Of a stretch of DNA of 64,000 nucleotides, positions 1 through 64,000 are shown piece after piece (within the stretch, counting starts at the first letter, position 1; each line of letters opens with the position of its first letter). Below the pieces are notes generated by a model. The model was given only the letters and a program-made list of their open reading frames with translations. It was not told the origin of the DNA and made no database searches. A program made the translations under genes and the position numbers. Origin of the DNA: Haloglomus salinum (lineage in GTDB: Archaea > Halobacteriota > Halobacteria > Halobacteriales > Haloarculaceae). The stretch is taken from contig NZ_CP101153.1 of assembly GCF_024298825.1 (NCBI RefSeq), positions 310,001 through 374,000 on the forward strand, in the 5' to 3' direction.

Positions 1-1195
1 GCGCGACCAGCAGTCCGTACAGTCCGAACACCGGCCGGACCGCGAACGGCACCGCGGTCCCGAACACTCCCAGGAGGGCGACGACGGCCGCGGCGACGAG
101 CCAGCAGCCCACGCCGACGAGTCCGCCAACGCCCGCGGTCGCCAGCGTCTCGCCGGCGACCAGCGTGGCCCGTGAGGTGCCAGAGACGCCGATAGCCGCG
201 AGTACCGCCCTGTACTCGGCGTCCGCGAGGACCGAGAACCCGACCGTCGTCACGAGGAACAGCGTTCCGACGACGACGGCGACGACCAGTGCCGCGGCGG
301 CCATCGCCACCGGCAGGCCGCTCTGCTGTGCCCGCGAGGTGAGCAACTCGCCGCGAGTCAACACCTGGGCGTTCGGGTACACGCCATCGAGGTCCTCGGC
401 GGCGACCGACCCGTCCGTCGAGACGAGAATCTGGTCGGCCACGTCGCCGCTCGTCCCGCCCGTGAGCCGCTGGAGTTCTGCGAGGTGGACGACCGCGACC
501 GGCAACTGCCCGATTCCCGGGCCATCGGTGGTCGCGACCGTCGAAACGGTGAACCCCTCGTCGAACTCCGTTCCGGCGACCCGCAGGCCCGTTCCGGGTT
601 CGACCTGTCCGCCCTCGGGGCCAAGCGTGCTCGCGGCACTCTCGGAGACCACCGCCTCACCGGTCCACGTGCCGTTGTACGACCCGTTCGCGTAGTACGG
701 GTCGCCCGGCGACAGGGCGTTCGTCGGGAGTCCGGCGACGCGCTGCTCGCTCGCCCCCGGAAGCACGCCGAGGACGACGACGTACTGGGGCTCCACGTCG
801 CTGTCTGCTGGCCCGAGCCGAAGCACGCCGGTGAGCACGGGCGTCGCGTCGGTGACGCCCGGTCGGGCGGTGAGGCGTTCGGTCACCGGATGGACCTGCC
901 CGAGTCGCTGCCCCTCGACGGCCGTCACGGCACTGCCCGCGGAGCCCTCGGGGAGGATCCAGTAGTCCGTCTCGTCGGTGCCGACCGTCGTCCCCGTGAC
1001 GAGGCCGGCGCTCACGCTCGTCATGACGAGCAGCAGCGCGACCGCGACGGCGACCCCACCGACGCTGAGCAGTGTCTGTCCGTCCCGCTCGCGGAGTCGG
1101 TGGCCGAGCCGCGCGGCGGCCAGCCCCGCGAGCCCGCGGAGTCTCCCGCGGCGCGTCCCCGAGTCCGCCTCGAGTTCGGACGGTCCCTCACTCAT
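1..1195 (-). CDS. FtsX-type ABC transporter permease, 3' end cut by window
   Basis: Membrane subunit of a MacB/LolCDE-like exporter. About 398 residues are visible from ATG at 1195. A first membrane segment lies near residues 36-58, followed by a long extracytoplasmic domain typical of MacB-type permeases. A second hydrophobic block begins near residue 300 (LPVAMAAAALVVAVVVGTL) and continues into the FtsX-like region, with a helix pair around VLAAIGVSGTSRATLVAGE. The start overlaps the end of the upstream ATPase gene by 8 bases, so the two are translationally coupled and encode one transporter. The substrate is not evident; lipoprotein or peptide export is usual for the family. The C-terminus lies outside the window. 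Confidence 0.88.
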   Translation of the reverse strand, partial: MSEGPSELEADSGTRRGRLRGLAGLAAARLGHRLRERDGQTLLSVGGVAVAVALLLVMTSVSAGLVTGTTVGTDETDYWILPEGSAGSAVTAVEGQRLGQVHPVTERLTARPGVTDATPVLTGVLRLGPADSDVEPQYVVVLGVLPGASEQRVAGLPTNALSPGDPYYANGSYNGTWTGEAVVSESAASTLGPEGGQVEPGTGLRVAGTEFDEGFTVSTVATTDGPGIGQLPVAVVHLAELQRLTGGTSGDVADQILVSTDGSVAAEDLDGVYPNAQVLTRGELLTSRAQQSGLPVAMAAAALVVAVVVGTLFLVTTVGFSVLADAEYRAVLAAIGVSGTSRATLVAGETLATAGVGGLVGVGCWLVAAAVVALLGVFGTAVPFAVRPVFGLYGLLVA

Positions 1196-1940
1196 CCGTC
1201 GGACCCCGATCACCGTCGGCGCCGTCCACGCGGCGCCCATCGCGTAGCTCTATGACGCGGTCGGCGGCCTCGGCCACGGCGTCGTCGTGGGAAGCGACCA
1301 CGACCGCGCGGTCGCCAGCGGCCTCGCGGAACAGCTCCAGCACCCGCTCGCCGGTCGCGGTGTCCAGTTCCCCCGTCGGCTCGTCGGCGATGACGAGCGC
1401 CGGGTCCAGCACCAGCGCCCGGGCCACGGCGACACGCTGTCGCTCACCGCCGGAGAGTTCGTCGGGCCGGTGGTCCAGCCGGTCGCCCAGCCCCACGCGT
1501 TCGAGCAACTCGTCAGCCCGCTGGTGGCGTGCTCGCCGACCGATGCCGGCCTCGACGAGCGGCAGCGCGACGTTCGAGCGGGCGGTCAGCGACGGGAACA
1601 GGTGCATCCGCTGGAACACGATGCCGATATGCTGGCGTCGGAGGCGTGTCCGGCCGCGTCGACCGACCGATTCCGTGTCCGTGCCGGCGATGCTGACACT
1701 GCCGGCGGTCGGCGTATCGAGCGCGGCGAGAAGGTGCAACAGCGTCGACTTGCCGCTCCCGCTCGCACCGACGACGGCGACGAGTTCACCGGCTTCGACG
1801 GCGAGCGAGACATCGTCCAGCGCCGTGACCGTCGGCCCGCTGTCGCCGCGGCGGTACTCGCGGCGCACCGAGCGACAGACGGCCGGCGGGTCGGTGTCGG
1901 CGGATGGAGGAGGGGAGACCGTTTCGGAGGGCTCTGACAT
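1188..1940 (-). CDS. ABC transporter ATP-binding protein (MacB/LolD type)
   Basis: 250-residue ATPase that powers the adjacent FtsX-type permease. Walker A GASGSGKST is at residues 58-66, followed by the ABC signature LSGGERQR, Walker B LVIADEP, and the D-loop and H-loop (ELDT, ASHDD). The start at 1940 was chosen over an upstream in-frame ATG at 2090 because the upstream stretch is low-complexity, would run close to the neighbouring gene's stop, and is not conserved-looking. The PTGELD following Walker B is characteristic of the LolD/MacB subfamily. The gene ends inside the permease start (GATGAGTGA overlap), a classic two-gene exporter operon. Confidence 0.93.
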   Translation of the reverse strand: MSEPSETVSPPPSADTDPPAVCRSVRREYRRGDSGPTVTALDDVSLAVEAGELVAVVGASGSGKSTLLHLLAALDTPTAGSVSIAGTDTESVGRRGRTRLRRQHIGIVFQRMHLFPSLTARSNVALPLVEAGIGRRARHQRADELLERVGLGDRLDHRPDELSGGERQRVAVARALVLDPALVIADEPTGELDTATGERVLELFREAAGDRAVVVASHDDAVAEAADRVIELRDGRRVDGADGDRGPTDE

Positions 1941-2028
1941 CGGGAAGTCTGTCGGCAATGGGCGTAGTTCGGACAAAAAGCCACCGTCGTCGGTCGGATA
2001 TCGAGCGGGCGAGTGTCGGGGGGCGTCG

Positions 2029-5000
2029 CTATGCCCCGCCGGTGTTCCCGTCCTCGTCCTCGCGGGCGAGGTAGAGCGCGGCACCCGCACCGGCGATCAG
2101 CAGGAGCAGGATGAGCGCTCCGAGCAGGATTGCCGTGTTGTCGCCACCGTCACCGGGCGGCGACGTCTCCGTCGGCCCTGTGGGCGAGGGGGTGTCCGTC
2201 GGCGTCTCGGGCGTCGGGGTCGCCGTCGGCGTCTCGGGCGTCGGCGTGACGGGTGTCGGGGTCGGCGTGACAGGCGTCGCCTCCTGTCCCGTCACGGCGA
2301 ACAGCGAGAAGCCCGGCGTCTCGGACTCGTAGATCAGCGTCCCGCTGGACTCGCGGACGAGCGTGGTGTCGAGCGGCTGCCACTCGCCGTCGTTGAAGCG
2401 GTACATCCGGATGGTCTCGGCGTCGGCGCCGAGGTCGGCGAGCTGTGACCGCTCGACCTCGAACTGGATGGTGGCGCCCTGGTCACGGAGTTGTTCGGGC
2501 ACGGTGATATCCAGCGTCCGCACAGAGAGGCCCGGGGGCTGCGGCGTCCCACGCGGAACCCGGTTGAGCTGGTCGACGTTCGCGCGGCCTTCGGCGGCCT
2601 CGGGGAACGTGATCTCTCGGACCGATGTTCTCGGGAACCGAACCTGTACGCCGGGTTTGCGACTGTTCTGGTCGAAGACGCGCGAGGAACTCCGGTCCTC
2701 GACGTCCTGCGGGAGGACCGTCACGAGTCCGGCGGACTGCCCGTTGACACGCACCGGGAAGCGGCCCGCCTCGGTGAACGTCAGCGGGATCTCGAGGGTC
2801 CTGGTTTCCCCGGCGGCGAGGGAGATCGTTCTGGTCGCCCGCCGGTCGCCCCTGACCCTGACGGCGATTTTCTGCTCCAGCAGCGCCGCGTTGCTCCGGT
2901 TGTTCCGCACGGTCACCGTCACCGTGGTGGTGTTCCCCGGTGCGATCCGGTCCGGGCTCACCGAGGTGTCGACCACGACGAATGGTGAGCTGGGTTGAGC
3001 GGGGGCAGCACCGCCTCCCCCACCGCCGCCACCGCCGCCGTCGCCGTCGCCATCGTCTTCGTCTTCATCATCGCCATCGTCGCCACCGGTGTCCGGCGCT
3101 TCGATGGTCAGGGTTCCCGTGGCCGTACTGAAACTCCCGTACCCCTCGCCCTGCTGGGCGAGGTAGACGAACTGGTACGTCCCGGTTGCGAAGTTCTCGT
3201 CCGTGGCAACCTGGACGGTCGGGGTCGAACCTGGGGAGGCTGAAATCGACTTCCCCGACGCGTTCACCACGGTGGTCACCGACTTCGGCTTGACGTACTC
3301 CGGACCGAGCAGCGACTGCTCTCCCTCCGAAATCCCGTCGAGCGTGAGATCGAGCGTCTGCCCGTACAACGTCTCGTCGACCGATATCGGTTCCTCGAAG
3401 TTGGTGGTCCCGCTGATCGCTCGGATGCTGGTTTTGACCGTCACATCGGACGTTGAGACCGACTGCGAGAGCACGTCATCGAGTGTGACACCCGAGTCGA
3501 GGATGACATCCACGAACGCGTCACTGACCGCGTCACGGTCGTAGACGGCGATTGCGTGGGTCGTATCCTCGGGCCCCGTGAGCCCCGAGTCGAGCGTGAA
3601 CTCGACCGGGTCACCAGCAGTCACCGTCGACGATGTCGGTGTGGCGCTCCCCTGCGCCTCCTGTACGGGAACGACCGTCGTGCCGATGATATCGATACCG
3701 CCCTGAACCTTGACCTCGTTGTCGGTCGTGTCCGGGTCGGTCAGCCCCTCACCGAACTGTGGCTGAACCAGAACGAACGCGACTGGGCCCGACGATGGCG
3801 GGTTGTACGTCGGGTTGGTGGCGAACGTGCCGTCAGACTGGATCGTGAGAGAGCTCCCGTACAGCTTCGTGTTCGTCGCGTCGGTCTGCAGCGTCACGGT
3901 GCCCGTCGCGTTGTCGAAGGACCCTCCGGTCAACAGGTCGGACTGGCTCGTCGAGCTGACGCCCTCGAGAATCAGCAGCTGGGCTGTGCCGGAGCGGTCG
4001 GTGGTATCCGCACCGTCAACGTTGGAATATTCGAGCGTAAGGGGCTGACCCTTCTGATAGACGGTCAGCTTGTTCTTGTTGATCTCCACAGCAGTCCCAC
4101 CTTGCTGCTTGACGGAGATGGTCGGAATCGGAGCACTGGTCGCCGCCGAGCCGGTCGTTCCACGAAGGGGCAACCCTGCCCGGTTCCACACACAGGTCGG
4201 GAGCGCTGCCTCGACCGAGACCCCGCGGATCTCCGTGGGATAGTTGTCCAGTTCCGAGGAGAGCGAGTCGAACGCGCTCGTGAACTGGCTCCCGCTGCAG
4301 ACGTTCGACTTGCCGAGCCACGGGTCGAAGGCGACATTGCCCGTAATCCCCTGCCCGGTTCCTGGCCCAATTCCACTGGGACCACTGTCGTCGGCAAAGT
4401 AGTTCTGGCGGGCGACGAACTCAGACGACAGTTCGCTATCGACTGCTGTCAGCGTCGTCGAATCCGAGGTCCCGTCCTGGAAGAAGTTGAATGCGAGCCG
4501 GATACCGCTCGGATTGAAATCTCCGCTGCTTGTCGTAAGGTAGACGCCCTGGGTATTGTTCTGTATAAGATTGAGGTAGACGTTGGCCTCGGTCCCGGGG
4601 TCACCGCCGCTGTAGGTGGACCCACTGAATTCGATTGCGGTTGAATCAACAGAATCTGACCCCTCATCGTCTTTCCCGTTGAGGAGGTTCTCCGTGATGG
4701 TTACGCCGCTGATGCTAGTTGGAGCCGAAATATCGATACCGCGTTCGTAACTGACGATTCCGTTCTTCTTGACAGTTACATCAGTGGGGTCGGAGAGGAT
4801 GATACCGTCCGTGACCTCGCCGATCTTGTTGTCGGTAATCTCGGTCGTGCCGGAACTGCTGGTGCTCGACAGTTTGATTCCCGTGTCGACGTTTCCAACG
4901 AGGTTGTTCCTGATTGCGACATCACCGGAACTCGCCACGTCGATACCGGTGGTGCTGCCTCCGTCGAATTCACCGATGTCCGAGTGGTTAACTGTGAGTC

Positions 5001-5466
5001 CAGTCACACCGCTGGCAGAGATGCCGGTGCCGGTGTAGCCGGTGATGGTGAAGCCCTCGTTCCCAGCCTGTGCGCCGGCACCGATGGTCACGTCGGCGGC
5101 CTGCACGTCGAACGCCGTAGAGTAGTCCGTCGGTGCGGTCGGCGTGTTCCCGACCATCTTCACCCCGTCCTCGTAGGTGACGATGGTGATCGACTCGTCG
5201 ATGGTCACCGGTTCGGTGTACGTTCCACTGCAGACGAGCACCGTGTCATCAGTTTGCGCGTTCCCGACGGCATTCTGGATGTTGAGGTACTCTTCGGAAT
5301 CAGTGACGCCTGGTACGCCACATGCTGTTCCGGGGTTCGGATCAACAACCAGTGTATCCCCCCCACTCGGTGCGGCCGCCACGTGGCCCGCACCGAACGC
5401 GAGCACCCCCGCGAGCGCGGACACGAGCAGCAGGAAGGATAGCGTAACTGCTCTCAGACGAGACAT
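2029..5466 (-). CDS. Large secreted surface protein: beta-helix, CARDB-like, PGF-pre-PGF domain, C-terminal anchor
   Basis: 1145 residues. A Sec signal peptide occupies about residues 1-32 (SFLLLVSALAGVLAFGAGHVAAA). Residues ~50-390 show short repeated units rich in N, G, T and I (ITDNKIGEV, IRNNLVGNV), typical of a right-handed parallel beta-helix. A D/E/G-rich linker with a run of Gly begins near 792. Residues ~827-920 resemble a CARDB/adhesion beta-sandwich. Residues ~935-1060 match the haloarchaeal PGF-pre-PGF domain, ending with YESETPGFSLFAVTGQ. A Thr/Pro stalk (1062-1108) and a membrane helix (1111-1133) with an acidic tail follow. There is no PGF motif before the helix, so anchoring is probably a plain membrane helix. 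Likely an S-layer-associated adhesin or scaffold and a candidate glycosylation target. Confidence 0.85.
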   Translation of the reverse strand: MSRLRAVTLSFLLLVSALAGVLAFGAGHVAAAPSGGDTLVVDPNPGTACGVPGVTDSEEYLNIQNAVGNAQTDDTVLVCSGTYTEPVTIDESITIVTYEDGVKMVGNTPTAPTDYSTAFDVQAADVTIGAGAQAGNEGFTITGYTGTGISASGVTGLTVNHSDIGEFDGGSTTGIDVASSGDVAIRNNLVGNVDTGIKLSSTSSSGTTEITDNKIGEVTDGIILSDPTDVTVKKNGIVSYERGIDISAPTSISGVTITENLLNGKDDEGSDSVDSTAIEFSGSTYSGGDPGTEANVYLNLIQNNTQGVYLTTSSGDFNPSGIRLAFNFFQDGTSDSTTLTAVDSELSSEFVARQNYFADDSGPSGIGPGTGQGITGNVAFDPWLGKSNVCSGSQFTSAFDSLSSELDNYPTEIRGVSVEAALPTCVWNRAGLPLRGTTGSAATSAPIPTISVKQQGGTAVEINKNKLTVYQKGQPLTLEYSNVDGADTTDRSGTAQLLILEGVSSTSQSDLLTGGSFDNATGTVTLQTDATNTKLYGSSLTIQSDGTFATNPTYNPPSSGPVAFVLVQPQFGEGLTDPDTTDNEVKVQGGIDIIGTTVVPVQEAQGSATPTSSTVTAGDPVEFTLDSGLTGPEDTTHAIAVYDRDAVSDAFVDVILDSGVTLDDVLSQSVSTSDVTVKTSIRAISGTTNFEEPISVDETLYGQTLDLTLDGISEGEQSLLGPEYVKPKSVTTVVNASGKSISASPGSTPTVQVATDENFATGTYQFVYLAQQGEGYGSFSTATGTLTIEAPDTGGDDGDDEDEDDGDGDGGGGGGGGGGAAPAQPSSPFVVVDTSVSPDRIAPGNTTTVTVTVRNNRSNAALLEQKIAVRVRGDRRATRTISLAAGETRTLEIPLTFTEAGRFPVRVNGQSAGLVTVLPQDVEDRSSSRVFDQNSRKPGVQVRFPRTSVREITFPEAAEGRANVDQLNRVPRGTPQPPGLSVRTLDITVPEQLRDQGATIQFEVERSQLADLGADAETIRMYRFNDGEWQPLDTTLVRESSGTLIYESETPGFSLFAVTGQEATPVTPTPTPVTPTPETPTATPTPETPTDTPSPTGPTETSPPGDGGDNTAILLGALILLLLIAGAGAALYLAREDEDGNTGGA

Positions 5467-5593
5467 TTTCGAAAGATAAGTCAGAAGGCTAGTAGAAAAC
5501 AGTTTGGGTACGACAGGCGCACACTTGTTCTATCGCCCCCGAAGCAGGGGCAATACGATTCGTGGTTACGCCGTTCGCCGAGAGCGACAGAGT

Positions 5594-5601
5594 AGATTTA
5601 T
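5594..5601 (+). promoter_or_regulatory. TATA-like box for the 5629 surface-protein gene
   Basis: A/T-rich octamer (GATTTATG region) centred about 30 bases before ATG 5629 in otherwise GC-rich DNA. The spacing fits an archaeal TATA box with a nearly leaderless transcript. Confidence 0.45.
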
Positions 5602-5628
5602 GCCCCCGACGGCATCCAGAAACACGTG

Positions 5629-6840
5629 ATGAGACGAGTCCCCGTCCTCCTCACTGTGGCGGTTCTGGTGATCGCTTCGGTCTCCGGAGCGAGCGCCGCC
5701 CTCCAGCAGACCTCCACGGCGAGCATGGCATCTCCGACAGTCAGCACCCAGTCTGGTACGTACGACATCGATGTCGCCGGAAGTACGGACATACCGACGC
5801 GAGAGGTCACGGTAAGCGGGTCGACGTACACCGTCGATGCGATTGCACAACAAGAGAGTGAGGGAAGTATTTCCATATCGATCACTGCTGAATCTGATCA
5901 GTACGATATCATCTTGAAGAGGGCAGACAATACAAATATCGAGAAAATAGGCGATGAAAATGATGGTTCGAACATCGACTATACTATTCCGGATCTCGGG
6001 CCCTCGACATACTACATCGTAATCAACTCCGATAGTAAGACGCAGGCGATTCACCCGCTCGTAATCAAAGGGTACTCGGTCACAGCATCGGCAGCAGATA
6101 ACTCCGTGGAGCGGGGCACCTCGGTCGACGTAACTGTGGATATCGAACAGGTCGACCCCGATGCAGCGGCTCCCCACGCTGTCCAGGCCGTTATCGGGAA
6201 CGAGACCGACCTGGTTCGTGTCGAGGCGACGGAACAGACAGGAACGACCTACGAAGCCACGGTCCCCACTGATGAGCTATCTTCGGGGTCCTATGCGTTG
6301 TATGGCGTCGTCCGGGGACCTAACGAGACCAGTTCGGAAGAGAAGGAGGCGCTCGGCGTCAGCGACCGTCACGACGTGACCATCGAGTCGGCCGCGACGC
6401 CGACCGATACGCCGACCGACGCGCCATCGTCCGGTGGCGGCAGCGACTCTGACGATGGTGATTCGAACGGCGGGGGGTCCAGCGGCGGCGGCTCGTCGGG
6501 CGGCTCATCCGGTTCCGATGCGACGCCGACCGCGACACCGACGCCGACCGACAACGTGACGGCGACGCCCACGGAGACAGCCACGCCGACGCTGACCGCT
6601 ACGGCGACGCCGACCGCAACCCCCACGCCGACCACCACGGCGACTCCGACCGTGACCGCGACGGCCACTGCGACCCCCACACCGACCGATGACGGGGTCA
6701 TCACTCCCGCGACACCGACCGAGGACGGCCCCGGAACGGAGACGACGAGCGACGGTCAGTCCGGCTTCGGCACCGTCGTGGCTGCCGTGGCACTGCTCGC
6801 GGGAGCGCTGCTGCTGACGCGTCGCCGGACGGAGTCCTGA
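5629..6840 (+). CDS. Surface protein with Thr-Pro stalk and PGF-CTERM-like sorting tail
   Basis: 403 residues from ATG 5629; GTG at 5626 is an alternative start. A signal peptide (VPVLLTVAVLVIASVSGASA) precedes a beta-rich extracellular region, with a second domain near residues 145-250 that looks like an Ig-like fold. A Gly/Ser linker and a long TPT/TAT repeat stalk follow, then the C-terminal SGFGTVVAAVALLAGALLLTRRR. That tail matches the archaeosortase A substrate pattern (PGF, hydrophobic helix, Arg cluster), but the first residue is Ser instead of Pro. A TATA-like AGATTTA lies about 30 bases upstream, so the transcript is nearly leaderless. Expected at the cell surface, perhaps lipid-anchored after archaeosortase cleavage. 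Confidence 0.85.
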   Translation: MRRVPVLLTVAVLVIASVSGASAALQQTSTASMASPTVSTQSGTYDIDVAGSTDIPTREVTVSGSTYTVDAIAQQESEGSISISITAESDQYDIILKRADNTNIEKIGDENDGSNIDYTIPDLGPSTYYIVINSDSKTQAIHPLVIKGYSVTASAADNSVERGTSVDVTVDIEQVDPDAAAPHAVQAVIGNETDLVRVEATEQTGTTYEATVPTDELSSGSYALYGVVRGPNETSSEEKEALGVSDRHDVTIESAATPTDTPTDAPSSGGGSDSDDGDSNGGGSSGGGSSGGSSGSDATPTATPTPTDNVTATPTETATPTLTATATPTATPTPTTTATPTVTATATATPTPTDDGVITPATPTEDGPGTETTSDGQSGFGTVVAAVALLAGALLLTRRRTES

Positions 6841-6858
6841 TAGAGTTGCGAGCGCATA

Positions 6859-7180
6859 CCTCCGCCTTCAGGCAGAGGTCAAGCGACACTCGGCCCGTTT
6901 GTCAGTAACATTCAAGCCTGTGGCGCGGGTGCTCCGCAATGCTACGAATTCGGTGAGAGCCGTTCCCGAACCACAAGGGATGGTGAATCGCGGTGGTTCA
7001 CACGGCGATGACATGGGATTCGATGGGGCGTCATTGACCGCACCACAGCCCTACGAGGGAGACAAACGAGAGTTCCCCCGGTGTGTCGCCGGTTCCCTCC
7101 GAGTGCGGGTTGGAACCGAAGGGCGACGGCCGCCCGAATCCGATGGTCGGATTCCTCCGCCTTCAGAAGGAGGAGGTCAA
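6859..7180 (+). repeat. Two direct copies of a hairpin resembling an IS200/IS605 right end, flanking ~300 bp relic DNA
   Basis: The interval 6841-7263 has no convincing gene. CCTCCGCCTTCAG occurs at 6859-6871 and 7154-7166, and both copies are followed shortly by GAGGTCAA (6875-6882, 7173-7180). Each copy folds into a small hairpin (stem CCTC/GAGG plus GCC/GGC, loop TTCA in the first; CTCC plus CCTT/AAGG in the second). Haloarchaeal IS200/IS605 (tnpB-only) elements commonly end in hairpins of this type, so the block is probably a decayed element or non-autonomous derivative. The DNA between the copies has one open frame (6899-7231) but no TnpB motif was recognised in it. Confidence 0.5.
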
Positions 7181-7263
7181 TCCACCAGTAATCCGTGCTC
7201 TGGCCGGAGAACTATAATCAATACTAGATAAGTGTAATATAACAGTTTCGTAGATATGAGTGT

Positions 7264-7545
7264 ATGACACAGGACGGGGAAAACCCGCTCCCGGTATCAC
7301 GGCGGAGTTTCGTCACGGCGACCGCGGTGGTCGCGACCGCGACGGCGGGCTGTGGGGACCCGACACAGCAGTCGTTCGAGGCATCGGCCGTCGGGCTTCC
7401 CGACACCCACCACGACCCTCTCGAGGTGACCGAGACGGCGCTCGAGGACCTGAGCATGTCGTTCGACGGGCCGGCCGGGAGCCGGGTCGAGCTCACGAAC
7501 CACGCCGGGGTCTACGACCGGACCGTCGGGACGGGGGGGCAGTGA
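7264..7545 (+). CDS. Short twin-arginine lipoprotein, resembles N-terminal part of DUF6517 proteins
   Basis: 93 residues. The N-terminus contains a twin-arginine motif (SRRSFVTATA) followed by a hydrophobic stretch and the lipobox TAGC, so the product should be exported folded and lipid-anchored at that Cys. The rest (SFEASAVGLPD, VELTNHAGVYDRTVG) resembles, from memory, the first third of haloarchaeal DUF6517 lipoproteins, which normally continue into a region containing an FSTP motif. Here a stop follows immediately. The missing part has a counterpart at the end of the gene at 8088. The stop is one base before the next ATG, so the gene is in an operon with the tail-tube gene at 7547. Confidence 0.75.
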   Translation: MTQDGENPLPVSRRSFVTATAVVATATAGCGDPTQQSFEASAVGLPDTHHDPLEVTETALEDLSMSFDGPAGSRVELTNHAGVYDRTVGTGGQ

Positions 7546-7546
7546 G

Positions 7547-7993
7547 ATGGCGGACCGACACGGGCCCCTCCGGACCGGCCGGTTCGTGGTGGAGGTCGGG
7601 GGCGTCGAGGTCTCGGGCTTCCAGGTCGTCGACCTCCCGGCACGCTCCACGAAGGTGCAGGAGTACAGGGAGGGCTCCGACTCGGACCGGCAGCGCAAAC
7701 TCACGGGGCAGACGGAGTACGAGGACCTGACGATGGTCCGTGGGGCGAGAAAGGACGATGCCTCGCTGTACGACTGGCGCAAGGCCATCGAGCAGGGCAA
7801 GATGGAGGAGGGCCGGAAGGACCTCGCCGTGGTCCTGCAGGACGAGAACGGTGAGGAGGCGATCCGCTGGGAGTTCACGAACGCGTGGCCCAAGCGATAC
7901 GAACCGCCGAGGCTCGACGCGACCGCCGAGGGCGGCGGTGTCGCGACCGAATCGGTCACCGTCGTCTTCGACGAGATGCAGCGACCGGAGTAG
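7547..7993 (+). CDS. Phage/contractile-system tail tube protein (T4 gp19-like)
   Basis: 148 residues, about the length of a single-domain tube protein. Hallmarks of the gp19/conserved tail-region family: PLRTGRFVVEVGGVEVSGF near the N-terminus, EYREGSDSDRQRKLTGQTEYEDL, a YDWRKAIEQGK segment, and WEFTNAWPKRYEPPRLDAT near the C-terminus. In phage tails and extracellular contractile injection systems these proteins stack as hexamers into the inner tube. No sheath, baseplate, spike or AAA+ gene is nearby, so the role here is open. The gene begins one base after the lipoprotein gene ends and is followed after 94 bases by a second gp19-like gene that is near-identical over several stretches. Confidence 0.88.
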   Translation: MADRHGPLRTGRFVVEVGGVEVSGFQVVDLPARSTKVQEYREGSDSDRQRKLTGQTEYEDLTMVRGARKDDASLYDWRKAIEQGKMEEGRKDLAVVLQDENGEEAIRWEFTNAWPKRYEPPRLDATAEGGGVATESVTVVFDEMQRPE

Positions 7994-8045
7994 GGAGGAC
8001 CGTGTACACCAATCGCCCACGCGCGAGGACCGCGGCCGGTCCCAC

Positions 8046-8075
8046 GCGATACGATGCCGAGCGATACGATGCCGA
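8046..8075 (+). repeat. 15-bp tandem duplication before the second tail-tube gene
   Basis: GCGATACGATGCCGA is present twice back to back (8046-8060 and 8061-8075), and a partial third unit (TACGG) follows. It lies in the short gap between the two tail-tube genes, ending 12 bases before ATG 8088. It may be a replication-slippage product or a spacer element. Confidence 0.8.
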
Positions 8076-8087
8076 TACGGAGGACGC

Positions 8088-9788
8088 ATGACCGAGGACC
8101 CAGACCACCGTCGGACGATGCAGGCGTCCGGAACCGCACCATTCGTCGGCCACGCCGCGGACAGGCCACGGGCAGAGCGGGCCCGGTCACTCGAAACGCC
8201 GGACAGGCACGGACCCCTCCGGACCGGCCGGTTCGTGGTCGAGATCGGCGGCACCGAGGTAGCCGGCTTCCGGACCGTCGACCTCCCGGCACGCTCCACC
8301 GGGCTGGTGGAGTCCCGGGAGGGCACTGACGGTGACCAGCAGCGCCAGCTCTCGGGACGGACGGAGTACGAGGACCTGGAGATGGAGCGGGGGATGCGGA
8401 AGGGCGACAGCACGCTGGACGACTGGCGCACGGCCGTCGACCAGGGCAAGATGGAGGAGGCGGGGAAGGAGGTCGTCGTCTCCGTGCAGGACGAGACCGG
8501 GGCATCGGTACTCACGTGGCGGTTCACGAACGCCCGGCCGCTCGCCTACGACCCCCCGACGCTCGACGCGACCGCCAGCGGCGGCGGGGGGATCGCCGCG
8601 GAGTCGGTCACCGTCGATTTCGAGGGCGTCGAGCGCATCGCCGACAGCGGCCCGGTCCAGCAACAGCAGGGACGGGAGGATTCGGGCGTGTTCCGGTACG
8701 TCCGGACAGCGAACGGCGGCCGGATCGAGAACGGCGCGGTCGTCACCACGGCCAGCGATGTCGCCATCGACGGCGTGACGCTCGACTGGCTCGACGCGTC
8801 CGCGACGGCCGACGCCCAGCACGTCGGCCTGCTCGTGCCGGAGGGAGCCCGAAGCGGCGGTAGCGCGAGCGCCCTGTGGCTCCTCCGGGGGAGCGATTTC
8901 GACGAAGGGGCCGGCCGCACCGTCAGCTCGGGCGCCGCGGGGCGCCTGTACTGGGTGCCCGGCGGGGCGTTCTTCCACGACCGGGCCTGGCGGGCTGGCA
9001 GCGGGGAGTCCGAGTCGTCGGGGGCCGAGTCGTCACCCGAGTGGTCGGTGCCGGGGTGGCCGACGGGCGACCCGTCGTCGGTTCAGGTGCTCGTGGATAC
9101 CGGCGGGCAGTCCCTGGAGGACGCGTTCGGGATGGCCGCGGGGGGCGCCGCGGCCCAGAGTGCGGGCGTGCAGTCGGCCGCGGCGGGCGACACCGTCGAC
9201 CCGGCATCGACCGTGTTCGCGGTTGTCGGTCCGGCGACGGCCCCGTTCGAGTCGCCGTCGCTGCAGGTGAGCGGCTCCGGCCCGGGGCAGGTCGCCGACC
9301 TGCTCGATGCGGGCCGCCCCGCGCCGCTGGCCGGCGCGACGTTCGGGCTGGCGACCTTCTCGACACCGGACGCCTCCATCGCCGGGCAGTCGGTCAACCC
9401 CCTGGTCGGGATGGAGACGACGGCGTTGCTGGAACACGAGACCGCCAGGCAGGTGCTCGGGCAGGCCGGCATCACCGACATCGAGACGGTCGAGTGGCTC
9501 GACGGCCCGCGGTCGACGGGCGCCGACGCCAGCACCTCGGTCCAGATGCTCGGAACGGGAACGACGGTCGAGAGCTACGAGGGCGTCGTGAGCGGGCAGA
9601 ACGGCCCCTGGGCCGTCGCCGTTCACGTCGCCCGCATCACCGACGACTCGCACGTCATCGCGGCCGGCGCGCATCGCCAGCCGCTCGGGACGGAATCGGG
9701 GCTTTCGGGAGCGGGAAGCTGGCAGCGGGTCGTCACCCGGGGGCGACGCTTCACGGCAGAGACAGCCAGCCGACTGGAGTATCTCTAG
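8088..9788 (+). CDS. Tail-tube (gp19-like) domain fused to a long C-terminal region ending in a DUF6517-like part
   Basis: 566 residues from ATG 8088; the frame is open further upstream, but that part overlaps the preceding gene. Residues ~40-183 form a gp19-like tube domain very close to the 148-residue neighbour (shared DRHGPLRTGRFVVE, then TEYEDL, DWRTAVDQGKMEE). A Gln-rich linker follows. Residues ~195-415 are Gly/Ser/Ala-rich and not recognised. From residue ~424 the sequence (FSTPDASIAGQSVNPLVGM, later VQMLGTGTTVESY, AVHVARI, VIAAGAHRQPL) resembles the C-terminal two thirds of DUF6517 lipoproteins. There is no signal peptide or membrane helix, so export would need another route. It reads as a partner of the lipoprotein at 7264, whose sequence stops where this part would begin. 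Confidence 0.8.
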   Translation: MTEDPDHRRTMQASGTAPFVGHAADRPRAERARSLETPDRHGPLRTGRFVVEIGGTEVAGFRTVDLPARSTGLVESREGTDGDQQRQLSGRTEYEDLEMERGMRKGDSTLDDWRTAVDQGKMEEAGKEVVVSVQDETGASVLTWRFTNARPLAYDPPTLDATASGGGGIAAESVTVDFEGVERIADSGPVQQQQGREDSGVFRYVRTANGGRIENGAVVTTASDVAIDGVTLDWLDASATADAQHVGLLVPEGARSGGSASALWLLRGSDFDEGAGRTVSSGAAGRLYWVPGGAFFHDRAWRAGSGESESSGAESSPEWSVPGWPTGDPSSVQVLVDTGGQSLEDAFGMAAGGAAAQSAGVQSAAAGDTVDPASTVFAVVGPATAPFESPSLQVSGSGPGQVADLLDAGRPAPLAGATFGLATFSTPDASIAGQSVNPLVGMETTALLEHETARQVLGQAGITDIETVEWLDGPRSTGADASTSVQMLGTGTTVESYEGVVSGQNGPWAVAVHVARITDDSHVIAAGAHRQPLGTESGLSGAGSWQRVVTRGRRFTAETASRLEYL

Positions 9789-9815
9789 GGCGGTGGGTCG
9801 TCGCCCGACGCCGGA

Positions 9816-10040
9816 TCACTCGTACATCCGGCCGTCGAAGTCCGGGAAGTCGAGGTCGCCGTTGCCCATGCGCTCCCGGATGCGGCTCTGGTACAGCGCC
9901 ATCGCGACCTGCGGGACGGCCTGTGGCGGCACGGGGACCTGCTGGTCGAAGGCGTCCTCGGCCCACTCGTTGTAGTCGGCGACGATATCCATCCCGTCCT
10001 TGAAGCTACGGAACATCAGCTCCTTGTGGGTGTCCTGCAT
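9816..10040 (-). CDS. Small conserved-looking hypothetical protein
   Basis: 74 residues, MQDTHKELMFRSFKDGMDI and onward, from ATG at 10040. The upstream in-frame extension to 10205 is Arg/Pro-rich and looks non-coding. The product is soluble and acidic at the C-terminus (DLDFPDFDGRMYE), with a helical middle. No domain was recognised. It is convergent with the tail-tube gene and lies downstream of uppP on the same strand, 86 bases away. Confidence 0.7.
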   Translation of the reverse strand: MQDTHKELMFRSFKDGMDIVADYNEWAEDAFDQQVPVPPQAVPQVAMALYQSRIRERMGNGDLDFPDFDGRMYE

Positions 10041-10126
10041 TGCCCGCGTTTCAGGACGGAGGCTGGAATACCTAGCGACTTCGCTCGGCACGGGAGAAGT
10101 GAGGGAACGGGAAGCCGGTGGCGCCC

Positions 10127-11041
10127 TCAGCCGAGGAGCGGCCCCGTCAGCAGACCGCTGGTGAACAGGCCACCGACGACGGCGAGGATGCCCAGCAGGA
10201 CACACACCACCCAGAACGCGACACGGCGGACGATACCCATGAGCCCGCCGATGGTGGCGTAGCCGACGACGGCGCTCGTCCCGAGTGCGAGCGCGGCAGG
10301 GGCCGGACCGATGGTCGGGAGCCCCGTATCCAGCAGCACGAGAACGGCCGCACCCAGCGCGGCCGGAATGGAGAGCAGGAAGGAGAGCCGGAAGGCGATC
10401 TCCTCCTCGAAGCCACGCAGGAGGAGCGCCGAGACGGTGGTGCCCGACCGTGAGACGCCGGGCAGGATGGCGAGGCCCTGGAGGACGCCGACGAGCAGAG
10501 CATCCGGAACGTTCGCGATGGCGCGCTCGCCGAACGCGGTGTCGAGACCGCCCGGCGCGATGTTGCCGCCCGTGGCCGTGCCACCGTCGGCCTGTGTCGT
10601 GTCGTCGCTACGCGTCGCGGTCCACTGGACCACGCCGGTGCCGACGAGCAGGACGCCGATGAGGGCGACGAACGCGCCGCCGGCCACGGCGTTCACGACG
10701 GCGTCCAGTGCGAGGTAGGCGACGATGCCGACGAGTGCCGAGGAGATGGTGGCGACGACCAGGAAGGTCAGGTCGGCGTGGTCGCGGTCGGCGAAGGCCA
10801 TTCCGGGCCCCCAGCCGGGGAGCGTCCGGAGGACCGTTCCGACCTCCTCGCGGTAGTAGACCGCGGCTGCGAGCGCCGTCCCCGCGTGCAGGAAGAGCGC
10901 GTACTGGACGGAGGCACCCTCCGGGAGCCCCTCGATGACGGTCAGATAGAGCGCGACGTTCCCCTCGCTGGATATCGGGAGCCACTCGAAGACCCCCTGG
11001 ATGACGCCGATGACGACGGCCAGACGAAGTGCTTCTCGCAT
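10127..11041 (-). CDS. uppP: Undecaprenyl-diphosphatase-family protein (UppP/BacA), archaeal variant
   Basis: 304 residues, multi-span membrane protein that removes a phosphate from polyprenyl diphosphate so that the lipid carrier of surface glycans can be reused. The first conserved block reads QGVFEWLPISSEGNV near residues 15-29 (bacterial form: EGxTEFLPISSTGH). The second is PGVSRSGTT. The Glu, Ser and Arg positions are kept, but the His of the first block is Asn, which from memory is usual in haloarchaeal members. The start at 11041 immediately precedes the first hydrophobic helix. The gene is divergent from pus10 at 11168, and the 126-base gap probably holds both promoters. A large antisense-type open frame extends this frame upstream and is not coding. 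Confidence 0.9.
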   Translation of the reverse strand: MREALRLAVVIGVIQGVFEWLPISSEGNVALYLTVIEGLPEGASVQYALFLHAGTALAAAVYYREEVGTVLRTLPGWGPGMAFADRDHADLTFLVVATISSALVGIVAYLALDAVVNAVAGGAFVALIGVLLVGTGVVQWTATRSDDTTQADGGTATGGNIAPGGLDTAFGERAIANVPDALLVGVLQGLAILPGVSRSGTTVSALLLRGFEEEIAFRLSFLLSIPAALGAAVLVLLDTGLPTIGPAPAALALGTSAVVGYATIGGLMGIVRRVAFWVVCVLLGILAVVGGLFTSGLLTGPLLG

Positions 11042-11167
11042 TATTCCCGAGTGGCCAGTGGCCCGGTGTATGCGTTGCGGTCCGGGATGGGGGTCCCGAG
11101 CCGGATGCTCCCGAATCCAGCACCGCCAGTCGGAAGGCACAAGCGCCGGCCACGACCACTCCCACCC

Positions 11168-12682
11168 ATGACTGACGCGGACGCCGGCGACGGGGACGGG
11201 AGCGAGGGCGCGGACCCGGAGCCGGACGTGGACGTGCTGGCGGTCGCCCGCCGCGCGGCGGCCTCGGGGCCGGTGTGTGACGCCTGTCTCGGGCGGCTGG
11301 TGGCCGACCGGAGCTTCGGGCTGCGCAACGAGGAGCGTGGGCGGGCGCTCCGGACGACCATCGCCCTGCAAGACGACGAGCCGTACGAGTCGCCCGACGT
11401 GGCCGACTGCTGGGTCTGCGAGGGGCTCTGCGGCGAGTTCGACGCGCTGGCCGAGCGTGTCGTGGCGGAACTGGAGGGTGTCGAGTTCGACACCTACCAG
11501 CTCGGCAGCCGGGTGCCGCCGCTGCTGGAGGAGAACGAGCAGCTGCTCCGCGAGGAAGTGGGGCTCGACCCCGTCGACGCCGCACACGGCGAGGACCTGC
11601 GCAAGGAGCTGAATCGGGAGGTCGGCCGGCGGGTCGGTGCGAGAACCGAGACGGAGGTCGACTTCCAGCGCCCGGAGGTGCAGGTGACGCTGGACGTGGC
11701 CGTCGGCGACGAGACCACGGTCGAGGTCGACATCAACTCGCTCGCCATCTACGGGCGCTACCGCAAACTGAAGCGGATGGTCCCGCAGACGGAGTGGCCC
11801 TGCTCGGCCTGTGGCGGCTCGGGCCGGCAGCACGGCGTCGGCCCCTGCCCCGAGTGCGACGGGACGGGCTACCGCTACCGCACCAGCGTCGAGCAGGAGG
11901 TCGCCCCCGTCCTCGTGGAGGCCCACCGGGGCCGCGAGGGCGTCTTCCACGGCGCCGGCCGCGAGGACGTGGACGCGCTGATGGTCGGCACGGGCCGGCC
12001 GTTCGTGCTGGAGGTCGAGAACCCGCACCGACGCCGGACGGACCTCGCCGAACTGGAACGCGAGATAAACGAGGCGTCCGAGGACATCGAGGTCGTCGGC
12101 CTGCGCTACGCGACCCACGAGATGGTCGAGCGGGTGAAGGAACTGGAGGCGACGAAGACCTACCGGATGGTCGTCGCGTTCGACGAGTCCGTCGCCGAGG
12201 CCGACCTGCAGGCCGCGCTCGACGAGCTGCGGGGCGCGACCGTCGAGCAGCGGACCCCCAACCGCGTCGACCACCGACGGGCCGACCTCGTGCGGACCCG
12301 CACGGTCCACGATATCTCCGGGTCGATGACCGACGACGAACACGCAACCCTCGTCGTCCACGGCGACGGCGGCCTCTACGTGAAGGAACTCGTCAGCAGC
12401 GACGAGGGGCGCACGGAGCCGTCGGTGGCCGGACTGCTCGGCGTCGACGCGGAGGTCACCGCGCTGGACGTGATGGCCGTCACGGGTGTCGAGGAGCCGT
12501 TCGAGGACCCGGACTTCTTCCTCGACGAGGACGCCGTGAACGGAGCCGGCGGGCGTGACCCGGAGGCCTGGACCGAGGGCATCTCCGAGGGCCGTGCCTC
12601 GTCGGTCGTGACCGAGCGCGCCAGCACCGAAGACGCCATCGCGCCGGTCGAGCCCGGTGCTGAGGAGGACCCGTCCGAGTGA
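11168..12682 (+). CDS. pus10: tRNA pseudouridine(54/55) synthase Pus10
   Basis: 504 residues. Converts uridine 54 and/or 55 of archaeal tRNA to pseudouridine. The N-terminal THUMP-containing half carries CDACLGRL and CWVCEGLC, plus a zinc cluster CSACGGSG...CPECDGTG around residues 215-240. The catalytic region includes the GREDVDALMVGTGRPF block, whose Asp in the RED context is the expected catalytic residue. It is longer than the usual ~430 residues because of an acidic C-terminal tail after GVEEPFEDPDFF (about 60 residues, Ser/Glu/Ala-rich), which is probably disordered. The ATG at 11168 gives an acidic N-terminal leader typical of haloarchaea. Confidence 0.93.
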   Translation: MTDADAGDGDGSEGADPEPDVDVLAVARRAAASGPVCDACLGRLVADRSFGLRNEERGRALRTTIALQDDEPYESPDVADCWVCEGLCGEFDALAERVVAELEGVEFDTYQLGSRVPPLLEENEQLLREEVGLDPVDAAHGEDLRKELNREVGRRVGARTETEVDFQRPEVQVTLDVAVGDETTVEVDINSLAIYGRYRKLKRMVPQTEWPCSACGGSGRQHGVGPCPECDGTGYRYRTSVEQEVAPVLVEAHRGREGVFHGAGREDVDALMVGTGRPFVLEVENPHRRRTDLAELEREINEASEDIEVVGLRYATHEMVERVKELEATKTYRMVVAFDESVAEADLQAALDELRGATVEQRTPNRVDHRRADLVRTRTVHDISGSMTDDEHATLVVHGDGGLYVKELVSSDEGRTEPSVAGLLGVDAEVTALDVMAVTGVEEPFEDPDFFLDEDAVNGAGGRDPEAWTEGISEGRASSVVTERASTEDAIAPVEPGAEEDPSE

Positions 12683-12745
12683 TGGGTCCCCCTCACATAG
12701 GAGGTACGCGAAAGGTTGATTAGCCGACCCGTCCCGGTCCGGAGC

Positions 12746-13396
12746 ATGCGCTTCGGGGTGGACGAGGCCGGCAAGGGGCCAGTACTGGGCTCGATGTTCG
12801 CCGCCGCCGTCCGGGCGCCGGCGGTCGCGATTCCGGCCGGGGTCGACGACTCGAAACGGCTCCGCCCGGAGCAGCGCGAGGAGCTCGCGGCCACGCTCCG
12901 GGACGACGACCGCGTCGGTGTGGGGGTCGCGGAGGTCCCGGTCGGACGCATCGACGGGGACGAGGACATGAACACGCTGACCGTCGCCGCGCAGGCCGAG
13001 GCGCTCGCGCAGGTCGCGCGCGACGGCGACGGGGGCATCTGCGACGGCGGTGACACGGACGCCGACCGCTTCGCGCGTCGGGTCCGCGACCGCCTCACCG
13101 CCGACGTGGAGGTCCGGGCCGAACACGGGGCCGACGAGACGTACGCGCTCGTGGCCGCGGCATCCGTCATCGCGAAGGTCGAACGCGACGCCCACGTCGC
13201 GGCGCTCGCGGACCGCTACACGTCCATGGGCTTCGGGGACCTCGGCTCGGGCTACCCCTCGGACCCCAAGACCCGCGAGTTCCTGCAGGCGTTCCTGGAA
13301 CGGGAGGGTCGTCTCCCGGACTGCGCCCGTCGTTCGTGGGGGACCTGTGATGACCTGCTGGCGGCTCGCGAACAGGCGGCGCTCGAGGATTTCTGA
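12746..13396 (+). CDS. rnhB: Ribonuclease HII
   Basis: 216 residues. Endonuclease that cleaves the RNA strand of RNA-DNA hybrids and removes misincorporated ribonucleotides. The N-terminus FGVDEAGKGPVLG carries the first catalytic Asp-Glu pair, followed by DDSKRL, then VAAASVIAKVERD and GSGYPSDPKT, all RNase HII signatures. The start at 12746 directly precedes the motif as in archaeal homologues; an upstream in-frame ATG at 12716 would add ten residues of no apparent value. Pus10 lies 63 bases upstream on the same strand. An oligo-T run follows about 20 bases after the stop. Confidence 0.95.
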   Translation: MRFGVDEAGKGPVLGSMFAAAVRAPAVAIPAGVDDSKRLRPEQREELAATLRDDDRVGVGVAEVPVGRIDGDEDMNTLTVAAQAEALAQVARDGDGGICDGGDTDADRFARRVRDRLTADVEVRAEHGADETYALVAAASVIAKVERDAHVAALADRYTSMGFGDLGSGYPSDPKTREFLQAFLEREGRLPDCARRSWGTCDDLLAAREQAALEDF

Positions 13397-13416
13397 TGAA
13401 CGTCCCGGAACTGACC

Positions 13417-13421
13417 TTTTT
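13417..13421 (+). terminator. Oligo-T run after rnhB, possible archaeal terminator
   Basis: TTTTT 20 bases after the rnhB stop in GC-rich DNA. Archaeal termination typically occurs at such T-runs without a required hairpin. Weak on its own. Confidence 0.4.
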
Positions 13422-13521
13422 CCACCGTATATTCCATTAATCTGCTTCCCTGGAAGATTATGTGTTGGTGCTGGTGATTAGGAGCTACATAACAATCCGC
13501 TGTCCGGGCCACTATCAGCCT

Positions 13522-13641
13522 ATGCCGGAATGTAACTGCTCGCCGGGGAATCGCGAGGTCGTCCCGACGGTCCCGTGGCAGTCCGACTTCTGTGGTAACT
13601 GCGGCAACGATATCGCCGAGAGTGAGACGCACGAGGCCTGA
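13522..13641 (+). CDS. Tiny Cys-rich zinc-finger-like protein
   Basis: 39 residues, beginning MPECNCSPGN and containing CGNCGNDI. Four Cys in a CxC...CxxC arrangement suggest a single zinc-binding site. Haloarchaea carry many such zinc micro-proteins of unknown or regulatory role. The start follows an A/T-rich stretch, and the ORF has haloarchaeal codon use ending in an acidic tail (ESETHEA). There is no obvious operon partner: rnhB lies 125 bases upstream and the next gene is convergent. Confidence 0.55.
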   Translation: MPECNCSPGNREVVPTVPWQSDFCGNCGNDIAESETHEA

Positions 13642-13706
13642 TGGGGTCGGATACGTCGTCAGCCCGACCAGTAACCTTCGTCAGTCCCGACCGGCGGTCT
13701 CGTCGG

Positions 13707-14003
13707 TTACGCCCGGTCGTTGAGCCACTGGAACTGCAGCACGACGATGCCCAGGACGAGCGCGGGGGCGGCCATCATCGCCTCCCGGACCTGTGACAGC
13801 GTGGCCATCGCTTCGTCCCACGCGGACCGGTTCCGGCGTGGTCGTTCGTCGATGGTCGTCCCACATTCGGGACAGCTGGTCCGCACTTCGTCGCCCCGCG
13901 TGGTGACCTCCCAGTCCCCCCACACCGAGCTCTCGTGACCGCACTCCGGACACAGCCACGTCGCCTTGGGCCGGGACGGACTCGGGCGCTCAGGGTGAGA
14001 CAT
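13707..14003 (-). CDS. Zinc-ribbon protein with one C-terminal membrane helix
   Basis: 98 residues from ATG 14003, which has a strong Shine-Dalgarno (GGGAGGT) immediately upstream; that decides this start over the longer frame beginning at 14153. CPECGHE near residue 18 and CPECGTT near residue 43 form a zinc ribbon. The C-terminus is hydrophobic (MMAAPALVLGIVVLQFQWL), so the ribbon is presented from the membrane. The function is not known. Divergent from the glmU-like gene. Confidence 0.75.
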   Translation of the reverse strand: MSHPERPSPSRPKATWLCPECGHESSVWGDWEVTTRGDEVRTSCPECGTTIDERPRRNRSAWDEAMATLSQVREAMMAAPALVLGIVVLQFQWLNDRA

Positions 14004-14158
14004 ACCTCCCGGTAGGCCATGGCTGGTCCAGAGCCTGCTGCCAGTACTTGCTGGCGGGTTCAAGCCAGACCGGAACTGTGGCGTTGTCGTGGCGTCACGT
14101 CTCATCTCGCCCTCGACGGAGGCCGACCGCCCCCGGGTATCTGCCCCGAACACTTACA

Positions 14159-14179
14159 GTTACTCAGATTCTGGGTAAC
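14159..14179 (+). promoter_or_regulatory. Inverted repeat GTTACTC-N7-GGGTAAC, TrmB-type operator candidate
   Basis: GTTACTC (14159-14165) and GGGTAAC (14173-14179) form a near-perfect inverted repeat that ends 3 bases before ATG 14183. Written as TACT-N8-GGGTA, it differs by one base from the TACT-N7/8-GAGTA motif described for the haloarchaeal sugar regulator TrmB. The same arrangement is found before the gene at 21786. The position over the expected transcription start suggests repression. Confidence 0.55.
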
Positions 14180-14182
14180 TTC

Positions 14183-15375
14183 ATGAGCCTCGATACGGCC
14201 GTCGTTCTCGCGGGGGGTGAGGGCCGCCGCCTCCGGCCGCTCACGAAGAACCGGCCCAAACCCATGTTGCCGGCGGGCAACCGGCCCATCCTCGAACACG
14301 TCCTCGATACGCTCGTCGACGCCGGCATCGGACGCATCGTCCTCGTCGTCGGCTACAAGCGCGACCGCGTACAAGAGCACTTCGGGCCCTCGTACCGTGA
14401 CGTACCCATCGAGTACGCCGTCCAGGAGAAGGAACTGGGGAGCGGCCACGCCCTGCTACAGGCCCGTGAGTACGTCGACGAGTCGATGCTCGTGCTCAAC
14501 GGCGACCGGGTCATCGATTCGGGAATCGTGACCGACGTGGCCGACATGTTCGCCGACCGGGCGGAGCCGACGCTGGCGGTGATGGAGCACCCCGAGGCTC
14601 ATGCCTTCGGAGCGGTCCGACTCGACGGCGACCGCGTCGAGGAACTCGTCGAGAAGCCGCTGGCCGGAGAGTACCGCCTCATCAACGCCGGCGTGTACGC
14701 GTTCACGCCCGACATCTTCGACGGGCTCGCGGAGACGCCCAAGCGCGAGGGCGAACTCGACCTGACGGCGGCCATCACGCGACGGATCGACGCGGGGCGT
14801 CCGGTCTGGGGCGTCCGCACGGACGGGCTCTGGGCCGATGCCACGTTCCCGTGGGACCTCCTCTCCATCACGCGGAGCGTCCTCCACACCGACCGCGTCA
14901 CCGAGCCCGAGTCCGACGAGACGCTCCACGTCGCACCGTCGGCCATCGTGCACCCGGACGCGACGCTGCGGGCACCGCTCGTGGTCGGCCCGGACTGCGA
15001 GGTCGGCCCGAACGCGGTCGTCGGGCCGGATAGCGCCCTTGGCCGGAACGTCACCGTCGGAGCGAACGCGACGGTCGAGCGCTCGGTCCTCGACGCCGAC
15101 ACCCGCGTCGGCCCGGGGTCGACCCTCGTCGAGTGTGTCACCGGCGAGGACGTGAACCTCGGGGCGAACACCACGGTGCCGGGCGGGCCGGCGGACGTGG
15201 CGCTCGACGACCGCGTCTACCGTGACCAGCAACTCGGCGCCGTCTTCGCCGACCGCGTCGATGCCCGCGGCGGCGTCACGGCGGAACCGGGCTCGCTGGT
15301 CGGGCCGAACGCCACGCTCGGCACCGGCGTCCATGTCCGGGGCCGCATCGACGAGGACAGCGAGGTGGTCCGCTG

Positions 15376-15376
<1 letters not shown>
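14183..15376 (+). CDS. glmU: Sugar-1-phosphate nucleotidyltransferase with left-handed beta-helix (GlmU-like)
   Basis: 397 residues. The N-terminal nucleotidyltransferase domain begins LAGGEGRRLRPLTKNRPKPML, the pyrophosphorylase signature with its catalytic Lys, and continues to about residue 240. The rest is a hexapeptide-repeat beta-helix (IVHPDATLRAPLVVGPDCEV and similar) like the acetyltransferase half of archaeal bifunctional GlmU. Together with the glmS that overlaps its stop by one base (TGATG), the likely product is UDP-GlcNAc, the precursor of surface glycans. A dTTP-using activity cannot be excluded by reading. A TrmB-type inverted repeat lies directly before the start codon. Confidence 0.88.
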
Positions 15377-17253
<1,877 letters not shown>

Positions 17254-17419
17254 GAGGACTGTCGTCTATCCCACAATAGTCTGAACTACAGTACCACACC
17301 CTTCAGGTGATGAGCGGCCACCGCGAAATTCACTCTTGATCTGCCCGGTCATTTAGACGGTAGCGGCGCTGGCCCCGACGAGTGTCCGTACGGCTCTTCG
17401 ATTATCTGCCCCAGAGATA

Positions 17420-17428
17420 GATTTATTG
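17420..17428 (+). promoter_or_regulatory. TATA box for the 17451 regulator gene
   Basis: GATTTATTG sits about 25-30 bases before ATG 17451, in keeping with a leaderless haloarchaeal transcript. The preceding 17254-17418 stretch shows no gene. Confidence 0.5.
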
Positions 17429-17450
17429 ACTTCAACTGCAAGGATACGAT

Positions 17451-17972
17451 ATGGACGAGGAGGCTCCCGGCGTCGAGGCGTGGAAGGAGCAGACGAGTGC
17501 CTTCGACAGAGTGCGGTCGGTCGCCGGATCGGTCTCGGGGCCGCAACCGGTGTCGTATATCGCCACCGAGGCCCACGTCGCGGAGAACACCGCCCGCGAC
17601 CACCTCGAGCGTCTCGTCGACATGAACGTCCTCATGAAACGCGACATCGAGGGGACGGCGATGTACGAGCCCGATCCCCTCCACACGCGGGTTCAGACCC
17701 TCCGTGACCTCCTCGACGAGTACGATCACGACGAGCTCCTCCAGTTGAAGGCCGAGTTGCAGGATCAGGTGGAGACCTGGCGCCGTGACTACGGTGTCGA
17801 GTCCCCGGAAGCCCTCCGACGCCGGGCTGCCGAGAGCGACGGTGCTGCAGAGACACGGGAGATCCGAGAAACTGCGAACGACTGGGCACTCCTGCTGTAC
17901 CGGCTCGATATCGTCGAGCAGGCGATAGAGAACTACACGGCGTACAGTCGAGACTCGCCCGCACCGGCCTAG
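17451..17972 (+). CDS. Winged-helix transcriptional regulator (DUF7342-like)
   Basis: 173 residues. The N-terminus WKEQTSAFDRVRSVAGSVSG leads into a winged-helix DNA-binding region (SYIATEAHVAENTARDHLERLVDMNVL). A helical second half follows (LRDLLDEYDHDELLQLKAEL, DDYGVESPEALRRRA-type motifs). From memory this matches a haloarchaeal regulator family, DUF7342, that commonly sits before a small partner gene. Here the partner begins one base after the stop, so both are one transcriptional unit. It may act as autoregulator or antitoxin of that unit. Confidence 0.75.
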   Translation: MDEEAPGVEAWKEQTSAFDRVRSVAGSVSGPQPVSYIATEAHVAENTARDHLERLVDMNVLMKRDIEGTAMYEPDPLHTRVQTLRDLLDEYDHDELLQLKAELQDQVETWRRDYGVESPEALRRRAAESDGAAETREIRETANDWALLLYRLDIVEQAIENYTAYSRDSPAPA

Positions 17973-17973
17973 G

Positions 17974-18414
17974 ATGGGTGGTGATGACTCGTCGTACGAC
18001 GCAGCGGAAGCGTCGCATCGGGCGCTGCGTAGCATCCAGCAAGAACTGGAACACCACCCGACAATCTCGACGGTTCGCGGCTTTCCGTCAGGTGAGTACA
18101 CACAGGTAGTTGCCGAAGTCGCGCCCGACCGTCTCGATAGCGATGTAGCCGAAGGGACACTCACGGTACGCTGGTTCGCCGGGGAGACCTCGGATGCAGA
18201 CCCGTCATTCTCCTTCCACTATAGTGACGACAACGGGGACTTCGGATGGCATCACGAGCCGAATCCACACGTCGATGGGTGGGGGCACTTTCAGGAGCGG
18301 TCCGATTCCGCAGCCTCGTACGAGTACGAACCGTACACCTTCTCGTCGGGCAACCCGACGCGAATCGTCTGGGAGATGATGTCGGTACTCGTTTCCAGAC
18401 TCCAGTTTCAGTAG
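17974..18414 (+). CDS. TumE-like putative toxin-family protein, partner of the upstream regulator
   Basis: 146 residues. Features: an N-terminal helical segment (HRALRSIQQELEHHP), then a beta-rich core TLTVRWFAG, FSFHYSD, FGWHHEPNPHVDGWGHFQ and a C-terminal helix. The aromatic/His-rich middle resembles the haloarchaeal version of the TumE toxin family as I remember it, which is usually paired with a DUF7342-type winged-helix protein. The assignment is tentative; the alternative is an uncharacterised accessory factor. One-base spacing shows co-transcription with the regulator. Confidence 0.6.
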   Translation: MGGDDSSYDAAEASHRALRSIQQELEHHPTISTVRGFPSGEYTQVVAEVAPDRLDSDVAEGTLTVRWFAGETSDADPSFSFHYSDDNGDFGWHHEPNPHVDGWGHFQERSDSAASYEYEPYTFSSGNPTRIVWEMMSVLVSRLQFQ

Positions 18415-18428
18415 GCCGTCGCAGAAAC

Positions 18429-18436
18429 CCTATATC
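18429..18436 (+). promoter_or_regulatory. TATA box for the 18460 epimerase gene
   Basis: CCTATATC lies 25-31 bases before ATG 18460, giving a leaderless transcript. It separates the epimerase from the upstream two-gene unit. Confidence 0.55.
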
Positions 18437-18459
18437 TCCGCCACACACACACGGCCGGT

Positions 18460-19395
18460 ATGCGCATTCTCGTCACGGGCGGCTGTGGCTACATCGGCAG
18501 CGTCCTCCTCCCCCTGCTCCGGAAGGACGACCGCGTCGACCACGTCCGCGTCCTCGACTCGCTCGAATCCGGCTCACCGCGAGCGCTCCGCGGGCAGCTG
18601 GGCGGCGACGACCTCTCGTTCAAACGCGGTGACGTCCGCGAATACGGCGACGTCGAGGGCGCCGTCCGCGACGTGGACACCGTCGTCCACCTCGCGGCCA
18701 TCACCGGCGCCGCCTCGACCCACGACCGTCGGGACGAGACGTTCGCGGTCAACTACGACGGCACCGAGAACGTCCTCCGCGCCGCGGGGAAGCTCGGCGT
18801 CGAGAACGTCGTCTTCGCCTCCTCGTGCAACGTCTACGGCAGGGCGCCCAGCCAGGCGATGGACGAGACGACCGACCCCGACCCTATCAACCCGTACGCG
18901 GAGACGAAACTCCAGAGCGAGGACCTCCTGCGGGAGTACTGCGAGGACCACGGGATGGACGGGACCGCGTTGCGCATGGCGACGGTGTACGGCGACGCGC
19001 CGGGAGTCCGGTTCAACCTCGTGGTCAACTACTTCGTCTTCCGGGCGCTGACCGACCGGGCGCTGACAGTGTACGGCGACGGTTCGAACTGGCGCCCGTT
19101 CGTCCACGTGAGGGATTCGGCCCGGGCGTACGCGAGCGCCGCGCTCGACCCCGGGAGCTGGGACCAGCTGGTCTACAACGTCGGCTCGAACGACGCGAAC
19201 TACCAGATCAGCGATATCGCCGAGCTCGTCCGCAAGGAGGTCGGCCCCGTCGACGTGACCTACCTCGAGGACGAGCATCCTGGGCCGTCGTACAACGTGA
19301 GCTTCGACCGGCTCGCCGAGACCGGCTTCGAGACCGAGTGGACGCTCCGCGAGGGCGTGCGGGACATCGCCGACGCGTTCCGCGGCGGGGAGTGA
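18460..19395 (+). CDS. NAD-dependent sugar epimerase/dehydratase (extended SDR)
   Basis: 311 residues. A Rossmann fold starts with VTGGCGYIGS (NAD binding). HLAAITGA and SSCNVYG follow, and the catalytic Tyr-Lys pair lies in NPYAETKLQ. The substrate is probably a nucleotide-linked sugar (UDP- or GDP-hexose); 4-epimerase or 4,6-dehydratase activity cannot be separated by reading. It is the first of three SDR sugar enzymes within 4.5 kb, separated by a pilin gene and a NUDIX gene. Confidence 0.88.
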   Translation: MRILVTGGCGYIGSVLLPLLRKDDRVDHVRVLDSLESGSPRALRGQLGGDDLSFKRGDVREYGDVEGAVRDVDTVVHLAAITGAASTHDRRDETFAVNYDGTENVLRAAGKLGVENVVFASSCNVYGRAPSQAMDETTDPDPINPYAETKLQSEDLLREYCEDHGMDGTALRMATVYGDAPGVRFNLVVNYFVFRALTDRALTVYGDGSNWRPFVHVRDSARAYASAALDPGSWDQLVYNVGSNDANYQISDIAELVRKEVGPVDVTYLEDEHPGPSYNVSFDRLAETGFETEWTLREGVRDIADAFRGGE

Positions 19396-19474
19396 TGCGG
19401 CTGGCGCCGTGTCTTCGAAAACGGCTCGTTCGGCCTTGAGAACGTCGCTAGCCCACGAAAAGTGGAGAAAGCGG

Positions 19475-19481
19475 TTATATG
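19475..19481 (+). promoter_or_regulatory. TATA box for the 19504 pilin gene
   Basis: TTATATG 24-30 bases before ATG 19504. Leaderless promoter. Confidence 0.55.
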
Positions 19482-19503
19482 CGCAGATTCCAGTTCTCTC
19501 CGT

Positions 19504-20088
19504 ATGCAGGGGTCGGAGGGGGCGGTAGCGAGGGTCGAGCGGGCTGTCTCACCAGTCATCGGTGTCGTCCTGATGGTCGCCATCGTGGTCGTCCTGGCCG
19601 CGACGATGGGGGTGTTCGCGATGGGTTTCGGCGACGACCCGGCGACCCGGCAGCCGAACATCGACTTCACCTTCGAGTTCCACGACGATGCCGGTGCCAA
19701 TGGCCAGGATGCGCTCGACATCATCCACGACGGCGGTGAGACCGTCGAGGTGGCCGACGGGAACGACGCGTTGACGCTGGCCACCGGTGACCTCTACATC
19801 GTCGCGGATTACCCCTACGAGGACGACACGTTCACAGGGGGTGGCTCCGGCTTCGAGTGTGGGTCGCCCTCCGGCGACCAGTACGAGTGTAGCTTCAACT
19901 TCGACGACGACGCCGACTCGTTCGGTCTCGACGACGAGGAGATGTCGGCCGGCGAACGGTTCCGCATCTACGGGACGGAGGGCTCCACCGAGTTCCACAA
20001 AGCGACCGTCCGTATCGTCTACAAGCCCGAGGGGAGCGACCGGAGCTACATCCTCACGACGTGGGAAGGGCCCGAAGCGGGCAACTGA
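19504..20088 (+). CDS. Archaeal type IV pilin
   Basis: 194 residues. A short charged leader (MQGSEGAVARVERA) is followed by VSPVIGVVLMVAIVVVLAA, the haloarchaeal pilin N-terminal hydrophobic helix that is processed by PibD and packs into the pilus core. The remaining ~150 residues are acidic and beta-rich, with one likely disulfide (ECG...ECSFN). The start was chosen at 19504 by the TATA spacing and the expected short leader. Location among glycan genes makes it a plausible glycosylation target. Confidence 0.9.
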   Translation: MQGSEGAVARVERAVSPVIGVVLMVAIVVVLAATMGVFAMGFGDDPATRQPNIDFTFEFHDDAGANGQDALDIIHDGGETVEVADGNDALTLATGDLYIVADYPYEDDTFTGGGSGFECGSPSGDQYECSFNFDDDADSFGLDDEEMSAGERFRIYGTEGSTEFHKATVRIVYKPEGSDRSYILTTWEGPEAGN

Positions 20089-20173
20089 GTACTCCTCGTC
20101 GACCGACCGCTCACCCAGCAACTGCCGTGTTCGGACCGGACGAACTATTGACCCGGAGAGCGAGTAACCGCTT

Positions 20174-21163
20174 ATGAGCGAGACGTCGCAGGCGGACGGA
20201 CCCCATGTCGCCGTCACCGGCGCCGCGGGCTACATCGGGAGTCGCGTGGTCGCGGATATTCAGGAAACTCACGAGGACTGGAACGTAACTGCTATCGACA
20301 ACTTCTACCTCGGAGATATCCGTGAAATCGGAGACGTTTCCGTCGAACACGTAGACATCCGGAACCGTGACCGACTGGAGGCAGCCCTCTCGGGTGCGGA
20401 CGTGGTCATCCACCTCGCGGCCATCTCCGGGGTGGACGACTGCGAGACCAAGCCGGACCTCTCCTACGAGGTGAACGTCCAAGGGACGTCGAACGTGGCG
20501 TGGTTCTGCCGGAAGACCGGGGCGGCGATGGCGTTCCCCTTCTCGATGGCGGTCATCGGCGACCCTGACGAGTTCCCCATCACGACCGAGATGAAGCGCG
20601 ACCCGCTGAACTGGTACGGCCGGTCGAAGGTGCTGGGGGAGCGGGCCGTCGAGACGATGGCCGAGGACGCGTTTCCGGCCCACCAGTTCATGATCTCGAA
20701 CCTCTACGGTGGGCACTCCATCGACGGCCAGCAGGTCTCGAAGGGGACCGTCATCAACTTCTTCGTGAACCGCGCGCTCGCTGGCGAGCCGCTGACGGTG
20801 TACGAGCCAGGCGACCAGGCGCGCAACTTCGTCCACGTCCGGGACGTGGCCAGCGCGTTCGTCCGGAGCGCTGAGACGTTGCTAGAGGAGCGTGACACGG
20901 GCGAGACCGGGAGTACCGAGTACGAGGTCGCCACCGACGAGGACCCCGGCGTGATGACCATCGCCGAACTGGTCCAGCGAATCTGCATCGAGGAGGGTGG
21001 TCCCGAGGTGGATATCGAACTGCTGGAGAACCCGCGCGACGAGACGCTGGTCACCGAGTTCGGCGTGGATACGTCGCGAACGCGGGCAGAACTGGGTTGG
21101 TCGCCGGATGAGTGCGTCGAAAAGACGGTGCGGGAGCTGATTCGTGCGGGGCTGGCAGACTGA
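20174..21163 (+). CDS. NAD-dependent epimerase/dehydratase
   Basis: 329 residues. VTGAAGYIGSRV binds NAD, HLAAISGVDDC follows, and the catalytic Tyr-Lys is in WYGRSKVLGE. The C-terminal substrate region includes VYEPGDQARNFVHVRDVA, typical of UDP-hexose epimerases and related enzymes. It has a slightly unusual active-site context: FSMAVIGDP in place of the more common SSxxVYG. The exact substrate is unknown. A half-site GAGTAAC lies just before the start, resembling half of the TrmB-type repeats, but the other half is not visible. Confidence 0.87.
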   Translation: MSETSQADGPHVAVTGAAGYIGSRVVADIQETHEDWNVTAIDNFYLGDIREIGDVSVEHVDIRNRDRLEAALSGADVVIHLAAISGVDDCETKPDLSYEVNVQGTSNVAWFCRKTGAAMAFPFSMAVIGDPDEFPITTEMKRDPLNWYGRSKVLGERAVETMAEDAFPAHQFMISNLYGGHSIDGQQVSKGTVINFFVNRALAGEPLTVYEPGDQARNFVHVRDVASAFVRSAETLLEERDTGETGSTEYEVATDEDPGVMTIAELVQRICIEEGGPEVDIELLENPRDETLVTEFGVDTSRTRAELGWSPDECVEKTVRELIRAGLAD

Positions 21164-21172
21164 GTTCGCTGG

Positions 21173-21661
21173 TCACGCGTCCCGGGCAGCCTGCAGATCG
21201 CGCGCGTACCGCTGGACGTACTCGTGGTACGCCTCATCGATGTCGACGGGCTGGACGAACCGCACGTCGTCGTGCTGGTCATCGAGTGTTACGTCCTCGA
21301 CAGAGAGGTCGCCGTCCGCGTCGGCTGCCCGCGCTCGGAACACGATGTTGACCGTGTGCCGGCTCGGACCCGGGGCGCTCGTCTCCCATCGGTGCTCGTA
21401 GACGCCGAGCTGGTCGCCGATGGTGAGGTCGAGTCCGAGTTCTTCTCGGCCGACGCGTTGGGCGGCATTTTCGAGGTGCTCTCCCTTGTAGAGGCGGCTT
21501 CCGGGCCAGAACCACTCGCCCTTCACGGGCTCGTTCGTCCGGCGGGCGAGCAGGACGGCGCCGTCGGACCGTTCGACGACCACCTCCACGCAGACTTGCG
21601 GCATGCGCTCGATGAACTCCCGGAACGTTTCCTCGGGAACGAACTCGTCGTGGACGCGCAT
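21173..21661 (-). CDS. NUDIX hydrolase, GDP-mannose mannosyl hydrolase-like
   Basis: 162 residues from ATG 21661 (MRVHDEFVPEETF). The Nudix-box region is GEHLENAAQRVGREELG, preceded by GEWFWPGSRLYK as in the Gmm subgroup that hydrolyses GDP-sugars to GDP and free sugar. It could tune the nucleotide-sugar pool of the neighbouring epimerases. Convergent with the epimerase at 20174 (9 bases apart) and divergent from the sulfoquinovose-synthase-like gene. An upstream in-frame extension to 21760 lies within the divergent promoter region and was not used. Confidence 0.85.
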   Translation of the reverse strand: MRVHDEFVPEETFREFIERMPQVCVEVVVERSDGAVLLARRTNEPVKGEWFWPGSRLYKGEHLENAAQRVGREELGLDLTIGDQLGVYEHRWETSAPGPSRHTVNIVFRARAADADGDLSVEDVTLDDQHDDVRFVQPVDIDEAYHEYVQRYARDLQAARDA

Positions 21662-21762
21662 GCGGGAGCGTTCCGCGGCGAACGCATGAGGGGTTCGGTC
21701 GGCGACTCGCAGCGGTTCCGGAGTGTGGCCGGCACGCGTGACAAGATATTTGTAGCCCACGA

Positions 21763-21783
21763 GTTACTCGAAGAGTGAGTAAC
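21763..21783 (+). promoter_or_regulatory. Perfect inverted repeat GTTACTC-N7-GAGTAAC, TrmB-type operator
   Basis: GTTACTC (21763-21769) and GAGTAAC (21777-21783) are exact reverse complements separated by 7 bases, 2 bases before ATG 21786. The core TACT-N8-GAGTA equals the motif reported for Halobacterium TrmB. A TATA-like AAGATATTT lies at 21743-21751, so the operator covers the expected transcription start, a position normally linked to repression. Confidence 0.65.
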
Positions 21784-21785
21784 CA

Positions 21786-22961
21786 ATGACCATCGTCGTC
21801 ACCGGCGCGGACGGCTTCATCGGCTGGCCCACCGCGCTCCGCATTGCGAACCGCACGGACGAACGAGTCGTCGGCGTCGACAACCTCGCCCGCCGCCAGT
21901 GGGTCGAGGAGATCGGCTCGAAGAGCGCGACACCCATCGCGAGTATCGACCAGCGCCTCGCCGCGGCCGAGGAACAGGGGTACGGCAACCTCTCGTTCGT
22001 CGAGGGCGACCTCGCCGAGCGCTCGTTCGTCGACGAGTTGCTGCAGGTCCACGAGCCGCGCGTCGTGGTGCACGCGGCCGCGCAGCCGAGTGCCCCCTAC
22101 TCGCAGATCAACGGCGAACGCGCCAACTACACGCAGCACAACAACATGCAGGCCACCCGGAACCTCGCGTTCGGACTGGCCGAGAACGGGCTGAGCGATA
22201 CGCACCTCATCGAGACCACGACGACGGGCGTCTACGGGGCACCCGAGTTCCCCATCCCCGAGGGCGGGGCCGTCATGGAGAACCAGGGCGAGCGCGACGA
22301 GGTGCCGTTCCCGGCGATGGCGGGGAGCTGGTACCACCTGACGAAATCACACGACGCGGCGAATCTCCGGCTGGCGAACAAGCAGTTCGACATTCCGGTG
22401 TCGGATGTCCGGACGGCCATCACGTACACGACGGAGACCGAGGAGACCGCGGCCGACGAGCGGCTGGCGACGCGCTTCGACTTCGACTACTACTTCGGTG
22501 TGGTTTCTCATCGGTTCTGCGCACAGGCCGTCGCCGAGTACCCGCTGACGGTGTACGGGAAGGGCGAGCAGCGCAAGCCGTTCATCTCGCTGGAGGACGC
22601 CGTCGAGGGGCTCGCACGGCTGGCGCTGAACGACGTGGACGACCGACCGGACGACCACGTTGTGTACAATCAGGTGACGAGGGCGATTTCCATCGTCGAG
22701 ATCGCCGAGACCATCGCGGAGGTCGCCCAGGAGCACGGGCTCGATACGGCGGTCACGCACGTCGAGAACCCGCGCGATGAGGACGAAGAACACGAGATGG
22801 AGATCGAGAACGAGCGGTACATGGACCTCATCGGCTCGCAGCGGGTGGACTTCGAGGGCGGCGTGCGGGATGCGATGAGTTCGTTGGTCGAGTATCAGGA
22901 TGTCGTGAAGGCGCACGAGGATCGGTTCCTGCCCGATGCGCTGCAGGAGGACGTGGAGTAG
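21786..22961 (+). CDS. UDP-sulfoquinovose synthase-like SDR (SQD1/Agl3 family)
   Basis: 391 residues, near the length of SQD1/Agl3. VTGADGFIGW binds NAD. Unlike ordinary epimerases it carries the SQD1-type blocks TPIASIDQRL, SAPYSQI, YTQHNN, TTGVYGAP, SWYHLTKSHD and NPRDEDEEHEME. The catalytic Thr-Tyr-Lys fall at residues 147, 183 and 187, close to Thr145/Tyr182/Lys186 of plant SQD1. These enzymes join sulfite to UDP-glucose to form UDP-sulfoquinovose, a precursor of sulfolipids or, in Sulfolobus (Agl3), of N-glycans. Its place in a glycan cluster favours the N-glycan role. A perfect TrmB-type operator precedes the start. Family membership is clear by motif; the reaction in this organism is inferred. 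Confidence 0.85.
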   Translation: MTIVVTGADGFIGWPTALRIANRTDERVVGVDNLARRQWVEEIGSKSATPIASIDQRLAAAEEQGYGNLSFVEGDLAERSFVDELLQVHEPRVVVHAAAQPSAPYSQINGERANYTQHNNMQATRNLAFGLAENGLSDTHLIETTTTGVYGAPEFPIPEGGAVMENQGERDEVPFPAMAGSWYHLTKSHDAANLRLANKQFDIPVSDVRTAITYTTETEETAADERLATRFDFDYYFGVVSHRFCAQAVAEYPLTVYGKGEQRKPFISLEDAVEGLARLALNDVDDRPDDHVVYNQVTRAISIVEIAETIAEVAQEHGLDTAVTHVENPRDEDEEHEMEIENERYMDLIGSQRVDFEGGVRDAMSSLVEYQDVVKAHEDRFLPDALQEDVE

Positions 22962-23055
22962 CGACGCACCAACGACGCGTCCCAGGCAGTACGTCCACGT
23001 CAGGCGTTACCAACGTTTTTGTTCCGGGGCGGAAAGGGACTGAACAGAGACTGCA

Positions 23056-24132
23056 ATGAGTGATTCGGGGGGCGGCAGCGGGGAGCAGAACAGGCAGACC
23101 GAGTTTTGCGACCGGAAATCGCCAAGCGTCGACTGGCAGAAGCCAGCATCGATCGATGCCTGTATCATCGGGGCAGGCGCGATGGGGGGACTCCTCGGTG
23201 GACGACTGGCGGCGGCAGGGGCGGACGTGACCCTGATCGATGTCGGCGCACACCGCCGGACGATATCGGACCGAGGCCTCACGCTGGTCGACCCCGATGG
23301 AACGCGCCGTCGCATCGAGGATGTCGATGTAACCTCGAGCGTGTCGGTCCCCGAGCCCCGGGACATCGTCGTGCTGGGCGTGAAGGCCTACGACCTGCCC
23401 ACAGTCGCCCCGATGATTCCGCGCGTCGTGGGCCCGGAGACGGTCGTCCTCCCGATACTGAACGGCATCCCATGGTGGTACTTCCACGGGTTCGGTGGCG
23501 ACCTGGACGGCCACCGCATCGAGGCTGTGGATCCGGAGGGGGTCATCGAGCGCCACGTCGATACCGAACAGGTCGTGGGCTGTGTCCCCTTCGCGGCGGG
23601 GACCATCGCCGAACCAGGTGTCGTCCGACACACGGAGGGCCGGTGGTTCCCCGTCGGCGAGCTCGACGGCGCGACGACTCCTCGGGTCAGAGGCGTCACC
23701 GACCTGCTCGGGCAGATCGGTCTTCGTTCCCGGGTCCTCGACGATGTCCGGTCGGAGCTATGGCTCAAAGCACTGGGTAACCTCTCGTTCAATCCGGTCA
23801 GCGCGCTGACGCGGGCGACGCTCGCGGAGATCTGTCGCAACCCGGAGACACGGGCGCTGGTGCGGGCGATGATGGAGGAGGCGAAGACGGTCGCGGAAGC
23901 GCTCGGCGTCTCGTTTCGTCGCTCTATCGACGACCGTATCGAGGGTGCCGAGGCGGTCGGTGCCCACCGAACATCGATGCTACAGGATGTGGAGCGCGGA
24001 AACCGCCTCGAACTCGAGGCTCTGGTGGGGGCTGTCATCGAGCTGGCCGAGCTCACCGATCGGTCCGTCCCCACCATCCGTACCGTGTACCGTCTCACAC
24101 GACTGCTCGACGAGACAATGATATCACCATGA
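23056..24132 (+). CDS. Ketopantoate reductase-family protein (PanE/ApbA)
   Basis: 358 residues with a ~35-residue polar N-terminal extension before the Rossmann motif IIGAGAMGGLLGGRLAAAG. The catalytic Lys is in LGVKAYDLP, and a second conserved block ELWLKALGNLSFNPVSALT matches the PanE C-terminal domain. Family role: NADPH reduction of 2-dehydropantoate for CoA synthesis, but many paralogues act on other 2-keto acids. It overlaps the next gene by 4 bases in a three-gene chain with a GNAT and an ATP-grasp enzyme inside a glycan region, so a role in making an acyl decoration is conceivable. Confidence 0.85.
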   Translation: MSDSGGGSGEQNRQTEFCDRKSPSVDWQKPASIDACIIGAGAMGGLLGGRLAAAGADVTLIDVGAHRRTISDRGLTLVDPDGTRRRIEDVDVTSSVSVPEPRDIVVLGVKAYDLPTVAPMIPRVVGPETVVLPILNGIPWWYFHGFGGDLDGHRIEAVDPEGVIERHVDTEQVVGCVPFAAGTIAEPGVVRHTEGRWFPVGELDGATTPRVRGVTDLLGQIGLRSRVLDDVRSELWLKALGNLSFNPVSALTRATLAEICRNPETRALVRAMMEEAKTVAEALGVSFRRSIDDRIEGAEAVGAHRTSMLQDVERGNRLELEALVGAVIELAELTDRSVPTIRTVYRLTRLLDETMISP

Positions 24133-24641
24133 CCGACACCGACGGGACCGACGAGACCGACACCGCCGTCCGCATCCGGAAGATGCACGAAGCAGACGTT
24201 TCGGCCGCGATGGACATCCTCGACGAGTACGACATGGCGCCGAAGACGGACCGCGATGACGCCGAGCGGAGCGAGATTCGCGTCGAGAACTCCTTCGTCG
24301 CCGAACACGACGGTGATATCGTGGGGACAGCGAGCTACATCGTCCATGACGACACGCTCGCAGAAACCGCCAGCATGGCCGTCACCCCAGACTACCGCGG
24401 CGAGGGGCTCGGCTACCGGTTGCAGGCGGCTCGTCTCGAGGAGATGTACTCCCGTGGCATCGAGACCGTCCGCACGGAGACCGACCGCCCGGGGACCATC
24501 GAGTGGTACATCGAGCACTTCGGCTACGAGCGGGTCGGGACGAACCCGAAGAAACACGACTTCAGCCTCTCCGACGTTGACGAGTGGACGGTCCTCGAAC
24601 TCGATCTGGAGGCGTGGGCTGAACGGGTCGACCGGCGATGA
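24129..24641 (+). CDS. GNAT family N-acetyltransferase
   Basis: 170 residues. A typical GNAT core: VRIRKMHEADVSAAMDIL at the start, VGTASYIVHDD, MAVTPDYRGEGLGYRLQ (acetyl-CoA pyrophosphate-binding R-G-x-G-x-G/A-like turn), and a C-terminal YIEHFGYERVG. It transfers an acyl group from CoA to an amine; the substrate is not evident. ATGA overlaps at both ends tie it to the PanE-like and ATP-grasp genes. Confidence 0.87.
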   Translation: MTDTDGTDETDTAVRIRKMHEADVSAAMDILDEYDMAPKTDRDDAERSEIRVENSFVAEHDGDIVGTASYIVHDDTLAETASMAVTPDYRGEGLGYRLQAARLEEMYSRGIETVRTETDRPGTIEWYIEHFGYERVGTNPKKHDFSLSDVDEWTVLELDLEAWAERVDRR

Positions 24642-25735
24642 CGACCGGACTGCTCCGGAAGGCGCTCGACTACTGGTCCGGTCGTGGCTTCATCCGGACG
24701 GTCGGAGCCACGGCACGGTACTGCGGGGAGCGGTTCGAGGAGCGCTGCGACTCGGTTGCCCAGATGCTCGAGTGGGACCGCGGGCGGGGCTATCCCTTCG
24801 AGACGCGATTGCGGGCGGCCCGCCTGGGCCTCAGCGCGCACGCGTATCTCTGGTTGGGGCTCGACGACCCGGACGTTGATCCAGACCGGTATCTGAAGTC
24901 GGTCGACCCCATCCGGCAACTCAACCACCGCCATATCGTACCTCTCCACAACAAGCACACCTTCCAGCTGCTGACCGAGCCGCATCTCCCGGCTCTGCCG
25001 GAGCTGTATGGCGTCGTTGACCGAGGGGTGTTCAGACCCCAGGCGGCGACTGAGGACGACCTGTTGGCTGTACTCGAGCGGGTCGACCAGCTGGTATTGA
25101 AACCCACACGGGGTGCGAAGGGGTCCGGGGTTCACGTCCTCGGACGGACCGGCGAGGGAATCGTTCTCGACGGCGATCCAGTGGACCGCTCCGCGCTTAA
25201 AGACCGGCTGGCGGGGCTTGACGAGTACCTGGTCACCGAGTTCGTGGAGCAGCACGACTACGCGGCGACTATCTTCCCCGACGCGACCAACACGCTCCGT
25301 ATCCACAGCGTGTTCGACCGGCGAACAGGCGAGGCCGAGGTGTTCCGTGCACTCCACCGGTTCGGCTCGGAAACGTCGGCCCCGACCGACAACTGGTCTC
25401 GGGGCGGATACTGTGTTCCCGTCGATGTGGCGACTGGACGGCTGAAACGGTTACTCCTCGTGGACGGCGCCACCCGGTCGGCGCGCGAGCGGCATCCGGT
25501 GACTGGAGCGCAGGTCGCCGGTGTCACTGTTCCTCACTGGGAGCGGGTCCGCGAACTCGTTCGCGAGGCAGCGAGGCTGCACCGCTACGCCCCGCTTGTC
25601 GGCTGGGATGTCGCGGTCACGGCCGACGGTCCAGTCCTCATCGAGGCGAACGCGCGGCCCTCGAAGGTGGGGCTGCAGTTCGAATCGGGCCTGTTTGACG
25701 ACCCGACCTTCCGGGCGCTCTTCGACCGCGAGTGA
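24638..25735 (+). CDS. ATP-grasp enzyme, sugar-transfer-associated type
   Basis: 365 residues. Matches the ATP-grasp family found beside sugar transferases (ATPgrasp_ST type): LNHRHIVPLHNKHTFQLLTE near the N-terminus, LVLKPTRGAKGSGVHVLGR as the ATP-binding loop, FVEQHDYAATIFPDATNTLRI, then VGWDVAVTADGPVLIEANARP with the metal-binding Glu-Asn. It probably activates a carboxylate and joins it to an amine or thiol. Third gene of the overlapping PanE-GNAT-ATP-grasp chain; the next gene starts 81 bases later. Confidence 0.87.
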   Translation: MTTGLLRKALDYWSGRGFIRTVGATARYCGERFEERCDSVAQMLEWDRGRGYPFETRLRAARLGLSAHAYLWLGLDDPDVDPDRYLKSVDPIRQLNHRHIVPLHNKHTFQLLTEPHLPALPELYGVVDRGVFRPQAATEDDLLAVLERVDQLVLKPTRGAKGSGVHVLGRTGEGIVLDGDPVDRSALKDRLAGLDEYLVTEFVEQHDYAATIFPDATNTLRIHSVFDRRTGEAEVFRALHRFGSETSAPTDNWSRGGYCVPVDVATGRLKRLLLVDGATRSARERHPVTGAQVAGVTVPHWERVRELVREAARLHRYAPLVGWDVAVTADGPVLIEANARPSKVGLQFESGLFDDPTFRALFDRE

Positions 25736-25816
25736 CCGTCGTCCGTGAGGAGCCCCACCGCCGAGTCCGATACGACCTCCGATACTGATTACTGACATCC
25801 CGTTCAGACTCGTTCA

Positions 25817-27676
25817 ATGGCCGGACTCTGCGGGGTGATCGGGGAGGGGACCCAGCATCTGCACCGTGTCGCATCCGACCTGGAGTGGACTGGCGAGGAG
25901 ACGACGGCGACGTACGACGGTGGCGACGTGGCCGTCTTCGGGGCGTTCACCGCGGAGGCCGAGGCCGACCAGCCCGTACGAGTCGGGGGCGATACGCACC
26001 TCTGGGTGTGGGGGTCCGTCTTCGGGGTCGAGCGCGAGAACGGCTACCACCCGAGGGACCGGACAGCCGAGTCCACCGCGGCCTACTGTGCCCGACTCTA
26101 CCGCGAACTCGGGGAGGGATTCGTCACCGGGCTGAACGGGGATTTCGTCGTCGTCCTCCACGACCGCGACGGTGGGACACTCTCGGTCTTCACCGACCGA
26201 CTCGGCCTGCGGGACACCTACTACTGTCAGCCCGACGACGAGACGTTCGTCTTCTCGACGGCGGCCCAGTCGCTCTCGCGGCATCCGGCCGTCGAACCGG
26301 CCTTCGACCCCGAGCTCGCCGCCGAGTTCCTCGCCTGCGGCTGCCGGACCTTCGGCACCCGGACGCCGCTGGCGGACACGCACCGCTTCCATCCCGGCGC
26401 GGTCACGACGGTCGACACCGGGATGCTCGACCTGGCGATGGAGCCGTACTGGGTCCCCCGCTACCACCCGGAGGACCGGTCGTTCTCGTACTTCGTCGAC
26501 GAGTTCACGGAGCGGTTCCGTGCCGCCGTCTCCGAGCGCCTGCATCCGGACCGGGAGTACGGACTGCTGCTGAGCGGTGGGGCCGACTCCCGACTGGCCC
26601 TGGCGGCGATGGACGAGACGGAGCGCCAGCATGTCGCGGCGTACACGCTCGGCGACTGGCGGAACCGGGAGGTCCGCACCGCCGAAGCGGTCGCTGGGAC
26701 GGCCGGCGTCGACTTCACGTTGCTCGAACGGGACCGCGAGTACCACGAGCGGTCGCTGCAGCGCACTCCCCGACTGTCGAACTTCGTCGGCCGGTTCGAC
26801 CAGGCCCACGCCGAGGTGATGATGGACCGCATCCGGCCCGAGGTCGACGAGATGATCACTGCGAGTTTCGCGGACACGAACTGCAACGGTTACAGCTTCC
26901 CCCGTCGCTCGGTCCGTCTCGGGCCCGTCGGTACCGTCTTCCTTCCGGTGTTCGAGCCGATGGACAGCATCGAGGCCTACATCGACTACTGGCTGGACGA
27001 CCCCCACGAGTTCCTGGCCGACTCCGTCGACGTCGAGGCGACGCTCCACGAGGAGATTCATCCCTCCCAAGGCGGCATCGACCATCACGGTGTCCGGTAC
27101 GGCTCGCCCGAGGAGCTGTTCATCTGTGGCGCGCTCACCCCGCGAACGAACGGAAGCGTGCTCTTCCTGTTGCAGAGCCTCCGCCAGCACTGCCCCGCGT
27201 GGAGCCCGTTCGTCGACAACCGGCTGGTCGACCTCTACCTCTCGATGCCGACCCGGTACTTCGCACGGCGGAACGTCATCCACCAGGCGATGGAACGGCT
27301 CGACCCGAATCTGGCGGCCATCCGGTATGCGGACACCGGCGTCCCCATCGACTGGCCGTTCGCGGCCCACTTCCTCGGTGACCTGGCCGTCCGCTTCCAC
27401 GACGCGTACCTTCCGGTGAACGAACCCCCAGAGCCGCATCTCTCGCACGGCTCCTGGCCGGACATCCCAGAACTCGTGCGGGAGACATCGTTCGTCCCGG
27501 AGGCACTCCACCGTCACGAGGAGACGATTCGGGCGTTGCCGTTCCTCGACTGGGAGGGAACCCTGGCGTGTTATCGGGATCATATGGACGGTGCGGACCG
27601 GTACAAGGAGCTGTACGGGCTGCTGACGCTGCTTGAGATGCCGGTCACCGAGCGCGTCGTCGGGCAACTGGAGTGA
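25817..27676 (+). CDS. Asparagine synthase-like protein with displaced glutaminase cysteine
   Basis: 619 residues. A class II glutamine amidotransferase-like N-terminal domain (RLGLRDTYYCQPDDETFVFST) is followed by a PP-loop ATP pyrophosphatase domain with LLLSGGADSRLALAAMDE. Normal AsnB begins MCG so that Cys becomes the N-terminal nucleophile. Here the start is MAGLCGVIG and the Cys is residue 5, with no nearby alternative start seen, so glutamine hydrolysis is doubtful. It may use free ammonia or an amine, as in beta-lactam-synthetase-like members, or form another amide. Probably functionally linked to the upstream PanE-GNAT-ATP-grasp genes. Confidence 0.83.
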   Translation: MAGLCGVIGEGTQHLHRVASDLEWTGEETTATYDGGDVAVFGAFTAEAEADQPVRVGGDTHLWVWGSVFGVERENGYHPRDRTAESTAAYCARLYRELGEGFVTGLNGDFVVVLHDRDGGTLSVFTDRLGLRDTYYCQPDDETFVFSTAAQSLSRHPAVEPAFDPELAAEFLACGCRTFGTRTPLADTHRFHPGAVTTVDTGMLDLAMEPYWVPRYHPEDRSFSYFVDEFTERFRAAVSERLHPDREYGLLLSGGADSRLALAAMDETERQHVAAYTLGDWRNREVRTAEAVAGTAGVDFTLLERDREYHERSLQRTPRLSNFVGRFDQAHAEVMMDRIRPEVDEMITASFADTNCNGYSFPRRSVRLGPVGTVFLPVFEPMDSIEAYIDYWLDDPHEFLADSVDVEATLHEEIHPSQGGIDHHGVRYGSPEELFICGALTPRTNGSVLFLLQSLRQHCPAWSPFVDNRLVDLYLSMPTRYFARRNVIHQAMERLDPNLAAIRYADTGVPIDWPFAAHFLGDLAVRFHDAYLPVNEPPEPHLSHGSWPDIPELVRETSFVPEALHRHEETIRALPFLDWEGTLACYRDHMDGADRYKELYGLLTLLEMPVTERVVGQLE

Positions 27677-27741
27677 CTGTGGACAGGCTCGGGGTGTAGA
27701 AGTCGTCCGACCAGCACCCACCCTTCAGAGCGGCGAGGGCG

Positions 27742-28656
27742 TCAACCGAGGTAGTAGTCGACCGCACGGGCGAGGCCTTCGTCGAACGCGACCTCGGGGC
27801 GCCAGCCGAGGTCCCTGATCCGTGCCGTCTCCAGCGCGTACCGCTGGTCGTGCCCCGGCCGGTCCTCCACGAATTCGATGAGCTCGTCGCTGGCTCCGAC
27901 CGCCTCGCAGACAGCCCGCGCGACCTCGATGTTGGTCCGCTCGTCGCCGGAACCGATGTTGTATATCTCGCCGGCCGCCCCATCACGTCGGACGACCTCA
28001 ACCGCCCGGCAGTTGTCGTCCACGTAGGTCCACTCGCGGACGTTCGAACCGTCGCCGTAGATTGGGAGGGTCTCACCGGCGTCGGCCCGACGTATCAGCT
28101 TCGGGATGAGCTTCTCGGGGTGCTGTCGGGGGCCGAAGTTGTTCGAGGAGCGGGTGATGACGACGGGGACGCCGTGGGTGACGTGATAGCTCCGGGCCAG
28201 CAGGTCCGCGCCGGCCTTCGTGGCCGCGTATGGGTTCCGCGGCTCGAGACGGTCCTCCTCGGTGAACTCGCCGGACTCGATTTCGCCGTACACCTCGTCG
28301 GTGGATATCTGGACGAACCTGTCGACCCCGTGCTCGACGGCAGCATCGAGCAGCGTTGCCACCCCTTCGATGTTGCTCCGGACGAACGGTGTTGCACCGT
28401 CGATGGAACGGTCAACGTGGGATTCGGCTGCGAAGTTGACCACTTGGTCCGCCGATGCGACCAGATCGTCGACGAGGGCCCGGTCGGTGATGTCACCCTC
28501 CACGAACCGGTGGCGCTCGTGTTCCGGCAGGCTCGAGCGGTCACCGGCGTACGTGAGTGCGTCCAGCGTCGTCACCTCGGCGTCGGTCGTCTCCAGTACG
28601 TGCCGCACGTAGTTCGACCCGATGAAGCCGGCGCCACCAGTCACCAGCAGTTCCAT
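27742..28656 (-). CDS. rfbB: dTDP-glucose 4,6-dehydratase
   Basis: 304 residues. VTGGAGFIGSNYVRHVL binds NAD, AAESHVDRSI and STDEVYG are dehydratase signatures, and NPYAATKAGAD holds the catalytic Tyr-Lys. Second step of dTDP-L-rhamnose synthesis. The start at 28656 is 52 bases from the divergent rfbD start, so both share a compact promoter region. The in-frame extension further upstream is the shadow of rfbD. Confidence 0.94.
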   Translation of the reverse strand: MELLVTGGAGFIGSNYVRHVLETTDAEVTTLDALTYAGDRSSLPEHERHRFVEGDITDRALVDDLVASADQVVNFAAESHVDRSIDGATPFVRSNIEGVATLLDAAVEHGVDRFVQISTDEVYGEIESGEFTEEDRLEPRNPYAATKAGADLLARSYHVTHGVPVVITRSSNNFGPRQHPEKLIPKLIRRADAGETLPIYGDGSNVREWTYVDDNCRAVEVVRRDGAAGEIYNIGSGDERTNIEVARAVCEAVGASDELIEFVEDRPGHDQRYALETARIRDLGWRPEVAFDEGLARAVDYYLG

Positions 28657-28708
28657 ACCCTCGGCTGGTGAGCGCAAGACAAATGACTGCCGGTCACGCC
28701 GCTCACCT

Positions 28709-29587
28709 ATGCGACTGCTGGTCACCGGGGCGACCGGACTGCTCGGCAGCACGCTCGTCGCACGAGCGATGGCTGCCGGCCACGAGACGGTCGCGACATA
28801 CCACCGGACCGACCCCGGTATCGGTGACGACCGAACCGAGATGGATATCACGGATTCCGGGCGGGTCGCGGCGGTCGTCGGGGCCAGCGAGCCGGATGCG
28901 GTCGTCAACTGCGCCGCGATGACCGATGTCGACGGGTGCGAGAAGGACCCAGAGCGGGCCGCCGCGGTCAACGCCGATGCGCCGGGAGAACTGGCCGCGG
29001 CCAGCGCGGACGCCGGCGCCGCCCTCGTGCAGGTGTCCACGGACTACGTCTTCGACGGGAGGGCAGAGCGTCGCTACACCGAGGCCGACGACCCGGCGCC
29101 GCTTCAGGTCTACGGACGGACGAAACTCGAGGGCGAACGGGCCGCACGGAAGACGGCGCCGGACGCGCTCGTCCCACGTCTGTCGTTCGTCTACGGCCGA
29201 CACGGGGCGACCGACGAGCTGACCGGCTTCCCCGCCTGGGTGATGGACCGGCTCGAGACGGGCGAGGCGGTCCCCCTGTTCGTGGATCAGCGCGTGACAC
29301 CGACCAGAGCGGGGGCAGCGGCCGAGGCAATCCTGTCGCTGCTCGAACGGGAGGCCGCCGGCGTCGTCAACGTCGCGGCACGCTCGTGCGTGACGCCGTA
29401 CGACTTCGGCCACCGGATCGCCGACCGCAGGGGCGTCCCGGAGGATCGGCTCGTGGAGAGCGAGTCGACGGCTCTCGACCGCCCCGCACGTCGGCCGTCG
29501 AACACCTGTCTGGACGTGACGCGCGTCGAGGACCGGCTGGGCCGTGAGCAGCCGACGCTGGAGGCGGACCTGGACGCCGTTCTGTAG
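28709..29587 (+). CDS. rfbD: dTDP-4-dehydrorhamnose reductase
   Basis: 292 residues. VTGATGLLGSTL binds NADPH, NCAAMTDVDGCE and VSTDYVFDG are the family hallmarks, and VYGRTKLEGE has the catalytic Tyr-Lys. Final step of dTDP-L-rhamnose synthesis. Divergent from rfbB and convergent with the rfbC-rfbA-zinc-ribbon unit, so all four rhamnose enzymes lie within 3.6 kb. Confidence 0.93.
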   Translation: MRLLVTGATGLLGSTLVARAMAAGHETVATYHRTDPGIGDDRTEMDITDSGRVAAVVGASEPDAVVNCAAMTDVDGCEKDPERAAAVNADAPGELAAASADAGAALVQVSTDYVFDGRAERRYTEADDPAPLQVYGRTKLEGERAARKTAPDALVPRLSFVYGRHGATDELTGFPAWVMDRLETGEAVPLFVDQRVTPTRAGAAAEAILSLLEREAAGVVNVAARSCVTPYDFGHRIADRRGVPEDRLVESESTALDRPARRPSNTCLDVTRVEDRLGREQPTLEADLDAVL

Positions 29588-29608
29588 GTGTCGCCGGGCG
29601 GAGGACCG

Positions 29609-29791
29609 TCACGCCATCCGATAGCGGTCGGGATGGCGCTCGTAGTGCTCGCGGACGTCCTCTGGGAGGTCCTCGAACGAGAGGACGTTGTCGCAGTCGC
29701 GTCCCGGGCATCTGAGTCGGCGGTCACGTTCGAGGACGTTCGCGGCCACGACGGTGCCACATTCTGGACAGGTGTACGTCTCGACGCGCAT
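29609..29791 (-). CDS. Small zinc-ribbon protein at the end of the rfbC-rfbA unit
   Basis: 60 residues. CPECGTV near residue 8 and CPGRDCDNVLSF around residue 28 give a zinc ribbon, followed by an acidic helical tail (EDVREHYERHPDRYRMA). Begins 3 bases after the rfbA stop, so it belongs to that operon. Function unknown; small zinc proteins in operons may modulate the partner enzyme or expression. Confidence 0.75.
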   Translation of the reverse strand: MRVETYTCPECGTVVAANVLERDRRLRCPGRDCDNVLSFEDLPEDVREHYERHPDRYRMA

Positions 29792-29794
29792 GGT

Positions 29795-30868
29795 TCAGAG
29801 TTTCAGGTTGGAGTTCTCCCCCACGACGAGGCGGTGGCCTTCTGGGAGGAGGTCCTCCGCGCTCCCGACCGTGGCGCCCCGGCCGAGGAGGCAGTCGATG
29901 AGTCGCACGTCGGCGGTGAGTTCGCTCTCGCCGACGACGACGCTGTTCTCGATGTGGGGGCCACGGACACGGGTGTCGTGGCCGATGGCGGTGTACGGCC
30001 CGACGTAGGTGTCGGCCCCGACGACGGACCCGTCGGCAATGCTGACCGGCCCCCGGACGACCGCCCCCGCCTCGATGCTCGCATCCGGGGCCAGGTCGAC
30101 GCGACCAGTCACGTCCGCGTCGGGGTGGACCTCCCCATCGAGCGCCGACTCGATGTCCTCCAGCACGAGCCGGTTCGCGTGGAGGATGTCTTCGGGCTTC
30201 CCGGTGTCCTTCCACCAGCCCTCAACGACGTGCGAGTCGACCGCGGCACCGGAATCGAGCAGCCCCTGAATTGCGTCGGTGATCTCCAGTTCGCCACGCC
30301 AGGACGGTTCGAGGTCCTCGATCACGTCGAACACGGCCGGTGAGAACACGTACACGCCGACCAGCGCGAGGTCGCTCGGGGGGTCGTCCGGTTTCTCGAC
30401 CAGTCGCTCGACGGTACCGTCGTCGGCCACGTCGGCGATACCGAACTGTCGCGGGTTATCGACACGCTGGAGCGCGATACTCGCGCCATAGTCGCCCGAC
30501 TCGAAGCGGTCCACCATCTCGGCGAGTCCCTGGTGGAAGATGTTGTCGCCGAGGTACATCACGAAGTCGTCGCCGCCGACGAAGTCACGCGCACACGCAG
30601 CGGCGTGTGCCAGTCCGAGCGGCTCCCCCTGGATGATGTAGGTAATATCCACGCCGAACTCGGAGCCATCGCCGAGGAACGCCTGAATCTCGTCCCGTCC
30701 CTTGTCACCCAGCACGATACCGATGTCTGTCACGCCCGCGTCACGCAGGTCCTCGATGCCGTACTGGATGACCGGCTTGTTCGCGACCGGGACGAGCTGT
30801 TTGGGACCCGTGTGGGTGATTGGCCGGAGCCGCGACCCCGTGCCGCCCGCGAGGACGACGCCTTTCAT
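29795..30868 (-). CDS. rfbA: Glucose-1-phosphate thymidylyltransferase, long form
   Basis: 357 residues. LAGGTGSRLRPITHTGPKQL is the pyrophosphorylase signature. QGEPLGLAHA and YLGDNIF are RmlA blocks. The C-terminal third is a beta-helix with hexapeptide repeats (IEAGAVVRGPVSIADGSVVG), as in archaeal long RmlA. Makes dTDP-glucose, the first step to dTDP-rhamnose. The start overlaps the end of rfbC by 4 bases. Confidence 0.93.
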   Translation of the reverse strand: MKGVVLAGGTGSRLRPITHTGPKQLVPVANKPVIQYGIEDLRDAGVTDIGIVLGDKGRDEIQAFLGDGSEFGVDITYIIQGEPLGLAHAAACARDFVGGDDFVMYLGDNIFHQGLAEMVDRFESGDYGASIALQRVDNPRQFGIADVADDGTVERLVEKPDDPPSDLALVGVYVFSPAVFDVIEDLEPSWRGELEITDAIQGLLDSGAAVDSHVVEGWWKDTGKPEDILHANRLVLEDIESALDGEVHPDADVTGRVDLAPDASIEAGAVVRGPVSIADGSVVGADTYVGPYTAIGHDTRVRGPHIENSVVVGESELTADVRLIDCLLGRGATVGSAEDLLPEGHRLVVGENSNLKL

Positions 30869-31329
30869 CCGTGGGGTTCCTCCTCCCAGTCCAGCGGGAT
30901 GCGGTTCGTGTCGTACGGGAGCCGCTCCTCGTCCGGGTCCTTGTAGTCGTAGAGGGTGGTCGGGAAGTTGAGCAGCATCGCCTGCTCGTCGCCGACGACC
31001 TTGAACCCGTGCCAGCAGTCTCCCGGGATGCGGACGGCCTGCTGGTCGTGCTCGCCGATGACGAATGTGTTCAGCTCGTCCGCGGTCGGCGAGTCATCGC
31101 GCTCGTCGTAGATGCCGACCTTGATGCGTCCCGAGGGGCAGACGAAGTGGTCGACCTGACCGCGGGTGTGGCGGTGCCAGGCGCGGATGATGCCCGGATA
31201 GGAGAGCGAGTAGTACGACATCGCCGGCTCCGGATCGTACAGGTCCCAGTCCTCGCGGAACACCTCGACGAGGTGGCCACGTTCGTCGGCGTTGACCTGG
31301 AGATCACGGACTTCGACACCCTCGATCAT
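30865..31329 (-). CDS. rfbC: dTDP-4-dehydrorhamnose 3,5-epimerase-type protein
   Basis: 154 residues from ATG 31329. The cupin blocks RGHLVEVFREDW, SYPGIIRAWHRHTRGQVDHF (catalytic His), and IPGDCWHGFKVVGDEQAMLL match RmlC. Third step of dTDP-L-rhamnose synthesis. First gene of the rfbC-rfbA-zinc-ribbon operon, divergent from the ABC flippase gene at 31500. A decayed relative of this gene lies at 33384-33645. Confidence 0.9.
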   Translation of the reverse strand: MIEGVEVRDLQVNADERGHLVEVFREDWDLYDPEPAMSYYSLSYPGIIRAWHRHTRGQVDHFVCPSGRIKVGIYDERDDSPTADELNTFVIGEHDQQAVRIPGDCWHGFKVVGDEQAMLLNFPTTLYDYKDPDEERLPYDTNRIPLDWEEEPHG

Positions 31330-31499
31330 TCTTCCTTCGCTCGCTGCGTGTCTCCCCGACGTTGTAGTTGTTCCGAGGCCAGGCCGGTGCGGCCCCACCC
31401 GAGAACGGGGCCGGCCCCCGCGGTCTTCCGCACCGGTTTTATGTCTCAACAGGGAACCAGACGCACAACGGCGGGAACCGCCCTCCTCTCGCAGGCACC

Positions 31500-33290
31500 A
31501 TGAGCGAAGACATCACGACGCGGGAGCGGCTCGCTGCCCTCCGCGAGGTCGCCGGGTATCGGCCGGCTCTGACGGCCGGGATCATCGCCCTGAGCCTCTT
31601 CGCCGCCGTCTTGGAGGGGATTGGCCTGAGCTTCCTTCTCCCGATAATCGAGACGGCGCAGTCGAGCGGTTCCCCGCCACAGGAGGGCATCATCGGTGTG
31701 TTCGTGACCGCGTACGGCGTGCTGGGTCTTCCGTTCACGCTCGAGTACATCATCCTCGGGGTCGGGCTGGTGATGGTCGCGCGGTACACGTCGAGTTTCC
31801 TCGTCGCCTGGCTGAAGGCGATGCTCATGACACGGTACGTTCGGCACCTCCAGACGGAATCGTTCCGCCTGGCCCTCGACGCCCGGGTCGGCTACTTCGA
31901 CGACCAGGGCACCGACGACATCCTCAACACCATCGTGACCCAGGCACGGTACGCCGGACGGGTCATCAGGCGGGTGGTCAAGCTCGTCGAGCAGGGGCTG
32001 CTCAGCGCCATGTACCTCGGAATCGCCCTGCTCCTCGCCCCCGTGTTCACCCTCGCCTCCGGGGTCATCCTCGGCGTCGTCCTGTTCGGGCTGCGGCGGC
32101 TGGTGGAGTCCGGATACGACGTCGGTGACCGGGTCGCGGGAGCCAACGAGCGCGTCCAGAAGGCCGTCCAGGCCGGGATGCAGGGGATCCGCGACGTGAA
32201 GCTCTTCGGGATGTCGCGGGAACTGTTCACCGACTTCGATGAGGCGGTCGAGCAGTACGCCGACTCCTCCATCCAGCTCCGGCGGAACCAGGCGGCCCTA
32301 GATCAGTTCTACCAGCTCGCGACGGCACTGACCGTCTTCGCGCTGATCTACGGGGCGTTCCGGTTCTCCTCGCTCTCGCTCGCCGGCCTGGGGGTGTTCC
32401 TCTTCGCGATGTTCCGTCTGGCACCACGGGTGAGCACGCTCAACGATGCGCTCTACCAGCTCGAGGGGGAGCTGCCACATCTCGTCCGGACCCAGACGTT
32501 CCTCTCGGAACTGCAGGACCAGCAGGAGCCGAGCGACGGCGACGAACCGGTTCCGACCCCGGTCGAACGGGTTCGGTTCGACGACGTCTCCTTCGGCTAC
32601 GAACCGGGCGAACGGGTCCTCGACGGGATCTCGTTCTCGTTCGACCGCAGCGAGTTCGTGGCCTTCGTCGGACCGTCGGGGGCCGGCAAGTCGACGATCG
32701 TCTCACTCCTCACCCGCATGTACGAGCCCGACGGGGGGGAGATCCTGGCGGACGGCACGCCGATCCGGGCGTTCCCGGTCGCCGACTGGCGGAGCCGGAT
32801 CTCCGTGGTCCGCCAGAACCCGTACGTGTTCAACGATACGCTCCGGTACAACATCACGATTGGGGCCCGGGACGTGACCGACGAGGATCTCGAGCGGGTC
32901 TGCGAAATCGCCCAGATCACCGAGTTCATCGACGACCTGCCGGACGGCTACGAGACCGTGCTCGGTGACGAGGGCGTGAAGCTCTCGGGCGGGCAGCGCC
33001 AGCGGGTCTCCATCGCCAGAGCACTCCTCAAGGACGCCGACCTGCTCGTGCTCGACGAGGCGACGAGCGATCTGGACTCGAACATCGAGGAGACCGTCCA
33101 CGAGGCGATCGAGGCCATGGACCGCGATTACGCTATGCTCGTGATTGCACACCGCCTGTCGACGGTCGTGAACGCCGATCGGATCTACACGATGACCGAT
33201 GGCCGGATCGAGGAGGTCGGGACACACGGCCAGCTGGTCGAGCAGGGCGGTAAATACGCCAACCTATACGCGACGCAGACCCAGGGCTGA
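31500..33290 (+). CDS. ABC transporter with fused membrane and ATPase domains, flippase type
   Basis: 596 residues. About six membrane helices lie in residues 20-325. The ATPase domain has Walker A GPSGAGKST, the Q-loop VRQNPYVF, signature LSGGQRQR, Walker B LLVLDEATSDLD and the switch His in IAHRLST. It resembles PglK-type exporters that flip lipid-linked oligosaccharides, fitting its place between rhamnose synthesis and glycosyltransferases. It would act as a homodimer in the cytoplasmic membrane. The start at 31500 follows a spacer, and the in-frame extension upstream was rejected. Confidence 0.9.
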   Translation: MSEDITTRERLAALREVAGYRPALTAGIIALSLFAAVLEGIGLSFLLPIIETAQSSGSPPQEGIIGVFVTAYGVLGLPFTLEYIILGVGLVMVARYTSSFLVAWLKAMLMTRYVRHLQTESFRLALDARVGYFDDQGTDDILNTIVTQARYAGRVIRRVVKLVEQGLLSAMYLGIALLLAPVFTLASGVILGVVLFGLRRLVESGYDVGDRVAGANERVQKAVQAGMQGIRDVKLFGMSRELFTDFDEAVEQYADSSIQLRRNQAALDQFYQLATALTVFALIYGAFRFSSLSLAGLGVFLFAMFRLAPRVSTLNDALYQLEGELPHLVRTQTFLSELQDQQEPSDGDEPVPTPVERVRFDDVSFGYEPGERVLDGISFSFDRSEFVAFVGPSGAGKSTIVSLLTRMYEPDGGEILADGTPIRAFPVADWRSRISVVRQNPYVFNDTLRYNITIGARDVTDEDLERVCEIAQITEFIDDLPDGYETVLGDEGVKLSGGQRQRVSIARALLKDADLLVLDEATSDLDSNIEETVHEAIEAMDRDYAMLVIAHRLSTVVNADRIYTMTDGRIEEVGTHGQLVEQGGKYANLYATQTQG

Positions 33291-33346
33291 CCGCCCTTCT
33301 TGTGCTACCCAGCCGCCTCTCGCAGGGCAATTGAGGCAGAAGAATC

Positions 33347-33351
33347 TTTTT
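33347..33351 (+). terminator. Oligo-T run after the flippase gene
   Basis: TTTTT 57 bases after the stop of the ABC flippase gene, at the point where the DNA becomes A/T-richer. Possible archaeal terminator. Confidence 0.35.
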
Positions 33352-33383
33352 ACACGCTTCAGAGAACGACTCACCCCGGTGAA

Positions 33384-33645
33384 CTAACTATCTCGTCTGC
33401 CTTCAACTGAGTGATTCCCTCTTCGGTCGTAGATGTTGACGTTTGTATGTACCTGTGGGCAGATTAAGTGGTTTATGCGGCCTTTCGTCTGGTGGTATGG
33501 GGACCGGATGATCCCAGGACATGAGAAGGATAGTAGGATATCGATGGTTTCCAACCGAAAACCCCCAGTACTCAAGAAATACCCCCACAGGGCCGCTGCA
33601 TCGGTCGGTTTGACATGGAGTGACTATGTTTCTACACCATCCACC
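33384..33645 (-). pseudogene. Decayed rfbC (RmlC) remnant
   Basis: On the minus strand one frame reads FSCPGIIRSPYHQTKGR, then INHLICPQ and VNIYDRRGN, closely paralleling the intact RfbC of this window (LSYPGIIRAWHRHTRGQ, VDHFVCPS, VGIYDERDD). The preceding part is in another frame (VGVFLEYWGFSVGN, comparable to LVEVFREDWDLYDP), so at least one frameshift separates them. A stop follows after VEGRRDS, and the C-terminal half of the cupin is missing. GC is lower than in the intact copy and the sequence is diverged, so this is a relic of a different lineage rather than a recent duplicate. Confidence 0.75.
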
Positions 33646-33729
33646 GTGCCTCGCATACATTTGTCATAGGTTTAATTGCTCGGTACTCAACTAGCCGACC
33701 ACCAACCGAGACTCATTCAGCACGGACCC

Positions 33730-34590
33730 ATGGAACTTGACTTACAGAAAGGCTACACAGCGGAATCGGATGCAGATACGGTTGTGTACACCGCGATTTT
33801 CGACAGTTACGATACGCTAATCGACCCATTAATCTGTGAAGAAGGCGCAGATTATATTTGTTTTACCGACGACTCGGAATTGCGGTCAGATATTTGGGAT
33901 ATTGTGGAAGTGGACTCGGATAGCTCTGTGAATCCAGCTCGGTTGAACCGGTATCTGAAACTCCATCCTCACAAGATACTCCCAGATTACGAATACAGCA
34001 TTTATATCGATGGAAATATCCAGATTGTATCTGAATTGGTGGAAAATTGCCACACATATCTCGATAACTACTCTATCGCTGCCCACCACCACTCTACCAA
34101 CAATAACGTACGAGAGGAAGCTGAGAGCGTAGTCCGATACCACCTGGCCCCTCCAGACCAGGTATACCGTCAATTGGGGCGGTATTTCGTGGAAGGTTTT
34201 CCGGACAAGCAGGAATTAACGACCAATCGAGTGCTTTACCGGAAACACAACTCATCAAGTTGTGTTGAGCTCATGTCTGAGTGGTGGTCCGAGCTGAGTA
34301 GAGAGACACACAGAGATCAATTGAGCCTAAACTACATCCTCTGGAGAGAAAACACCGATATTCGCGTCATTCAAAAACCAGTATGGGGGTCAGAGATGTT
34401 TGAGATACATCCTCATAATCCGACCGACTGGCGAAGGTATATCTGGGATTATTGGATGAACATCCGTGTAGATCGCCGAGAGAACAGTCTGTACACAGCC
34501 ATATTTTACTTCATACAAGCTTTGCGTATCGGTTTCATCGAGGGGATTGATACGCTCTATTACCGAATTCGACGCAAACTCTCTCAGTGA
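33730..34590 (+). CDS. Putative glycosyltransferase of the DUF616 / TOD1-MUCI70 type, lower GC
   Basis: 286 residues from ATG 33730; a TTG at 33676 would add 18 residues. Family blocks: VVYTAIFDSYDTLIDP at the N-terminus, DYICFTDD, then LNRYLKLHPHKILPDYEYSIYIDGNIQI with the DG metal-binding-like motif, and a C-terminal hydrophobic segment. Related proteins are predicted GT-A fold glycosyltransferases. Codon use and base composition are markedly more A/T-rich than neighbours, and it is flanked by an rfbC relic and decayed DNA, so it was probably acquired by transfer. Confidence 0.82.
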   Translation: MELDLQKGYTAESDADTVVYTAIFDSYDTLIDPLICEEGADYICFTDDSELRSDIWDIVEVDSDSSVNPARLNRYLKLHPHKILPDYEYSIYIDGNIQIVSELVENCHTYLDNYSIAAHHHSTNNNVREEAESVVRYHLAPPDQVYRQLGRYFVEGFPDKQELTTNRVLYRKHNSSSCVELMSEWWSELSRETHRDQLSLNYILWRENTDIRVIQKPVWGSEMFEIHPHNPTDWRRYIWDYWMNIRVDRRENSLYTAIFYFIQALRIGFIEGIDTLYYRIRRKLSQ

Positions 34591-35221
34591 AGATTGATTT
34601 AGTATGCACGGTACTGTGCACTTCTAGAACGTCTTGACAACCGCGCTAAGGTCGGTGTGAGTTGTGATAGGCTGCGAAGTATTCAAATCCATGACCGAGG
34701 TGTAGATAGCTGGACGTGGCTGAAACTATTCGAGAACGAAGCGATTCATCATCCTACCTCTCGAAGGCGTGTTCAATGCTCTTGATACAGGTCTCGCCTC
34801 CTCGTAGACGCGTTTCCGGTTCGGGTGTGGCGAGAGCACCATTTCCTAATCGGGCAATCGCTCACCGAACAGTCGGGCGATATGACACCAGATCCAGATT
34901 GTCCGGCTGGCATCCTATCCCGGGAGGAACTCATCCTGAAGAATCTTCATCAGACGGTCCAGTTCGGCCGCGGAGAGGTCTTCGCGCTCGGCCACGAACG
35001 GCGCTTCGTCATATTATCAAGGGCCAGTTACGTCGCTGAGGCAGAAACGATCAATCCGGTTTGAGGCGTCCTCGGGATCGGTGGGACTTTGATGACCGTC
35101 GAACGTAGTCGAATACGTGCCTAATCCCGTCTCATCCGGACGATATCGCACCTGATTACGGCCCGCAGGTGTACAGTTTCCTATCGCAGTCGCTAAATAT
35201 ATCCTTCTCGCACCAGTATTT
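34591..35221. other. Gene-poor decayed interval
   Basis: About 630 bases with no convincing intact gene. On the minus strand near 34917-35019 a short open segment (AEREDLSAAELDRLMKILQD) looks protein-like but has stop codons directly upstream and no start codon, so it is a fragment. Other frames (for example 34825-35064, plus) show no recognised motif. Together with the rfbC relic and the low-GC gene at 33730 it suggests a recombination-prone patch. Confidence 0.5.
35193..35202 (+). promoter_or_regulatory. TATA box for the 35222 glycosyltransferase gene
   Basis: CTAAATATAT lies 20-29 bases before GTG 35222 and supports that start and a leaderless transcript for the two-gene unit 35222-37026. 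Confidence 0.6.
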
Positions 35222-36274
35222 GTGTCAGGAGAGGTCCTCTTCGTCACTTTCGGGGACGAGCAAACGGCGAGTACCCGCTATCGAGTCCTCAACTACCGAC
35301 CCTATTTTAACGACGCCGGCCTCAGCTATCGCGTTGATCTGAACCGGGACCGGGTCTTCACCTCTAACTGGTATGTTGACAAGGCGTACTACGCGATGAA
35401 ACTGTTGCGAGCAGCACGCAAGTACGATATCGTGTACATCCAGAAGGTTCTCCTCCCGGAACCGCTTGTACGGGCGCTCAGCCGGCTCACGACCGTCTTA
35501 TACGACTTCGATGACGCGGTCTACGCGGCGCCACCATGGGAGGACGAGGACGACGTGGACCCGCCGGAATTGTTTGAAAGAACCCTCGGACTCGTTGACG
35601 GAGTGGTGACCGGAAACCCACGGCTCACGAAGTACGCAGAAGAGTTCGCAACGCAGGTTCACTCGATTCCGACGCCGATTCCCCGCGACCGGTGTGTCAA
35701 GGCGCTTGAACAGGCGGGCGAGGATGACTCCGACCATGTGACAATCGGCTGGATCGGAAACCCCGAGAACCTCTGGTACCTCCGGCGGGTCCACGATCCG
35801 GTGACGACCGTACTCGACCGGTACGAGGAGGCCGAGCTACAGATTGTCACCTCGGCCGACCGAGAGTACACGCCGTTCGCGGACCGAATCGGGACCGATG
35901 TCTTCTATCGTGAGTGGTCGCTGGACGAGGAACTCAATCACCTCCGCGAATTCGACATCGCGATCCGGCCCCTGACGCACGACGAGTGGTCCTCGGCGAA
36001 GGGCGGGTTCACCTCCGTCATTCAGTGCATGGGCATGCGAACGCCGGTCGTCGTCACACCGGTGGAGATGCTCCGGGATATCGTCGCCCACGGCGAGGCC
36101 GGGTTCCACGCGGACGGCGACGAGGAGTGGGTAGAATACCTCTCGCGGTTGGTCGTGGATCCTCTCCTCAGGGAGGAGTTGTCCGCCAACGCGTTCGACG
36201 CTGTCGGCGCGCAAGAGTTCTGGACGGAACAGCGACAGACCGAGTTCGTTGGAACACTGCAGAGGTATCTCTGA
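35222..36274 (+). CDS. Glycosyltransferase, GT-B fold
   Basis: 350 residues, GTG start. The N-terminal half (LFVTFGDEQTASTRYRVLNY, YDFDDAVYAAPPWED) and C-terminal half (IGWIGNPENLWYL, KGGFTSVIQCMGMRTPVVVTPV) fit a GT-B glycosyltransferase related to family 4. The usual EGFP-type E-x7-E motif is replaced by AKGGFTSVIQCM, as in some haloarchaeal members. Its stop overlaps the start of the FkbM methyltransferase gene by one base (TGATG), so the enzymes are co-translated and may add and methylate the same sugar. Confidence 0.83.
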   Translation: MSGEVLFVTFGDEQTASTRYRVLNYRPYFNDAGLSYRVDLNRDRVFTSNWYVDKAYYAMKLLRAARKYDIVYIQKVLLPEPLVRALSRLTTVLYDFDDAVYAAPPWEDEDDVDPPELFERTLGLVDGVVTGNPRLTKYAEEFATQVHSIPTPIPRDRCVKALEQAGEDDSDHVTIGWIGNPENLWYLRRVHDPVTTVLDRYEEAELQIVTSADREYTPFADRIGTDVFYREWSLDEELNHLREFDIAIRPLTHDEWSSAKGGFTSVIQCMGMRTPVVVTPVEMLRDIVAHGEAGFHADGDEEWVEYLSRLVVDPLLREELSANAFDAVGAQEFWTEQRQTEFVGTLQRYL

Positions 36275-37026
36275 TGAGTGACCGATCGTTCGGGCGGAAG
36301 GTGCGCGAGACCTACGCAGACGGCGGATTCCGAGCGATACTCGAAAAGAGTCTGCCATACCTCTATCTCCGACACGTGCGGCCACACCTCCCGACGCGGG
36401 ACGTGCGTCTGAACCGCTACCGGATGCCAATCAATCGACTGTTCGACGGGTCAGTACCGTGGGTGAAAGTCAAAGCGGACCGACCCGGCTATGAGTCCGG
36501 ATTAATCGACGGCATCAACGAGCATGTTCGGGCGGGTGACGAGGTCGTGATTGTGGGCGGGGGGTACGGGGTGACGGCCCTGGCGGCTGCAGAGAAGGTG
36601 ACGACCGAGGGGTCCGTCATCGTGTACGAGGGCGCAGCCAGCAGTGTCGACCTCATCCGGCGGGTGGTCGAGAGCGAGGGCGTGGCCGACAGGGTGCAGG
36701 TGCGGCACGCGGTGGTCGGTGAACCCCGGAGTCTTCGCGGGGACCGTGGGGACGCCCGCGCCGTCGCCCCGAACGAACTCCCGGACTGTGACGTGCTGGA
36801 ACTGGACTGCGAGGGGACGGAAATGGAAATCCTTCCTGCCCTCGACAACCGACCCCGGACGATACTCGTCGAGACACACGGGATGTACGACGCACCTTCT
36901 GAGACGGTCGAATCGGAACTGCGGACGATGGGATACGAGATACACTCTAAGGCCGTAGCCGATAGGAATCAAGAGGAAACCTGTCGACGTCTCGATATTC
37001 ACGTGATAGCCGCTGTGAAACCATAG
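36274..37026 (+). CDS. FkbM family methyltransferase
   Basis: 250 residues from ATG 36274. An N-terminal extension (~75 residues) precedes the SAM-binding region EVVIVGGGYGVTALAAAEKV. The FkbM block is CDVLELDCEGTEMEILPAL. Transfers methyl from SAM to a hydroxyl, often on a glycan sugar. Overlap with the upstream glycosyltransferase gene suggests O-methylation of that sugar. The longer in-frame reading from 35914 lies inside that gene and is not used. Confidence 0.88.
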   Translation: MSDRSFGRKVRETYADGGFRAILEKSLPYLYLRHVRPHLPTRDVRLNRYRMPINRLFDGSVPWVKVKADRPGYESGLIDGINEHVRAGDEVVIVGGGYGVTALAAAEKVTTEGSVIVYEGAASSVDLIRRVVESEGVADRVQVRHAVVGEPRSLRGDRGDARAVAPNELPDCDVLELDCEGTEMEILPALDNRPRTILVETHGMYDAPSETVESELRTMGYEIHSKAVADRNQEETCRRLDIHVIAAVKP

Positions 37027-37767
37027 GCACCATAGTCGGCTACTAATCGAGTTCGATACTCCTCGTCGACCCAGATTACCGGAGAAGAAGTCATTGTCCG
37101 GAGATAGGGTGTCCAAAGCTTTGCCACCCGATTCACGGCATTCTCGCGGCGCGACAGGCTCAGTTGACCGTCAACAGCTTCGATGGGTTGACGATCAACA
37201 CCTAGACCCACCGACGTTAGGTGGTGGATTCTGCCGACTCTGTTTCGATGATGGACTCTCCGTCTGATGTTCCGGGCGAGTGCCGAAGTCCACCAACGCT
37301 ATCACTCCCCCGGTCCTTCAGTCGCCGATGGATTCGGCTTGGTGGAGTCGAAATGTCTGGAACGCACGAACCGAGCCCCAAAAGGATGGCATGACGGGGC
37401 TCCTGTCACGGGTCTCCACGGTTCTGGTTGGGATGAGGTACAGCCTGCTGCCCAATCACGAGGAGGAGGAAGTCCTCAGCGAAGACCACCTCAGCGTGCT
37501 GGGGAAAGAGTGGTTCCATGCGGCCATATTCAGCTGCGTCCGTGAACTAGACAGGGCAGTTTCACTCACCTCCGTCACCGAAATCGGGTCAGATACGCCC
37601 GGAGTCAAGACTGGCGAGCGTCTCGGGCGTAAGTTTTCGATAATCAGTTCGGATAGTTCTCGCCGCTCTCGAAACCGTTCCCAACGAATGGCGTCTCTGA
37701 TGCAGGACTCGGACGCTACCGACTCCGGAGTTCCAGGCGCTACGATCGGGTGTCCTGATCTGAACCG
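37027..37767. other. Unresolved interval, possible small ORF
   Basis: About 740 bases without a recognisable gene. A plus-strand frame open from 37280 to 37771 (163 residues or shorter, from ATG 37328: MDSAWWSRNVWNARTEP) ends in an ATGA overlap with the glycosyltransferase at 37768, which could mean coupling. The minus strand is open over part of the same stretch (IRDAIRWERFRERRELSELI). Neither resembles a family known to me. The interval may be decayed coding DNA. Confidence 0.4.
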
Positions 37768-38880
37768 ATGAGTCCGGCAGTACACACCGACGACGCCGTC
37801 TGCTTCGTCTCGCTCCCTGCCTACGGCTACTTCGTTCCCGACTCGGATATCGCACCGGGGGGCGCGGAACGACAGCTCTACCTCCTGGGTCAGGAGCTGC
37901 AGTCGGAGTTCGATATCCACATCGTCGTCGGTGACTACGGACAGCCCCTGACGGTGTACCGTGACGGTATCACGCTCCATCGTGCGTACACCCCGTCAGA
38001 GGACCCTGTCTGGTGGCAAACGATGGCGCTCCTCCGGGCAATGCGCCGCGCGGACGCCGACGTGTACGTCTATCGGGGGTTCCCCCGGAAGGCTGCCGTC
38101 ACGTACGGCATGGCCCGGCTACTCGGAACGCGGTGGGTGTACAATCTGGCCGCGGACCGGAACGTCGATTCGCATCCGGACCAGCTCTCGTCGCCGCTGT
38201 CGGTACTATTCCGACGGTCGCTCGAGGATGCTGACGGGATTATCGCACAGACCCCGTACCAGCGGAGCCGGCTCCGGGAGCGGTTCGGGGTCGATGCCAC
38301 AGTCGTCCCAAACGGGTACTCGCCTGCCGAGGAGCAGACGCCGTACGGTGACCGGGAGTACTTTCTTTGGGTCGGCCGGCTGGAGCGGGCACAGAAGCGC
38401 CCGCACCGCTTCCTGCAGCTGGCCGAAGCGCTCTCCAACTGTGCGTTCGTCCTCGCCGGCCCGGACGGGTCGTCGGAGGCGTACAACGAACGAATCGCAC
38501 GCCGGGCATCGGAACTCGACAACGTCACCAACCTCGGGCGGGTCAATCCGGATCGGATTCACGAGTGGTATCGGCGTGCCACAGCGCTTGTCAGCACCTC
38601 GGCACACGAGGGGTTCCCGAACACGTTCCTCGAGGCGTGGCGGTACGGGACCCCCGTCCTGAGTCTGGATATCGACCCCTCACGGTTCCTCCGGGGTCAG
38701 GAGGCTGGCTTCGCCCACGGTGAGTTCGAGACGCTAGCAGGGCTCGTTCAGATGCTGGACGACTCTGTCGACTGTCGCCGTGTATTCGGCGACCACGTTC
38801 GGGAGGAGTTCGAGGCGACGCTGACCATCTCCGAGACGGCCACCCAGTATGCCGAGGCCCTGCGGGCCGCACTCCGGTAG
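37768..38880 (+). CDS. Glycosyltransferase family 4
   Basis: 370 residues. GGAERQLYLLGQELQSEFD marks the N-terminal acceptor half. VPNGYSPAEEQ and FLWVGRLERAQKRPHRFLQLAEAL begin the nucleotide-sugar half, and HEGFPNTFLEAWRYGTPVLS holds the E-x7-E motif. A retaining GT-B enzyme acting in the cytoplasm on lipid-linked glycan. It precedes an asnB gene on the same strand by 68 bases. Confidence 0.9.
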   Translation: MSPAVHTDDAVCFVSLPAYGYFVPDSDIAPGGAERQLYLLGQELQSEFDIHIVVGDYGQPLTVYRDGITLHRAYTPSEDPVWWQTMALLRAMRRADADVYVYRGFPRKAAVTYGMARLLGTRWVYNLAADRNVDSHPDQLSSPLSVLFRRSLEDADGIIAQTPYQRSRLRERFGVDATVVPNGYSPAEEQTPYGDREYFLWVGRLERAQKRPHRFLQLAEALSNCAFVLAGPDGSSEAYNERIARRASELDNVTNLGRVNPDRIHEWYRRATALVSTSAHEGFPNTFLEAWRYGTPVLSLDIDPSRFLRGQEAGFAHGEFETLAGLVQMLDDSVDCRRVFGDHVREEFEATLTISETATQYAEALRAALR

Positions 38881-38948
38881 CCGCTGTAGGGCCGCCCCCG
38901 GTTCGAGGACCGAAGCTTGGATATCCCTGCTCACGTTCCGGTGGACCA

Positions 38949-40805
38949 ATGTGCGGCATCGGCGGTAAGCTCTCGTTCACCTCCCGCCTGGACCCGGGCA
39001 TCGGCGACGCGATGACCGCCTGCATGGACCACCGCGGCCCAGATGCTGAGGGCGTGTACGCGGACGGGCCGGCCCTCCTCGCCCACACCCGGCTCTCCAT
39101 CCTCGACCTCTCGGAAGCGGGCCGCCAGCCGATGGCCAGCGCCGACGGGAGCGTCCACATCGTCTTCAACGGGGAGATCTACAACTATCGCGAGCTCCGC
39201 GACCGGGCCGACCACTACCCCTTCCGGTCAGAGACAGACACGGAGGTCCTGCTCCACCTGTACGAGGAGCACGGTATCGACTGCCTGCAGTACCTCCGCG
39301 GGATGTTCGCCTTCGGTATCTGGGACGAGAACGAGGAGCGACTGTTCCTCGCGCGTGACCGCCTCGGACAGAAGCCGCTCTTCGTCCGGAACACGGACGA
39401 GGCATTCTGGTTCGGCTCGACGATCAAGACGCTCCTCGCCGATCCCGAAGTCCCGGCCGCCCCCGACCTCTCGGCCATCCGGGAGTACCTCACCTACCAG
39501 TACACGCCGCATCCGAAGACGGGCTTCGAGGGCATCGAGCAGCTCGGCCCTGCCGAGTACGCTGTCGTCGACGAGGACGGGATGGACCGCGAGCAGTACT
39601 GGTCACTCTCCTTCGCCGACCAGTTCGACGCCGGGCCACACGCCCTCGCGGCACGACTGCGCGAGGAACTCCGGGAGGCCACCCGGCTGCGGATGCGCAG
39701 CGACGTGCCTGTGGGTGTCTTCCTCTCGGGCGGCATCGACTCCTCGATCGTCACCGCCCTGATGAGCGACCTGGCCGACGAGCCGGTCAACACCTACTCT
39801 ATCGGCTTCGACAGGGCGGCCTACGACGAACTCGAGTTCGCCCGCGAAGTCGCCAGCGAGTACGACACGAACCACACGGAGTACACCGTCCAGCCGAACG
39901 CGATGGACGTGTTCCCGGAGCTGATCGAGCAGTACGAGATGCCCTTCGGCGACCCGTCGGCGCTCCCGACCTACTACGTCTCCCGGGCTGCCGCTCGGGA
40001 CACGACGGTCGCGCTGGGGGGCGATGCCGGGGACGAGACGTTCGCGGGCTACGACCGGTACACGTACGACTGGTTGACGCGCCGGGCGGGGCGGTTCCCC
40101 GGCTGGCTCCGGACTGCCGCGGAGACGGGTGGGCCACGGGTCGCGTCCGCGGTCGGTCAGGGGGAGCTGGCACAGGACATGGAGCGGTTCCTCGACGCTG
40201 CTGCCGGCGACGACGTCGAGCAGTATGCTGCGTACATCTGCCACGCGCTCGGCGACCAAGTCGAGCAGGTCTGGGACGGGCCGGCCCCAGACGACGAACT
40301 GCGGAACCTCCGCGAGGCGTTCGCCCGCACGGATGGCCCCACCCGGATGGACGAGATTACCCACGTCGACATCCAGACCTACCTCCCGGACGACCTGCTC
40401 GTCAAGGTCGACCGTGCGAGCATGGCCCACTCGCTGGAGGTCCGGTCACCGTTCCTCGACCACCGGTTCATGGAGTTCGCGGCCCGCGTCCCGGCCGAGT
40501 ACAAGTGGCGCCGCGGGAAGAAGAAGTGGCTCCTCAAGCGGGCGTTCGAGGACCTCCTCCCCGACCCCGTCCTAACCCGGGAGAAGCAGGGGTTCGGCGT
40601 CCCCATCGACGAGTGGTTCCGTGGCGACCTTCGCGCGTTCGGCCGCGAGAAACTGGAGTGGCTCGGCGGCCGTGAGCCGTTCGATGCGTCAGGAATCACG
40701 CGGACGTTCACGGAACACCTCGACGGCGAGGTGGACCACGGCTACCGTATCTGGGACCTCGTCATGCTCGAGGGGTGGTACGAGCGGTTCATCGATGACG
40801 AATGA
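38949..40805 (+). CDS. asnB: Asparagine synthase (glutamine-hydrolysing), glycan-cluster paralogue 1
   Basis: 618 residues. MCGIGGKL gives the catalytic Cys2, HRGPDAEG and VFNGEIYNYREL complete the glutaminase domain, and FLSGGIDSSIVTA is the PP-loop of the synthetase domain. The C-terminal VDRASMAHSLEVRSPFLDHR and EKQGFGVPIDEWF are standard AsnB blocks. Such paralogues in polysaccharide clusters may amidate uronic acids instead of aspartate. Followed 31 bases later by a SAM methyltransferase gene. Confidence 0.92.
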   Translation: MCGIGGKLSFTSRLDPGIGDAMTACMDHRGPDAEGVYADGPALLAHTRLSILDLSEAGRQPMASADGSVHIVFNGEIYNYRELRDRADHYPFRSETDTEVLLHLYEEHGIDCLQYLRGMFAFGIWDENEERLFLARDRLGQKPLFVRNTDEAFWFGSTIKTLLADPEVPAAPDLSAIREYLTYQYTPHPKTGFEGIEQLGPAEYAVVDEDGMDREQYWSLSFADQFDAGPHALAARLREELREATRLRMRSDVPVGVFLSGGIDSSIVTALMSDLADEPVNTYSIGFDRAAYDELEFAREVASEYDTNHTEYTVQPNAMDVFPELIEQYEMPFGDPSALPTYYVSRAAARDTTVALGGDAGDETFAGYDRYTYDWLTRRAGRFPGWLRTAAETGGPRVASAVGQGELAQDMERFLDAAAGDDVEQYAAYICHALGDQVEQVWDGPAPDDELRNLREAFARTDGPTRMDEITHVDIQTYLPDDLLVKVDRASMAHSLEVRSPFLDHRFMEFAARVPAEYKWRRGKKKWLLKRAFEDLLPDPVLTREKQGFGVPIDEWFRGDLRAFGREKLEWLGGREPFDASGITRTFTEHLDGEVDHGYRIWDLVMLEGWYERFIDDE

Positions 40806-40836
40806 TATTTCTCCCCCGTGTCGCTGAGTACGGCCA

Positions 40837-41658
40837 GTGACAGCGCGTTTCGCGTTCGGCGAGAACTGGGAATCGTTCCTCCAGGAGCTAGACGACGAAA
40901 GAATCGAGCAGGCCGAGCGGGAACTCCAGGACGTATTCGGCGAGAACGGATTACGCGGCCGGACGTTCCTCGATGCGGGATGTGGCAGTGGCCTGTTCTC
41001 GCTCGCTGCCCACCGGCTGGGCGCTTCGCGGGTGGTCAGCTTCGACTACGACGAGGACTCCGTGGCCTGCTGTCGACGGCTGCGTGACGAGGACGACGCC
41101 AGCCCCCGGAAGTGGGCGGTGGTGCAGGGTGACCTCCTCGATACGGACTTCATGGGCTCGCTGGGTCGGTTCGACCGTGTCTACTGCTGGGGTGTGGCTC
41201 ACCACACCGGGTCGATGTGGGACGCCATCGACAACGCGGCCGCCGCCGTCGCCCCGGGTGGGCGGCTGTGTCTCGGCATCTACAACGAGGTCGCCCCTGA
41301 CGAGGCGCTGTACGACTCGGTTCTGTCGACCCGCATCAAGCGGGTGTACAATCGCCTGCCCGTGCCGGCACAGGCACTCGCCGTTCGCGGCTACGGCCTG
41401 ACCCACCTCTCGATCCGGACGTTGCTGAGCCGCGAGGACCCCCGAACGTATCTCGAGCGCTACCGGCGGGAGCGGGGGATGGAGTACTGGCACGATATCC
41501 GGGACTGGCTGGGTGGGCTGCCGTTCGAGTACGCGACGCCTGCCGCGGTCGAGAACCACATCACCGATGCCGAGACGTTCGAGCATGTCCGCACGGAGGT
41601 TCCAGCAGACCTTCCGACGGCCGTCAATACCTACGTCTTCGACAGGAAATCGGAATAG
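40837..41658 (+). CDS. Class I SAM-dependent methyltransferase
   Basis: 273 residues, GTG start. Motif I is TFLDAGCGSGLFSLAAHRLGA, followed by VVSFDYDEDSV and the post-I region FDRVYCWGVAHHTGSMWDAID. The substrate is not evident; a glycan or lipid intermediate is suggested by location behind asnB on the same strand. The next gene is convergent. Confidence 0.88.
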   Translation: MTARFAFGENWESFLQELDDERIEQAERELQDVFGENGLRGRTFLDAGCGSGLFSLAAHRLGASRVVSFDYDEDSVACCRRLRDEDDASPRKWAVVQGDLLDTDFMGSLGRFDRVYCWGVAHHTGSMWDAIDNAAAAVAPGGRLCLGIYNEVAPDEALYDSVLSTRIKRVYNRLPVPAQALAVRGYGLTHLSIRTLLSREDPRTYLERYRRERGMEYWHDIRDWLGGLPFEYATPAAVENHITDAETFEHVRTEVPADLPTAVNTYVFDRKSE

Positions 41659-41673
41659 CTCCGGGTGGACGGC

Positions 41674-42783
41674 TCATCGAACCTTCTCGTACAGGGCCCC
41701 CATCCGCTCAACCATCGAGTCGACACCGAACTCATCGCGGGCTCGTTGCGCGGCCGCTCGACCGAGTGCCGCGGTCCGCTCGGGGTCCGCCAACAGGTCC
41801 GCAATCGCCTCCCCGAGAGGCGCCGGGGCCCGTGGTGGTACGTGAACCCCGTGCTCCCCGTCCATGACCAGCTCCGCACACCCGTCAACAGGCGTCGTCA
41901 CGATGGGCAGCCCGGCACACATCGCCTCCAAGAGCGCCCCGGGGAGTCCCTCGTAGTGCGAGGGGAAGACGAACAGGTCGAACAGCGCGAGCAGTTCGGG
42001 CACGTCGTCACGTCGGCCGAGCAGGTGGACCGAGTCCGCGACCCCGCGCCGCTCGGCGTGGGTCCGGAGCGCGTCCCGTTCGGGGCCGTCGCCGACGAGC
42101 AGCAGTTCGGCATCGGGATGTGCATCGAGCACGGCGGACCACGCCTCAAGCAGGTCGTGGTGCCCTTTCCGCTCGACCAGCCGCCCGACCGTCCCGACGA
42201 TGGGTCCATCGCCGAGTCCCAGCTCCGCTCGCAGCCCCTCCGGTTCGGACACGTCGTAGGCGTCCACGTCCCGTCCGTTCCGGATGACGGACACCCGGTC
42301 GGAATCGACGCCCCGTTCGATGATCCACTCGGCACCCGCTTCCGAGTTCGAGACGACGTGGTCCGAGAGTCCGAGCGTCGCCCGGTCGACGAGGTCGCGG
42401 TGGCGTGGCAACGATTCGGGGACCTCACGGACACCCGTGACGACCGTCGTCCCGGGACTCACCTGCCCGACGAGTCGGGCGAGAATGTTGTCGAAATAGA
42501 GGAACGACTGCAGGATGGCTGGGCGCTCGCGCCGGAGTGCGCGTGCGAGTCGAAGGGCAGGCCGCGGGTCGACCTTGTTCGCGGCGCCGAGCGACCGGAC
42601 GGGTACCGCGTCGTCGACCTCGTCGGCGAGCGGCCCCGGTTCGGCGATGGTCAACACCGTCGGGGCGAACCGGTCGCGGTCCAGGCCGTTCACCAAATCG
42701 ATCAGCGTCCGCTCGGTCCCTCCGACGGCCAGCGTCCCGATGAGATACCAGACCTGCGTCCGGTCGTCGCCGGTCGCCGTCAT
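41674..42783 (-). CDS. Glycosyltransferase family 4
   Basis: 369 residues. LIGTLAVGGTERTLIDLVNGL starts the acceptor domain. VGTVGRLVERKGHHDLLEAW and SHYEGLPGALLEAMCAGLPIV (E-x7-E) define a retaining GT-B. Divergent from the asnB gene at 42884, and convergent with the methyltransferase. Confidence 0.92.
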   Translation of the reverse strand: MTATGDDRTQVWYLIGTLAVGGTERTLIDLVNGLDRDRFAPTVLTIAEPGPLADEVDDAVPVRSLGAANKVDPRPALRLARALRRERPAILQSFLYFDNILARLVGQVSPGTTVVTGVREVPESLPRHRDLVDRATLGLSDHVVSNSEAGAEWIIERGVDSDRVSVIRNGRDVDAYDVSEPEGLRAELGLGDGPIVGTVGRLVERKGHHDLLEAWSAVLDAHPDAELLLVGDGPERDALRTHAERRGVADSVHLLGRRDDVPELLALFDLFVFPSHYEGLPGALLEAMCAGLPIVTTPVDGCAELVMDGEHGVHVPPRAPAPLGEAIADLLADPERTAALGRAAAQRARDEFGVDSMVERMGALYEKVR

Positions 42784-42883
42784 CGGCCGACCTGTGTCGA
42801 GGGGCGGGCAAAGGCCTTCGGAGTCGTCGCGACGGCACTACGGGACAGAAACCTTCTCCCGGCCCCCCCGCCTCCGACGACCC

Positions 42884-44803
42884 ATGTGCGGTATCGCGGG
42901 TGTCCTCGATCCCTCCTCGCTCCCCGACGAGGACACCCTCCAGCGGATGAACGACTGCCTGGCCCACCGGGGCCCAGACGACGCCGGCATCCACGTCAAC
43001 GAGCCGGTCGCACTCGCCCACCGCCGCCTGTCCATCATCGACCCCGAATCCGGCCAGCAGCCGATGTTCAACGAGGACCGCACCGTGGCGGTCGTCTTCA
43101 ACGGCGAAATCTACAACCACCGCGACCTCCGCGATAAACTCTCGACCAGCCACACCTTCCGCACGGACGCAGACACGGAGGTGCTGGTCCACCTGTACGA
43201 GGAGCACGGGCCGTCGTTCGTCGACCGACTCGACGGGATGTTCGCGTTCGCACTCTGGGACACGGCCCGCGAGCGCCTCGTACTCGCTCGCGACCGGATG
43301 GGTATCAAGCCGCTCGTCCTCGCCCGCGACGGGAACCGGCTCGCGTTCGCCTCCGAGCTCCCCGCGCTGTTCGAGCCCGACATCGACCTCGGGGGACTCG
43401 ACCGCGCCGCGCTGGGGACCTACTTCTGTCTCGGCTTCGCCCCGGCGCCCCGGACGGCGTTCCGGAACGTCACCAAGCTCCGACCCGGTGAACTCGCCGT
43501 GGTCGAGCACGAGGACGGCGGCCGCGGCGACGGCTCGCTCTCGGTGAACCGCCGCCGCTACTACCAGCCGACCATCGAGCCCCGGAATCCCTCGCTGGAC
43601 ACGGCCGCGACCGAACTCCACCGTCGCGTCGAGCGGGCGGTCGAGCGGCGGCTGATGAGCGACGTGCCGCTCGGCGCCTTCCTCTCGGGTGGCCTCGACT
43701 CCAGCATCGTCGTCGGGACGATGGCCGACCTCATGGACGAGCCGGTCCGGACGTTCACGGTCGGCTTCGACGAGGCCCGCTTCGACGAGTCCTGGGCGGC
43801 CCGGGAGGTCGCAGAGTACCACGGGACCGACCACTACGAGTACACGGTCACGCCGGACGACGTGCGCGAGGCCATCCCGGGCGTCCTCGACCGCCTCGGC
43901 GAGCCATTCGCGGACCCGTCGCTCGTCCCGACGAGCGTGGTCGCCCGCGAGACCGCGCGCGACGTGACCGTCGCGCTCTCGGGCGACGGCGCGGACGAGC
44001 TGTTCGCCGGCTACAGCAAGTACCGCGGCGAGCACCTTTCGACGTACTACCGCGCGTTGCCCGGACCAGTCCGGGGAGCGGTCGACCGGCTGCTCGGCGC
44101 GGCTCCGGTCGACCGGACGACCAGGGTCGGCGAACTCGGCCGGCAGGCCCGGAAGTTCCGGCGCGGCTCAGAGCCGGACCCGGTCGCCCGCCACCTGGCG
44201 TGGCTCCGTCTCCCGGACGATGACGCCGCCCGTGCCGTGGCCCCTCTCGACCCGGAGCGCCGTGCTGGGGACGACCTCGAGGACGCCCATCGCGACGCCC
44301 GTCGGATGCTGCCCGAGGGCGACGAGTTCAACCGGATGCTCGCGGTCGACACCCGCTTCGGCCTCCCGAACCAGATGCTCCACAAGGTCGACCTCGCGGG
44401 GATGGACTCCTCGCTGGAGGTCCGGGTGCCGTTCCTGGACAGAGAGGTCGTCGAGTACGCGCTCTCGCTTCCGACGAGTCACAAGATCGATGCCCGCGAG
44501 CAGAAGCGCGTGCTCCGACGCGCGTTCGACGACGTGCTCCCACAGCGTATCCAGGAACGCGGGAAACAGGGCTTCGACATGCCCATCGGCGAGTGGCTGA
44601 CGGGGGCACTCGCCGACGACTTCCACGAGGCGCTCGATTCCATCCACGCGCCGTTCCTCGACCAGGGAACGGTGCGCGAGGTCTTCGACGCACACCGCGA
44701 GGGCCGGGCCGACCACGCGAAGTTCCTCTGGAGCGTCTATGTCTACGGCCGCTGGGAGCGCCGGCTTCGCAAACGGGGGGTCCCGCTCGGCCTCGATGGC
44801 TGA
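42884..44803 (+). CDS. asnB: Asparagine synthase (glutamine-hydrolysing), glycan-cluster paralogue 2
   Basis: 639 residues from ATG 42884. MCGIAGVLDPSSLPDED gives the catalytic Cys2, HRGPDDAG and VVFNGEIYNHRDL follow, and FLSGGLDSSIVVG is the PP-loop. KVDLAGMDSSLEVRVPFLDREV and GKQGFDMPIGEWL complete the synthetase domain. Upstream in-frame codons overlap the divergent gene and are not coding. Third AsnB-family member in the window (with 25817 and 38949). Confidence 0.93.
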   Translation: MCGIAGVLDPSSLPDEDTLQRMNDCLAHRGPDDAGIHVNEPVALAHRRLSIIDPESGQQPMFNEDRTVAVVFNGEIYNHRDLRDKLSTSHTFRTDADTEVLVHLYEEHGPSFVDRLDGMFAFALWDTARERLVLARDRMGIKPLVLARDGNRLAFASELPALFEPDIDLGGLDRAALGTYFCLGFAPAPRTAFRNVTKLRPGELAVVEHEDGGRGDGSLSVNRRRYYQPTIEPRNPSLDTAATELHRRVERAVERRLMSDVPLGAFLSGGLDSSIVVGTMADLMDEPVRTFTVGFDEARFDESWAAREVAEYHGTDHYEYTVTPDDVREAIPGVLDRLGEPFADPSLVPTSVVARETARDVTVALSGDGADELFAGYSKYRGEHLSTYYRALPGPVRGAVDRLLGAAPVDRTTRVGELGRQARKFRRGSEPDPVARHLAWLRLPDDDAARAVAPLDPERRAGDDLEDAHRDARRMLPEGDEFNRMLAVDTRFGLPNQMLHKVDLAGMDSSLEVRVPFLDREVVEYALSLPTSHKIDAREQKRVLRRAFDDVLPQRIQERGKQGFDMPIGEWLTGALADDFHEALDSIHAPFLDQGTVREVFDAHREGRADHAKFLWSVYVYGRWERRLRKRGVPLGLDG

Positions 44804-44858
44804 CGGTTCGTCCGGCGACCGTCGGATATATCGCCCTGTGGTGACGCCGGTCGGATAG

Positions 44859-46064
44859 ATGACGCCCCAGGAGATGCTCGCGGTCCTCGCGGCGACGGCC
44901 GTGGTCCTCGCGGTCTTCCTCGCCACCACCCGATGGGTCGGAAACCACTGGTACGCCGGGGCCGGGACCGTCGCGCTCCTCGGGCACGTGGCGTTCGGCT
45001 CCCTCGTCCTTCCGCGGCTCCCCTACACCTGGGACATCGGTCGGTTCCACTACCGGGCGGTACTCATCCTGAACGGGGAACTACCGCCGACAAACCCGAC
45101 CATCAACTCCTTCGCCGGGGCGCAGGCCGTCCTCTACAGCGTCTTCGGCGCCGACCCGACCGTCGTCGCGGTGTTCAACAGCCTCTGTGCCGTACTGGTC
45201 GCGCTTCCCGCGGCCGACCTCGCACGACGGCTCTACCCCGGCCTGTCGACGACCCGTGGCCTCGTCGCGACGGTGCTGTTTCTCCCGCTCCCGTTCGTCT
45301 TCCTGACGATTCCGATGCGGGATGCGCTCGGTGTACTCCTGTTCTTCAGCCTGCTCGCTGCGGTCGCACGGGCCTACGACGGAGAGATGTGGCCGGCCGT
45401 CATCGGGATTCCGCTGTGGGGTGCGCTGAGTCTTCTCCGACCCGAGCTGGGGGCGATCCTCCTATTGGGCGGGATGGCCGGTGCCGCGGTGCGGGCCATC
45501 GATACGGTGGCCGAGCGCCCGGTGACGCTCCGCGGGCTCGTCGCACTCGCGGCGCCCCCGGCAGTTGCCGTCTTTCCGTTCATCACTCCGAGAATCCCCG
45601 TCGCACCGTTCGCGGAGCGCCTGCAGCGGCGTACCGTCGGCGGCGCGACCTACCTCGACGGCTTCAGCTACGAGACGAGCCTCGATGTCGTCCTCGCCGC
45701 ACCTGCCCGGGCGCTCTACTTCCAGTACGCCCCGTTCCCGCTCCACGTCACGTCGGCGTTCGATCTGGTCTCGGTCCTGCTGCTCCCCGTCCTCGTGGCT
45801 CTCACAGTCGCGGCCTACCGGTCGGCCCGGGAGTGCGAGCGCGACCTCGCCGTCCTCGTCTTGGTGCTCACGACGTACGCCCTCGGCATCGTCGGCTACG
45901 GCCTCGTCGACACCAACTTCGGGACGACGGTCCGGCACCGTGTCCCGTTCACCTTCATGCTGTGTGTCCTCGGGGCGCCGACGATAGAGCGGTGGGCGGC
46001 CCGTCTGGTCGGCGTCACACCGCACGGGTCGTCGACACGATCAGCCGCGACAAATCGGACCTGA
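44859..46064 (+). CDS. Polytopic membrane protein, possible glycan polymerase or GT-C
   Basis: 401 residues with about ten hydrophobic segments from residue 6 onward. Loop motifs include YTWDIGRFHYRAVLILNGE, LTIPMRDALGVLLFFSLL and a late loop FGTTVRHRVPFTFMLC. The last resembles the RxRxPF region of membrane polymerases and EpsG-like proteins, which is only suggestive. No classical DxD or Wzy signature was recognised. Same strand as and 55 bases after asnB at 42884. Confidence 0.75.
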   Translation: MTPQEMLAVLAATAVVLAVFLATTRWVGNHWYAGAGTVALLGHVAFGSLVLPRLPYTWDIGRFHYRAVLILNGELPPTNPTINSFAGAQAVLYSVFGADPTVVAVFNSLCAVLVALPAADLARRLYPGLSTTRGLVATVLFLPLPFVFLTIPMRDALGVLLFFSLLAAVARAYDGEMWPAVIGIPLWGALSLLRPELGAILLLGGMAGAAVRAIDTVAERPVTLRGLVALAAPPAVAVFPFITPRIPVAPFAERLQRRTVGGATYLDGFSYETSLDVVLAAPARALYFQYAPFPLHVTSAFDLVSVLLLPVLVALTVAAYRSARECERDLAVLVLVLTTYALGIVGYGLVDTNFGTTVRHRVPFTFMLCVLGAPTIERWAARLVGVTPHGSSTRSAATNRT

Positions 46065-46104
46065 TGGGGTATCGGTGGCTGATTTCCGGCTAGTGCGCGA
46101 CCGT

Positions 46105-47379
46105 TCAGGGAGCCTGAATCGGTATCAGGAGGACACTCGCTGCCGCGGCGATGACCCACGTGACGGCCCAGACTGCTGCCCACGGCAACTGCAACGGTGA
46201 CGAGAGACAGCGCTCGACGTACGACCAGCCAGGCGGTTGTAAGTCGCGGAGCGTAGAGAGCGCCAGCGTGACAACGGTTCCGAGAATCAGGTACTGGAAG
46301 ACGTATATCGAGAGCTGTGCGAACCATCGAGGATGCACCAGAAGCGTCGCGACGATGCCGACGCTTCCGTAGACGAGCAGTGAGGCCTCGATGACTCCTG
46401 TATCACTGACCCGCCGCTCGGAGACGATGAACAGCGCCCCCCCGCCGAGTCCGATGAGGAGGAACAGGAGGTAACTCGGCGTCGTCAGTACATCGACGAC
46501 GCCCGAGGCCAGTACCGCAAGCGACCACTGCTCGATACCGAGACGGCCTATCGCGCTCTGGGCCACGAAGGATTTCGTGCGTCCTGGTGAAAGCAGCAAC
46601 GCGACCCCACAGAGGGCGCCGATGCTCCCGGAGAGCCCCAGGTCGACCCAGCGGCGATGGAAGACGAACGCGACGAAGATGACGAGTGCGGTGAGTGCGC
46701 CGTAGACGTACTGGTTCAGTCCGATTGCACCGACCAGCAGGCCGACTCCAGTGGCTCGGAGCCGTCTGTGGATCGTGTCCTCCTCCTGCAGACAGTCGTG
46801 GAGCAACAACAGTGTGAGGAACACGAGCGGGAAGACGAAGACGTAGTGCCAGAACCCGTCGTAGTAGGCATTCTCCGTGATGCCGAGCCACTGCCAGACC
46901 ATGAACCCCAGGAGGGTCAGGAACGCGGACTCCCAGTCCGCAACCCGCCACAGCAGAGCGGCGAGGGTAAGTGGAAGCACGACGAAATTGAGAACCGTCG
47001 TGTACGTCTGCGTGAGCGCCTGTGCCGCGAACGTCCCTGGATCGAATATGACGAACAGGACCGCCAGTGGAACGTATCGAAGCGGTGGATCGACCGTGGC
47101 GTACACGTTCGCACTACTGGCGACTGCTCGGGCCCCCCGAACGATATTGTCCGGATCGCTCGACTGTTCGACGAGCGTCGACTGCCACGCCGAGAGCGGA
47201 CGCCACCCCAGTGACAGCGCAACGTACAGCAACGGGAGGGTGAACACGACCAGCAGCAGTCCTCTGAACAGAGCCCTGCCATTGGAACGGAGCCCCCGCC
47301 AGCCGTCACCTTGCGTAATCGCTGACTGTTCACCGCTGTCGGAGTCCGTCTTCGACACGTTCCGACGTGGCTGCAGCAA
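46105..47379 (-). CDS. Polytopic membrane protein, GT-C/GT87-like
   Basis: 424 residues with a polar N-terminus (~35 residues) and about ten membrane segments. The first external loop (SDPDNIVRGARAVASSANVYATVDPPLRYVPLA) resembles the D/E-rich loop with a following YxxPP-type region of GT-C mannosyltransferases such as the GT87 group. No further catalytic signature is visible. Convergent with the membrane protein at 44859. Confidence 0.72.
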   Translation of the reverse strand: MLQPRRNVSKTDSDSGEQSAITQGDGWRGLRSNGRALFRGLLLVVFTLPLLYVALSLGWRPLSAWQSTLVEQSSDPDNIVRGARAVASSANVYATVDPPLRYVPLAVLFVIFDPGTFAAQALTQTYTTVLNFVVLPLTLAALLWRVADWESAFLTLLGFMVWQWLGITENAYYDGFWHYVFVFPLVFLTLLLLHDCLQEEDTIHRRLRATGVGLLVGAIGLNQYVYGALTALVIFVAFVFHRRWVDLGLSGSIGALCGVALLLSPGRTKSFVAQSAIGRLGIEQWSLAVLASGVVDVLTTPSYLLFLLIGLGGGALFIVSERRVSDTGVIEASLLVYGSVGIVATLLVHPRWFAQLSIYVFQYLILGTVVTLALSTLRDLQPPGWSYVERCLSSPLQLPWAAVWAVTWVIAAAASVLLIPIQAP

Positions 47380-47474
47380 CGCTCATAGTTCCATCGTAAG
47401 GTCAGTTCACCGCTAATCGGCGTCCCTCATCCCCCCGCTCCAATCGGTGCCTGTGCGGCTGCGTTCCCACCGAC

Positions 47475-47783
47475 CTACTCGTCCGGCGGGCGGGGCTCGA
47501 TGTCGTCGTCGGCAGCACGCCCGCGACCGAGCGGGTCGGCGACTGACCACACCAGTGCCGCGGTCACCGCGAACAGGGCGACGAAACTCAGGAACTTCAC
47601 GGCCGCGTTCATGCTCGACCGGAGCACCGAGACGACGCTCACCACCAGCACCACCCCGATAATAGCCTGCTGGACGTGCTCGTTCGTGGCGAGCGAGACG
47701 GCCGTACTGTCCGCTGCTCGCTCCCGGAGCGTCGCAACCGCTCGGTAGAGCGCCGACCCCTGGACGGTCTCCCGCAGGTCCAT
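47475..47783 (-). CDS. Small membrane protein
   Basis: 102 residues from ATG 47783. Two hydrophobic helices (AIIGVVLVVSVVSVL and FLSFVALFAVTAALVWSV) follow a polar N-terminus, with a charged tail DDDIEPRPPDE. No family recognised. It lies 25 bases downstream of the glycosyltransferase gene at 47809 on the same strand, probably co-transcribed. Confidence 0.7.
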   Translation of the reverse strand: MDLRETVQGSALYRAVATLRERAADSTAVSLATNEHVQQAIIGVVLVVSVVSVLRSSMNAAVKFLSFVALFAVTAALVWSVADPLGRGRAADDDIEPRPPDE

Positions 47784-47808
47784 GTCCGACCGAGGCACGT
47801 GGACCCCG

Positions 47809-48906
47809 TTAGCCGTTGCGGTCGGCGATGTGTTCGAGTGCGGCGGTCGTCCGCTCGACCGTACTCGCCCAGTCATGGTCGTCGACGACCGCCGTCCGTG
47901 GGTCGCGGTCGGTGCCGGCGAGCACGGTACGCAACGCGGCAGCGAACTCCTCGATGTCACCCACCGGAACCGCCTGCCCGACTCCCTCGACGACGGGGGC
48001 GACCTGTTCGAGGTCGCTGACGACCGCGGGAACCCCGGAGGCGAGCGCCTCCAGCACGGTCCGGGGGAGTCCCTCGGCGCGCGAGGGGAGGACGAGCACA
48101 TCCGCGCCGCGATACAGCTGCGGCATCTCGTCGTAGGGGACATGTCCGAGGAAGACAACCGCGTCCTCGAGGCCTCGCTCGCCGACATCGGTCTCGATAT
48201 CCCCGCGCAGCGGCCCGTCGCCGCAGACGACCAGCCGCGCGTCGGGCTGGGTCTCGCGAAGCCGGTCCAGCGCCGCCACGGCGTCACCCGGGCGCTTCCC
48301 CTCGACGAGGCGGCCGACGAAGAGGACCACCGGCTCGCCGTCGGGGAGGCGGTCGCTCACCGCCCCGTCAGGCGTGAACCGCGACGTGTCGATCCCGTTC
48401 GGGACGACCTCGACGGGCGCAGTAACGCCGACCCCCCGCAGGCGCTCGCGGTCCTCCTCGGTGTAGCAGAACACCACCTCGCTCTGGTCGAAGGTCCACC
48501 GCCCGGCCGTCCGGAGATACGCGTCGAAGACCTTCTCGGGGGCGGTCTGGGAGTAGAGGCCGTGGTTCGTGATAGCCAGCGGCGGTCCGCCCAGGCGCCG
48601 TGCAACGGCTGCGAGATTCGTCGAGAAGTAGAGGTGCGAGTGCGCGTGCAGCACGTCGAACGCGCCGGCGTGGCGGCGGAGGTAGCGCGCTACGCCCACA
48701 GAGATGTCGTTCCCGAGCGCCGAGAGCGTCGCCGGGCGCCGGATGATCTGGTAGCCCTCGCGCCGCGCCTTGCCGTACTCACCGACGGTCAGGACGGTCA
48801 CGTCGTGGCCCATCGCGGCCTGGTCACGCGACATCGCGTGGACATGGTACGGCCCGCCGCCCTTCACGTCGGGATAGACCTTCTGCGCGACGCGGAGGAT
48901 ACGCAT
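47809..48906 (-). CDS. Glycosyltransferase family 4
   Basis: 365 residues from ATG 48906; a GTG directly before it is possible. VYPDVKGGGPYHVHAMSRDQA begins the acceptor half. VVPNGIDTSRFTPDG and VLFVGRLVEGKRPGDAVAAL start the donor half, and SRAEGLPRTVLEALASGVPAV holds E-x7-E. Retaining GT-B enzyme. Downstream of the WbaP-like gene on the same strand, so a likely second-sugar transferase. Confidence 0.91.
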   Translation of the reverse strand: MRILRVAQKVYPDVKGGGPYHVHAMSRDQAAMGHDVTVLTVGEYGKARREGYQIIRRPATLSALGNDISVGVARYLRRHAGAFDVLHAHSHLYFSTNLAAVARRLGGPPLAITNHGLYSQTAPEKVFDAYLRTAGRWTFDQSEVVFCYTEEDRERLRGVGVTAPVEVVPNGIDTSRFTPDGAVSDRLPDGEPVVLFVGRLVEGKRPGDAVAALDRLRETQPDARLVVCGDGPLRGDIETDVGERGLEDAVVFLGHVPYDEMPQLYRGADVLVLPSRAEGLPRTVLEALASGVPAVVSDLEQVAPVVEGVGQAVPVGDIEEFAAALRTVLAGTDRDPRTAVVDDHDWASTVERTTAALEHIADRNG

Positions 48907-48967
48907 CACACCGGTATCGACCGGGCGGCCCCATCAACAGTCCGGTGTCGTCCCGAACACGGGTTCG

Positions 48968-50407
48968 CTATCCGTCTTCCAGCGGCCGGCCGGTCACCGT
49001 CCGGACCACATCCACGACTACCATCCACACCTGTCGCATGACGATCTTCAGGTCGAACCAGAAGCTCTGCCGCCGGATGTACTCCACGTCGTAGCGGAGC
49101 TTCGCCTCCGGGTCCAGGCTGGTCGCGCCGTTGATCTGGGCCAACCCGGTCAGTCCGGGCTTGACGAACCAGCGCTTGCGCCAGTCCTCGGCTTCGGCCT
49201 CAAGATGGGTCTCCTCGCCCGTCCACGCCGCCCGTGGCCCGACCACGCTCATGTCGCCGATCAAAATCGACCAGAGCTGCGGCAGCTCGTCCAGATGCGT
49301 CCGACGGATGAATCGGCCGACACGCGTGATGCGGTCGTTCCCCTCGTCCGCGACGGGCGCAGTATCGTCCATCTCCGTCTCACGCATCGACCGGAATTTG
49401 TACACGTCGAACGTATCCCCGAACGAGGCGGTCCGTTCCTGCCGGTAGAGCACGCTCCCGCCGTCTTCCAGCTTGATCGCCGCCGCGATACCTAGCATCA
49501 CCGGCGACAGCACCAGCAACCCCACGCCGGCGAACGCGATATCGAATCCACGCTTCAGGAAGTGGTCCTGCGGGTCCCACGGTTCCAGCTCCACGTCGAC
49601 CAGCTCATCCTGTCCGAACCCGCTGGTCAGCACGCTGTCGGCGTGCCGACGATGCACCTTCGCGGCGACGCCGTGGTCGTAGCAGGTGTCGAGCGCGCCG
49701 AAGAACTCCGCGCGGTCGGGTTCGGCGAAGGCCAGCACAACCGTGTCCACGTCGTACTCGACGAGCACCTCGTCCAGCCGCGAGAGGCCACCCAGCGAGG
49801 GGAGCTCTCCCATTCGACTCCCACCATCGGTGAGTCCGAGGGCCGTCTCCGTGTCGGGGTCGGCTGCGAGGGCGAGCTCCCGCGTCGTCCCCGGCGGCGA
49901 GACGAAGCCCAGAACGGGCCCCGCCACCGCGTCGAGGATGTCGTTCATCGCGGCGGGGTCGTCGCCGACGAGGATGGTGCGCCCGCCCTCGTCGCGCGGG
50001 CGCCGCCGGATGGCGACGAACCACACCGGGACCGTCAGCAGCAGGAACGCCGTGGTGAACAGCAGCGTCACCCGGGGGAGTCGGTAGGTGTAGTCGAAGT
50101 AGCCGACGGCCGCGAGTGATACCGTCGCCAGCAGCGTCCGCTCGGCGGCCACCGACGCGGTATCGAGGATGCGCCGCGGCCGAGGCTTGAGTAGCGGCCC
50201 GAGGGCGACGAGCACGACGAGGACGGCTGTCGTCGCCTCGAACGCGAACTCCATCCCGTCGGCCGGGGCGAGTGGCAGGTCACCGAGGACCGGCACCAGC
50301 GCTAGCAGCGACTGCACAACCGGGTGGTTCGCCAGCGCGACGGCCAGAACCACGAGGCCCACGGTCCCGCCAGCACTGGCCACGCGGTATCGCCACCCGG
50401 TTGTCAT
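48968..50407 (-). CDS. Polyprenyl-phosphate hexose-1-phosphate transferase (WbaP/exopolysaccharide type)
   Basis: 479 residues. Four N-terminal membrane helices, a CoA-binding-like middle domain (TILVGDDPAAMNDILDAVAG), a fifth helix (KRGFDIAFAGVGLLVLSPVMLG) and the catalytic domain with YRQERTASFGDTFDVYKFRSMR, DELPQLWSILIGDMSVVGPRA and KPGLTGLAQING. It transfers a sugar-1-phosphate from a nucleotide sugar to dolichyl or another polyprenyl phosphate, the initiating step of a lipid-linked glycan. The presence of this enzyme indicates at least one glycan pathway begins here. Confidence 0.93.
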   Translation of the reverse strand: MTTGWRYRVASAGGTVGLVVLAVALANHPVVQSLLALVPVLGDLPLAPADGMEFAFEATTAVLVVLVALGPLLKPRPRRILDTASVAAERTLLATVSLAAVGYFDYTYRLPRVTLLFTTAFLLLTVPVWFVAIRRRPRDEGGRTILVGDDPAAMNDILDAVAGPVLGFVSPPGTTRELALAADPDTETALGLTDGGSRMGELPSLGGLSRLDEVLVEYDVDTVVLAFAEPDRAEFFGALDTCYDHGVAAKVHRRHADSVLTSGFGQDELVDVELEPWDPQDHFLKRGFDIAFAGVGLLVLSPVMLGIAAAIKLEDGGSVLYRQERTASFGDTFDVYKFRSMRETEMDDTAPVADEGNDRITRVGRFIRRTHLDELPQLWSILIGDMSVVGPRAAWTGEETHLEAEAEDWRKRWFVKPGLTGLAQINGATSLDPEAKLRYDVEYIRRQSFWFDLKIVMRQVWMVVVDVVRTVTGRPLEDG

Positions 50408-50541
50408 CGGTGGGAGTCCGGCGTCACGGCCGATAAGTGCAACGGGAGCGTCAGACTCGCGGGTATACGCTACTCACGGAAGAACGGGTACCCACCCCCA
50501 TCGGGCCGGTGGACCGCACTCAGACACCGGCCGACCCGCGC

Positions 50542-51639
50542 TCAGCCGTCCTGGGCCCAATCCGGGCGCTCGACCTCCGTGCCGTCGAGTCCGACCGTCG
50601 CGAACGTGGCCCGGTACTGGACCGTCTCCCCGTCCTGCTGGAGGGTCGCGGTGTACCGGAGCGCGCGGACGATGCCCTCCCGGTCGACCACCATCGTCAC
50701 GTTCCCGTCGACGATCTCCCCCGAGGACTGCTGCGAGGAGCCCAGCGAGTCAGCGTCGTCGAGGTCGGTGGCCCGGAGTCGGAAGAAGGTCTTCCCGGAC
50801 TCCCGGATGCGGGTCGTCTCGTCGAAGCTGACGTTCGACAGTACTCCGCCCACGTACCGCTCCCCGACGAAGCCGCTGGGCTGGAGCGTCGCGTCGACCC
50901 GGCCGTAGGAGGTCTCCTGGCCCTCCTGCACCCGGATGTACTGGGTCCCGTTGTCGTAGTAGCGGGTGCGCCGAACGACCGTCGACCCCTGCTCGCCGGT
51001 CGAGGAGATGAAGGTATCAGTCAGCGCCCGGGGCTCGTCAGGAGAGACCCGCTGGACGAGTTCCGTCTGCGAGGTCCCCGCCTCGCGCTGGACCGTCGTG
51101 TTGGAGACGAACGCGAAGCTGTCCTTCGCGACCAGGCCGTCGACGTGGGCCTGCCGCGCGGCGCTCGCATCCGAGATGCCGCTCGTGGAGTAGCCAGCCG
51201 GGTACGAGACCGACTCGGAGCCGTTCGCGCCGCCCGCTCCACTGTCGGGCGTTGGAGTCCCGTCGGGCGTGGGCGTCCCCGACCCGGGCGCCCCGTTCGT
51301 GGGGGTGGTAGCCCCCTGCCGCGACGATTCGTCGCCGCCCGTGGCGGTCGGTGAGCTCGACGGGTCACCGGGAGCCGCCGTGTCACCGTCTCCACCCGGA
51401 CCACTGGACGTGCTCGCGCCGCCCCCGCCCGAGGTGGCGGTCCCGGCCGCAGACCCGGTCGCAGCAGTGGTGGTAGTCGTTGCCGACTGTTCGTCGCTCG
51501 CTGTCGGTTCGCCGCTCGCTGTCGGAGTGGGCGTCGTCGACGGAGTATCGTCGGATGTCGGCGCTCCACCCCCGGGTAACGAACAGCCGGCGAGGAGGAC
51601 GAGCAGTGTCACCGCGAGGACCGCGACCTTGCGTCGCAT
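50542..51639 (-). CDS. Haloarchaeal lipoprotein (DUF7537-like)
   Basis: 365 residues from ATG 51639. Sec signal with lipobox LLVLLAGCSLPGG, so it is membrane-anchored by a lipid on Cys. A long Thr/Ser/Gly/Pro linker (~120 residues) is followed by a folded region starting YPAGYSTSGISDASAARQAHVD. From memory this matches a haloarchaeal lipoprotein group related to LppX/LprG-type lipid-binding proteins. Substrate unknown. The upstream in-frame segment is not coding. Confidence 0.8.
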   Translation of the reverse strand: MRRKVAVLAVTLLVLLAGCSLPGGGAPTSDDTPSTTPTPTASGEPTASDEQSATTTTTAATGSAAGTATSGGGGASTSSGPGGDGDTAAPGDPSSSPTATGGDESSRQGATTPTNGAPGSGTPTPDGTPTPDSGAGGANGSESVSYPAGYSTSGISDASAARQAHVDGLVAKDSFAFVSNTTVQREAGTSQTELVQRVSPDEPRALTDTFISSTGEQGSTVVRRTRYYDNGTQYIRVQEGQETSYGRVDATLQPSGFVGERYVGGVLSNVSFDETTRIRESGKTFFRLRATDLDDADSLGSSQQSSGEIVDGNVTMVVDREGIVRALRYTATLQQDGETVQYRATFATVGLDGTEVERPDWAQDG

Positions 51640-51879
51640 TACCCCGGGTAGCGAAGTTCCGTGTTTACCTCTGGTGGTCGGCCAAGAAGCTGACCGGACA
51701 GGTCCACCCCAGGCCCCGGGACCGTCCCGGACCGAACCAGCCCGGACCACCTCTCACCCCGACGACTAGCGTACTCGCACCTGTCCGATGAGAAATGATG
51801 ACTTGTTTATCTTCTGTCATAATGGCCCGGATATGGGCGGTGAAACATCCACGGGGCTGCGTACAGTCGGGTAGCGTGG

Positions 51880-52956
51880 ATGCAGCTGACAGAATATTCA
51901 GCGATATTACATATGTTGCTCGCGGCGGTGGTCGTGCTCGCTGGTGCGGCGGGTCCGGCCCTGGCCGCGACGCAGACGGACGACCCGCTGGCCGACCAGG
52001 AGCAGTCAGTCGGAGACGAGACCACGACGGCCGGCGAGACCGGAAACCAGACTACCGACGCCGCGGACGGGGGGACCGGGCAGGCTGCCTCGGGTGGTGC
52101 GGACACCGCGGCCGCCGACGCGGGAACAGCCGACTCGCCGGTGCGGAGTATCGGGACGGGCGCGCTTCCCACACTCCCGCTCAGGCAGGTCCCGGGACTC
52201 TACGATGACGCCCCCGTCGAACCAGAGGACGCCCCGTACGGGTCGGAAGGCGAAGGGCGACTCGACGCCTGCAAACTGCCGATCCGGCAGAGCGACCTCC
52301 CCCTCGAGATGGCCCCGGGACCGTCGGACCTCCCGGTGGACGTGAACCTCCCCATCGTCCCCACGAGCCTCCTGACCCCGCGGAACGTCGCGAGTCTCGG
52401 GTTCGCGCTGCCACCGAAACCCTGTACCGTCTACGACTTCCACGACCCGTCGCTCGACCCGACCGAGCCGCCGACCAACCCCGAGGCGGTGGGTGAACTG
52501 AACCGGGCCGAGTTCGGGCCCGACGGCGTCAACGTCGCGGGTAGCACCCTCGGCATCCTGGAGCGGGACGGCTTCCGCGGGACGAACCTCGCGGGGCTCG
52601 TTGCCAACCAGGAGAAGGTCAGCGGGGGCAACCGCCTGAAGATCACCGACGGGCGGACCTCGAAGTACGTCTACCTCAAGGGCCTCGGCCTCGTCCACGT
52701 CGAGCGCCGTGTCGTCGACGGCGACCTGGACCTCGCGGTCTTCGGCAAGAGCTTCAAGATAGACGCCCGGTGCGAGTTCCAGAACGCCTCGGCCCCCTCG
52801 GCCGACGACCCTCTGGGCCCGTGTCAGTACGACTACACCGGACTCCCCGAACTCGTCACGCCCGAGCGGGTGGTCGACCTCCTCCTGAACGGGCCGGACC
52901 AGCCCATCGTCCAGCCGAAATCGGGCGGCCTCTCGCCGTCACTGGCGCAGGACTGA
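51880..52956 (+). CDS. Secreted hypothetical protein
   Basis: 358 residues from ATG 51880; ATG 51913 is an alternative that still keeps the signal peptide (LLAAVVVLAGAAGPALAA). An acidic Thr/Gly/Asp-rich linker (residues ~30-95) precedes a folded region with a few Cys (LDACKLP, KPCTVYDF, DARCEFQ, GPCQYDY), possibly two disulfides. No membrane anchor is visible, so it is probably released or bound non-covalently at the surface. Family not recognised. The start region is A/T-rich (AATATTCAGCGATATTAC). Confidence 0.75.
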   Translation: MQLTEYSAILHMLLAAVVVLAGAAGPALAATQTDDPLADQEQSVGDETTTAGETGNQTTDAADGGTGQAASGGADTAAADAGTADSPVRSIGTGALPTLPLRQVPGLYDDAPVEPEDAPYGSEGEGRLDACKLPIRQSDLPLEMAPGPSDLPVDVNLPIVPTSLLTPRNVASLGFALPPKPCTVYDFHDPSLDPTEPPTNPEAVGELNRAEFGPDGVNVAGSTLGILERDGFRGTNLAGLVANQEKVSGGNRLKITDGRTSKYVYLKGLGLVHVERRVVDGDLDLAVFGKSFKIDARCEFQNASAPSADDPLGPCQYDYTGLPELVTPERVVDLLLNGPDQPIVQPKSGGLSPSLAQD

Positions 52957-53059
52957 CCCCGGGGACTCGGTCGTCTGTTCCTGACCGCCTGTCTCCCTGC
53001 GATAGAAGGACAGCGTTGGAAGGTGCTCCGGCGAACGGCAGTAGTTCTCCCCGTGACGA

Positions 53060-54046
53060 TTACGACGCCCGCACCAGCGGCTCGTACCAGTCCCGGTTCG
53101 CCCGGTACCACTCGACGAACTTCCGGACGCCCTCGCGGATGTCGTGGGTTGGCTCGTAGCCCAGCAGGTCGCCGGCCTTCGACACGTCGGCATGGGTGTG
53201 CTCGGCGTCGGCCGAGTGACGGTCGTCGAACTCGAACGCCAGCTCCGGGGCGATCTCGTCGCGGATGACCGCCGCCAGCTCGCGGATCTCGATGTTGTCG
53301 GTCGAGCCGATGTTGACCGCCTCACCGTCGGCCGCGTCCGTCTCCAGCAGCGACAGGTTCGCCGCGACCACGTCGTCGATGTAGGTGAAATCCCGCGTCT
53401 GCGTGCCGTCGCCGTAGATGACGGGCGGCTCGCCGTTCGTACAGCGCGAGACGAAGTTGGTGATGGCCATGTTCGGGCGCATCCGGGGGCCGTACACGGT
53501 GAAGTACCGGAGCGCGACGGCCGGGAGGTCGTACACCTCGCTGTAGGCACACAGGTAGCGCTCGGCCGCGAGCTTGGAGGCGCCGTACGGCGATACCGGT
53601 GTCGTCGGGTGGACCTCGTCGTACGGGAGGTACTCGGGAACGCCGTACACGGACGACGAGGAGGCCATGACGATACGCTCCACGTCGCTCGCGCGGGCCG
53701 CGTCGAGGATGTTGAGTGTCCCGTCGACGTTCACCTCGTCGTAGACACGGGGTTCGGCCACGCTGTCACGGACGCCGGCGCGACCTGCCTGGTGGAAGAC
53801 GTAGTCGGCGTCGCCGACGAGGTCCGCGACGAGGGCCGCGTCGCGCACGTCGCCCTTCACGAACTCGTAGTCGGTGCCGGCGTCGGCCGCGGTCTCCCGG
53901 TGGACCTCCAGCGTCCGCTCCTTGATGCCCAGGTCGTAGTAGGGATGCATCTCGTCGATGACCGTCACGTCGTGGCCCTCGGCGAGGAACCGCTCGGCGA
54001 GGTGGCCACCGATGAAGCCCGCGCCGCCCGTCACGAGAATCTGCAT
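53060..54046 (-). CDS. NAD-dependent epimerase, UDP-sugar 4-epimerase type
   Basis: 328 residues. VTGGAGFIGGHLAERFL binds NAD, HQAGRAGVRDSV follows, SSSSVYG and VSPYGASKLAAE hold the catalytic Ser, Tyr and Lys, and RYFTVYGPRMRPNMA is typical of UDP-glucose/UDP-glucuronate 4-epimerases. It lies 42 bases downstream of aglF on the same strand. AglF makes UDP-glucose, so this enzyme may act on UDP-glucose or a derived uronic acid. Confidence 0.9.
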   Translation of the reverse strand: MQILVTGGAGFIGGHLAERFLAEGHDVTVIDEMHPYYDLGIKERTLEVHRETAADAGTDYEFVKGDVRDAALVADLVGDADYVFHQAGRAGVRDSVAEPRVYDEVNVDGTLNILDAARASDVERIVMASSSSVYGVPEYLPYDEVHPTTPVSPYGASKLAAERYLCAYSEVYDLPAVALRYFTVYGPRMRPNMAITNFVSRCTNGEPPVIYGDGTQTRDFTYIDDVVAANLSLLETDAADGEAVNIGSTDNIEIRELAAVIRDEIAPELAFEFDDRHSADAEHTHADVSKAGDLLGYEPTHDIREGVRKFVEWYRANRDWYEPLVRAS

Positions 54047-54088
54047 GGCGCCGTGTCGTCGGGGATGGGCTACAAAGGTGTCGGGATA

Positions 54089-54850
54089 CTACTCCGTCGC
54101 TTCGGCCTCCTCCGCTTCGTTCGCTACCTCCGCCTCGTATCCCTCCTCCAGCCGGCGCTCGGCCTCGTCGCGGTCCTCCGGGTAGCCCACGTCGATGCGC
54201 CACCCCTCCATCCGGATGGCATCGATGGTCCGGCCGGACTTGATGAGCAGGTCGATAGCGTCCGATATCTCGTACTCGTCGCGGCCCGAAGGCTGGACGA
54301 GGTGGCAGGCGTGGAAGATGGCCGGTGTGAACGTGTAGAAGCCCGTCATCACCAGGTTCGAGGGCGGGTCGTCGGGCTTCTCGACCACGTCGACGATCTC
54401 GCCGTAGTCGTTGGTGTCACAGACCCCGTAGCGCGAGGCCTCGTCCCACGGCACCTCCTCGACGAGGAAGGCGGCGTCCGCGCGGTCCTCCTGCTGGCGG
54501 TTGACGACGTCCTGGAGGTTCGCGTCGAAGATGTTGTCCCCCAGCATCATCATGAAATCGTCGTCGATGTGCTCCTCGGCGGTCAGGAGCGCGTGTGCGA
54601 TGCCCAGCGGCTCGCGCTGGTGGCAGTACGTGATGGGCACGCCCTCGTACGTGTCGCCGTAGTGGCTGATTATCTTCTCCTTCCTGTAGCCGACGACGAC
54701 CAGCAGTTCGTCGGCGTCCAGCTCGACCAGCCGGTCGAAACAGTGCGTGAGAATCGGCTTCCCGGCGACCTCGACCAGCCCCTTCGGTTTGTCCTCGGTG
54801 AGCGGGCGGAGCCGCGTCCCCTCGCCCGCCGCGATGACGACTGCTTTCAT
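54089..54850 (-). CDS. aglF: Glucose-1-phosphate uridylyltransferase AglF
   Basis: 253 residues. The N-terminus AAGEGTRLRPLTEDKPKGL is the nucleotidyltransferase signature. The whole length closely follows Haloferax AglF as I recall it (ILTHCFDRLVEL, ITYCHQREPLGIAHALLT, MMLGDNIFDANLQDVV, SNLVMTGFYTFTPAIFHACH), with a short Glu/Ala-rich extra tail. Supplies UDP-glucose for N-glycan assembly on the S-layer glycoprotein. A TATA box lies 25-30 bases before the start. Convergent in no sense: it leads the operon with the 4-epimerase downstream. Confidence 0.93.
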   Translation of the reverse strand: MKAVVIAAGEGTRLRPLTEDKPKGLVEVAGKPILTHCFDRLVELDADELLVVVGYRKEKIISHYGDTYEGVPITYCHQREPLGIAHALLTAEEHIDDDFMMMLGDNIFDANLQDVVNRQQEDRADAAFLVEEVPWDEASRYGVCDTNDYGEIVDVVEKPDDPPSNLVMTGFYTFTPAIFHACHLVQPSGRDEYEISDAIDLLIKSGRTIDAIRMEGWRIDVGYPEDRDEAERRLEEGYEAEVANEAEEAEATE

Positions 54851-54873
54851 ACTTCGTGGCTGTGTCCTGTGGG

Positions 54874-54880
54874 CTAAATA
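54874..54880 (-). promoter_or_regulatory. TATA box of aglF
   Basis: TATTTAG on the minus strand, 24-30 bases before the aglF start. Together with the absence of a Shine-Dalgarno site this points to a leaderless transcript. Confidence 0.6.
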
Positions 54881-54989
54881 CCTTCCCGCTCGGGATGGCA
54901 GGGTGTGATTATTGGCATATGCTGGATTTTAGGAGAATGTTGGTGCACCTCTCTGGAAAATTTCGAGAGTATGGATTATATCCGATGTC

Positions 54990-55577
54990 TCAGTCTGTCA
55001 GGTGTTCATACGCCTCGGTGACCTCCTTGAACGCCTCTTCGTCGCCGTCGTCGGTGTCGGGGTGGGTCTCCTTGACGAGGCGGCGGTAGGCCTGTTTCAC
55101 GTCGGTCTCGTCGGCGCCGGGTTCCAGTCCGAGGGTGGCGTACGCCTCGCCGTCCGTGGGGCCGTCGCGGGCCGCCACCCGGGCGCCGGCCCGGCCACGA
55201 CTGCCGCCGGGGCCCCGCTGCTGTTGCTGGTAGCGGTACTCCCAGCGTTCGCGGCCACCCGGCGGCGTCCAGTCCTCGCGGGGGCCGGCGCCGAACCCAC
55301 CACCCTGCCGTCGGTCGCCGCGCCGGCCGCGACCACCATCGGCGCGCCCGCGGCGCTCCCGGCCGCTGTTGGCCCGGGCGCGCCGCTCGACCCGTTCGTA
55401 CAGCGAAGCACGGAGCTTCCCGCTTCCCTGGTACCAGAACAGGTAGCTGGCGCCGCCGAAGGCTGCCGCGACGAACAGCGGTACCGCGTCCCGGAACACG
55501 GCCGCCAGCACGACCATCAGGGCCGCCAGCCCCGCGAACACGGCGGTCATCCCCAGCAGGAGCCGCGAGTTGTTCAC
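54990..55577 (-). CDS. Membrane-anchored J-domain protein
   Basis: 195 residues. Two N-terminal membrane helices (LLLGMTAVFAGLAALMVVLAA and a second around AVPLFVAAAFGGASYLFW), an Arg/Gly-rich linker (~80-140), then a C-terminal J-domain: YATLGLEPGADETDVKQAYRRLVKETHPD with the HPD motif. J-domains stimulate Hsp70 (DnaK) ATPase. The reversed order, with the J-domain at the C-terminus and no zinc or client domain, suggests recruitment of DnaK to the membrane. Stand-alone gene, divergent from 55696. Confidence 0.88.
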   Translation of the reverse strand: MNNSRLLLGMTAVFAGLAALMVVLAAVFRDAVPLFVAAAFGGASYLFWYQGSGKLRASLYERVERRARANSGRERRGRADGGRGRRGDRRQGGGFGAGPREDWTPPGGRERWEYRYQQQQRGPGGSRGRAGARVAARDGPTDGEAYATLGLEPGADETDVKQAYRRLVKETHPDTDDGDEEAFKEVTEAYEHLTD

Positions 55578-55695
55578 ACGTCACCGAACGGGTCCGACCC
55601 CCGTAAGCGTCTCGCCCTCGGATGGACGTCGGTGCCCCGGTCCGGGGACGGTACAGTCCCCCGGAAGCTTTCACCGGCCCGGTGGAGACGCCGGT

Positions 55696-55971
55696 ATGGA
55701 GTGGCACGTCGTCGACGGCGACCCCGGGGACGAGGGGTCGAGCCGGGTCGAATGGGAGCGTGGCGACCGGTACGTCCGGGTGGTCGTCCGGGAGACGGCC
55801 ACGGGTGCCTGGGCGGTCACGCTCGACCGGCTGGCGCAGGCCCCCGAGGGGCAGTACTACCACCGTGAGACGGTGGCGGACCGCGACGGCGCACTCGACC
55901 TGGCTGCGACGTGGCGCGAGGAGAACGACGGGACCGCGAGCGGGGCGACCGAGGACGCGGACGACGCGTGA
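55696..55971 (+). CDS. Small hypothetical protein, haloarchaeal type
   Basis: 91 residues from ATG 55696. A short beta-rich core (WHVVDGDPGD, RYVRVVVRETATGAWAVTLDRL, YYHRETVADRDGALDLAATW) and an acidic tail. No catalytic motif is visible. Divergent from the J-domain gene. Confidence 0.68.
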   Translation: MEWHVVDGDPGDEGSSRVEWERGDRYVRVVVRETATGAWAVTLDRLAQAPEGQYYHRETVADRDGALDLAATWREENDGTASGATEDADDA

Positions 55972-56064
55972 CGGCAGGGAACGGCCTGAGCGCGTGTGCG
56001 TGCCAGCTGACCGGTTCCCACCCCTCCCGAACGCATATGCCGGCCGGGGAACCAACGTGCGGCC

Positions 56065-57135
56065 GTGCCCGCATCCGATGTCATCGTCCCGCCGCCCGTC
56101 GAGCCGGGGGACCGCGTCGCCGTTGTCGCTCCGGCATCCGGTGCCGCATCGCGCTACCCGCACGTTCTCGACCGTGGACTGACGACCCTTCGCGAGTGGT
56201 TCGACCTCGACCCCGTCGAGTATCCGACTGCCCGGAAGGACGACGACTGGCTCTACGACCATCCCGAAGCCCGCGCCGAGGACATCGAGACGGCGTTCCG
56301 CGACCCCGACATCGGCGCCGTCATCGCGACCATCGGCGGGAACGACCAGGTCCGTATCCTGGAACACCTCGACGGTGACGTGCTCCGCGAGCATCCGACC
56401 CGGTTCCTCGGGACGAGCGACAACACGCACCTCCACAGCCTGCTGTGGCAGGCCGGCGTGGTCTCGTTCTACGGCGGCACGCTGATGACCGACCTCGCGG
56501 CCGCGGGCGGCGTCTTCGACTACACCGCCGAACACGTCCGCCGGGCGCTGTTCGACGACCACGTCGGCGCCGTCCGCCCGGCCGACGAGTTCTCCGACCA
56601 CGACCGCGACTGGAACGACCCGGACACGCTGGACGAGCCACTCGAGCGGGAGTCGAACCCCGGCTGGGAGTGGCGCGGTGGCGACGAACCCGCCGACGGC
56701 CGCGTCTGGGGTGGGTGCCTCGAAGTGGTCGACACCGTCCTCGCGGCCGACCGCACGATGCCCCCGGTGGCGGCGCTGGAGGGCTGCGTGCTGCTGCTCG
56801 AGACCGCCGAGGGGCTCCCCGAACCGCCGGATGTCCAGCGCGTGCTTCTCGGGCTGGGAGAGCGCGGCGTCCTCGACGCCGTCGACGCCGTGCTCCACGG
56901 CCGCGCGAAGGCCCGCAACCCGTTCGAGGACCCCGGCACCGAGGCCCGAGCCGCGTACCGCGAGACGCAGAACGAACTCGTGGCGGACCTCGTCGCGGAG
57001 TACAACCCCGAGGCGCCCGTGGTCGGCAACTTCGATGTCGGCCACACGCACCCCGTCGTTCCCGTGCCCGTCGGCGGGCGGTGCGTGGTCGACCCTGCGG
57101 CGGAGCGGGTCGCGTTCCCGGCGTTCGAGGGCTGA
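56065..57135 (+). CDS. S66 family serine peptidase (LD-carboxypeptidase / MccF-like)
   Basis: 356 residues, GTG start. VEPGDRVAVVAPAS is the usual S66 beginning. FLGTSDNTHLHSLLW carries the catalytic Ser; WGGCLEVVD has the Glu, and VVGNFDVGHTHPVVPVPVGG the His. In bacteria, relatives cut muramoyl tetrapeptides or microcin C. Archaea lack murein, so a MccF-like immunity or peptide-amide hydrolysis role is more likely. Confidence 0.88.
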   Translation: MPASDVIVPPPVEPGDRVAVVAPASGAASRYPHVLDRGLTTLREWFDLDPVEYPTARKDDDWLYDHPEARAEDIETAFRDPDIGAVIATIGGNDQVRILEHLDGDVLREHPTRFLGTSDNTHLHSLLWQAGVVSFYGGTLMTDLAAAGGVFDYTAEHVRRALFDDHVGAVRPADEFSDHDRDWNDPDTLDEPLERESNPGWEWRGGDEPADGRVWGGCLEVVDTVLAADRTMPPVAALEGCVLLLETAEGLPEPPDVQRVLLGLGERGVLDAVDAVLHGRAKARNPFEDPGTEARAAYRETQNELVADLVAEYNPEAPVVGNFDVGHTHPVVPVPVGGRCVVDPAAERVAFPAFEG

Positions 57136-57188
57136 ATCGGCGCCGGGACCGCCAGGGCTTTTGCCGGTCCGCCGTGGAGTCCTCGCCG

Positions 57189-57419
57189 ATGAGCAGCGCC
57201 CTCCAGCGGACGGTCCGACGCGTCGGTGCGATACTCACCCTCCAGCTCGCGGTCCTCTCCGCGCAGCTGTTCACGCTCCAGCCGACCGAGGAGAGCATCG
57301 CCACGTTCGTCTCGCTCCCGCTCGCCATCGGCGCCGGGGGCTATCTCGTCGGGAGTGGACTCCGGAGTCTCGTCGGTGTGACCGAGGAGGCCGAGCGGCT
57401 GGCCCCCGACGAGCACTGA
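57189..57419 (+). CDS. Small two-helix membrane protein
   Basis: 76 residues from ATG 57189. Two hydrophobic segments (ILTLQLAVLSAQLFTL and TFVSLPLAIGAGGYLVGSGL), then an acidic tail. No family recognised. Begins 53 bases after the S66 peptidase gene. Confidence 0.65.
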   Translation: MSSALQRTVRRVGAILTLQLAVLSAQLFTLQPTEESIATFVSLPLAIGAGGYLVGSGLRSLVGVTEEAERLAPDEH

Positions 57420-57441
57420 CCGACCGCGACCGACCGGCTGG

Positions 57442-57897
57442 TCACTCGCCTTCGAGCGCCGGCTCGAACGCTACGAGTGCCTCGCGCCACGCGTCGGGGA
57501 TGGGACGGGTGCCACCCTCACCGTCGACCACGACCAGCGTGCTCGACCCTTCGGCCGCCAGGTCGCCGTCCGGCGTGTACATCTCACAGACCGTCGGGAA
57601 GCTCTTCGTGCCCAGCGACGGCGTTCGGACCGCGACGGTCACGTACTCGTCGTCGGTCGTCACGGAGCGCCGGTAGTCCAGCTCCAGGTTCGCCAGCACC
57701 ATCTCGCGCTCCTCCAGCGGGATGTCGAGCACGGCGTCGAAGTAGTCGATGCGTGCCTGCTCGAAGTAGGTCACGTAGACGGCGTTGTTGACGTGTCCCA
57801 TCGTGTCCGTGTCGCGGTAGCGGACCGGGAGCGTCGTCGTGTAGGCGAACTCGTCGGGGACCGCGGGCGTCCCGTCGAGGGTCGAATCGAGGCTCAT
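57442..57897 (-). CDS. Acyl-CoA thioesterase, 4HBT hot-dog fold
   Basis: 151 residues. VRYRDTDTMGHVNNAVYVTYFEQARIDYF is the 4HBT signature with the catalytic Asp. Hydrolyses an acyl-CoA to free acid and CoA; the chain is undefined. Convergent with the small membrane protein gene. Confidence 0.9.
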   Translation of the reverse strand: MSLDSTLDGTPAVPDEFAYTTTLPVRYRDTDTMGHVNNAVYVTYFEQARIDYFDAVLDIPLEEREMVLANLELDYRRSVTTDDEYVTVAVRTPSLGTKSFPTVCEMYTPDGDLAAEGSSTLVVVDGEGGTRPIPDAWREALVAFEPALEGE

Positions 57898-57951
57898 ACC
57901 GACGCTGGACCGCGGGCGGTCACGTCGGTTTCGATGTCCGAGCGGTCCGGG

Positions 57952-58881
57952 TCAGGGCCGGGCAGGGTCCAGCGCCAGCAGGGCATCCGCGAGCGACCGC
58001 AACGCCTCGGCTTCGTCGATGTGGTCGAGCCATCGCTCGGGAAGCGCCGTCGCGCCGAAGCGCGCGCCGGCGACGGCTCCCGTCACGGCACCCACGGTGT
58101 CGGCGTCGTCACCCATGTTGACGGCCCGGACGATGGCTTCCTCGGCGCTCGGCGCGGTCAGACCGTGGTGGAGGCCCGTCTCCAGCGTGTGGACGACGTA
58201 CCCCGAGGCCGAGAGCAGCGAGGGGTCGCGGTCGGTCGCACCAGCAACGGCGTCGCGGAGCGCCGCGGGCGCGTCCCCGATTCCGTCGAGCGCCCGTTCG
58301 ACGGCCGCCTCGGGCGCGGCCGCGTCGAGCAGCGCCGACAGCACGCGGTTCAGCGCCGCACAGCCCCACGTGCAGCGCGGGTCGGCGTGCGTGATGGCCG
58401 AGGACTCGCGACTCACTCGGGAGAGCCGGTCGTCCGCGTGATACGCCAGCGCGTGGGGTGCACAGCGCATCACGCTCCCGTTGCCCGCGTTGCTCCCCTC
58501 CGACCGGCGCTCCCACACGCGCTTGCCGGCCTCGTCCGGTGGGGTTCCGTTCCGGAGGCTCCCGATAGCTTCCCGGGTCGTCACCCCGATGTCGAACGGG
58601 CCGCCGTCGAGCCACGCGACGAACCGCTCGGCCACGTCCGCCGAATCGAATCCCTCGCGGTCGCGGAGGCTCCGGGCGATACAGAGGGCCAGGTCGGTGT
58701 CGTCGGTCACCGTTCCCGCGGGCTGGCCGTGGGTGCCGTGTGCCAGCATCTCGGTCACGCGGCCGTGGTCGCGCTCGATGCTCGCCGGCGTCTCGAACTC
58801 CACCGGGCGCCCGAGCGCGTCCCCACACGCCAGTCCCAGCAGGACACCCCTCGCACGGTCGCTCGTGCCGCCGTCACTCAT
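57952..58881 (-). CDS. ADP-ribosylglycohydrolase family protein
   Basis: 309 residues from ATG 58881. GVLLGLACGDALGRPVEF near the N-terminus, TVTDDTDLALCIARSL (metal-binding Asp), and MGDDADTVGAVTGAVAGARFG near the C-terminus form the two-metal active site of the DraG/ARH family. Removes ADP-ribose from proteins or small molecules. Probably a stand-alone housekeeping gene; an in-frame extension to 58929 is not needed. Confidence 0.92.
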   Translation of the reverse strand: MSDGGTSDRARGVLLGLACGDALGRPVEFETPASIERDHGRVTEMLAHGTHGQPAGTVTDDTDLALCIARSLRDREGFDSADVAERFVAWLDGGPFDIGVTTREAIGSLRNGTPPDEAGKRVWERRSEGSNAGNGSVMRCAPHALAYHADDRLSRVSRESSAITHADPRCTWGCAALNRVLSALLDAAAPEAAVERALDGIGDAPAALRDAVAGATDRDPSLLSASGYVVHTLETGLHHGLTAPSAEEAIVRAVNMGDDADTVGAVTGAVAGARFGATALPERWLDHIDEAEALRSLADALLALDPARP

Positions 58882-58944
58882 GGTCGAGCCGAGGGGCGCC
58901 CGCCGCAAAAACCATCTGACGAATCTCACGGCCCGCCGGTCGGT

Positions 58945-59145
58945 TCAGGCCTCGAAGCCGTCCGTTTCCGACCCGACCCGGTCCTCGATACCGTCCTCCA
59001 GGCCGTCCTCGAGATAGGCGGCGGCACACGCCCCACAGCAGAACGTGCTTCCGAAGGTCATGTGGGCGTGGTGGTGGTTCACTTCAATCCACTCTCCACC
59101 CGGGGCAACCGACCCGCCGCACCGGTCACACTGGTCCATCACCAT
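58945..59145 (-). CDS. Small Cys-rich zinc-binding protein
   Basis: 66 residues. CDRCGGSV at the N-terminus, a His-rich middle (NHHHAHMTFGSTFCCGAC) and an acidic repeat-like tail. Could bind one zinc through CxxC and CxxC, resembling MYM/TRASH-type metal-handling fingers. Function unknown. Begins with ATG 59145 or the next ATG at 59139. Confidence 0.7.
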   Translation of the reverse strand: MVMDQCDRCGGSVAPGGEWIEVNHHHAHMTFGSTFCCGACAAAYLEDGLEDGIEDRVGSETDGFEA

Positions 59146-59227
59146 CTCCTACGAGGGGAGGATGCCTGTATCTTGCCCTGGCCTTCCGGTGGTCTGAATG
59201 GTGGGTTGATTTATCCAGGTCATCGGG

Positions 59228-59458
59228 ATGGTCGACATCTTCCACGCGAGCGGCGACGAGATTCCCGCCGACCAGGTGACGATTAGCGATGGTGGCAGCT
59301 CCGAGACATGGACCGCCTGTGCCAGTGGGAGCCCGGACGATATCTCGGCCGGCAGCACGGCCAGTGCAGATATCGACTCCGACGACGAAATCCGCGTCCT
59401 CTGGGCCAACGACGACGACTCGGCCACCCTGACCATCTGGGAGGCCCCCGACGCCTGA
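59228..59458 (+). pseudogene. 5'-truncated pilin-like gene
   Basis: 76 codons open from ATG 59228. FHASGDEIPADQVTISD and DDEIRVLWANDDDSATLTIWE parallel the C-terminal half of the intact pilin next door (THANGDEVREDRVTIKG and SDDTVKVVWEGPNGDSTTLGTWE). The N-terminal SPVIGVILMVAIT helix that builds the pilus is absent, and stop codons lie just upstream. It cannot form a pilus subunit as it stands. Sequence has drifted, so the truncation is not recent, and it could serve as a donor for gene conversion. Confidence 0.7.
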
Positions 59459-59534
59459 GGCTGTTCCTCGAAACACCCGTTTCGACCCTCGATACGTGCC
59501 GAATCACAAATACGGACCAGTGTCATGGGTGGGT

Positions 59535-59945
59535 ATGCACCTCGGATGCGTGCGAACAGACGACGGGGTCTCCCCGGTCATCGGTGTCATCCTGATGGTC
59601 GCCATCACGGTCGTCCTGGCCACTATCGTAGCTGGATTCGCACTTGGCCTCGAGGAACGGAAGATGGACACCGCACCCAACGCGGAGTTCGAGTTCGACT
59701 ACGACTCCGGTTCGCTGGAGATCACGCACGCGAACGGCGACGAGGTTCGCGAGGACCGGGTCACCATCAAGGGCCACAGTAACGGGCCGAAGACGCCCGA
59801 CTGGACGGGGGATACCGACACGGATGACTACTTCAGCGCGGGGGCCACGTACACCGCGACCGGCGTCGGGAGCGACGACACGGTCAAGGTCGTCTGGGAG
59901 GGCCCCAACGGGGACTCGACCACGCTCGGCACCTGGGAGCAGTAG
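59535..59945 (+). CDS. Archaeal type IV pilin
   Basis: 136 residues from ATG 59535. The leader MHLGCVRTDDG precedes VSPVIGVILMVAITVVLATI, the PibD-processed pilin helix. The remainder is acidic and ends with VVWEGPNGDSTTLGTWEQ. Second pilin of the window (with 19504) and intact neighbour of the truncated copy at 59228. Confidence 0.88.
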   Translation: MHLGCVRTDDGVSPVIGVILMVAITVVLATIVAGFALGLEERKMDTAPNAEFEFDYDSGSLEITHANGDEVREDRVTIKGHSNGPKTPDWTGDTDTDDYFSAGATYTATGVGSDDTVKVVWEGPNGDSTTLGTWEQ

Positions 59946-59998
59946 GGCGACGTCCTGACGCGGCCCGACCGCACGCCGGAACGATTGTAACCGACGGG

Positions 59999-60569
<571 letters not shown>

Positions 60570-60936
60570 CCGCGGCCGGGTAGCCGTTCTCTCCCCGACG
60601 ACCACGTCGCGGACACCCGCTCGGTGCGAATTCTGTCCGACAGCCGAGAGGCCCCGTTCCGGAAGCGGACGACCGTCCCCCGGCCGACGCCGGAACGATT
60701 CCTGCGGTTCTCGTGACGCTTTCCGGCAATAACTGCACGAAGCGCCCGGGCCACGAAATGAATGATTGCTTACTGTATCGCTTCGAGCGAGGGCAAATCG
60801 CGTGAGGGCAAGGTTCTGGACCGTGAATACGGCCGCCCCGCACTGTCGGCAACGGGCTGGTAGTTACAGTCCAGAGACATAATAAAGAGCTATTAGGATG
60901 CCGGGGGAGTCACTGCCCGAAGGTGATTTGATACCG
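60570..60936. other. Intergenic region before the fix genes
   Basis: No gene seen. The promoter of the fix operon is probably the A/T-rich ACATAATAAAG at 60877-60887. An in-frame ATG at 60898 lies just after it, but the start at 60937 is preferred because AAGGTGATT precedes it and FixA proteins normally start at MHTVVLTKGVPD. Confidence 0.5.
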
Positions 60937-61809
60937 ATGCACACGGTAGTTCTGACCAAGGGGGTCCCCGACTTCAGGGAGGGCCAGGTCTCGTTCGACG
61001 AGGACGGCCACCTGGAGCGCGGCAAGACCCCGACAGTGATGAATCCGAACGACAAGCACGCCCTCCGGGGGGCGCTCCAGACGAAGGTCCGCCACGGCGG
61101 GACCGTGAGCGTGATGAGCATGGGCCCGCCGGGGTACAAGGAGGTCCTGCAGGAGGCGATGGAGTCGGTGTACGCCGACGACCTCTACCTGCTGAGCGAC
61201 CGCGAGATGGCCGCGGCCGACACGTGGGCGACGGCCATCACCCTGACGACGGGAATCGAGAAGCTCGACGAGATGCCGGACCTGCTGTTCGCGGGCTTCA
61301 AGACGGCCGACGGGGAGACCGGCCACACCGGGCCGCAGACGGCGTGGGGCCTGGACATCCCGATGGTCACCCACGTGGTCGCGCTGGACGTCGACGAGGA
61401 GAGCGAGACCGTCCGGGTGAAGCGGCTCGTCGAGGGCGACATCGAGGAGATAGAGACTGTCGAGGCGCCGATGCCGGCGCTCATCGTGATGGACCCGGAG
61501 TTCGAGCCCTCGTATCGAACGGCGGGCGAGCGGCTCACGCACAAGGACCTGCGCGCGGACACCCAGGAGCGGGCGCCCGACTTCGAGGACGACCTCACCG
61601 TCTGGAACCACGAGGCGCTCAACCTCGACCCGGACTTCATCGGGCTGGACGGCTCACCGACCATCGTCGAGTCCGTCGACCCGATTCCGAAGCCGCCCGC
61701 CGAACGCGAGGCCACGATGGTCGACGCCGACGACGCCGAGGGGATGGAATCGGTCCTGGAGGAACTGCAGCCCCACGCCGCCGGGGCCAGCGAGGCGGCG
61801 GGTGATTGA
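60937..61809 (+). CDS. fixA: Electron transfer flavoprotein beta subunit FixA
   Basis: 290 residues from ATG 60937. VLTKGVPDFREGQVSFD at the N-terminus, NPNDKHALRGALQ, MSMGPPGYKEVLQEAM and DTWATAITLT are ETF-beta/FixA blocks. FixAB forms a bifurcating flavoprotein with FixCX that couples NADH oxidation to ferredoxin and quinone reduction. The C-terminus has an acidic extension (EGMESVLEELQPHAAGASEAAGD). Two bases separate it from fixB. Confidence 0.92.
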   Translation: MHTVVLTKGVPDFREGQVSFDEDGHLERGKTPTVMNPNDKHALRGALQTKVRHGGTVSVMSMGPPGYKEVLQEAMESVYADDLYLLSDREMAAADTWATAITLTTGIEKLDEMPDLLFAGFKTADGETGHTGPQTAWGLDIPMVTHVVALDVDEESETVRVKRLVEGDIEEIETVEAPMPALIVMDPEFEPSYRTAGERLTHKDLRADTQERAPDFEDDLTVWNHEALNLDPDFIGLDGSPTIVESVDPIPKPPAEREATMVDADDAEGMESVLEELQPHAAGASEAAGD

Positions 61810-61811
61810 CC

Positions 61812-63485
61812 ATGCCTGAATTCGACCCTGCCGACCACGACATCTCCGAGATCGGACCGAAGGTCCAGGCCATCGACGACGTCGACGAGCTGCGCGCGCT
61901 GCTGGAGGCCGAGGAAGACGGCGAGGACCGGGCACCGGTCAAGCAGGTCATCGAGAGCCGCATCGAGAACCTCGAAGCGGAGGACGAGGCCGACGACGAG
62001 GGACTCGTCGACCTGACGGACATGTCGACGGCCGAGGCAGCCAACGCCATCCGCGGCATCGACGACCCCGACGAACTCCGCGAGCTACTGGAGACGGAGG
62101 AGGCCGGCGAGGACCGCGGTGGCGTCAAGACACAGATACAGAACCGCCTCGACTCGGTCACGGAGGACGAGGACGCCGACGAGGGCGAGGCCGAGGAAGA
62201 GCCCAAGACCCCCGAGGAGCGCCATCCCGACCTCGACCATCCGACCGCCGACAAGCGCCACGTCCGCGCGGTCGAGGCCGGCGACTATCGGGACATGTGG
62301 GTCTACTGCGAGACCCAGCAGGGCGAACTCATCGACGTGTCCAAGGAGATGCTGGGGAAGGCCCGGCAGCTCATGGACGACTACAACGACGAGTACGACG
62401 CCGACGAGAAGGTCATCGCGTTCGTCATCGGCGAGGACATCGCCGAGCAGGCCGAACTCGCCATCGAGTACGGCGCCGACGTGGCGCTGTATCAGGAGGA
62501 CGACCGGCTCGACCGGTTCCTCCACAAGCCCTACACCGAGATATTCGTCGACGCCGCCCGCGGCACCGGCCACCCGTACGGTCGCGAGGACCGCCCGGAC
62601 GTGGAGTGGCACGGCTACGACGAGCCGCGCTACGTCCTGTTCCCGGCGACGAACAACGGACGGGACCTCTCGGCGACCGTGCAGGCCGAACTCGACTCCG
62701 GGCTCGCCTCGGACTGCTCGGACCTCCACATCACGGACGTGCTCATCTCGAACCCGGCGAAGACGGGCGAGCCGGGCACGAAGAAGGAGTTCGAGCGTGT
62801 GCTGCACATGAAGCGCCCGGACTTCTCGGGCTTCGAGTACTCGACCATCCTCTGTCTGGACAAGCCCGACCGCGAGTTCCACCCGCAGGGTGGCTCGGTC
62901 ATCCCGGGTGCGTTCGACGTGCCGGAGCCCGACCCCGAGCGCGAGGGCGAGGTCGTCGAGTGGGAGGCCCCGCTCGAGGACGACTGGTTCGGCGTCGAGG
63001 TCACCGCACACGACCAGCTCGACGAGGGTGTCGACCTCACGGGTCGTGAGGTCATCGTCGCGATGGGCCGTGGCATCGGGGACGACCCGAGCACGGGCAT
63101 CGAACTCGGACTCGACCTCGTCGACGCGCTCGAGGACGCCGACCTCGGGCTCTCGCGAGGAGTCATCACGGCCTCCTACCAGTTCGAGGGCCACGTCGAG
63201 CAGTACATCACCGAGGAACGACAGATCGGCGAGTCCGGGCAGGTGGTCGAGCCGCCCGTCTACATCGCCGCCGGCATCTCCGGCGCCGTCCAGCACAAGG
63301 TCGGCATGGACGAATCGGACACCATCATCAGCATCAACACCAACCCTGACGCAGACATCGTGGACTTCTCAGACTACTTCATCGAGGGCGACCTGTTCGA
63401 GGTCCTGCCTGCCGTGACGGAGGCGCTGGAATCGGGCGAATCGATCGGTGCCGTCGCGGAGGCCGGAGGTGCGACCGATGACTGA
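61812..63485 (+). CDS. fixB: Electron transfer flavoprotein alpha subunit FixB with acidic N-terminal extension
   Basis: 557 residues from ATG 61812 (TTG 61806 is possible). An unusually long N-terminal region (~150 residues) holds two repeats (IDDVDELRALLEAEEDGEDR and IDDPDELRELLETEEAGEDR). It is followed by the ETF-alpha core WVYCETQQGELIDVSKEMLGKARQL and the FAD-binding C-terminal domain (GRGIGDDPSTGIELGLDL, YIAAGISGAVQHKVGM, ISINTNPDADIVDFSDY). Overlaps fixC by 8 bases. The extension is probably haloarchaeal-specific. Confidence 0.93.
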   Translation: MPEFDPADHDISEIGPKVQAIDDVDELRALLEAEEDGEDRAPVKQVIESRIENLEAEDEADDEGLVDLTDMSTAEAANAIRGIDDPDELRELLETEEAGEDRGGVKTQIQNRLDSVTEDEDADEGEAEEEPKTPEERHPDLDHPTADKRHVRAVEAGDYRDMWVYCETQQGELIDVSKEMLGKARQLMDDYNDEYDADEKVIAFVIGEDIAEQAELAIEYGADVALYQEDDRLDRFLHKPYTEIFVDAARGTGHPYGREDRPDVEWHGYDEPRYVLFPATNNGRDLSATVQAELDSGLASDCSDLHITDVLISNPAKTGEPGTKKEFERVLHMKRPDFSGFEYSTILCLDKPDREFHPQGGSVIPGAFDVPEPDPEREGEVVEWEAPLEDDWFGVEVTAHDQLDEGVDLTGREVIVAMGRGIGDDPSTGIELGLDLVDALEDADLGLSRGVITASYQFEGHVEQYITEERQIGESGQVVEPPVYIAAGISGAVQHKVGMDESDTIISINTNPDADIVDFSDYFIEGDLFEVLPAVTEALESGESIGAVAEAGGATDD

Positions 63486-64000
63486 GAGCGCCATCGACAC
63501 GGACGAGTACGAGCACTACGAGGCCCTCGTGGTCGGCTGTGGTCCCGGTGGCGCCGCGGCCGCGGCCAAACTCGCCGACGAAGACGTGGAGACGCTCGTC
63601 CTCGAGCGCGGCGTCGAGGCCGGCTCGAAGAACGTCTCCGGCGGCCTCATCTACGCCGAGGAGTCCGCGCCCTACACCATCGACGACCTGTTTCCCGGGT
63701 TCCGCGAGGAGGCCGCCGAGCGACCCATCACGGAGTACCACATCCACAACATGGCCGGGTCGCAGGTGAAGTCGCTGGACATCACGGAGCTCCACGAGCA
63801 CGATACCGAGTGGTCCGACGCGGTCCTCCGGCGGACGATGGACTCGTGGCTCGAGAAGCGCGTCCACGAGAAGACCCGCGAGGCCGGCGGCGGCGTCCTC
63901 ACGGACGTCCGCGTCAACGGCCTGCTCCGCGACGGCGGCGAGATCGTCGGCGTCACCTGCGACGAGATCGAGCCCATCACGGCCGACCTCATCGTCGCTG
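63478..64000 (+). CDS. fixC: FAD-dependent oxidoreductase FixC, cut by window edge
   Basis: About 174 codons visible from ATG 63478, with the 3' end beyond the window. EALVVGCGPGGAAAAAKLADEDVETLVLERGVEAGSKNVSGG is the FAD-binding GxGxxG region of the ETF-quinone oxidoreductase/FixC family. Continues with HNMAGSQVKSLDI and WSDAVLRRTMDSWLE. Its start overlaps the fixB stop, so fixABC is one operon; a fixX gene is expected downstream, outside the window. Confidence 0.92.
   Translation, partial: MTESAIDTDEYEHYEALVVGCGPGGAAAAAKLADEDVETLVLERGVEAGSKNVSGGLIYAEESAPYTIDDLFPGFREEAAERPITEYHIHNMAGSQVKSLDITELHEHDTEWSDAVLRRTMDSWLEKRVHEKTREAGGGVLTDVRVNGLLRDGGEIVGVTCDEIEPITADLIVA

Follow-up and report, generated by a model that had tools for sequence, protein, structure and literature searches.

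CIS1-type tube proteins between the halves of a split DUF6517 lipoprotein in Haloglomus salinum

Tubes of contractile tails are usually regarded solely as components of a syringe. In the window analysed here, a 64,000-nucleotide stretch of the Haloglomus salinum genome (NZ_CP101153.1, positions 310,001 to 374,000), two adjacent genes encode such tubes immediately downstream of a lipoprotein gene, which raises the question of what these tube proteins belong to. Our best explanation, to which we assign a probability of about 0.5, is that they are a domesticated remnant of a haloarchaeal contractile injection system rather than a component of a functioning one, and that they are displayed on the surface together with a split lipoprotein that is reassembled and carried by the Tat pathway. 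The domestication of the tubes from an injection system is well supported; their display with the split lipoprotein is judged probable from the sequences.

The two tube proteins and the split lipoprotein

Tube A (7547..7993, + strand, 148 aa) is a stand-alone gp19/CIS1-type tube protein, matching PF06841 with an E of 5.1e-33 and the CIS1 model with an E of 6.7e-46. Tube B (P0003; 8088..9788, + strand, 566 aa) is a fusion protein with matches to PF06841, DUF6517 and a long-DUF6517 profile. Its start was set at the ATG at 8088, which is kept in the sister species; the mechanical ORF from 7740 begins too early. PF06841, CIS1 (NF053769) and TIGR02241 each matched both proteins, with CIS1 scores of 156 and 120 bits, both below the curated cut-off of 220 bits, and a genome-wide search of the 4.19 Mb genome identified no gp19 domain other than these two. 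The gp19 domain of tube B comprises residues 38-186 (8199..8645, + strand; E 1.1e-25). As a sequence-only reading of the window had stated, the adjacent genes thus both carry gp19-like domains, and they share their N-termini: 14 of 14 residues are identical (DRHGPLRTGRFVVE), as are 46 of the 54 bases in the first 18 codons. The AF2 model of tube A (pLDDT 79) bore out the gp19 fold, its closest PDB structures being the eCIS tubes 7aeb, 9qgl, 6j0b and 6rap (E ~1e-9). The model of the whole tube B fusion was reliable for the gp19 domain only, the DUF6517 part being mostly below pLDDT 50. The best external match was found in Haloglomus halophilum ZY41, with 86% across tube A and the same gene order.

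The upstream gene (P0001; 7264..7545, + strand) encodes a 93-aa putative Tat lipoprotein, in which a twin arginine, a hydrophobic stretch and the lipobox TAGC are all present; the score with the Pfam Tat model falls short of the cut-off. P0001 was unmatched by the Pfam PF20127 model and was recognised, with 41 bits over positions 42-126, by the long DUF6517 profile, which was built from two intact long DUF6517 lipoproteins. Such intact Tat lipoproteins, approximately 520-530 aa in length, occur in related genomes. The profile stops on P0001 at position 126 and resumes on P0003 at approximately 129, directly after the gp19 domain. Therefore, we concluded that the two are halves of one ancestral protein. 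In tube B, an N-terminal linker (residues 1-37; 8088..8198, + strand) and the gp19 domain are followed by an insert region specific to the long DUF6517 type (residues 187-420; 8646..9347, + strand; profile A4: 20 of 391 genomes) and by the C-terminal part of DUF6517 (residues 421-531; 9348..9680, + strand; PF20127 positions 71-166, E 8e-12). The region of about 380 residues that had been described as fused to tube B and unknown is indeed a fusion, but it is not wholly unknown, because the C-terminal part of DUF6517 sits there. For the same reason, the link with the upstream lipoprotein is stronger than first proposed: P0001 is the N-terminal half, and its C-terminal counterpart is fused to tube B. 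DUF6517 at this locus accordingly consists of two chains, not a single polypeptide, with the tubes between the halves.

The lipoprotein half is coupled to tube A by a TGAGATG stop/start junction (7543..7549, + strand), a junction type that recurs in H. halophilum, in the third Haloglomus genome (G391) and in split loci without tubes. The identical split without tubes was found at six loci (a second copy in G391, and G165, G252, G173, G200 and G160), where the stop and start codons overlap or adjoin (TGATG, TGAGATG or TAAGATG) in differing frames; therefore, the tubes occupy a pre-existing two-gene junction. This arrangement suggests that two chains are translationally coupled and speaks against frameshifting. 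A programmed frameshift from the lipoprotein half into tube A was rejected, as the G run is not conserved and the split loci use different frames. Three of the C-terminal halves start with M[AP]DRHGPLRTP, which is nearly the tube start MADRHGPLRTGRF, and in the second split copy of G391 MADRHGPLRT alone remains of this tube-like start. Considered as the source of the tube-like peptides in DUF6517, a simple deletion footprint fits MADRHGPLRT at the starts of the C-terminal halves, not AKKGDTTL near their C-terminus.

With the homologies, the split point and the absence of a sheath as observations, we infer an order of insertion, duplication and fusion. A CIS1-type tube gene would have inserted at the natural break in the operon of a split long DUF6517 Tat lipoprotein and been duplicated, the second copy becoming fused to the C-terminal lipoprotein half; the M[AP]DRHGPLRT start common to tubes and C-terminal halves may have served as the recombination site. 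For the assembly, export and role of the complex, we infer that the N-terminal half, with its Tat signal and lipobox, and the C-terminal half on tube B would combine in the cytoplasm to form a single folded DUF6517 domain, which would be exported by Tat as a folded complex with the C-terminal half as a hitchhiker. The tube domains would then form a ring or stub retained at the surface of the membrane, with tube A perhaps as the ring partner, and could serve as an adhesin, scaffold or binding surface.

Sheathless tubes in haloarchaea and their link to Tat export

The Haloglomus case is not unique, as orphan tubes are widespread in haloarchaea: the sheath is absent from 34 of 80 tube-positive genomes, and the majority of these carry a CIS1+CIS5 pair of single origin. 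In a tree of 145 gp19 domains, Haloglomus tubes A and B formed sister groups within the CIS1 tubes (99/86); thus, the duplication that gave the second copy predates the divergence of the three species. The sheathless pairs formed a CIS1-like clade of 24 rows (100/95) and a CIS5-like clade of 25 rows (100/97). This pair, seen without a sheath at L053, L048, L054 and approximately 22 more loci with neighbours that differ between genera, appears to be a tube and an adaptor retained after sheath loss. Nine further sheathless tubes clustered together as a third group (82/68). Its union with the Haloglomus tubes was not rejected (p-AU 0.42), so that the sequences are compatible with a joint ancestry of the Haloglomus and Tat-linked tubes.

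Three tubes of the third group have a Tat signal of their own (G097, G198 and G030, the last also with a lipobox). At the other six loci, a Tat protein is encoded within two genes of the tube in four (L058, L059, L182 and L185), and the pattern scan gave no such match at L183 and L184. Tat in cis or within two genes was hence found at 10 of 12 loci (the nine of the third group and the three of Haloglomus) vs none of eight sheath-bearing loci, in a scan that is a simple pattern and over 12 loci that are non-independent and represent about five lineages. At L047, the probable start lies downstream of a match to the Tat and lipobox pattern, and this match was therefore taken as false. At five of the nine third-group loci (L058, L059, L182, L183 and L184), the tube is followed by a fibre-like gene with a common N-terminus, and most of these loci also encode a short Tat protein; L058, where the fibre-like gene has a Peptidase_S74 match, lies on a plasmid of Natronosalvus amylolyticus next to PQQ-repeat genes of 6 kb. 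In H. salinum itself, at another locus (L105; G000:C1:4061683-4064961), a DUF6517 gene precedes a fibre-like gene that matches Peptidase_S74 and whose N-terminus resembles that of the gene adjoining gp19 in L058.

A cell-surface or secretion role, as had been suggested for the tubes from the sequence, thus receives indirect support from related sheathless tubes that bear or adjoin Tat signals, but neither tube A nor tube B has a recognisable export signal in its sequence, including the tube B linker, where there is no signal peptide. Export of the two tubes is therefore putative. The tubes may instead remain cytoplasmic, the lipoprotein half being exported alone and A and B assembling intracellularly into a ring or short tube, as the CIS1+CIS5 orphan pairs may do. 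The missing signals agree with this possibility, as does the widespread orphan pair: no tube at its 25 loci carries a Tat signal in cis, and the nine loci that appeared in the Tat scan did so through a GMC-oxidoreductase operon or a likely false match in a transporter-like protein. We nevertheless consider a cytoplasmic location unlikely, since the lipoprotein half would have to work without the C-terminal half, yet the split with coupled junctions is kept at several other loci, and a link to Tat exists for the nearest sheathless tubes.

Selection, tube-like peptides and the contractile machinery

The ORFs of the lipoprotein half, tube A and tube B (~800 codons) are open in three species at a dS of ~0.4, and their junction is kept. 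By NG86, a simple method that yields approximate values, dN/dS among the three species was 0.12-0.32 for the lipoprotein half, 0.30-0.38 for tube A and 0.36-0.47 for the whole of tube B, in which the linker is the most constrained segment of the fusion (0.10-0.15) and the gp19 part (0.39-0.76) is weakly constrained, as it reaches 0.76 between two species. Most segments of the locus fall within 0.1-0.5, similar to the neighbouring surface genes (0.27-0.35); two other neighbours gave 0-0.23. By this measure, the locus is functional, yet fast-evolving. Two further surface-type genes (PGF-pre-PGF and PGF-CTERM) adjoin the locus at window positions 2029-6840, with a dS between species of up to 1.1.

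These values bear on whether the tubes, which would then interrupt a lipoprotein gene, are decaying leftovers of an injection system that has been lost. The loss of sheath and baseplate, the short remnant of a tube start in the second split copy of G391 and the upper value for the gp19 part of tube B would fit such a relic; the open frames, the kept junction and the ratios resembling those of neighbouring surface genes argue against it, and we regard it as doubtful.

In long DUF6517 proteins without gp19, 7-mers also present in gp19 proteins occur at 2.97 per thousand residues vs 0.094 in controls (~30-fold), and such 8-mers in 16 cases vs none. The tube-like words came mainly from L138, L140, L100 and copy 2 of L099, with single words in others. 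We treat these peptides as a lead, not proof, because the count is driven mainly by the N-terminal tube motif and the long DUF6517 proteins are mutually related. Arrays of short repeats, mostly of six residues (YPGSMW, FFPDTL, IPGSTW and FPGDTW), occupy a similar place in the long DUF6517 lipoproteins of L100, L101, L102, L139, L143, L146 and L148, and TGNNPF repeats occur in L136-L138 and L140. One could speculate that haloarchaea display tube domains or tube-like DUF6517 peptides as decoys or caps against the injection tubes of attackers, as an immunity against contact-dependent killing; we consider this improbable.

The absence of other tail genes around the tubes, noted from the sequence, was found to extend to the whole genome for the sheath, gp25 and baseplate J. 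Profile searches identified no contractile sheath in any of the three Haloglomus genomes, namely H. salinum (G000, one contig of 4.19 Mb), G391 and H. halophilum (G392, three contigs); in H. salinum, the best gp25 match had an E of 0.54, under the cut-off, and baseplate J gave no match above it. This sheath model found its target in 46 of the 80 tube-positive haloarchaeal genomes, where the sheath lies beside the tubes, and therefore the method works in haloarchaea. One PAAR protein is encoded at G000:C1:201278-202093 (L103:278-1093), approximately 115 kb from the tubes; none was found in the other sheathless genomes searched, G392 excepted. The DUF6517 protein encoded 2.8 kb downstream of it has a long extension at its C-terminus. 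The tubes are of CIS1 type and this orphan PAAR protein exists, but with no sheath in three genomes, one of them in three contigs, and with tubes kept beside the sheath in the sheath-bearing genomes found, it is very unlikely that they serve a complete injection system encoded elsewhere. A prophage or proviral remnant, to which gp19 as a phage tail family might point, can practically be dismissed, because tube A had no match in 50,697 phage records, viral contigs gave one distant relative of tube A and none of tube B, and the tree places both tubes among haloarchaeal CIS1 tubes. Recruitment without a contractile machine, as first proposed, is supported by the missing sheath together with ORFs that are intact and constrained in three species.

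Comparison with known systems

In Halogeometricum borinquense, contact-dependent killing is mediated by an archaeal T6SS-like CIS that is contractile (PMC11566945). It shares the haloarchaeal tube family with the Haloglomus locus, which is sheathless. The survey of haloarchaeal CIS in that study took the sheath Cis2 as its starting point and would miss sheathless tubes by design. We found no accounts of sheathless tubes and no papers on DUF6517 in the literature searched, where absence is not proof of absence. Many haloarchaea have kept tubes without a syringe in the form of a pair of single origin, and others have them in forms linked to Tat or embedded with a lipoprotein. If they reach the surface, a phage-tail fold would have been put to a new use, and the capabilities of a lone tube protein could be studied in a tractable way.

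The orphan CIS1+CIS5 pair resembles the Haloglomus tubes in lacking a sheath, but it is of a single-origin tube and adaptor type, has no lipoprotein link and represents a separate event. Haloarchaeal DUF6517 lipoproteins (PF20127) are matched by both Haloglomus halves and share the Tat lipobox; the Haloglomus form differs in that it is divided into two chains and carries tube domains at the split point. The CIS1 inner-tube proteins of extracellular and T6SS-like CIS (NF053769, TIGR02241, PF06841) are similar in sequence and predicted fold, and the N-terminal DRHGPxR motif is common to the Haloglomus tubes and many haloarchaeal CIS tubes. The Haloglomus genome, however, is without a sheath or baseplate J, its tubes are embedded in a lipoprotein operon, and it has two tandem CIS1-like copies instead of CIS1 and CIS5. 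Hcp forms the tube of the T6SS, and evolved Hcp carries a C-terminal extension. Tube B has the same class of fold and the same arrangement of a tube with a C-terminal extension, but in Haloglomus there is no sheath, and the extension is half of a lipoprotein, not a known effector.
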